DNA from: Syncephalis plumigaleata
Lineage: Eukaryota > Zoopagomycota > Zoopagomycetes > Zoopagales > Piptocephalidaceae
Assembly (NCBI GenBank): GCA_025201365.1
Contig: JAIXMF010000091.1
Span: forward strand, 1 to 41,965
Length of the DNA: 41,965 nt
Reading direction: 5' to 3'
The notes beneath the pieces are model-generated. The model saw only the letters and a program-made list of their open reading frames with translations, did not search any database and had not been told where the DNA came from. A program made the position numbers and the translations under genes. Of this stretch, positions 1 to 41,965 are shown one piece after another. How positions within the stretch are numbered: position 1 is the first letter of the stretch; each line of letters starts with the position of its first letter.

Positions 1-3390
<3,390 letters not shown>

Positions 3391-3721
3391 TATCTATAAT
3401 ACCGTATGCTGCATATATATACCTATATATCTATATATCTATATACAATCTAGGAGAAATGCGATATCTAGTCCGTTTAAATAAAGAGAATCATGGGTGG
3501 AACTTTTACTACGTAATTAGGAATGATGTCATTGTAGATTAGATGTCACGTGATTTTTAATAGATGCGAAATGATGATGGGTGATCATGCTCGATAAATT
3601 CGATTTTATATAAGAGCGTAACATTGATATTTTGCCTCGGAATAAACATACGCACACACCTTTAATATTATTGTCCTACACCACTATCCCTTTACTTTAT
3701 ACTTCACTTTACACTCTGGCT
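3391..3721. promoter_or_regulatory. PKC1 3' flank and GUT2 promoter
   Basis: This 331-bp gap holds a polyadenylation-like AATAAA at 3480-3485 for PKC1. It also holds a TATA-like TTTTATATAAG at about 3604-3614, roughly 110 bp before the GUT2 ATG. An AT-only dinucleotide tract lies around 3413-3445. No gene is seen here. An open frame runs in from 3632, but its first codon is TTG, so it is treated as leader. Confidence 0.55.
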
Positions 3722-6188
3722 ATGTGGCGTCATGCTCGCACACTAACTGGCCGTCGCTGGCCCTTGATGCTGGCAGGTACTACTACTGCAGCAACAGCTA
3801 CTTGGATGACTTATCGTTGGTCATCTCAACGTGAATCTAGTCGTTCTACTACTACACTAGCAATTCAAAATGCCCCTGAGTCAATAGAGGCCAAGTCCAG
3901 TTTATACACTCGTATGAATTCGATATGGCAACATATATCATTACCATCGATGACGGTACATGCAGATACACTGGTAGATACGGCACCGGTACCGGCAGAC
4001 TGGCATCCACCATCCCGTCAAGTGATGCTAGATCGATTGCAACAGAGTAGTCAGCCCAATGGTGCGCCATTCGACTTGCTGGTTGTTGGTGGTGGTGCCA
4101 CGGGTACTGGCGTGTTGCTTGATGCGTCACTACGCGGACTTAATGTCGCACTAGTGGAGAAGGACGATTTCTCATCAGGTTAGTCTGGTCGATACGCGTC
4201 ATTCATCACATCTAGTTTATTGCTACTTGATGGCTAATTATTGCTATGTGTATCCATGTATCAGGCACGTCATCACGATCGACTAAGTTGGTTCATGGTG
4301 GTGTACGCTATCTCGAGAAGGCGTTCATGGAACTTGATTATGAACAGTATAAACTGGTACGCGAAGCATTACATGAACGTTCGGTATTTTTGCATATTGC
4401 ACCATTTCTAAGTAATCAACTACCGATTATGTTGCCAATTTACAAGCAAGTATTAGCCTGCTATTTCATCAATTTGCGTAATATTGACTAATGACTGTAT
4501 TAGATGGTGGCAAGTACCTTACTACTGGGTCGGATGTAAAGTATACGACATGCTAGCAGGCAAGGAGAACATGGAAAAAAGCTATTTCCTAACGCGTCGT
4601 CGAGCACTTGAAGCATTCCCTATGTTAAAGAATGAGGAACTAGTAGGCGCGCTCATCTATTACGATGGTAGGCACAAATGACATGTAGCATAGAGTGTGA
4701 TTATTAATATACAATGGAATAGGCCAGCATAATGATGCACGTATGAATGTAGCATTAGCCATGACAGCGGTAGCCCATGGAGCAACTGCAGCCAACCACG
4801 TCGAAGTAATGGATCTAGTCAAGGAGAAGAATGAACAAGGAGAGGAGGCGATATGTGGTGCGGTAGTGCGTGACACGTTAACCGGCAATACTTGGACGGT
4901 GAAAGCAAAGGTAAATTGTAATACTAGCTCATTTACAATATGATTAATGTATATACTTGTACGTACTAGGGAGTGGTCAATGCTACTGGTCCATTTATAG
5001 GTTAGTATCAAATAGTAGATGATGATTATGATGATGATGGTGATGATTCACATTAATACTAATATATATATATGTATGCATGCATGTACATTTGTAGATG
5101 GATTACGTAAAATGGATGAAGTCACCACTAATAACATTGTCGTACCAAGTGCCGGTGTTCATATTATACTGCCCAATTATTATGCACCTGCTAATATGGG
5201 ACTGATCGATCCAAGTACAAGTGATGGACGTGTTATCTTCTTCCTTCCGTGGCAAGGCAACACAATTGCTGGCACTACTGGTAGATGATAATAGTAGATG
5301 GCATCTATAGATTACATACTAATGCGTTGTATGTTGTATTAGATTCACCAACAGATGTTACCGATAATCCTATGCCACAAGAAGTGGAAATTCAATGGAT
5401 TCTCGATGAAGTAAAACGTTACCTTAGCGAGGATGTTCAAGTGCGTCGTAATGATGTACTGGCTGCCTGGTCGGGAATACGTCCATTGGTTCGTGATCCC
5501 CGTGCACATAACACGGCGGAACTCGTACGTAATCACATGATTAACGTGTCACCCGACAAGTTGCTCACGATTGCCGGTGGTAAATGGACCACGTATCGAC
5601 ATATGGCCTCGGAAACGGTAGATGAAGCCATTCGCGTATTCAACCTAAAGCCTAGTATGCCATGCACGACAGAGCATACACGCTTGTTGGGATCGCACGA
5701 TTACTCGCCTACCATGTTCATCCGACTTATTCAGACATTTGGACTAGAAACGGATGTGGCCAAGCATCTAGCCGAATCCTACGGTGATCGCGCCTTTCTA
5801 GTAGGATCCATGGCCGAGCAAACAGGACGGCGTTGGCCACGTGTCGGTGAACGTATCGCCATCGGTTACCCGTATATTGAGGCAGAAGTGAGATACGCGG
5901 TACACCATGAATATGCATGCACGGCAGTGGTAAGTATTACTAGCAATAATGATAGTTATATTTAATAGCTAATATATATATATATGTACTGTATAATAGG
6001 ATGTACTAGGTCGTCGTATGCGTTTGGCCTTTTTGAATGCTAGTGCCGCTCATGAAGCATTACCACGCGTCGTCGAGATTATGGCCAAAGAGCTAGGCTG
6101 GAATAAGAAACGACAACGTGAGGAGATTGAACGTGGTGAACAATTCCTACGTTATATGGGCTATAAGCACGAAGACAATGTCATCTAA
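3722..6188 (+). CDS. GUT2: FAD-dependent glycerol-3-phosphate dehydrogenase, mitochondrial
   Basis: Oxidises glycerol-3-phosphate to dihydroxyacetone phosphate at the inner mitochondrial membrane and passes electrons to ubiquinone (glycerol catabolism and shuttle). Spliced length is 659 residues, close to the family norm. The N-terminus is Arg/Ser/Thr-rich with a hydrophobic stretch, as expected for mitochondrial import. Then come the FAD-binding VVGGGATGTG (about 4081), the family signature STKLVHGGVRYLEKA, VVNATGPFID, and AGGKWTTYR (about 5572). Exons: 3722-4178, 4265-4445, 4504-4667, 4723-4910, 4970-5000 (31 nt), 5098-5280, 5343-5929, 6000-6188. They sum to exactly 660 codons. The second intron (4446-4503) only keeps frame if it uses a GC donor (GCAAGT), giving PIYKWWQVPYYW. 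No EF-hands are seen, which is typical of fungal rather than animal enzymes. The ATG at 3722 is the first in frame. Confidence 0.95.
4446..4503 (+). other. GC-AG intron in GUT2
   Basis: The donor reads AA|GCAAGT and the acceptor TATTAG. The GT four bases downstream (4450) would shift the frame. The GC donor joins Tyr-Lys to Trp-Trp-Gln-Val-Pro in frame, as conserved in the enzyme family. Length is 58 nt. Confidence 0.8.
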
Positions 6189-6407
6189 CATTACTACAAT
6201 GACAATGATGATTTGTTGCTGTTTTTATTATTATTATCAATGTTGTTGATGTTACTCTCTATTTGATTACACAATGAAAGATGACATACGTAAATGTGCA
6301 GTACTCATATACATATGATATATAATGTGTATGTATGCATATGTGAATACATGCGTTTGTTTATTCAAATGAAATGTTAATGATGAGTAGATTCATGATA
6401 TGATTGA

Positions 6408-9110
6408 CTAAGCTTTGGGTTGATCTTGCCAAGCAAATGACTAGAATTGAACTACGTTAATAATGACGATATACGCTTGTATACTATGCAACCTACCAAT
6501 TTACCCGATGGATCACCTGTAGCAATGAGAATGTTGATCACACTGATTCTCTCTTTCTCCAATAGTGCAGCCTTCATGGCAGCTTCTATCTCTGACTTTG
6601 TACGGCATAGATAGCCCTTGCCATGGAATGCTTCGGCCATTAACTCGTATCTAGCCTCTGGCAGTAAGGTGAATGAAGGCAGTAGGGCTGATTGCTCCAC
6701 CTTTTCATGAAATCCATCTTTATCCAATCCATAGTAGATACCATTGTTATTCATGATAATGACAATAAGTGGTAATCGGTAACGAGCAGCTGTTTCCAAT
6801 TCCATTGCACTAGATGTACACTTGTTATTAGCAGTTATACTATTACCACAACTAGTACGAATAATATCTACCTGAATCCAAATGCTGAATCACCCAGAAT
6901 AGCGATAACACGTCGATTAGGATTCATCAACTGAGCTAATAGACATAAAGCGTATATATCGATTATGTTTAGATTGTTTGAATGAGAGAAGTGTAAATCG
7001 TGCTACCTACCTGCAATAGCATATCCTAATGCAGGTCCCATTGTACCCATTGTACCTAGAATTGATCAATACTAGTCAGCTATATGTAGATAATGTATAT
7101 AGATATACTTACCAGCATCAAGTCGACTACGTGGCATTAGAATGGGAAAGATACTACGCGAGATATCCATGGTGTTAGCACCTTCCGATACAATGACAGC
7201 ATCAGATGGTACCATGGCCTGAATTGTACCAAATGTCGGGTAGTAATCAAGGGGGAAAGTATCTGCTGCCATACGCTTCACCATTGATTGCGTGTTAGTT
7301 TCAATCTTTTGTTGTAGAGCATGCAAATAGTCGGATGATGGTAGTGGTGTGGACGTGTCTTGTCGATGCTGTCCAAGTGCACCTATCAACTGACGTAGAA
7401 CTGGTCTTAAATGACCCACTAGGGGAACATCAATGTTCTGAACTTGATCTAAATGATTACAATTAATATTAGTATGATATATCAATTCATTATACATGAT
7501 CGTTAATACATACTCATCTCGTCGGGTGAGATATCCACTTGAATCCATTTGACATTAGGGGAAAATCGAGGTGATTTACCGAAATGTAGCATCCAATTGA
7601 GTCTAATGGTTCATTGCGAATAAGTAATGCAATGAGTCTGTTATTATCTATTTCATACCTGGCACCAAGTAATAATACGACATCTGCTTGCTTAAGGGCA
7701 AGTGAACGAGCTGCCGCTATACAATGTGGATCATTGTCGGGTATGACGCCCTTACCCTAATAGTTTGATGTGTGTATCCTCATTATTAGTATGATATTGT
7801 ACGATAAGTTTACACAACAGTTATTTACCATAGGAGTGGGTAACACTGGAATACCAGTAAGATCGGCGAGTTGCTTGACTTCATCTTCTACTTGTGCATA
7901 ATTCGCACTGTAATAATAAATTGATTAGCTATGTATTATTAAGAGATAGCAACTATGACTAGACATGCTTACCCTTTACCAACAATAATTAGTGGACGTT
8001 TGGATGATAGTAGCAATTGCGCAGCCTTCTCAATCAATTGTGGATCACCCATGGGTTCATGACAAATGGTCGGTTGGCATCGATCAAACGATATACTGTC
8101 GGCGGGTACATGCGTTTGAATAATGTCGGCAGGCTAGATTGATCACTTGTATTAGACTACTCGTTACAGTTACAATGATAGATAGCATGATACATACTAG
8201 ATCGACATAACTAGCACCAGGACGTCCTTGTAATGCACTACTAAATGCTTGCATAATCACATTGGGGATATCGGCATGATCAATCACTTGTCTTGCGTAT
8301 TTGGTATGTGGTCGACAAAGTGCCACTTGATCCATGTCTTGGAATCCACCGCGTCCTGCCTGTAACGTGAGATTACATGAACATCTAGTAGTTAGACATC
8401 ATCGAATGACAATAATGAATCCACACTATAGATTACCATATCACGTTCCGTTGATCCACCGATAACTACCAAGGGCTATCACGTCAATAGTTAGCGATCT
8501 TCTATTCAGCTATTCATGTAACTACTAATAAAGGCATTACCCAACAGTTCTCCTACATAATATAAGCATAACCATGGTTGTTAGAATACAGATTGATTAG
8601 CTAGATGATAACCACTTACCTGAGCATTGACTATACCCGCCAAAGCTATGCGTACAATAGTTGTTAGTATATTCATTCATGATTATGAAACTGCTTGCGT
8701 ATTATTACTTACCATGTACTGCACCCGGTCCTGATACAACTAGACAGACCTATACAAAAGTAAATACAACATAGAAGTCTGTTATTGATGTTTCCATTAG
8801 AGTATATCCATTGACGTCTTACACCAGGCTGACCGGACATGTAACCTATCAACGTGATTATACAATTAATATCATCCATTATCATGGTTATCGCGTAGCA
8901 TCATAGCTTACCCCATGCTGTGGCCGCATAACTGGCCGCTTGTTCATTACGGAAACCGATAAAACGAATGCCCACTTCTTGACAAGCTTCTGCCACTTCA
9001 ATGACCGGAATGCCCACGACACCAAACATCACCGTAACGCCCATTTGACGTAGAGAGTGAGCGACAATTCGGGAACCGTCCATATTGGCCATATCCGTAG
9101 TAGTAGTCAT
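6408..9110 (-). CDS. HACL1: 2-hydroxyacyl-CoA lyase / oxalyl-CoA decarboxylase family enzyme
   Basis: Thiamine-diphosphate enzyme that cleaves 2-hydroxyacyl-CoA to formyl-CoA and an aldehyde (alpha-oxidation), or decarboxylates oxalyl-CoA. In order: the N-terminal ThDP domain with [20 protein letters not shown] and the [11 protein letters not shown] glutamate region, [25 protein letters not shown] (nearer HACL1 than oxalyl-CoA decarboxylases, from memory), [12 protein letters not shown], then the ThDP/Mg motif GDSAFGFS with NNNGIYYG. The gene is split into many short exons, one of only 12 nt (8541-8552, residues ENCW). The last exon is reached through an intron with acceptor TTCTAG and reads [10 protein letters not shown] then stop at 6408. 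No SKL-like peroxisomal tripeptide is present. The first in-frame ATG is at 9110-9108. The frame is open further upstream through a Thr run, but I see no earlier ATG in it. Exact substrate is undecided. Confidence 0.88.
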
Positions 9111-9832
9111 GGTAGTAGTAGTAGTAGTAGTAGTAGCAAATGCTAATGAGTGAAAGCAGTATTGAATAGGAGACAAATAGGGCGAGGTAGTGAAGTAGCG
9201 AGTGAAGAATGCTTGCAATATCGGATGATTGACTAATTGTTGTACCGATAATCTAATCACTTTGATTGACCTTTATATACATGTAGATAGATGTATATAA
9301 ATGTGGATATATTCATGTAGATCAAGTGATGTATCCTTGTTCTCTTATCGGGTACTTCAATGTATCAATACAAGTCATCGGGTATACTCATTTACCTGAA
9401 TATGCATATCTCAATTTAGACAGACATAACTGGATAGGGGCAATAGCACATCCTGTATTATGGTAGATTCTGGTTTATTGAGAGAGTGTCGAAAAAGTGG
9501 ACTTGTCATCGAAGAAGGGGGAGAGGGAGACAAAGTGAGGGTAAGAACATGAGGATCGTAAGACAGGTCACGTTGCGACAAAGCAGCATAAGCAATATGA
9601 TTATTAATATTATTATTAGAACTCGTACTCTGCTATTATTATCCGTCTGCAGCTGTAGGTTTCGTAGGCATCCTATCATTCACCAACATCGTTATTATTA
9701 GTGGAAACAGCGTGACTCCGCATTGTGATATTGCCTTGTTACACCATAGGAAGCGATGATATCATCATGATGTGTATCAAGCATCAGATGGTAGTAGGAG
9801 CAAGGCAATGGCTTGACTAATCAACTAATCAA
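9111..9832. promoter_or_regulatory. Lyase promoter side and thioesterase 3' flank
   Basis: About 720 bp between the lyase ATG and the thioesterase stop, both on the minus strand. A TATA-like TATATAAAGG (minus strand) sits at 9270-9279. A GTA trinucleotide run (about 9112-9136 on the plus strand) lies in the lyase leader and would encode threonines if translated. A plus-strand open frame at 9486-9701 begins with GTG and looks like chance. No gene is supported. Confidence 0.4.
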
Positions 9833-10668
9833 CTAATTAAAAATATCTTTTGTTGGAACACTACCGGCAGGAACTCGTCCGGATGCTTCCAACTCTGCTT
9901 GCATAGCACGCGACTTTGCGATAAATTTAGTGTGACGGCCCTGAGCGAGAAGTCGAGTGCCCGAGGTGATATCAACCGCAGTAAAGGCAAGCGACTTGCC
10001 TATTTTCGTACAGCGTGCATCCTAATCAACCATGAATAGACAAGTGTACGTGGATAGGCAGGAGTACATTCCATGCACATGATGACAATCATTAGGATAT
10101 GGATAGAGATGCTTTGTTTGTTTGTTCATCTGCAATGGAATAACAACAATGACTTACAATAGTGATCACTTCATTTAATGCGGAGCCATTTAGATAGCTT
10201 ACACTTAGGTCGGTGGAGACACCCGTAAGATAATCACCAGTGGAGGCGATGGCCAATGAACCACATATATCCACGAGAGAAGCGATCATTCCACCGTGAA
10301 GTGAATCCACACGATTCTACGATAAAGCACACACACATGCACACGCACACATGTATGATAATAAAAGTAAATTAGTGATTGATGATGAAGAAGAAGGATA
10401 GAGTGTGCTACTGCTTACTAGATGTCGTTCTTCTATTTGCATGGTACAAACAGCACGACCTGGTTCTGCCTCCACCACTTTAAGCTACATAATGAACATA
10501 TTCATATAATTATTTGGATGATCATTTCCTTGTTTTATTATAGCATTTGAGTATTTATTCATCCATTTCTCTTACCTTATCAGCTAACGTGCTATCATAA
10601 CCATTGGGGCGACGTAGTAATAATAAAGTGCGTCTTACAAAATCAAGTGTATTCTTTGGTACTGACAT
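9833..10668 (-). CDS. Hotdog-fold acyl-CoA thioesterase (PaaI/ACOT13-like)
   Basis: Small acyl-CoA thioesterase of the hotdog superfamily, which hydrolyses acyl-CoA to free acid and CoA. The exons spell MSVPKNTLDF at the start (ATG 10668-10666), then LKVVEAEPGRAVCTMQI, the signature NRVDSLHGGMIASLVDICGS (the HGG turn and following helix carry the active site in this family) and STDLSVSYLNGSALNE, then DARCTKIGKSLAFTAVDI. The stop is at 9833. Four exons are seen, about 160 residues, matching ACOT13-type proteins. It sits next to another acyl-CoA enzyme on the same strand, which fits a shared fatty-acid theme but is not evidence of co-transcription. The true substrate chain length cannot be read from the sequence. 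Confidence 0.88.
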
Positions 10669-10886
10669 ACTGCTAATAGTAGTAGTAGCAATAGCAATAG
10701 TATATAGTAGTAATGATGACGACTACTAAACTGAATGACAACGAATGAATTAAAAACAAAGGGTGTGTACGTGTGTGTGTACGCGTATTTCTATGTTTAC
10801 TATTATTAATAATTAGCCTGTAAACAACAATAGTATACAATGACGATTTGTTTATAATTGACTTTATTATGCTTGTGGGCTTCTTA

Positions 10887-11633
10887 TTAACTTGCTTGTG
10901 GATCGTTTAAGAGAAAACGTTGAGTGCCACTCCATCGACGAACTATCGATGAGACATGATAGGGTGCACTTTTTGGAGACATGTCCACTACATCGGCTTG
11001 TTGTATTGGTATGCCTTTTCCACGATTAGCACTGGATCGCCATCGGTAGTCGTTAATGGGCATAGCATACTCGGTGGATGCTGTATTCTCTGATGCTTCT
11101 TCCTCGTCAGTATGCGATAATGACGTTAACGATGGACGATGCACGAAAATATGTCGATGTGCCATGGGATACCATTTCATTGAAGCACGTCGATCTAGGG
11201 AGGTGTGACGTGGATATTCATCTAGACTGCTACTATCATCTTTGTCTACGGTGAGCATTGGGAAATCCTCCAAGTACTCCTCTTGACGACGAGACAATGA
11301 CACGATTGGTGAATAAACAATGGGAGACCATAGATTTTCTTCTTGATTGGCATCCAACTCGCTACCATTACTATTGTCATCAGTATTACTGTCGAGATCC
11401 GTGTCGTCATCTTGTATATCCTCCAGTAGATTATGCACTAATGAACCGATATACCATGGCCAAGGTGGGTGTGCACCAGGATTGTGCATGTACTGCGTAT
11501 TGATCTCTTCAACAATAGACGATAATGTATCTGCTGCCTGTGGGGATATGGATACCGGTATGGCTATAACATTCGAGAGAGCACATACGATAGCGGCAAG
11601 CAAGGTGAACGTGTATAAATGTGATAATGGCAT
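10887..11633 (-). CDS. Secreted acidic protein with dibasic sites, function unknown
   Basis: Single-exon 248-residue protein starting at ATG 11633-11631. The first 24 or so residues form a clear signal peptide (hydrophobic core FTLLAAIVCALSNVIA). The mature part is rich in Asp, Glu and Ser, including a DDDTDLDSNTDD tract, and has a Pro/Trp cluster HPPWPWY. Three Arg-Arg sites (LSRRQ, LDRRA, VRRWS) would be candidate Kex2 sites; the last would release a 15-residue C-terminal peptide starting WSGTQRF. I do not recognise the family. It is divergently placed to SART1. It could be a secreted effector-like protein, a peptide precursor or a wall protein; none is shown. Confidence 0.75.
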   Translation of the reverse strand: MPLSHLYTFTLLAAIVCALSNVIAIPVSISPQAADTLSSIVEEINTQYMHNPGAHPPWPWYIGSLVHNLLEDIQDDDTDLDSNTDDNSNGSELDANQEENLWSPIVYSPIVSLSRRQEEYLEDFPMLTVDKDDSSSLDEYPRHTSLDRRASMKWYPMAHRHIFVHRPSLTSLSHTDEEEASENTASTEYAMPINDYRWRSSANRGKGIPIQQADVVDMSPKSAPYHVSSIVRRWSGTQRFLLNDPQAS

Positions 11634-11980
11634 GTTAATACTAAGAACTAGCTGTGAGTGACCACTAGAGAAGAAAGTTAAAAGAGTTAAAGAAGATGAA
11701 CAAGCTTAATTGCCATCTATAAAGGGGTGACTATATCGCATTGCTAATAGATTATGGCTACTTAGCAGTGTAATTTAAATGTAAATAAACAATAAATAAG
11801 CATCGGATAACGATATTGATGATGTAGATGCAGGTGTATGTGTTACACTGAATTAGAAATGGGAGGAGAATGGCGTGTGTGAGCATATTTTGCTGTTAAA
11901 GAATCAATTCAGTAATGCCATTTGAGTCACAATAGTTGTTGATCGTTTTCCATTCAATTAATTTACTTTCTTTTACAAAA
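11634..11980. promoter_or_regulatory. Divergent promoter, secreted protein / SART1
   Basis: This 347-bp gap separates two divergent starts. A TATAAA-containing block (CTATAAAGGGG) lies near 11717-11727 on the plus strand. The remainder is AT-rich. I see no gene. Confidence 0.4.
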
Positions 11981-14859
11981 ATGAGCAGTGCCGATAATTC
12001 CAGTTCGAAGGAGATCTCACTCTCCCTAGAAGAGACCAAGTAAGTGGTGCGTATAAACAAGTGGATACGATGTTAACGATAGAATTACTATTATAGTGCG
12101 TTGCGTATTAAGTTGGGATTGAAGCCGATAGAGGCAGGTCCATCTAATGCAACGGCAGCGGCCGAGAACAACTATAAAGAGCAGCGCGAGAAAGAGAAGA
12201 AGGCTGCCGAGGAGAAGGCGCTAAAAGATAAGATTGAAAAGTAAGTTACAGCATGTTTGCCTATTGAATCAAGGCAGAGTAAACTATTATTGGATCTGTT
12301 GTTAATATATATATATATTTATGTTATTGTAGAATGCAGAATCGTGCCAAACTATCAAAGAAACTTGAAGGGAAAGGATTGGGCGATGTCGATGCAACAG
12401 ATGAAACTGAGGCTAGCGCCATGGACTGGGTGCGTCGTAGTCGTCAGAGTGAGCGGGCACGAGCCAAAGAACGCGCACTAGCTGCGAAACGTGCAAAACA
12501 ACTAGAAGAGCAAGACGGCATTGTTGGTCATGCTTCCTCAAATGAATACTCGTCTGGTATGTATAGGATTGTTCATGCACCACATCTACTATGATTGCTA
12601 ATCGATGAACAATGATAGATCATTTGAAAGGTCTTACGGTAGCACACGATATAACTGACTTTCAAGAAGGTGAAGAACAAGTTCTAGTACTGAAAGACTC
12701 TAGCATTATGGAGAATGAAGGTAAGCATACGAGTGGTGCACGATATGCAGATGCTAATGACAATAATTGTACATTGCTTTACTAGAGGAGGGAGATCAGT
12801 TGGAGAGTGTGCAACTAGCGGAGAAAAGTAAGCTGGAGCGTAATTTGGAAAATAAGAAGAAACGTCCAATCTACACGGGATACGACGATGAAGAGTTCTC
12901 CACTACCATTGGTAAGCGACCAGAGATTCTATCTCATTATGATGAGGTAATCGACGGCAAGAAAGGCAAGGTAGGTTATTTGAAATGTATATATACATAA
13001 TGATATCGAGACATGTTACTTATTCATTATACACGTTGCATTGTATAGAGTTTTACACTGGGCAATGAAGGAGAACAACAATCGCAGACTGATGAGCAAA
13101 TGCGTCAAACGGTATCTAGTCGATTACGCGTAGAAGGAGAAAGCCTCGATTATACCAGTAAGTGATTAGCATGATGCTATTCTTTCCTTATTGTTTACTA
13201 GATATATACTAACGTATAATCATTAGAAATGCAGATTATGAATGATTATTACACGCAAGAAGAGGCCGATGTTACATTTAGAAAACCGCGACAAAGTAAG
13301 AAGGGAAGAAAAGTACGTAGACGACCACAAGCATCTTCTACTAGTGAAGATGTTGTCAATGACTCGGCAATGGCGTTGGATGAAGAGAAACCCGCGCCCA
13401 TTGTCAGGGCTGATCTATCAAGAAGTAATCTGGTGGATGATGACGATCTACAAAAGGCATTGGCATTAGCGCGTAATACTGCTACGAAGAAACGAAATAA
13501 ACGAAGTGCAGTGGAAGAGATTGCTGAACAAGGTGAGATATCACATACAATATACACGATATAGGTTATATCTAATCATGTGTCATTCTAGTTAAACGTA
13601 TTAAAGAGGAACCTGATTATTTGGGTACTACCATTGATAGTCTAGATGCAACTGCATCGGATAGTACAAATGGCAATGGACCACTCGTACTATCAGATAC
13701 AACCGAGTTTGTTCGTGGACTAACACTTGACGTTCTACTGCCCATCAAGAAAGAGGTGGACACTGATAGTAACGCAGGTAGTGGCCCAGTAGAGGGTAGA
13801 TCTGCTCAGAATGCATCATCCTTGAATGGTATGGATGAGGATGAGGAGGATTCGAAGCCCGAGTATACTACTATGGATGTTGACTCTGTTATGGTAAAGA
13901 ATGAACCTAATACGGATGAACCATTCGATCCAGAAAAGGCAGCAGAGAGGGTAAGTAATCAATTAGCATTCAATGGCAATTCGTCAATTAATATTGCTAT
14001 CACTTGAATATAGGAAGTGGCCACCATAACAGAGGAGCCATTGGTGGCAACGGGATTAGGCGCAACAATGGCGTTATTGAAGCAGAAAGGTAAATTGTAG
14101 AGGCATGAGAAAAGGAGCATGGAACACTAATTGTAGAACTGATTGTGTGTAATATAGGTTTAGCGGACAAACCATCTGAGCGTGAGCTACGTAATGCACG
14201 TATGGCTCAAAAACAAGTGGAATTCCAACAGGAAATACGTAAACAACTCACTCGTATGGATCGAGAACGTGATGCTGAGAAGCAACTTCGACGAGAGGCT
14301 GCCACACAATCAGGTAAACGTGGCGGTCATGCCTATGAACGGGAACGTGAACGTCAAGAGGAGGAGACACGCTACCAGGAGCAACGTCGTCAACGAGAAT
14401 GGGATCTAATGATGCGCGACTATCAACCGGAAGTGAATCTCGTCTACAAGGATAAACATGGCAATCGTTTGAATGCAAAGGAGGTAGGACAAGTGCGGCG
14501 AATGCCATGCATACGTGGCAACAGCATTATGTGTCGTATTACAAAAGTGCATATACTCACTATTATTATTATTTCTTTGCTATTAATAGGCTTATAACGA
14601 ATTGTCGCACAAGTTCCATGGAAAACAACCGGGCAAGGTGAAGACAGAGAAACGATTGAAGCGTATGGCGGAACAACAACGTCTCGACAATATGCCTAAT
14701 AATGATACACCACTCGGAGCAGCGGCAGCACTACAGGATCGACAGAAACGCACAGGCATGCCCTATATGGTGTTGCAGCTTGGCGATACTCGACATAGCA
14801 CTCATATTGGTTCGCGATCTCATGCGCCAGATGCATTATCGCGAGATGTCTTCCAATAA
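11981..14859 (+). CDS. SART1: SART1/Snu66, U4/U6.U5 tri-snRNP protein
   Basis: Nuclear splicing factor of the SART-1 family, needed to join the U4/U6.U5 tri-snRNP to the pre-spliceosome. Eleven exons are traced from ATG 11981 (MSSADNSSSKEISLSLEE) to TAA 14857. The family N-terminal signature (SLEETNALRIKLGLKPIE), a Lys/Arg/Glu-rich coiled coil, WVRRSRQSERARAKERALAA, and KRPIYTGYDDEEF are present. The conserved C-terminus is also present: ELSHKFHGKQPGKVKTEKRL and TPLGAAAALQDRQKRTGMPY. Introns are short with GTAAG or GTATG donors. It fits a genome relying on dense introns and, nearby, on 3-nt exons. A polyadenylation-like AATAAA follows at 15006-15011. Confidence 0.95.
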
Positions 14860-16765
14860 ACAGTTGTATGCATAGCTCTACATGAGGTTGATAATAATAG
14901 TAATTTATATACATATATATGTGTGTGTCTACTCGTTAATGCAGTCAAGCTGCATACATTCAGGAAATGCATATATTTTTCTATTACACTTGCCGTTGAT
15001 CGTTGAATAAACAAAGCAGATGTACACCTTGTTTGCTAACTTTATCTTATTCACACTTTATGGAATTCATTTTACTAATGAATATACCCAAGCATATATC
15101 ATGAGGCATAATGATAATCATATGACAAACAAGCATTTATGACATGGTAGTGAACTATAAAGACGATACAACACGCTTGGACTGCATGAACTGATCCATG
15201 TGATCTATCAGCACGCGTACCATGTGGTATGGGGAAGTGAATAACTGGCTAACTGACTGACTGACTAAAAGTAGGATGGCATTGCCTATGGATGAATAGT
15301 TTTGTAGGTCACATACACGCATACACGCATACACTCACGCATAAACACTGACATATAGACACGCGCACGCTTCATTCTACGTGCATACATGCATATCTAT
15401 ATATTGTTTGTTTTCTACATCACGACATTACTAGTTGTAGCATCACTATACCGACCACATGCCTGCCTGCCTTACACATCAGGCACCTTCTTCCATTTAG
15501 TTATTATTCGTATTTTATATTATTTGTTTATTGGTAAAGAGTCTATTGCAGTAGCATACAGTAGGAAACTATTCATTACTAGTAGTAGTGTCCTGCTACT
15601 CTACTATTATTCCTTCTTATTATTATTACGCAGTGGCTACTGCTCTTCTTCGTCTAATTAATTGTCCGACCTTGACACGTCGTTGTTTGCGTTCCCGCTC
15701 CATAAAAGTATATATCCATATCTGTATGCTACGATAGTTTGTAGATAGCTAGATAGCTAGATATATATATATAGTGGTGTACTCTTTTGTCCTTGATCCC
15801 GTATATTACTGTTATTACTTTTACTGCTACTACTACTATTGTCATTACTCCGTATAGTTCTCACACACAATCTACAGACCAACGCTTTCTCTCTTTCTCT
15901 TCCTCTCTCTCTCTCTCTCTCTCTAGCCTTTCTCCTTCATCTATATTGTACACAAATATCAACGTTTTGCGCCTGTCAAATACATTTAATTCTACCGGAT
16001 ATTAAGCCAGCACGGAAAGATAGCCACGCCGTTGAAAGAAGCGATTGTCGTATCACTCGTGTCTTTCTTTTGTTCTCTATTCGCCTGCACCTTCTACTAC
16101 TACTACTACTATTACTGCCTTTTACTTCAGCTCGTCTCCTTTCCTCTCTCGCTCCGTCCCTCCCTCATACAGTGTTTCTTATTACGCGAACACGCGTACT
16201 CCCTTAATTCTTGTACGTGTGTCCATCAGTGTTTGTGTGTACGTTGGCGTGTATTCGTCGTCCGCTTATTTCCTCGCTTATTCGCCCGCTCGCCACTAAT
16301 AGGCCAGTTCTGTGCTGCGCTATTTTCACATATGAGCGATATCGCATAGATTGCTGAACGAACGACTATTCTGGGCGCTAACCTTCGACGAATCCTATTC
16401 CCCTTACTCTTCTGCCATCTCCTCTTGCTCTCAAGTCCAGCTAGATTGTCAAGTCCAGTCTATTCTATCGAGCCTTGTAGTCTTGGCCACGTTTTGATGA
16501 GCTTTACTATCGCTTGCCATACATATAGTCCTCTACTTTTATCGTAATCTATTATTATCATTATTATCATTATTATCACTGTCATTATCGTTATTGCAAC
16601 TGCCCTTTTCTCCTGACGTCTTTTTCAACAACTGCTAACAAGTGCCGACTGTGGATGTAGTATAATATAGCATATATATATCGCGCACACACACACACAC
16701 ACACAACATTGAACATTTAAACGAAACAACAAAACGTTGTAGTAGCAGCAGCAATAATAACAACA
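14860..16765. promoter_or_regulatory. Long pyrimidine-rich region upstream of RasGEF-A
   Basis: A 1.9-kb gap with no supported gene. After the SART1 3' end (AATAAA 15006) there is an ACGCATACA-like run (15310-15365). Long T/C-rich stretches of the plus strand follow: a CT run at about 15895-15925, ACTACTACT at 16096-16112 and repeated TTATTATCA at 16552-16580. Then come an AC dinucleotide run (16685-16704) and a short leader ending in CAACAATG. Several overlapping open frames rich in Ser/Leu here are products of the CT bias and are not taken as genes. Confidence 0.5.
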
Positions 16766-19700
16766 ATGACACGACTTATGGATGTTGTGGTGGCACGTCA
16801 CGATTATGTACCCACCGAGGAAGGATGCATTCAATTACATCGAGGCGATATCATTCTAGTGGTAAATCAGGATAATTCAGGCTGGTGGGATGGTATCTTG
16901 TATGAAAACCGTGAACGAGGCTGGTTTCCCAGTGAATATGTTATGACCGCACCACAAGACGTGGTAGATAAGGTTGGTTTATTTGTTCGTGGGATTAGCA
17001 AGTTGCATTATATTAACCCTAGCCTACAGGTTATTAGTGAACAGTCAGCGGGACTAGGGCCTTCCGGTTCAGATTCGGATGAAAAAGTAACGGAAAGTGG
17101 CGAGGAAAAAGAATCGGATAATGAGGCAGTCAAGAGAATCGATAGTTTTGATAGCGCCGCTTCAAATCAAGGCCTCGTATTAACCGCGAATAATCATCCC
17201 ATGCCAAATATTCAGGAGCATAATGCACAGCATTTAGCTGGTGATTTAGCAACGGAGGTAAGTATCGTTAGAATGCATCACTCCTTTCATACTCATAAAT
17301 TGTTACCTATTCAGAATAAACCTGATGAATCAAACAAGGTGAGCATGCATGTTATGTATTATTGTAATCTTTAGCGTACTAATCTCGAGCATGATCCTGT
17401 AGATTCTGCCCAATTCATCGCGATCCCTCACCAATCTCATGAATGGTCTTACCATTGATACGAGTGTCGCATCAACACCTAGTGGTAGATTAGCATCGGC
17501 GACTCAGCCACGAACAGCACCTGTACAGTCAAGCGCATCTATACTACCAGTGACACCTATGCCGCATCAACAGCAACATCAACAATCACAGCAACAGCAG
17601 CAACAATTACAACAACAACAGCAACAACAAGCTGTCCCAGTTGTATCGTTGCAAATGTTGATCGATAATATATTACAACCAATCGCTGAACTACGTAATA
17701 TGCAAACGCTTAATGGTGACAATTGCATCAATTTCACTAATAATGTGGTGCGAGCAGTACGTAATCTACTCTATCATACTGGCGTTAAAGGAGAAGAGTC
17801 ACCAGCATTGGCACAATATCCCGAATTGCGTAATGTACGTCAGAACCTATTTATTTCCCTTAATCGACTGGTTGCCGTTTGTAAGATCATTGCCCATCAA
17901 ACGCCGCCACCTAGCGACACACTTACCAACATGCACACCCATGCGCTTGGTGTGCTCGAACACGTAAAAGCCTTTATCCTGATGGCAACTGAACTGCAAC
18001 TGGAACTCATCACCGAGCCACCGCCACCACCTGCTCTGCATGGCATAGCGCGTACTCAATCGGCCAATGCGGTCGTGGCACATCAGGTACCGCTAGGTCA
18101 GCGACATGTTTCTCGTAGTATCAGTAGCGACAAGTTCCCGCCTAACGTATTCACCTCACAGCAAGGCAGCGTGCTCTCACCCACTCATCGTTCACCGTTG
18201 GCCACGCCTACCACACCGTTTGTTTCGGATCAACACTCGCATGCATATCATCATTCCATTATTAGCAGTGAAGCAGCCGAGCTATGCGATCTAATGGTGC
18301 AGTCAGCGGGAACCATCAAGAACGTACTCGAACGTCTAATGGCACAGATTGAAAGTGGTAAAACCGACTCGACTAAACTTCAATTGATGGTACGTGAAAC
18401 GGTGCACGAGGTGGGTCAGCTATTCTCGCTTATCGGCGATAATCGTACACCACACGCGGAACGCTACGGCGCGACCGATGATCACGACTGGTCTATTCGA
18501 TTCTCGGAGAATTGCGACCGACTATTCGCCGAGATTAAGTCGATGCACTCGGCTGGCGCTGCATTAGATCAATTCCCGGCTGATGGCGCATTAGAATACT
18601 TGCGCACGTGTATCCTACGAGTTCGTAACGCGCTCAATGACGTTGTACTAAGTGGGCGTCAAAAGTTCGCCTATCGTATTGCCGCGCATCGACGAGAAGA
18701 AGAGGAGGAAGCGGCCGCTTTTTCGCACGGCTATTCAACAAATGCCACCGATAGCACTTCGCCAGGTTCGTATGGTCGTAAATCGTCAGAACCGATGTTA
18801 CGCACGTCAAGTGGCAATCCCGTATTGAACAATGATAATCCTCCAGCGACGATGAGCACCGGTAGTTTAGGTCGTAAGACACAATTGGCCAATGCACCGA
18901 AATATGGCATGTCCCGTGAACGAGTAGGATCTGCGAGTGCCGCTCATGACATGGCCAACCCGATGCAATCGCCCACAAATCGACGTGCAACCGATACATT
19001 CTCGCGTAGTCCCACGAATACCGGCAGCAACACGAAGATGATGAAACTATTTGGCGTGGATACACCGCGTGTACCACCTCCAGCATTAAGTGTAAGTATT
19101 GAATAGTATTAGATGATTCATGAATAATAATAATGTTAATTAATTTGCTTTACGAAATAATTAGACGCAAAAACCGAAATTCCTTCTCTATGAATATGAA
19201 GAAGGTGATATCCGTTACAATATGGAGAATCAAATTAGCGGTGGTACATGGCCTGCCCTCGTTGAACGACTTACCCCGCACGATACAGCCAAAGGTAAGT
19301 AATACGCGTGCTACTCCTGGTCAAATGTAACGAATTACTAATGACCTGTCTGCACTCTATAGATGAGGAATACGTTAACATATTCTTCCTTACTTTCCGC
19401 TGCTTTGCCTCACCGGAGAAGTTGGCCGACCAACTTTTGGAGCGATATCGTATTAAGCCACCAAAAGGTTTATCAAGTACCGAATTGAAGATTTGGTCGA
19501 TGCAAAAACAAAAAACCACACGTATTCGGTAAGCGTATACAATGACCATTGATAGCACTTTTTTCTAACTACTAGTTCATGTTACTATTGCTGTCATTAG
19601 GGTAATCCATATGGTTAAAACATGGTTAGAAAAGTATTTCTTCCATGGCAAGGATGAGGTTGCATTGCCGAAACTACGCGAACTAGTGACAATGAACGCA

Positions 19701-21346
19701 AAGATATCGCCTAATACGAGTAATCCTTTGTTGGAATTAATTGATCGCAAGGTGAGTAATCAAGCCGAAGAGGAATAGGCGGCAATACGCAACAATCACT
19801 ACATTCCTAGTGTTAACACCATATGATGTGAATAGGCGAAAGAAAGCCACATGACTAGTATCGTGTCGTCTATCGGTAAAATGTCACCACGTACCGCACG
19901 TCATAAGCAACTTGATCGGTTTACATTAGGTAGCAGGGATAGTACGGGTGATGTAGCACCACCATCGCCCAACTTACCACGACATATTTCCATTGCGTTA
20001 AAGACGCGCAATCTAGTCAATGTCACGGATATCGATCCATTGGAGATGGCACGCCAACTGACCATTATCGATAGCAAGCAGTTCTGCGCCATTCAACCGT
20101 ACGAGCTTATCGATCAAGAGTTTACACGTAAGGATAGTCGCGTTGCAGTTAATGTACGCGGTATGTCCGATCTTAGCAATCAAATTATTACATGGACGGC
20201 CGAGTCTATCCTATTTGAAGATGACTTGAAGAAGCGTGCCTCCATTCTGAAATACTACATCAAATTGGCCGATGTAAGTAGTAATAATGACAACTAGTGT
20301 ATCTATATACATAAATACTAACGATGTTTATAGAAATGCTTATCCTTGAACAACTATAACACTATGATGGCTATTCTTAGTGCTATACGATCAGCGCCAA
20401 TCGATCGTCTTCGTAAAACATGGGAGGTAAGCTAATCACCTGTATTATTACTATAACTTGTGTTACTATAATACTGACATCATTCATTCTTATATTAGTT
20501 GATTCCCAATAAGACGAAATATGTGCTGCAGTCATTGCAACAAAAAGTGGATCGTACCAAGAATTACAAGGAATACCGGGAGCGTATTCGTCAGTTGCCA
20601 CCACCTTGCATCCCATTCTTTGGTAAGTGACTAACAATTAAAGATATAGGAGTACAACTAATAAACGAAACAATCATCACGATCATTTAGGTATCTTCTT
20701 GACCGATATTATTTTCACAGCAGACGGTAATCCTGATTACAAGGATCGATTGGTCAAATCGGATGATCAAAAACAAGAGAAGCTGATTAACTTTGAGAAA
20801 TACCGCTCAATGGTTAAGATTATCCAGAATATTCAGTCATTCCAAGTGACGTATAATCTAACACCAGTCGATGAAATGCAAGATTACCTACGAGAGCGTC
20901 TCGGTGCAAGTAAGACGGGCGGCAATAGCGATCGACTCTACGAGATGAGTTTGATCATAGAACCAAAGGATGAACCGGCAACGATGCGTCCATCATTCCC
21001 ACCTCCACCATTACCGCAATCGCCTACGGAAGAGACAGCACCTACTGCTGTTAATAATAATAGCAGTAGTAATAATGGTGCTGATTCTACTGCTCAATCT
21101 GAACCTACAACAACAGCAGCAACTGATGTTACATTAGTCAATTCAGATGTTAAAGCATCATCACCTGTATTGGATACAGATGAAGCAGCAGCAACAGCAG
21201 GAACAACTGCAGGTACATCGGATGAAAGTGAAGTGACTCAACAGGAGGCAGCAAACAATAATGGTAACAGCGTTGCTGTCTCATCCACATCAGCATCATC
21301 TGCACCGGCACAGGCAGCTGAATCAACCGAGATTGTAGCATCATAA
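16766..21346 (+). CDS. CDC25: SH3-containing Ras guanine-nucleotide exchange factor (RasGEF-A, Cdc25-like)
   Basis: Activates Ras by catalysing GDP release. Ten exons from ATG 16766: 16766-17257, 17315-17338 (24 nt), 17403-19091, 19165-19294, 19363-19528, 19601-19751, 19836-20273, 20334-20426, 20499-20622, 20691-21346. They sum to 1321 codons. An SH3 domain occupies residues about 6-62 (RHDYVPTEE, SGWWDG, RGWFPSEYV). A polyglutamine segment (about 17563-17632), a helical middle, the RasGEF_N domain (QISGGTWPALVERLTPHD, FRCFASPEKLADQLL) and the catalytic domain follow. The catalytic domain has PLEMARQLTIID, CAIQPYELIDQEF and PPPCIPFFGIFLTDIIF. The SH3-plus-RasGEF layout is that of fungal Cdc25. 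The tail is Ala/Thr/Ser-rich. A 57-nt in-frame stretch at 16973-17029 could be an optional intron. Confidence 0.95.
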
Positions 21347-21690
21347 TTTCGAGTATTGTACGTTTATAACTTATATACGACATGGCATCATACAACAAGC
21401 TACATTGTTGTATCAACTAGTCAGAATGGTATTGGATTATGTATTCTTTATATAAAATTAATAAACATCTATACGATCAAATACTACTTTACGATATTCC
21501 TATGTATCTAGTAATCGACCTATTCATTGTTGATGTGTAAAGCTCTTCGTATTTAGATTAAATCATTGAGAAATGCTGAACAGATTAAAACAAGCCTTTA
21601 ACATTTAGTATCAACTCGTCATCATCATCAATTCATCGATTACTACTTGTATAGAATTATTTATTTACTAGTAAAAGTTAGTAGACTATA
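21347..21690. other. Convergent 3' region
   Basis: The gap between the RasGEF-A stop and the F-box stop on the opposite strand. A polyadenylation-like AATAAA is at 21460-21465 (plus strand). AT-rich; no gene is seen. Confidence 0.4.
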
Positions 21691-23256
21691 TTAGACCGTT
21701 TGATTTATATTCCATAAAATAACCTTGTTGTTGATGACTTTCATTAGCATATGAGGATTAATGGCCACTGTCTTACTTGCTACATCATCACAGGGAATAT
21801 GGTAGGTTTTATCTGGATTATGAATATCCCTGACATAAAATCCACCAGCTGGATGTTGAGTAACCCAGAATCTATCCAGTGCAAAACCGACATAAGTCAA
21901 GTCGGGCGCGATCATCGTATCAACTATGATACTTTTGGATTCCAGAGAGAGTATTTTTAAATTGCTACCATTAAGGATAATAATACGATTTGGATTCGTA
22001 GCAATTTCGGGAAGATGTTCGGTAAAGGTCCCTTCGTAGCAAATATTGTCATCACTCGCACAATGAATAAAGAACAAGTTTTGTATATCTTTAGTTTGTT
22101 GATTAAAATTAAATGGTTGCGCTGAACTAGATCCATTTGCTGCATGGTTATTATCATTCTTAGATAAAACCAGTTCGTTGCTAGCAGACGCATATTGCCA
22201 TACGAGTATCATTTTACCATATAGTAAGAGTCGCGAATGGCATGTACCATATTTGCGTGCAAGCGATGGAAGTGTCACGTTTATATCTTTATGAATATAG
22301 GATATATCATTTGATGTCGCCTTTAGCTTACTCCAGTTATAGAATAGCTTGTTATCCTTGTTGCTAAAACCAAAATGAGCAGCATAGATTCTACATTTTT
22401 CAGCGTCGGCACATCTAATGACATATGTGTTCCAGTTAGAAGCACTTTCAATTCGTAATGGCTTTGGACTAGTGAGATTAAAGACACTTATAGGATAAGT
22501 CTCGGATGAGGTGGTAGGCTTTTTAAGAAGTAGCCATCGTCCCACCATGTCTACAATCTGAGTGCCTCCCTTGGTATCTGTTAACAATTTAGCTTTCATC
22601 GCTGTTGATTCCTTTCTTCTCCAGTAGACTACTGCATCGCTACTTGCTTCATTCGATCCAACTCTTTTGGGTCCAGAGAGCACAATGTACCAATTGTTAA
22701 GATCACCAGTGATACGCGCGTATGAATCAGCAGAGAAATATGTCAGAACATTAGCGATAAATAAAAGTTTAGGCTTGGGATCGTGTTCAACGAGATAAAG
22801 CGTGTAAACATCAGTTAGAACAAGTGTACCATAAACATTATTAGCAATAATACGCGTATTTAGCTTGTTTGTAATTCCATCAGGTAGGTTATCGGTAATA
22901 TAAAGCGTATCACTAGTGATGGCTTTTTTCCGCCAATTATTTGTTACATTAAGTCGAGCTATATAACGACGTAACCGCCTATAGTTGGACCGTATATCAG
23001 GGCATTCGTGCTTCACTGTAGTGGTTTCTTTCTTGAGCACATTATCATGCCAACTTTGCCAGTAATGTGTCTCATTGGTAATGGTGAAATCGCGGCAAAA
23101 CAATTTCTTCCAATCAATTTCATCAGAGGATACTGAACCTAGAATACGACAACAAGCTGTAAGAAAGGCTAATAACGTATCGTCGTCCAAATACGCTGTA
23201 ATACGTAATAATATACGTGCAGGTACATTGTTGATGTGAGGAGGAAGACAAGTCAT
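21691..23256 (-). CDS. Intronless F-box protein with probable beta-propeller-like C-terminus
   Basis: Single-exon 521-residue protein (ATG 23256-23254, stop 21691). Residues about 10-56 match an F-box: PARILLRITAYLDDDTLLAF, then a Cys/Leu stretch and DEIDWKKLFCRDF. The F-box binds Skp1 in SCF ubiquitin ligases. The rest has repeated short beta-strand blocks with scattered Trp and Asp (for example DLNNWYIVLSGP, RWLLLKKP, NKVILWNINQ), suggesting a propeller for substrate binding, though I see no clean WD40 repeats. It has no introns, unlike its left-hand neighbours. That would suit a recently expanded family or a retroposed copy. The target is unknown. Confidence 0.8.
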   Translation of the reverse strand: MTCLPPHINNVPARILLRITAYLDDDTLLAFLTACCRILGSVSSDEIDWKKLFCRDFTITNETHYWQSWHDNVLKKETTTVKHECPDIRSNYRRLRRYIARLNVTNNWRKKAITSDTLYITDNLPDGITNKLNTRIIANNVYGTLVLTDVYTLYLVEHDPKPKLLFIANVLTYFSADSYARITGDLNNWYIVLSGPKRVGSNEASSDAVVYWRRKESTAMKAKLLTDTKGGTQIVDMVGRWLLLKKPTTSSETYPISVFNLTSPKPLRIESASNWNTYVIRCADAEKCRIYAAHFGFSNKDNKLFYNWSKLKATSNDISYIHKDINVTLPSLARKYGTCHSRLLLYGKMILVWQYASASNELVLSKNDNNHAANGSSSAQPFNFNQQTKDIQNLFFIHCASDDNICYEGTFTEHLPEIATNPNRIIILNGSNLKILSLESKSIIVDTMIAPDLTYVGFALDRFWVTQHPAGGFYVRDIHNPDKTYHIPCDDVASKTVAINPHMLMKVINNKVILWNINQTV

Positions 23257-23328
23257 GGTTTAATCTCGTAGAGAAGCAATAAAAGAGAGAAAGAATGTTT
23301 TTATTGACCAATAAAGACAATTGAGAAT

Positions 23329-23682
23329 TTATACATCAGCCAATAATGGGGAATGAAAATATATGTTTAGTGTGTCGCATAACCATTGCCATTTGTGACG
23401 GAATGTCATGATGGAGGAAAGCGCTATTGTTGTGCGATATTTTGCTCGTACAATATTCTGTAATGTGTAGGACCATGAGTTATATATATGTTGGTGATCG
23501 GATGGTTTGTTATTGTATATACTGGCTATACGGGTACTATATATGGCCCACAGCGCGCTAATGATAATGATATAGTTAGTAATGTTGGCTTTGTCAGAAT
23601 GTAAATTGTAAGATAGAGTGACGATTGATTTCCAATTGAAATCTACTGACAGAGAAATTGATAGTTGTGTTAACATATCCAT
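23329..23682 (-). CDS. Small intronless ORF, possible LINE polyprotein tail
   Basis: A 117-residue open frame from ATG 23682-23680 to a stop at 23329. The stretch IIIISALWAIYSTRIASIYN followed by NKPSDHQHIYNSWSYTLQN and FRHKWQWLCDTLNI recalls, from memory, the C-terminal tail of fungal non-LTR retrotransposon polyproteins (a hydrophobic ALWAIWRAR-like helix, then a Trp-rich end). No reverse transcriptase or endonuclease domain is present around it, so at best it is a remnant. It could instead be an independent small gene. It lies between the F-box gene and a duplicated coiled-coil tail, in the most rearranged part of the window. Confidence 0.4.
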   Translation of the reverse strand: MDMLTQLSISLSVDFNWKSIVTLSYNLHSDKANITNYIIIISALWAIYSTRIASIYNNKPSDHQHIYNSWSYTLQNIVRAKYRTTIALSSIMTFRHKWQWLCDTLNIYFHSPLLADV

Positions 23683-23749
23683 TCAGAACTGCTGAACTGG
23701 AGGACATGACCAACGAGAACTGCATTTGTATGAAAAATGTATAAAAAGA

Positions 23750-24054
23750 TCGATTAACAAAGCATTCGTATTACTGAACACATAACAAAGCAAAAGGAAT
23801 GCGATATAGCTATTAATATTCTATCATATCCATTATTAAGCTATGGCAAATACGCAAATGATGCAATGGAAAAGTTGAAGAGAAGTACGATTGGATTTAG
23901 TGATTGTAACTGGATAACTATGCAAGAAGAACTTGATGCAAGCTATGCAGGCATTCGTAAATATTTACACGAAAACTTGACGAATAGTGTATCTGAAGAG
24001 AAAAAGCTTATAGATACAATAGTCGTCTATAAGTATAATCATCAAAGCTCGTAA
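23750..24054 (+). pseudogene. Inverted partial copy of the coiled-coil gene's C-terminal end
   Basis: The plus strand encodes RITEHITKQKECD..., then FSDCNWITMQEELDASYAGI and RKYLHENLTNSVSEEKKLID. These match, residue by residue with scattered changes, the C-terminal end of the coiled-coil protein encoded on the other strand at 24397-24680 (RINEYITKQKEYD, FSDCNWTTMQEKLDASYASI, RRYLHENLTNSISKEKMLID). An in-frame TAA near 23752 and the missing repeat region mark it as a fragment. An ATG at 23866 leaves a 62-residue open frame, so a short product is not excluded. Confidence 0.7.
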
Positions 24055-24396
24055 TTGATTAAGATGGCTCTTTGATATTACATTTGCTCATTATAAAAAA
24101 TTTATTGCTCTCTATCTAATGATATGTAAATGTTTTGTGTTAATTAGTAAATGTTCATTCTTACGCCTTAAAGATCATGACTGCATCCTGGCAGTTGTGT
24201 GAGCAAATCAAATTTATTAACACTCCATTACAAAATTCTACACATTTATTAATAAAAATATTTCAATTAATAGTATTAATGAGTGTGCAAAAGTATTTAT
24301 TGATAAGAGCAAAAGCTAAAGACTAACAATGTCAACTGGTTGGAAAACCCTATAAGTGTAATATCAAATAGTCATCTTTCTAATTAATAACGAGCT
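24055..24396. repeat. Spacer of the inverted duplication, with copies of two dispersed repeats
   Basis: This spacer lies between the two tail copies. Positions 24116-24212 recur almost unchanged at 26103-26199 (shared core TTACGCCTTAAAGATCATG). Positions about 24293-24350 are one copy of a ~60-bp repeat that also occurs at 26231-26293 and 27951-28010 (shared core CTGGTTGGA or CCGGTTGGA after AAAAGCTAA). No gene is seen. Confidence 0.65.
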
Positions 24397-25618
24397 TTAA
24401 TTATTATTGTAAACAATTATGGTATCTATAAGCATTTTTTCTTTAGATATACTATTCGTCAAGTTCTCGTGCAAATATCTACGAATAGATGCATAGCTTG
24501 CATCAAGTTTTTCTTGCATGGTTGTCCAGTTACAATCACTAAATACAGTAATAGTTTTCTTCGACTCTTCTATAACATAATTTGCGTGCGTGCCATAGCG
24601 TGATAATGCATGTGATAGAACAATAATAATTGTGTCGTATTCCTTTTGCTTCGTTATGTATTCATTAATACGAGTGTTTAGCTTAGTAGCTTCCTCCTTG
24701 TGCTTTTCATCCAAATGCACTTCTCGTGTATCCAATTCCTTCTTCTTATTGTCCAGCTCTTTCCTTTGTTGTTCCACTTCCTTAGTCCGATTATCCAATT
24801 CTTCTTTTTGTTGTTCAGCTTCCTTTGTACGATTGTCCAGCTCTTCCTTTTGTTGTTCCACTTCCTTAGTCCGATTATTTAATTCTTCTTTTTGTTGTTC
24901 AGCTTCCTTTGTACGGTTGTCCAGCTCTTCCTTTTGTTGCTCCAATTCCTTTGTACAATTATCTAATTCTAGCTGTTTCTGTATGAGCTCCTCTTCGGCT
25001 TTAGCATGCTTCTCTTGTGCTTCTTTCAGTTCTTCCTTTGTTTGATGTAGTTGCTTCTCCATATCGTTGATCTCATTCTGCTTAGTAGCATTATCCAGTT
25101 GTTGTTGCTGCGTATTAAGCTTAATGCTATTCATTTCCTGCTGTTGCGGACTCTTCTCCTTTTCGAATTGATTTATGCGAGTTGCCTGCTCCTTGATTTT
25201 TTCCTTAGCCATGACAAGTTGATTCTTTAGCTGAACATTTTTACAACCTTGCTCACCAATGGTTTTTATCGATTTAATCTGCTCATCTTTTGATGCAAAC
25301 AGTTCGTTTCTTGATGCAAGCAATTCGTTTCTTGATGTCAGCAATTCGTTCCTTGATGCAAGCAACTCGTCTTTCAATGTGCATAGCTCGTTTCTTAATC
25401 GAGCGTTCTCTTCAAACAACCGAAGCATCCCATCATGTGTTGTTTCATTCAACGATTGTCCTTCTTTCTTTGTGTTTAACTCATTCATCCCTTCTTGCTT
25501 CGTAGCGTGAATTCCCTTCAGGATAAGGAATTCAACTGAGTTCTGTAGCTCTACCTATTGATTCATTTTGTAAGTAACGATATACGCTGTTTCTTTACCG
25601 CATTACCTTAGAAGACAT
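24397..25618 (-). CDS. Long coiled-coil protein built from heptad-multiple tandem repeats
   Basis: Unknown family. I infer two exons: a 12-nt first exon (25618-25607, MSSK) and, after a 52-nt GT-AG intron (25606-25555), a long exon in the same frame starting VELQNSVEFLILKG. Without that intron the first ATG in frame is at 25488. The product is almost entirely coiled coil: five or so copies of a 7-residue unit (ELLASRN, about 25285-25385), then five to six copies of a 14-residue unit (ELDNRTKEAEQQKE, about 24745-24960) in which A and V alternate between copies. The C-terminal 100 residues are not repetitive and carry VFSDCNWTTMQEKLDASYAS. That end is duplicated nearby on the other strand. No signal peptide or membrane segment is seen. 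Confidence 0.75.
24745..24960 (-). repeat. 42-nt coding tandem repeat (two heptads per unit)
   Basis: The plus strand shows repeated blocks of TCCTTTTGTTGTTC-like sequence with a 42-nt period and an 84-nt higher-order period (CCACTTCCTTAGTCCGATTA alternating with AGCTTCCTTTGTACG). Each unit encodes ELDNRTKE(A/V)EQQKE. Confidence 0.8.
25285..25385 (-). repeat. 21-nt coding tandem repeat (one heptad per unit)
   Basis: The plus strand repeats CGTTTCTTGATGCAAGCAAT-like units with a 21-nt period, encoding E-L-(L/F)-A-S-(R/K)-(N/D). About five copies. Confidence 0.75.
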
Positions 25619-26409
25619 GGTAAGAAGATAGATACGAGAGAAATAAAGGCCGTTTATTGAGTAAACAGAAATAGAAGGAAGCTAGCGTATTAGCTAATAA
25701 TGGTGATTAGTAGATGAGGTTAAAATATGTAGGTAACCATTGCCATATAATAGCTGACTCCTTATTTAGCGAAGGAGTTGTATTGTTATTGTCATTGTCA
25801 TTGTCATTGTTGTTGTTTAAGCATAAACAGCTACTGTACCCTTAAGCTTTTTCCCTTTAGATATATTATTTGTCAAGTTCCTACGCAAATATAAACAAAT
25901 AGCTGCATAAGACATTAAGACGGTGGCGCACTACTTCCCATCTAACTAATTTATATTTACCAATAGCTTTACTCAATATCTTTTGTATATAAAGTTACAC
26001 ACATAATTGCCGAGATGTTTTTCACTTTTACAATTTCACTTATTTTTCAACGTAAGCTTGATCAATTCTATGCATACTATAATAGAGCTTGTTTTCCTTT
26101 ACCTAATAATATGTAAATGTTTCGTGTTAATTAGTAAATGTTTATTCTTACGCCTTAAAGATCATGGCTGCATCCTGGCAGTTGTGTGAGCAAATCAAAT
26201 TGCTAATATTCTTTTCTAATAAACCAGTTAACGCTTTATTTATAAGAACAAAAGCTAACGGCTAACATTGTTAGCCGGTTGGAAGAACGCTGGATATAGC
26301 ATGTATAAGAATAAAAATAAGAAATATTATTTTATTGGCTATAATGATACAATCTAGAATTAATACATATCATGAACAAGACTACAATCATCGATCGACG
26401 ATGATTACT
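25619..26409. repeat. Repeat-bearing gap with a third coiled-coil tail fragment
   Basis: Between the coiled-coil start and the J-protein stop. Positions about 25844-25915 read, on the minus strand, as another decayed copy of the coiled-coil C-terminal coding sequence (plus strand ATATTATTTGTCAAGTTC, then GCAAATATAAACAAATAG). Positions 26103-26199 are the second copy of the ~97-bp repeat, and 26231-26293 the second copy of the ~60-bp repeat. A TTGTCA run lies at 25783-25815. No intact gene is seen. Confidence 0.6.
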
Positions 26410-27396
26410 CTACTCGTGATCATCCGCGTAGACATGCGTCATAATGCCAAACATCATCGTTGCTCCTAGTACAGGTATCGTCAATAGTATAGACACCTCG
26501 ATAGCCCGTCGAAGGAACACCGATTCCTCTTTCTGTAGGTTAATTCGATAATTTAGCTCATCAGCTACTTTTTGCGCAGTTGATCCATGAAATCGCGTCT
26601 TGACTCGATTGTAAGCCATTCGATCATTGAATGGATCAAAGCTTCTATTCTCAGTATGCGTCTTGGTTCGCGATGTATCACTATTACTATTCTTGTTACG
26701 CTGATTGGCTTCGTATAGCCAGTTGGAGCGACGCCACATTCTATTACGCAGTTCGTCGCCACTTTGCGTACGGTAGATTGGACGTGTTGCTTCTTGCCAT
26801 CGGCGACGCTCAGTCTCAGAAGGACGCGAACGTTTAAATGGCGAGTAGCCACTTTGACCAGCAGCCGCACCACCACCACCACTCCTTCGTGAAGCGGGCA
26901 ACAAACGATTATCGTATTCGCGTCGTCGAGCAGGATGACCGATAACGCGATAGGCCTCCGATATCTGCTGAAACTTTTGCTTAGCTGTACGTATCGCGGA
27001 TTCTCGTGTTTCAGCCGTCGATTTGTTGGTAGTATGTTGAGCATTCAACCGGTCCGGATGGAATTCAAAGCATAACTTGTAGTAACGCTTTTTGATAGCC
27101 ACCTGTGTTGCATTAGACGGTACACCAAGTATATTGTAATAGTTTGGTTGTGCCGTCTGCGAATTACTATTGTTAGTATAGCACGCGTTTAGCGATCTGA
27201 ATTGCTTGAGAGAACAAACATATGGACAAGTAAGTAGATTATTGTTCAAAGTAGACTTTGCTTGCCACCTTGACATATACGAAACTTGTCTAGTATGCTG
27301 TATCCCGGTGGTTGCTATTCTTGCTGCATTATTAGTACAATTGGCAGCAGCAAGTGGCCAATGTGATAGCAGTGCAATACAACTACTGGTAAACAT
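26410..27396 (-). CDS. J-domain (DnaJ/Hsp40) protein, probably mitochondrial, with C-terminal membrane segment
   Basis: Intronless 328-residue protein (ATG 27396-27394, stop 26410). The first 80 residues are basic and Ser/Asn-rich with no acidic runs, as for mitochondrial import. The J domain spans about residues 85-165: NYYNILGVPSNATQVAIKKR, the catalytic HPD in FEFHPDRLN, and KFQQISEAYRVIGHPARRRE. A Gly-rich and then Arg-rich linker follows. A hydrophobic segment near the C-terminus (VSILLTIPVLGATMMFGIM) precedes a short acidic end. J proteins stimulate Hsp70 ATPase. The tail suggests membrane anchoring, resembling DNAJC30/4-like small mitochondrial J proteins in layout only. Confidence 0.85.
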   Translation of the reverse strand: MFTSSCIALLSHWPLAAANCTNNAARIATTGIQHTRQVSYMSRWQAKSTLNNNLLTCPYVCSLKQFRSLNACYTNNSNSQTAQPNYYNILGVPSNATQVAIKKRYYKLCFEFHPDRLNAQHTTNKSTAETRESAIRTAKQKFQQISEAYRVIGHPARRREYDNRLLPASRRSGGGGAAAGQSGYSPFKRSRPSETERRRWQEATRPIYRTQSGDELRNRMWRRSNWLYEANQRNKNSNSDTSRTKTHTENRSFDPFNDRMAYNRVKTRFHGSTAQKVADELNYRINLQKEESVFLRRAIEVSILLTIPVLGATMMFGIMTHVYADDHE

Positions 27397-28577
27397 TTCT
27401 TCTACTGATTAACAAAAGGGAAAAAGTGAGTATTGTCGTGGAAGTGAGTCTGGAATACAGGGTTTCTCCAACCGTTTAACATCTACTTTTATTAATACGT
27501 AATCTGCATATTCATTTGTTTATTGCCATCTACATACTCTATTTACCACCTACAAGCATACACTGCTTCTTCGAATAAACTGGCATACGTGTTCATGCAC
27601 CCTTCCTTGCTCATTCCTTGCTCCTTCGTGACAAGTCAGTCATTCTACTAGCTACTACTTGTTTATTACATTGTTTATCGTGTATTCACTTTGTTCACTC
27701 GTTGCTCTCTATGCACTCAATTGTAAGCATTATTATCATAACTTATCTATCATGCTAGTTTATTACTACTTGTAAGTACATGACATGGCAATATCCAACT
27801 ATACTAGTACACTTGTATCGTCTATCTTATAGAATTGATGATGATAGTTATCGCTATCAATAAATGATCCATTACTAAATTGTTATTGTTATTATCATAC
27901 TGTGTCAACAGGCATTTCTATAGTGATAATGGTGATAACAATTGTACAAGATTATTTATTAAGAACAAAAACTAATGGCTAACAGTGCTCACTGGTTGGA
28001 GAAACTCTGTAATAACGACTATCACTTACTAGTATCTATCAAATTAGCAAAAGTAGCAATGATTCATATGAGTATTACTGATAGATTAGCGTGGTCACAT
28101 GTACGCATTGTAGGGCAAACCATTGCTTGCACGGCAAATTCCCATTACAGCATGGCTAGTATAGGCGGGGATGGCATGCTCGCAAAGGTTGTATACACGC
28201 ATTTCAAAGGTGACAATTCAGAAGGATGACTGTTTTCCCTAACGTCATCCACCCAAGATTTCTCAAACTAAACGTTGACAGGCGTACAAGTGTTTGCTCG
28301 CCAGTTGCCTGTCATGATAGCAATTATAGTATTACTTTTCTATATTCAATAAATCAGCATTATGATGACAGTATAATGATAGCTGGCTGTATATTTCAAT
28401 ATTGCCTAGCTTCAACGCTACACATATCTCAATACAAATGCCGCATTGTTTGTTAACAATTATGTCTAAATGATGAGCCACGAAGACCAAGGATTGACCC
28501 AGTAATTTAGGCCTTTGTGGCCCGGGAGTTCTTGCCCATTAGTTTTGACGGTGAGAATAGCCGAACATACCTTAAGC
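27397..28577. other. Gene-poor gap with dispersed repeat copies
   Basis: About 1.2 kb without a convincing gene. Positions 27951-28010 are the third copy of the ~60-bp repeat (AAGAACAAAAACTAATGGC, then CACTGGTTGGAGAAAC). A short inverted match lies at about 27454-27480 (ACAGGGTTTCTCCAACCG). The open frames at 27975-28229 and 28226-28456 overlap or abut this repeat and have no recognisable features. A GC-rich block with GGCCTTTGTGGCCCGGGAG is at about 28508-28526, in otherwise AT-rich DNA. Confidence 0.45.
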
Positions 28578-28586
28578 TTTAAATAG
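28578..28586 (+). promoter_or_regulatory. TATA-like element of the micro-exon gene
   Basis: TTTAAATAG lies about 150 bp before the ATG at 28735. A T/C-rich leader (TTCTCTTTCTCTTAGC at about 28689-28704) follows. Position and sequence suit a promoter; no experimental support is available. Confidence 0.4.
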
Positions 28587-28734
28587 TCCCATTCAACATG
28601 TAGCTTTAGTCAACTTACTCGTACATTTAGCATTTATCTTCTTTCTTGCATATCAGCAATCTTTCATTATCTTTACTGCATTCTGATCCTTCTCTTTCTC
28701 TTAGCATTTTCATTGTTGTTATCATAGCATTACC

Positions 28735-29749
28735 ATGAAGTTCTCCACTGCCAGCATTGTTGCATATGTCGCCGTCGTCGCCGTCGTCCTAGCCGGTACC
28801 ACTACCATTGAGGCAAAGCCAATACTGAATCGTCGAGGTATGTGATAACAATAACCAATTCATCAATCCTGTTTACAATGTAATCTAACTCACGTAATAA
28901 CCTCTATTTATCAACTAATAGAACGTAAGCCATACATAATATGTAGTTGATGTTGTAATAGACCTCTGTGCTAATATACAATTATTGCTCTTATCATAAT
29001 GGATATCATCCAATCGATAGCTCGTAAGTAGAGTGGACTCGATGAATAGACAAGAAAACATTAACGATTTACCTTTATTGTACACCCCATTGATCCTACT
29101 CGAGTATAGTCAGTAAGTGACACTGCATCGAACTTGCTCTATCTGGATTGTACTAAATGACCACATCCTACTTGGTGATACAAATGGCATTAATAGGATT
29201 TTGTAAGTTCCTTAGAATGCATATACACATCTAAATTTATTAACGTTGTGTGAATAGCTTGTAAGTGATACAGTAGATATTGCAATGTATACGATTAGTA
29301 ATTAATACTTGTTGCCTATATCGTTACTTCATCAACAGTATGTAAGTATTCCTATGGCATTTGGCATTCCTATACTAATACTTTATCAACTATTACGCAT
29401 CTACTTCATACTAGTCGGTAAGTGATAATAATAGCTGATAGCTTGTCTAATTCACTAACAATACAACATTCTTTCATTTATTGCTAATTATCTCGAGTAT
29501 AGGTCGTAAGTGTTTATACCAAGTGATTGCCTTAATACTAATCCTTCTCTTCATTATCACGCTTATCATCCGATAATCATTAGGCAGTAAGTTGCAATGT
29601 TATAGCGGTACTGTTATTGCCAGACATACTAACAATACATTATTATATTCCTATACCTAACAGTATGTGAGTATCAATGTAGCGCATATTATGTTACACG
29701 TACACTAACAAGCTAGTCCATTGTTTATTGTATGTTTGTTTCGATAGAA
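28735..29749 (+). CDS. Micro-exon gene encoding a short secreted peptide precursor
   Basis: Exon 1 (28735-28837) encodes a signal peptide (MKFSTASIVAY, a Val/Ala core, ending near TTTIEA) and a spacer KPILNRR, finishing with one extra base. Ten micro-exons follow: 28922-28924 AAC, 29021-29023 CTC, 29110-29112 TCA, 29197-29202 GATTTT, 29258-29260 CTT, 29339-29341 TAT, 29415-29417 TCG, 29503-29505 GTC, 29584-29586 GCA, 29664-29666 TAT. A last exon starts at 29748 and supplies AA, completing a split TAA. Every piece is preceded by AG. Donors are GTATGT, GTAAGC, eight GTAAGT and GTGAGT. Introns are 55-96 nt, several with CTAAC or CTAAT branch-like motifs. The spliced product is 45 residues ending KPILNRREPLRFSLFGRI. 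It has no stop before the last junction. Cleavage after RR would free EPLRFSLFGRI. I recognise no homologue. Gene logic resembles schistosome micro-exon genes; the shared logic is an analogy, not homology. Confidence 0.85.
28922..29749 (+). other. Array of ten 3-6 nt micro-exons plus stop-completing exon
   Basis: Each unit has the form AG-NNN-GTAAGT (one has six bases), spaced 58-99 nt apart. All internal exons are multiples of three and lie in phase 1, so each adds or removes one amino acid (or two) and rewrites the codon at the joint without shifting the frame. The final TAA needs a T from the preceding exon. Exons ending in T are GATTTT, CTT and both TAT copies. Joining to any other exon would read past this stop. 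Confidence 0.82.
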
Positions 29750-30278
29750 AGGTATTTGCCCATCAATTAATAGCCACACATTAAACTAATAGCTCATGCA
29801 TTACTTTTAGGAATCAAGATTATTAACGTAGCAAGCTTCGATCGATTAGAAGGAGGGAAATATTTGACACATACCGCCACTTGGCGACCATTTTCCACTT
29901 CATCGATGCCGTGTATATCAAGTTTTCCATTGTGACCAAATAAACCAGCTGCTTCTATAAGCTTGTCATTCATTAATAAACACATTGTATTGATTGTATC
30001 TCAAATGATTGATAAAGCCAATGTGTATATGTGTATATTGAAAACAGACAATGTTATTTTTATTTATAAATTACTAAGACAAATGGTTAAAGTATAGTTA
30101 TCGCATAGTCTGACACCTTGCTTTTGTATAGACAAGATAGTGGTCATTGCGTATATGTAAATGTAGATGAAAATGTAGATGTAGATGGAATGGGCTGCTT
30201 AAAAATAAAAGTAGAGGAAGGGAAAGGAAAGGAAAGGAGGAGGTATGTAAACTGAAATAATACTGAAACAGGTAAATA
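29750..30278. other. Convergent 3' region of micro-exon gene and RasGEF-B
   Basis: About 530 bp. AATAAA at about 29938-29943 on the plus strand could end the micro-exon transcript. An open minus-strand frame (29794-29985, start MCLLMNDKLIEAAGLFGHNG) has a donor-like GTATGT after its first 38 codons but no recognisable family. It overlaps both presumed 3' ends and is not called as a gene. Purine-rich GGAAAGGAAAGGAAAGG lies at about 30220-30236. Confidence 0.35.
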
Positions 30279-33200
30279 TTAAATGGCATTCTTTTCACGA
30301 TTTTTGTTCAAATTATGTGCACGTCTTCCTAACTTATCGTGGCCACGTAGTTCGGCGAGTGTTAACGAGCAGTAAGCATCGAATGTGGCAACAGCGGTGG
30401 GATTCGATGGATTGTCCGCTCCGGCGCCGTTTGGCCCTAATTGAACGCGACTACGCGGTGCATTCCGATTAAGTGACGAGGCGCGTGCGCGTGGTGTCAC
30501 ATCAGTTTCATTCGAGACGTTCTCATTGCTGGTATTCTCTGGTCCCGCACTAGAGCAATAACGTAAAGTAATGATGTCAATAATGTGCACATCGTTATAT
30601 GACGTAGACATTGCATTTCGTACTTACTTTCGTTGTTCCAATCGCAAGCTGGCAAAGTAGAGCTTCTCGGGATCGCCGTTCGTTTCAGAGTTCTCTAGCA
30701 AGCGGCCTAAAAAGCTTTGCAATCTTGGTAGCGGCTGCGTTTGAAATGGCGACGATTGAAAGCGTTCAATTTCCATGATAAGTCGCATACTTTGCAAGTA
30801 TTTGTGGAATGGAATACGCGGCTCATTCGACATCGGTTCAGGTGATGTTGCGCCGTTGTCCATGGTGGGTCGACGTACCGGAATAGTCGGTGAGCTAGCA
30901 TCATCGATAAAGGTCAAATCGCGTAGATATAAACCTATCAACAAGTAGTTAGTACATACACATACATATACATGTAGAGCAATAATGATTAGTTTACCTA
31001 AGAATGGAATACAAGGCAGTGCTATCTCACGTAGTGTTTGTCGATAGGTGGCACAGTTTCGACGATGATCAAAAACATCACGCAAATGGGTGAGTATTGC
31101 AATGTTACGTTTAGAAATCAGCTATTTGATAATGATATATACATATACGTATATACATATTGGTTAGCAAGTATTACAATAAATAGTTATTCATCGTGGT
31201 AAACTCACCTTCCATGTGCGAGATAGTCGTTCCAATACCGAGGAATCCAATGCTGTGATAATGGCAAGAACCGCGTCTAGATTACCCAATTTGAAACAGG
31301 CATCGGCCAATTTGATGAAGTAGCGTAGAATCTCTGCACGTCGCTTAAGATCCGCCTCAAAGATAATAGTCTCCGTAACCCATATTGTCAACTAGATGTA
31401 ACATTATTGTTATTGTTAATTACAACTCATTGAACTGAACTGGTGTACTCATCAAATGATCGCTTACCTGACGTGTAAATGCCACTACCGCTTTGACGTT
31501 AGGCGAAATAGTGTCGTCTTTCTTCGAGAATGCTTGACCGATAAGCTCGTGTGGTTCAATAAGTACGAACAAGTCCCATTCCATCAGTGTTATCTGGTTG
31601 GCCAACTCGGTTGGTTCAATGTCGAATAGTGTTAGAATACCGCTGAGTGGTGCAGCCACCGCACTTTGATGATCGAGATTAATTGAACGACGATTGCCAT
31701 CGGCGGCAGAAGAGGGATTGATCGTCCATATTGGTCGTGGTGATATGGGTCCTCCATGTCGAGTGCGTTTAACCTATACAGATATGTATATAATAAAGCA
31801 TAAATGAATTAGTTAACATTGAATGAATAAATAAATGAATAAATATATCTGTATCTATACCTTTTCTTTCATGGCAGCTAGTAGTCGTTTTGCTAGAAGC
31901 GGTGACATATGCATTACTGGGCCGGCTACAAATCGTTTTAAATCCCTTAGACAAACTGTATCCTGCTTAGCATCCCAGTAGGATTCAAGCCATAATTTAA
32001 CGATATTAAATACGCTATTATCCGCTAAATGTTAGTAATCATTCATCTTGTTCTGTATATGTATACGTGTATATTCTTACCGTAGACGCACTGGTACAAG
32101 TTTCTTATCGAGCCATGTCTTGCATTCCTCGTTGTTTAGATTAGAGGGTGGCTTAAGCGCATAGCGTAGATACAACAACTGTGCGAACTCCTCCGGCTTA
32201 CAAAATAATCGAAAACAAGTCAGGAATGTTCGAGTGAATAGGGCGTCGGCAATACTGTCGTGTGGCGTCAACTGATCGACTAGTGCGCGTAATGTTCCCG
32301 ATGAGACTGTTCCCTCCATGTTGTACATAAGATCCATGGGCGTGTGCTCATTCTTAAGGAACCACGGAGTGAACGGTTGTTCTGCGGCTGCCTTGGCCAC
32401 TGCATGCTCGTCTACACCAAAGAACTTTGACGCCTTACGTCGATAGGGCATTGGCTGTGGAGTTGCCGCCGCTATCGTATCATCCTTGAACACATCCGGT
32501 GAATTGAGATTGACTGGCGGTGTCTGTGGACTGAGACCACCACCACCACCACTACCCTGAGCTAATGGAGCCGGTGTTAGATTTGGCGTGCATCCCGGTT
32601 GAATCATCTCTTCAAACGTAGCAGCAGCCCGTGTTGCTTCACCCGGTGTTATATCCTCTACCCTTGGTATAGGAGATAAGAATGACTCTGGATCATTGCT
32701 ATGCTCCTCTGCCATCACATCATCCGCTATACTATCCGCCATAGAAGTGGTGAACATACTCAAGTCAAGTACAGGCGTTGAAATAAACTCTAAATCCGTA
32801 TTAATAGCACTTGGTATGTGTGCATGACGTGATGCTCGTTTTGCGGTCTTTTCAGTTGAACTAACAAGTGTGGTTGCTGCTGCTGCTGCTACTGTAGTAG
32901 TTGTAGTAGTTGTAGTAGTGTCTTCTGTAGCATCTACCAATGGCATAGATGGCATCGGCGGTAGAACACCAAATTTATTCGATGATAGTATTTGCGCACC
33001 AAATGGTTGCATAGTCACTGATTTTCTAGATGGCACGAGTACAAATGTATCGCTACCAAACTTTGATTTATGTTTATCTTCCGCTGTAGTGGAATCGCTA
33101 TTATTGTTATTGCTGTTGTTGTCGTTATCATAGATTTGAGTAAATGACAAATTACTGTTAGTGTTGCTACTTTGTTCATGCGTAGCAGTAGCAGTAGCAG

Positions 33201-34380
33201 TATTATCACGAAAATGGCGCTTTCGTCGAATAGGCTGCTTGTTCGATTTCTTCGCCGGTGAAGGTGGCACTGGAAAGCTATCCACTAACCGATTGATTTG
33301 TGCCTTATCCTTTTGATGAGCGTACGATGAATCCGCTCGATAAGCACTGTCGAATGAGTCAGCGACCGATTGTGCTGTATTTGTCAGGCTTCTTGGTATA
33401 ATATTCGGCGAGTTTGACTGCGACGATGGACACGAGCCGTTCGAGTTATTGAGTAATAAAGGCGAGGACGGCGTAGAGGCCGAGTGGTGTTTAACGTGAA
33501 TATCCGCGTCGAGTCTCTGGCTAGTAATGGCGGAAGGATGAGAATTTCCCCCAGTAAGATCATCACGCTCGGATCCCTGCGGTAATGGTATGGGTGGTGG
33601 CGATGGTGCTGCCGACGCGTGATATGAGAGACGCTGTATTAGGCGCTCGGTCGATGGATGTTTCGTTGATCCTTGGAACGACTCTTCGAGCGATTCTTTT
33701 GCTTCAGCGTGGGTAATCCAGCCTTGAGCTAGTTGTACCATCTTCAGTTGATGCACCAACTCGGCCGAACCAGCAGTTGCCGCCTTGGGACGATTGCGCC
33801 TAGTTACAACTCGTTGAGGCAGTCCAGGGCCATTGATAGTATTGCTTATGCTTGTACCTGTGCCTGTGCTTGTACTTGAGCTTGAGCTGTAGTTGCCACT
33901 TCCATCTGCATGCGTCTTCTCCTGCATACGCATGCTAGCGAGTAGGTTAGGCTCCACTGACTGTGCACGCTCCATCTGTTCGAGTAGGATTTGTGCTTCA
34001 CTGCGTCCGCTATATCGATTGTCCTCGTCAAGTAATGCATCGGTTGTATAGCCGGCAAACGACCCGGCTTGCACACTTGATAGTATCGGTGAAACGGCCA
34101 TATAAGTTGGTTTAGGTGATCGTTGTTCTGGTAACGCGGAAGGAGTAGACGCAATAGGCATGGATGAGAATGCATCTGCAATTGTCGCAGATTCTAACAT
34201 ATCATCAAGCGCATAATCCGTATGGATGGCGTGTGTAGTCGATGCAGCGTCATTATCATTACCGGTACCTTTCATTATATTGACTCCAACTAGTGAAACG
34301 GCACTCTTTGTATGCGTAGCTGTAGAGAAGGCCAGCATGTTTGTTGACGCTTGGTCAAACTCTGATCGATGATACTCCAT
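30279..34380 (-). CDS. Ras guanine-nucleotide exchange factor (RasGEF-B), no SH3
   Basis: The first in-frame ATG is 34380-34378 (MEYHRSEFDQAST); an upstream stop closes the frame. The first exon (to 32081) holds about 700 residues of low-complexity Ser/Thr/Asn-rich sequence, then the RasGEF_N domain (TVSSGTLRALVDQLTPHDSI, TCFRLFCKPEEFAQLLYLRY). The catalytic domain is spread over the following exons: VFNIVKLWLESYW, IEPTELANQITLMEWDLFVL, EPHELIGQAFSKKD, WVTETIIFEADLKRRAEILR, PCIPFLG then LYLRDLTFID, and a Leu/Glu-rich end. The stop is at 30279. The intron at LVPVRLR/VFNI has the same position and phase as in RasGEF-A and -C. No SH3 domain is seen. It is probably a Ras-family activator; the target GTPase is unknown. 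Confidence 0.92.
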
Positions 34381-36478
34381 ACTATCTAGCACAATGTGTA
34401 TCTAGTGATATACTTGTGAAACACTTCTTGAACCACTCGAGTATACCTCCTATTGACTACACACTTGTACGACTGCTGTTGCTGCTGTTATTGTAGATGT
34501 TGCTGTAGTGTATTGATGGTAGTTTTCTAATTCGATCTACGTTAACTAATATTTGTATTTGGTGATGCGTCGTAGTACACGTTGGTCAACCTAATAGTTC
34601 CTTGATTTGGAAATATAAGATAGCTTAAAAAAGGTATTCATATAAGGCCTGTGTAGTATCCGTGCCAGCCGAAACTGTATCTTGCCTATGTACTATAGTA
34701 CGTGAAATGAGAGTGAAATGAGAGAGAAGAAAGAAAGAACGAAGGTATGATATCAAAACGCAATAAGGGCACACGATTCGGCCAAGTATACTTGCTATCA
34801 TAAAGGTGATTAGTCTATCTATAACGAATTATCATTCTACTTACCAGTGAAAGATTGATGCAAGTGTAATGAAGAGAATACTATATGAAATGAAGTGAAA
34901 CAGAAAGTCGTAGTTGTAGTAGCTGTAGCTGTTACAGTTATTGTAGTAGTAACAAACAAACAAACAAGTAGTAGTAATATATTATATTATAGCAATAACA
35001 GTGGTTGTAGTGAGCAATAGATAAAGTTTAAGTGTAGGCAGAGTAAAGAAGGAGGTGTGTAATTACGTTTGAACAAGAATATTCTCAACTGCGACGATGA
35101 TTAGTATTGTTTTAAACTGGTAACAAGCCAGTTTGAAAAGAAAGAAAGAAAGAAGAGAGCGGAGAAACAGACTAGTGTGTTTATGGGTGAGGTTGCGCGG
35201 ATAGAAAATGAGGAAAAAGATACGCACACACAGAGAAAGAGAGCAAGAGAGAGAGAACAACAAGTCTGCCATCACAAACACACAAACGAATGGAAATGAG
35301 CAGGCCAACGCTAAACGGGGTGATGCCAATGAAGGAATAATCCAGGCACACCATACTATACAAGATATTAGATACTGCCCTACACACACTGCACCACACA
35401 TACACACATGTATACACACATACATACATAAAATATATACATGCATGGTTAATTATTAAGCTAGTTAGTAAGTAATCTATTAATATACTCCTACAAGTGT
35501 ATGAGTGTAGGAGTGTAAAGTTGAGTGTGAATATTAACAAGGAAATGCTATTGGTCGGAGTTTAATGATACGATTTTAAAGAGTAGCACACTTTAGCTGG
35601 AGAACAAAGTGGATACACAAGATGTAATTGTACGGCTAAGGTGTACTTTTGTGTGTGTGTACGCGTGTGTGTGTGATCGAGACGCTGCTTTCTTCCTTTG
35701 TAGGGAAGCAGTCAGCTGTTATTGCTCTATGCCAATCTACGTGTACACATGTATGAGTGTATGAGCATGTGTATGGCTGTATTGATGCACATGTATAGAT
35801 ACACGTGTAGAGCAGTGACGATAGTACAAGGTGGTTTATCAATGATATCTGTATTGGCATGGTCATTTAGCATTCTCATTGATTACATGTGGTTCTACTA
35901 TTTGAAACAGCCAAACTGTAAAATGGCAATGGTTCAGGTTCAGGTTCAAAATAAGCATCATTCTATCAGTGACAACAAGGAGATCCTCATACGCATTCTT
36001 AGATATTAATAGATGTTAGTAAAGGATCAAGTTGTATATACATAGATGCTAACTAAAAATATGCAAAATAGATAATGTTCATTGTTAAACTAAACAATGA
36101 CAAACTGACTTGTCATAGAATCAACTATTATATACAAGCAACTACTACATTCATGACATTTATAGAAATACAATAACATAGTGAATCTATGGTGTTTGTG
36201 TAAACTAGCATCACAGCCATAATCATTTATTTCAATAAATGATACGGTAGAGGAAAGAGAAAGAAAGAAAGAAAGCGAGAGAGAAAAAGAGATGTTACCA
36301 TAATTATTATATGATAGGCAATGCACAAAAAAGAGAAAGAGAGAGAAAGAAGGATAATGAATAAAAAAGTAAAGCGAGCAAGAGTACATGAAGTGGAAAT
36401 ATATATATATATACGTATATATATATTCCTATTGGCATAGCAGCCATTATTGTTATTACTATTACGATAGAATAATGC
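34381..36478. promoter_or_regulatory. Long purine/pyrimidine-skewed region upstream of RasGEF-B
   Basis: About 2.1 kb between the RasGEF-C stop and the RasGEF-B start. The plus strand carries GA-rich tracts (34715-34745, 35135-35170, 35229-35262, 36250-36295, 36329-36350), so the transcribed minus strand is CT-rich. This mirrors the long CT-rich stretch before RasGEF-A. ACACACATAC-like runs (35385-35440) and a TA run (about 36400-36425) are also present. Open frames here are low-complexity and not supported. Confidence 0.45.
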
Positions 36479-39400
36479 TTAACCTTCTCGTGGTTCTAAG
36501 CGTAGACTAGCTTGATATAGTGTTTCTTGATCTCCACCCGTAATCGATTCATCAAACCATTTACGCATACTATTCTGAACGGATGCCACCTCGGTCATCG
36601 GATAGGGCATCACCTGGAATCGTTGAATCTCATTGAGTAGTTGCACGGTTTTGAGATATTTACTAAAGTTGATCATAATATGAGTGGCGGTTGTGCATCG
36701 TTTCAGCTTGGCATTGCCGTCCTCGATGAACGTCAAGTCAGTGAGATACACGCCCATAAATGGCAAGCAAGGGGGGAGTTCCTGCTTGAGACGAGCACGA
36801 TATGCGGCAAAGTTACGAGTACAATCACAGGCACGCGACAATGCATTGAATGAAGTCATTGATCGATTTGATATCAACTATATGTGTGTATATACATGTA
36901 TATTTGATGAGTTGATATACTTCATAGTCATGCTATCAATGTGCTTACCTTCCAGGTACGTTTCAATCGTTGAATATTCGACGAGTTAAGTGCACTGAAA
37001 ATGGCAAATACCGAGTTGTAATTCTTCAATTGTAGACAACGCTATAATGATGAATCAATGGATTAGTTAATATCGTATATATAATCATAATCATAATCAT
37101 TCTACTACGCCATTTACTTACATCGCCCACTTTAATGAAATACTTGATGAGATTGGCTCGTTTCTTAATGTCATTCTCATAGAGAATAGTCTCTGCCACC
37201 CATGTGGTCACTTGTGTACTAAGTGTACTCATGGCCTTGACATTTACCGCCAAGCTGTTCTCTTTCTTGGAGAACTCTTGACCGATCAATTCACGCGGTG
37301 TAATGGCACAGAATAGCTTACTATCCATTAGCGTCAATTGATTGGCAATCTCATTAGCATCAATGGACAACACCGAAGTGGGTGCCTTTGACTTTGAGGA
37401 TAAAAGCGACGACATCGTACTTGATGAGGTGAGCGTGTCTGTAGCTGGAGGTGTATCAGGCGAGGAGGATATCGCTACCGATTGACCAAATAGCGCTACC
37501 CTCGGACTCAATGGTACTGATGAATTAACAGCTGTACCCGCGACAGCCGGTAGATTCAATTGTCCCATTGATATCTAGAAGAAGAATGGTAATAATGAGT
37601 GGTGAGATTGTTTCTAGAAAAGGGCAATGTCACACTTACACGTTTGTTGATCAATTTAACGAGACGATCTGCTACGGCGGGTAGTTCGGGATGAACAACT
37701 TCCGTAACAAATTCAAGCATGTCATCCAATACAACTGAATCCTCTTCCGGGATAAAATAGGCTTCAAGCCAACTCTTGGTAATATTAAATACACTACATT
37801 GTATAATGTAAACATGGTTAGTAATGTGGTGACATCTTATTGTTTGATATCAATCTGACGGATAAATAATAAACACCTACCGGAATCGTAATGGCACCAA
37901 TTTCTTCCTGTGCCATTCCTCTTTTTCCTCCTCGGTCAAACCTGCCGGTGGTTGAAGGGTGAATCGATCTATTAGCAGTCTCAAGAGATGTTGCGGTGGA
38001 CAGAAGCAACGGAAGCACAAAAGGAATGCCTTTGTGAAATCCATATCTGTAATAGATGAATATACACACACATTAATATGATGATGATCATCTACCTTTT
38101 CCATTATCAACTTACCTGCTGCTTGATCGTGTAGGGTCAATCGCTCCACCAATGCCTCCAACGTACCACCGCTAACTTTATTATTATTGAACATAATGTC
38201 CTGTGCACGATAATCATAGCCGAGATACCATCCTTTGGGTTTTGGAATGCTCTAAATATGTCGTCGTGTTAGTCGTATGATTAATCAATATTAATAAAAA
38301 GTGTAGCCATTAGTTAATTACCTCTAAGAAATCTGGTGTTTCATTCGGTTCATCCTCTTCTTCTTCATCCTCTTCCTCTTCATCGTCTTCGTTCTCTTCC
38401 TCTTCATCGTCTTCATCTACTACTCCTTCATCTTCCTGACGACTACTCTGCTCAATATCATTCTCTGTTGTCTCATTGTCATCATCATCGTCATCGTCAT
38501 CATCATCGATTCTCTCGTCCAGATCGGAATCGGAGGTATTGTCCGTGAATTGAACGCGTTTAGACGTGACTACTTGACGTTCGTCGGATTCCGACTCTTC
38601 GCTATGTTCACCGGTACTTGACGCGTTATTATCATCTTCAACCGTGGTCAAGTTGTTCACTGGATGATCGGCCATTGGTAGGAATTTAACACGTGGACCA
38701 GTTGATCTCGTCACATCCTTCTCATCGTCATCTTCCGCGGTCGTGGTTGTCTCCAATCGTTCCTCGTCCTCATCACTCGCTATATGACTGGTGTCGGGTG
38801 AGGTTACAGCTAGTGCAGCCGATGATGATGATTCCTCACTCTGACTATTGCTCATACTAGCGGTAATAGTCGAGTCATCAGTTGAGGCAGAGTTACTAAC
38901 GGGGAAGCCATCGACATGATTGGCCATTTCATTGAACTCTCCATTAGATGGTGGACCATTGATGTCTCCATTGAAGATACGCTTAGGAGATAGTTCAACG
39001 TTGGATTCAGTCCTGACATCCTCGGTTGATACATTGATGGGAGTAGGTGTCGTCGACTCGATGTTATCCGGCGTCAACTCCATCGCATCATAGCCGTATA
39101 ATGAGCTGGACACCGTATCGATCGAGTTCTGCGATCGATTGTTAGATATATTCGATATGATCGATTGTCGGTGTTGATTCACTTCTAGTTGTCCTAGTCT
39201 GGCCGGTTGAACAATCGGGGAAGACTTGTCGAGCGTCTCCTCTAATGGCGATAGTAATGACTCCTCCGGTACAGGCGAGGTAGGCATGGCCAACGAGCTA
39301 ACAGGCTGATGACGACGTTGCACTTGTCCCACATTACTCGATGTCAATCCAGGACGTGGCGAACTACCAATGGCGATGAATTCATTGAGTGACCCAACGC

Positions 39401-41843
39401 TACAGCTGCGTCCTCGCATGTTATACGACTTGCCCGGTGTTTGTTGAACAGGCATCGGCAGCAAGTTATTATTATTATTAGAGGGAGCGTCATCATCCGA
39501 TAGATCATCCGGAAATGATCGACTATGTGGACCGGCACTCTTTGGTGGTTCGGGCATCATTGGAAGTAGGCCCGGTGATGCGGGTGCCGTGTGTGGCGGT
39601 ACAATAATGGAGGGCATCGATGGACGACGCTGACTTGTTGACCGTTTGCGTGGCTGTGCTCCCGGTGATCGTCGACCGGCAGCAACCATAGCGGCGGCAT
39701 TAGATGGTGAATTCGGTGACAATGACCCTTGACTAATGGTACGACGTGGGTCTACATTGAATGGTGGTGTAGTGGAAGGTGGCGGGGGAGGAATAAATAT
39801 GTTGGCATCAGTTACACGACGTGTACGTGTCATGCGCGATACAAGCGATTCATTATTTAATCGTTCGGCACTGCTGCGTGTAACCATACGGTGTTGCTGT
39901 CCTCCTGCCGTGCTAGGACTATCGACCGGTGGTAATAATGGCGACGAGGGTGTAGCCATAGTTATGGCGCTATTGGATCGAGAGCGTGACATCATTCGTA
40001 CACTGTCCGACAATACATCCACGGTGTGATTACGATTAAATAAGGGTCGAGGTGGTAAGCCGGTCTGCGAGTTGCCGTTCGAACTTCTCGACTTTAATAA
40101 TGGTACAGGGTTAAATTCGTTAGGGCTCAACTCGCCCGATGGTGTTCGTCGTACATTGCCGTCATGTGGCGGTGAGGCCAATGTGGCCGATTGCGGTGTG
40201 GGCAGTGTAGGTGTGGGTGGTACGGCCGGTATATTCATGGTATCGACGACCATGGCACGCGACGCTTGTCCCATTACAACTTGACCCTCTGACGGTGTAC
40301 CACGACGATGTGACAATGATCTTCGCGAGATAATGGCGAGATTTGTATTACCACTGGTGGACATGCTTACTGTGTGTGCATTTCGTGGCGGATTAGCTTG
40401 TACTGCGCCATCATTAGCAACTCCATTACGTAGCTGACCAATACTCTTGACACGTCGACCTGAAATCATACGTGCCTCAAAGCTTATAGCTGCCGCAGCA
40501 CTATTAGGCGGTGATCCTATTGCGCTGCCAGCATTAGTCGTTGATAATGGTGATGTTGGTAAAGTGATATTGCTACTATTACTATTGCTAGCCATAGCAG
40601 TATTGTTGCTAGTAATATTACTGCTATTATTACCATTTTGCATATAATAATTGGGATTATTGTCGCTAGGCTGACTACTAATGGAGATGGCAGAGTCATC
40701 TGCATCACTTGTAGGGGATGCCACTAAAGACACTTGGTCTCGTGCCAGTAAACGGGATAGCACCTCTTTCTGTCGGGCTACTGCTCGTGCACCGGCCACT
40801 GCAGCATCGGCCGCCTGAAGAATACGATTGGCTCGACTGATAAGTTCCGTGGTAGGCAGTGTCTCCCCTGTCGTTCTCGACTTTCTCACTGTAGACGAGA
40901 GTAGCTGTGCCTCTTGTAGCAATTGCGAGCGGATACCGTCCAATTCACGAAATGCGTCCATTAAGCGTTGTCCTCGATCGGCGTGAGTTGATATCGCGGC
41001 AGTGTCGATTAATGCCTTTGGTAGCATAATACCCGCTAGTGCAGAATATAGTTGTTGAACTGTACTAAGCACGGATACTGATTGTGCGGTTAGCGAACCG
41101 GTAAGACGAATAAGATCCGGCGAGGTTAACGTAGTAGTGCCAATCTCGGCATTGTCATTATCGTTATCGTTATCACTGCTATGTTATTATTGCTCGTCTC
41201 GGGTGTCTCCATAACATTGGCAATTGATTGTAGTGTGGCGAGGATACGCCCAACTGCTGTGCCTGCTGCTTCGCGATGGTGTGCCGCCTGTGCAGTAAGC
41301 GCTAAATCCGTCAACGACGGCATACGCATCATCGGTGAGGTAATCGTGGCAACAGTAGGCGAGGTAGGAAACGACGATGAAGCGGGTGATGCCAGCGCGC
41401 TAGATGAATTCTCGCTAGCCGATGCAATCGAAGACATGCTACCTTTTGGTCGTGGTGACATCTTCAAGCCGGTAGGCGATGTAGCAATACCTATACCATT
41501 CGTGGCAACTGTATTTATATCATCAGATGGTGGTAGTATAGATACCGACTGATTGGTGCGATGCCTACTAAGGCTCTTACGCAGTTCATCGGTATTTTCT
41601 GCGTCTGCTAGTGTAGTCACGGCGGGTGCAGAGTCTGCGCGAGTCATCACACCGATGGGATGAGCGGTAGTAGAATCGGTTACATCTGCGATGCCCTCGT
41701 CCAACTCATCGTCAGACATTATTAAATCACGCTGCGACTAATTAACACGATATTAGCATCGTCTAGTCACTATGATACATTATATAACTTACTTTACCCC
41801 GAGCAAGGTTTAGTTTAATGACATCGGATAGACTCCACGTCAT
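36479..41843 (-). CDS. Large Ras guanine-nucleotide exchange factor (RasGEF-C) with acidic tract
   Basis: Exon 1 (41843-41793) encodes MTWSLSDVIKLNLARGK. A 55-nt GT-AG intron leads to a long exon (41737-38322) starting SQRDLIMSDDELDEG. That exon holds helical N-terminal segments, a long Ser/Pro/Asn-rich region and an extreme Asp/Glu tract (38340-38510). Next: exon 38251-38116 (SGGTLEALVERLTLHDQAA), exon 38046-37881 (FLLCFRCFCPPQHLLRLLID), then from 37793 (VFNITKSWLEAYF), then DANEIANQLTLMDSKLFCAI, ITPRELIGQEFSKKE and LPPCLPFMGVYLTDLTFIED. The stop is at 36479. RasGEF_N and the Cdc25 catalytic domain are complete; there is no SH3. Near 41180 the frame must shift by one base to join NVMETPETSNNN to DNDNDNAEIGTTTLTS. 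No GT-AG or GC-AG intron fits, so it is an apparent single-base lesion in a GATAAC repeat. Confidence 0.9.
41175..41186 (-). other. Apparent single-base frameshift in RasGEF-C
   Basis: The upstream frame runs on to a stop near 41126. The downstream frame has a TAA just before AGCAGTGATAAC. Both sides look coding (helical, continuous in style). The spot is a short GATAAC tandem repeat, prone to slippage or to consensus error. Confidence 0.55.
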
Positions 41844-41965
41844 TGTGATGATTTAAATAAAGTAAGAAAATAATAATAATAGAAATAGTAAAAGTAACAG
41901 TAGAAGAAGTAGTAAAGGCGAACTAATGAATCAAAAATGACTACAATAACAATTAGTATTAGTAA

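Follow-up and report, generated by a model that had tools for sequence, protein, structure and literature searches.

Genes for secreted peptides of the conotoxin type combine a conserved signal peptide with a hypervariable, cysteine-rich mature part. The micro-exon genes (MEGs) of schistosomes, a set of 35 genes, contain 10 to 20 short exons each, most of them 15 bp long (range 6-81 in the body of the source and 3-81 in its abstract), separated by introns of 0.1-5 kb (PMC10526429), and the bicycle genes of aphids have about 17 exons on average, which are larger and in phase 2, with a gene structure that evolves slowly (PMC9168663). Tiny exons are also represented by the 1-nt exon of Arabidopsis APC11 (PMC4674806) and by the microexon of Trichoderma Xlr2 (PMC11121469). 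These descriptions, and the comparisons drawn from them below, follow excerpts of the cited papers. Syncephalis, in the excerpt of the source on this genus, is a mycoparasite of the order Zoopagales (PMC10386755). As the best explanation of the observations as a whole, we consider it very probable that Syncephalis plumigaleata possesses a family of secreted-peptide genes in which nearly every exon is about one codon long. The gene layout, its open reading frame, the signs of coding, the constraint on splice signals and six exact joins in one intronless paralogue are all read directly from the DNA.

One of these genes lies in the window, that is, the whole stretch of 41,965 nucleotides that was analysed (Table 1). 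An earlier note on this DNA had proposed a row of ten micro-exons, nine of 3 nt and one of 6 nt, each following AG; by direct reading, each of them follows TAG or CAG. The eight GTAAGT donors that it counted are present, the other two micro-exon donors being GTAAGC and GTGAGT, and its range of 55-96 nt for the introns agrees with the eleven measured lengths (in order, 84, 96, 86, 84, 55, 78, 73, 85, 78, 77 and 82 nt). Between positions 28925 and 29591, GTAAG occurs nine times, as the note had stated for about 670 bp, and this density indeed exceeds chance: the array stretch contains nine YAG-N3/N6-GTAAG sites, compared with 0.05 on average and never more than 2 in 2,000 dinucleotide shuffles. 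All ten internal exons are multiples of 3 nt in length. Joined in phase 1 (slashes denote junctions), they produce the frame G/AA C/CT C/TC A/GA TTT T/CT T/TA T/TC G/GT C/GC A/TA T/AA, which is open, reads EPLRFSLFGRI and ends, again as the note had it, in a TAA formed exactly across the last junction (29666/29749). The joined codons directly after the end of exon 1 are AACCTCTCAGATTTTCTTTATTCGGTCGCATATAA, and the conceptual product, MKFSTASIVAYVAVVAVVLAGTTTIEAKPILNRREPLRFSLFGRI, consists of 45 aa. The proposal of a fungal micro-exon gene behind a signal-peptide exon is thereby supported, the splicing being deduced from the DNA; with the same high confidence that we attach to the explanation as a whole, the gene is predicted to encode a small secreted peptide whose mature part is specified by almost one codon per exon.

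Table 1. Predicted exons and introns of the micro-exon gene in the window; slashes mark exon boundaries
Feature	Positions	Strand	Sequence context or basis
Exon 1: MKFSTASIVAYVAVVAVVLAGTTTIEAKPILNRR, a putative signal peptide with a dibasic site, and the first base of the codon that follows (phase 1)	28735..28837	+	donor GTATGT
Micro-exon 1, AAC (3 nt)	28922..28924	+	TAG/AAC/GTAAGC
Micro-exon 2, CTC (3 nt)	29021..29023	+	TAG/CTC/GTAAGT
Micro-exon 3, TCA (3 nt)	29110..29112	+	TAG/TCA/GTAAGT
Micro-exon 4, GATTTT (6 nt)	29197..29202	+	TAG/GATTTT/GTAAGT
Micro-exon 5, CTT (3 nt)	29258..29260	+	TAG/CTT/GTAAGT
Micro-exon 6, TAT (3 nt)	29339..29341	+	CAG/TAT/GTAAGT
Micro-exon 7, TCG (3 nt)	29415..29417	+	TAG/TCG/GTAAGT
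Micro-exon 8, GTC (3 nt)	29503..29505	+	TAG/GTC/GTAAGT
Micro-exon 9, GCA (3 nt)	29584..29586	+	TAG/GCA/GTAAGT
Micro-exon 10, TAT (3 nt)	29664..29666	+	CAG/TAT/GTGAGT
Start of terminal exon; first two bases AA complete the stop T/AA	29749..29752	+	trained exon-blind model
Eleven canonical introns, 55-96 nt, between the exons	28838..29748	+	

A splice model that was fitted on array introns and is blind to exon length and frame chose exactly these 11 introns. A hand-weighted model selected a nearer last acceptor and one extra intron, with a frame that runs to 60 aa, and the 3' end is therefore the least certain part of the gene. On both strands of the window, this array is the only cluster with at least 6 introns and short exons between them; one additional chain of 5 introns has exons of 10, 12, 38 and 5 nt. 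A second copy of the locus (L030, contig C351) is 98% identical, with all ten micro-exons unchanged and one substitution in exon 1; of the 18 substitutions in 28838..29748, 17 are located in intron interiors, one in a donor and none in a micro-exon. A neighbouring protein has 96% identity to S. plumigaleata BDF22DRAFT_684328. Two versions of many loci, about 98% identical, are present, one on a short contig and the other on a long one (C375, the contig of the window, and C351; C359 and C329; C186 and C362), so that the assembly seems to contain second haplotypes or strain copies.

The earlier note had also suggested a search of the genome for further arrays. The S. plumigaleata assembly (32.6 Mb, 383 contigs; counts include second copies) contains many of them, some with up to 73 consecutive 3-nt exons, the longest run being that in L022. 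YAG-N3-GTAAGT is found at 3,791 sites genome-wide, compared with 1,132 in the reversed control; the corresponding numbers are 885 and 1,493 for YAG-N4-GTAAGT, and 1,101 and 1,227 for YAG-N6-GTAAGT. Pairs of N3 sites 60-90 nt apart number 1,801, against 20 in the reversed control, and pairs 30-60 nt apart number 64, against 18. The excess of single N3 sites corresponds to about 2,700-2,900 three-nucleotide exons with the GTAAGT donor alone, second copies counted. Among the N6 matches listed, there are more than 20 copies of the 15-mer TAGCTACTTGTAAGT, many on contig C1, which resemble a dispersed repeat and not micro-exons.

The array structure was quantified in 38 arrays with at least 8 introns each, a non-random sample in that most of the loci were fetched for holding arrays; L004 and L036 overlap on one contig, and one copy was dropped. 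These arrays contain 895 internal exons, of which 779 are exactly 3 nt long and 863 are multiples of 3; among the others, 29 exons have a length of 2 modulo 3, and 3 exons a length of 1 modulo 3. From the reversed sequence, the same procedure recovered 33 exons in 4 clusters, and 5 of these exons are 3 nt long. Introns flanked by 3-nt exons have a modal length of 80 nt and differ from one another in steps of single nucleotides while the exons stay at 3, and a CTRAY branch-like site is present in 319 of 371 such introns, most commonly 46 nt upstream of the acceptor.

A hydrophobic exon 1 of the MKF... type, a putative signal peptide, is found in the window gene and in at least 150 places of the genome. 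The 31-residue signal exon of the main class, MKFSAVIAIAVAVVALTSLVAVEASPVLDRR, is represented at at least 150 places (169 candidates, 150 scored); the exon 1 of the window gene is absent among the 150 scored matches and, when aligned with the main-class exon, has the MKFS, A-P and RR positions in common with it. Exon 1 of the main class has 94 nt and ends in phase 1, typically followed by CTC, a 9-nt exon and a 5-nt exon, the last of which shifts the array to phase 0, so that each later 3-nt exon is one codon. The stop is located in the final exon, usually as ...TAAGCA. The conceptual products of L024 (84 aa, 47 of 48 introns before the stop) and L040 (88 aa, 52 of 53) have cysteines in the mature part; the models of L014 and of the second genes of L040 and L041 are partial or leave the locus, and L043 gave no model from exon 1. 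The window gene is in phase 1 throughout, has no phase-switch exon, and its introns, which give no model match, fall outside the array-intron family; it is a short, divergent case among the many array genes of the genome and has the architecture of the main class, of which it may be a member.

Under exon-blind splicing, the frame that starts in exon 1 stays open as far as the last exon in 14 of 15 gene models, the exception being L027 with an early stop. Because frame +1 is also open in 11 of the 15 genes (frame +2 in 2), openness by itself is weak evidence of coding, and we dropped it as sufficient proof. The phase-0 codons of the arrays include no stop among 504, with 10.5 expected from position-wise composition (P 2.6e-5); the rotated frames contain 59 and 6 stops, each in 482 codons. 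Codon usage in the arrays is correlated with the usage in 324 codons from eight intronless paralogues (rho 0.68, p 2e-9), compared with rho of -0.12 and -0.11 for the rotated frames. Four of the six one-for-one codon changes between L040 and L041 are synonymous, and L012 ends in TAA where L033, at the same place, ends in TGA. An avoidance of splice-like codons (CAG, GTA) in micro-exons was also considered and dropped, the intronless paralogues being equally biased.

The splice signals of the arrays are under constraint, as judged from six pooled copy pairs (two pairs with rearranged modules were excluded). Intron interiors changed at 290 of 14,589 sites (1.99%), compared with 5 of 1,337 in donor hexamers (p 3e-7), 5 of 994 in branch pentamers (p 8e-5) and 5 of 669 in acceptor triplets (p 0.008); in the same pairs, the micro-exon bases, with 10 changes in 740, did not differ significantly from the intron interior (p 0.13).

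At nine places, exon 1 runs straight into CTC/GTC-NNCAA without an intron; the pattern of this join has 62 matches, against 36 in the control, and only the nine coinciding with exon-1 places are meaningful. Eight intronless members (L046, L051, L052, L054 and L056-L059) have intact reading frames, and a ninth stretch, upstream in L038, likewise reads on without intron 1. The intronless L049 contains CGTCGTG+CTG+TTG+TCGAAC+GCC+GTG+CTC uninterrupted, which is identical at 28 of 28 nt, with all six joins exact, to the end of exon 1 and six micro-exons of L016, L020 and L022 when these are spliced; in each of the three arrays, every matching piece is preceded by TAG and followed by a GT or GC donor, and the introns are 71-99 nt long. 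The donor after the CTG micro-exon is GCAAGT in all three, an instance of a GC-AG intron within an array that the intronless copy confirms. L047 carries the joined stretch of L049 minus one base. For the other arrays, joins are matched in intronless copies only at the first one or two (at most 18 nt) and otherwise at chance level, and no intronless counterpart of two mature array products was recovered when the genome was searched with them. The intronless copies also point to a 3'-UTR acceptor, TTACAG/AACAAG (L015), that lies upstream of the one chosen by the trained model. In a tree of exon 1, which is weak with its 93 columns, 12 intronless and 21 array members are intermixed, with 10 changes compared with 10.1 in shuffles, and a single intronless clade is rejected (p 0.004). 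Under the simplest reading of these sequences, the scattered intronless paralogues would be recurrent copies of spliced messages.

The gene models of the depositors contain, in order, 105 of the 129 3-nt exons predicted in three genes: 39 of 42 in P0004/L024, 41 of 47 in P0010/L025 and 25 of 40 in P0012/L028. The omission of the remaining 3, 6 and 15 exons would agree with the view that the arrays are transcribed and mostly skipped, exon 1 being joined to the 3' exon and the micro-exons being occasional or mere noise; moreover, nearly all of the exons are symmetric and hence the frame would be kept on skipping. The codon usage, the avoidance of stops and the exact joins in the paralogue, however, require inclusion often enough to matter, and we regard predominant skipping as highly improbable. 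The depositors' models themselves may be ab initio predictions, because the micro-exons omitted in two of the three genes mostly have weaker donors.

The array introns comprise one sequence family, which extends to arrays that have other signal exons (L003, L011 and L021), and in the main class, the mean pairwise identity of introns within an array reaches about 0.75, against a shuffled baseline of 0.61. Such relatedness, and the turnover of units in the way tandem repeats turn over, would also be expected if the arrays were satellite-like tandem repeats, with a unit of about 83 nt that by chance contains splice-like motifs and with untranslated 3-nt spacers. This alternative, which we consider barely credible, is at odds with the lack of stops in the 504 codons and the frame-specific codon usage, with the conservation of donors, branch points and acceptors above the intron interior, with the exact joins present in the intronless paralogue, and with the second family (L003, L011 and L021), in which 0 of 96 exon sites changed as opposed to 170 of 2,621 intron sites (6.5%), the opposite of the main class. 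The array in the window is not a tandem repeat, because its introns match each other no better than shuffled ones (0.61-0.62). The long pieces in the chain of the second family are probably unrecognised introns. One recurring intron, which starts with GTAAGTTAACACGTGG and ends with AATACAATAG, followed by GCC or GCT, is found on C27, C62, C318, C340 and other contigs.

Within arrays, when two introns are at least 95% identical, the codon upstream of them is the same in 52% of the cases and the one downstream in 67%, compared with 3-5% in general (these values come from 21 pairs and are slightly inflated by the overlap of L004 and L036). An intron and its codon thus appear to be copied together, given that near-identical introns share the neighbouring codon. 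Turnover of whole modules is directly seen in a few gene pairs, and its generality would be an extrapolation from these: the alignment of L012 with L033 includes the gain of one whole module (CTT) and the loss of another (GGT), a codon was replaced along with its intron between L036 and L037 (GAT to ATT, with 29 intron differences), and a 164-nt gap between L040 and L041 equals two modules. The collinear runs compared between main-class paralogues were selected for introns that are at least 80% identical, and some genes enter more than one run; in these runs, 104 of 447 sites in 3-nt exons are different, as are 843 of 10,910 sites in introns. When the main-class gene pairs are restricted to one set without overlap, the respective numbers are 48 of 123 and 264 of 2,952. 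That the codons change faster than the introns suggests diversifying selection, and homogenisation of introns could contribute to the difference in rates.

The same intron sequence inserted in many unrelated genes is the hallmark of introner elements, and the direction of evolution might be reversed, such that the intronless genes are ancestral and introner-like introns were later inserted between codons. The presence of one intron family in arrays with other signal exons, along with the existence of intact intronless paralogues, fits this scenario. Nevertheless, we find it unlikely: when the array-intron model was applied outside the clusters in the fetched loci and the window, 39 of 39 matches adjoined array stretches that had been missed and none fell in the ordinary genes of the window, the sharing of codons by near-identical introns points to duplication of intron and codon together, and the intronless copies are scattered on the exon-1 tree.

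In the family of single-codon exons that we favour, the short introns and strong donors would suit intron definition, whereby the spliceosome would remove each intron of about 80 nt. Removal one by one is expected, because a 3-nt exon cannot host two splicing complexes together, and each ligation would bring the next donor up to the growing exon. The product would then be exported, and cleavage after the RR dibasic site of exon 1, presumably a Kex2-like site, would free the mature peptide. The peptides may act extracellularly, perhaps where the parasite meets its host fungus; the products perhaps have an effector role, a suggestion that derives from the lifestyle of the organism and from analogy. 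The evolving unit would be an intron plus a codon, about 83 nt, that can be duplicated, deleted or replaced, and with whole units turning over, the protein would change by whole codons without damage to the frame.

A more far-reaching version of this scheme, to which we assign somewhat less than an even chance, is a codon-cassette system, in which each amino acid would be separately duplicable, deletable, swappable and, via exon skipping, optional. Recombination between similar introns would shuffle amino acids one at a time and always leave the frame intact, and spliced messages copied back to the genome would fix useful versions as intronless genes. If true, such a mechanism for generating effector diversity would have no described counterpart.

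In exon layout, the Syncephalis arrays agree with the micro-exon genes, and no sequence homology with MEGs is claimed. The comparison with schistosomes in the earlier note holds for the way of working and fails for the exon size, the short related introns and the module turnover. Like the MEGs, so far as the excerpted source goes, the Syncephalis genes form an expanded family in a parasite, with products that are here predicted to be secreted and to have an N-terminal signal peptide, and with long series of very short exons whose lengths are mostly multiples of three; unlike the MEGs, they have exons mostly of 3 nt, up to 73 of these in a row, and introns of about 80 nt that are related within the main class, in an independent lineage (PMC10526429). 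With the aphid bicycle/megacycle genes, in the part of the source considered, they share the status of putative effectors, putative signal peptides, many small internal exons in a single phase and fast protein divergence, and they differ in the single-codon exons and in modules that turn over between gene copies (PMC9168663); the phase 2 and the exons larger than one codon that define bicycle genes are not what was found here, the exons being 3 nt long, in phase 0 in the main class and in phase 1 in the window gene. APC11 (PMC4674806) and Xlr2 (PMC11121469), as described in the excerpts, indicate that spliceosomes can include exons of 1-3 nt, as needed here; in those cases, a single tiny exon resides in an ordinary gene, whereas Syncephalis has arrays. 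Similarly to the conotoxin-type genes, Syncephalis has a conserved signal exon and a fast-changing mature part that is cysteine-rich in several products; differently from those genes, its mature part is split into single-codon exons, and no homology is claimed.

Overall, the layout appears far more extreme than that of known micro-exon genes, with proteins that appear changeable codon by codon. Beyond the view of the earlier note were the spread of the arrays over the whole genome, the paralogues that lack introns and the turnover of modules. In the open-licence literature, preprints excepted, we found no account of Syncephalis micro-exon arrays or of arrays of single-codon exons. Should RNA confirm them, these would be, to our knowledge, by far the densest intron-exon arrays. 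If correct, the findings would challenge the current ideas on the smallest exon that the splicing machinery can define, raise the testable question of whether neighbouring splice sites 3 nt apart are used in a strict order, and reveal proteins that evolve by whole codons as modules. The secreted proteins of early-diverging fungi may be undercounted, because genes of this kind would be overlooked or garbled by standard programs for gene prediction and read alignment.

Searches with two products returned, among the matches listed, only Syncephalis and metagenome/ENA proteins. No Pfam family reached the cut-off with seven array products, one of which scored 17.7 bits against the Pfam Conotoxin family (cut-off 25.1), and an Rfam search of the window gave no match. 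Some of the metagenome relatives, all of them protein records, retain intron 1 (...DRRGTSGHGHIN), and others read as if joined (...DRRAPQ...), the latter of which may represent intronless genes or cDNA. In P0013, P0015, P0019-P0023, P0025, P0027 and P0029, the translated start of intron 1, G-T/M-S-G-H-G-H/R-I-N/D, is conserved almost to the degree of the signal peptide, which hints that intron 1 of these relatives opens with a conserved element.

Elsewhere in the window, there are two separate RasGEF-type genes, at 17403-21343 on the plus strand (DUF7783 and RasGEF pieces) and at 32080-41183 on the minus strand (RasGEF_N). Between them, at 24397-25554 on the minus strand, a reading frame of 385 aa with long heptad-like repeats (KEELDNRTKEAEQQ...) apparently encodes a coiled-coil protein.
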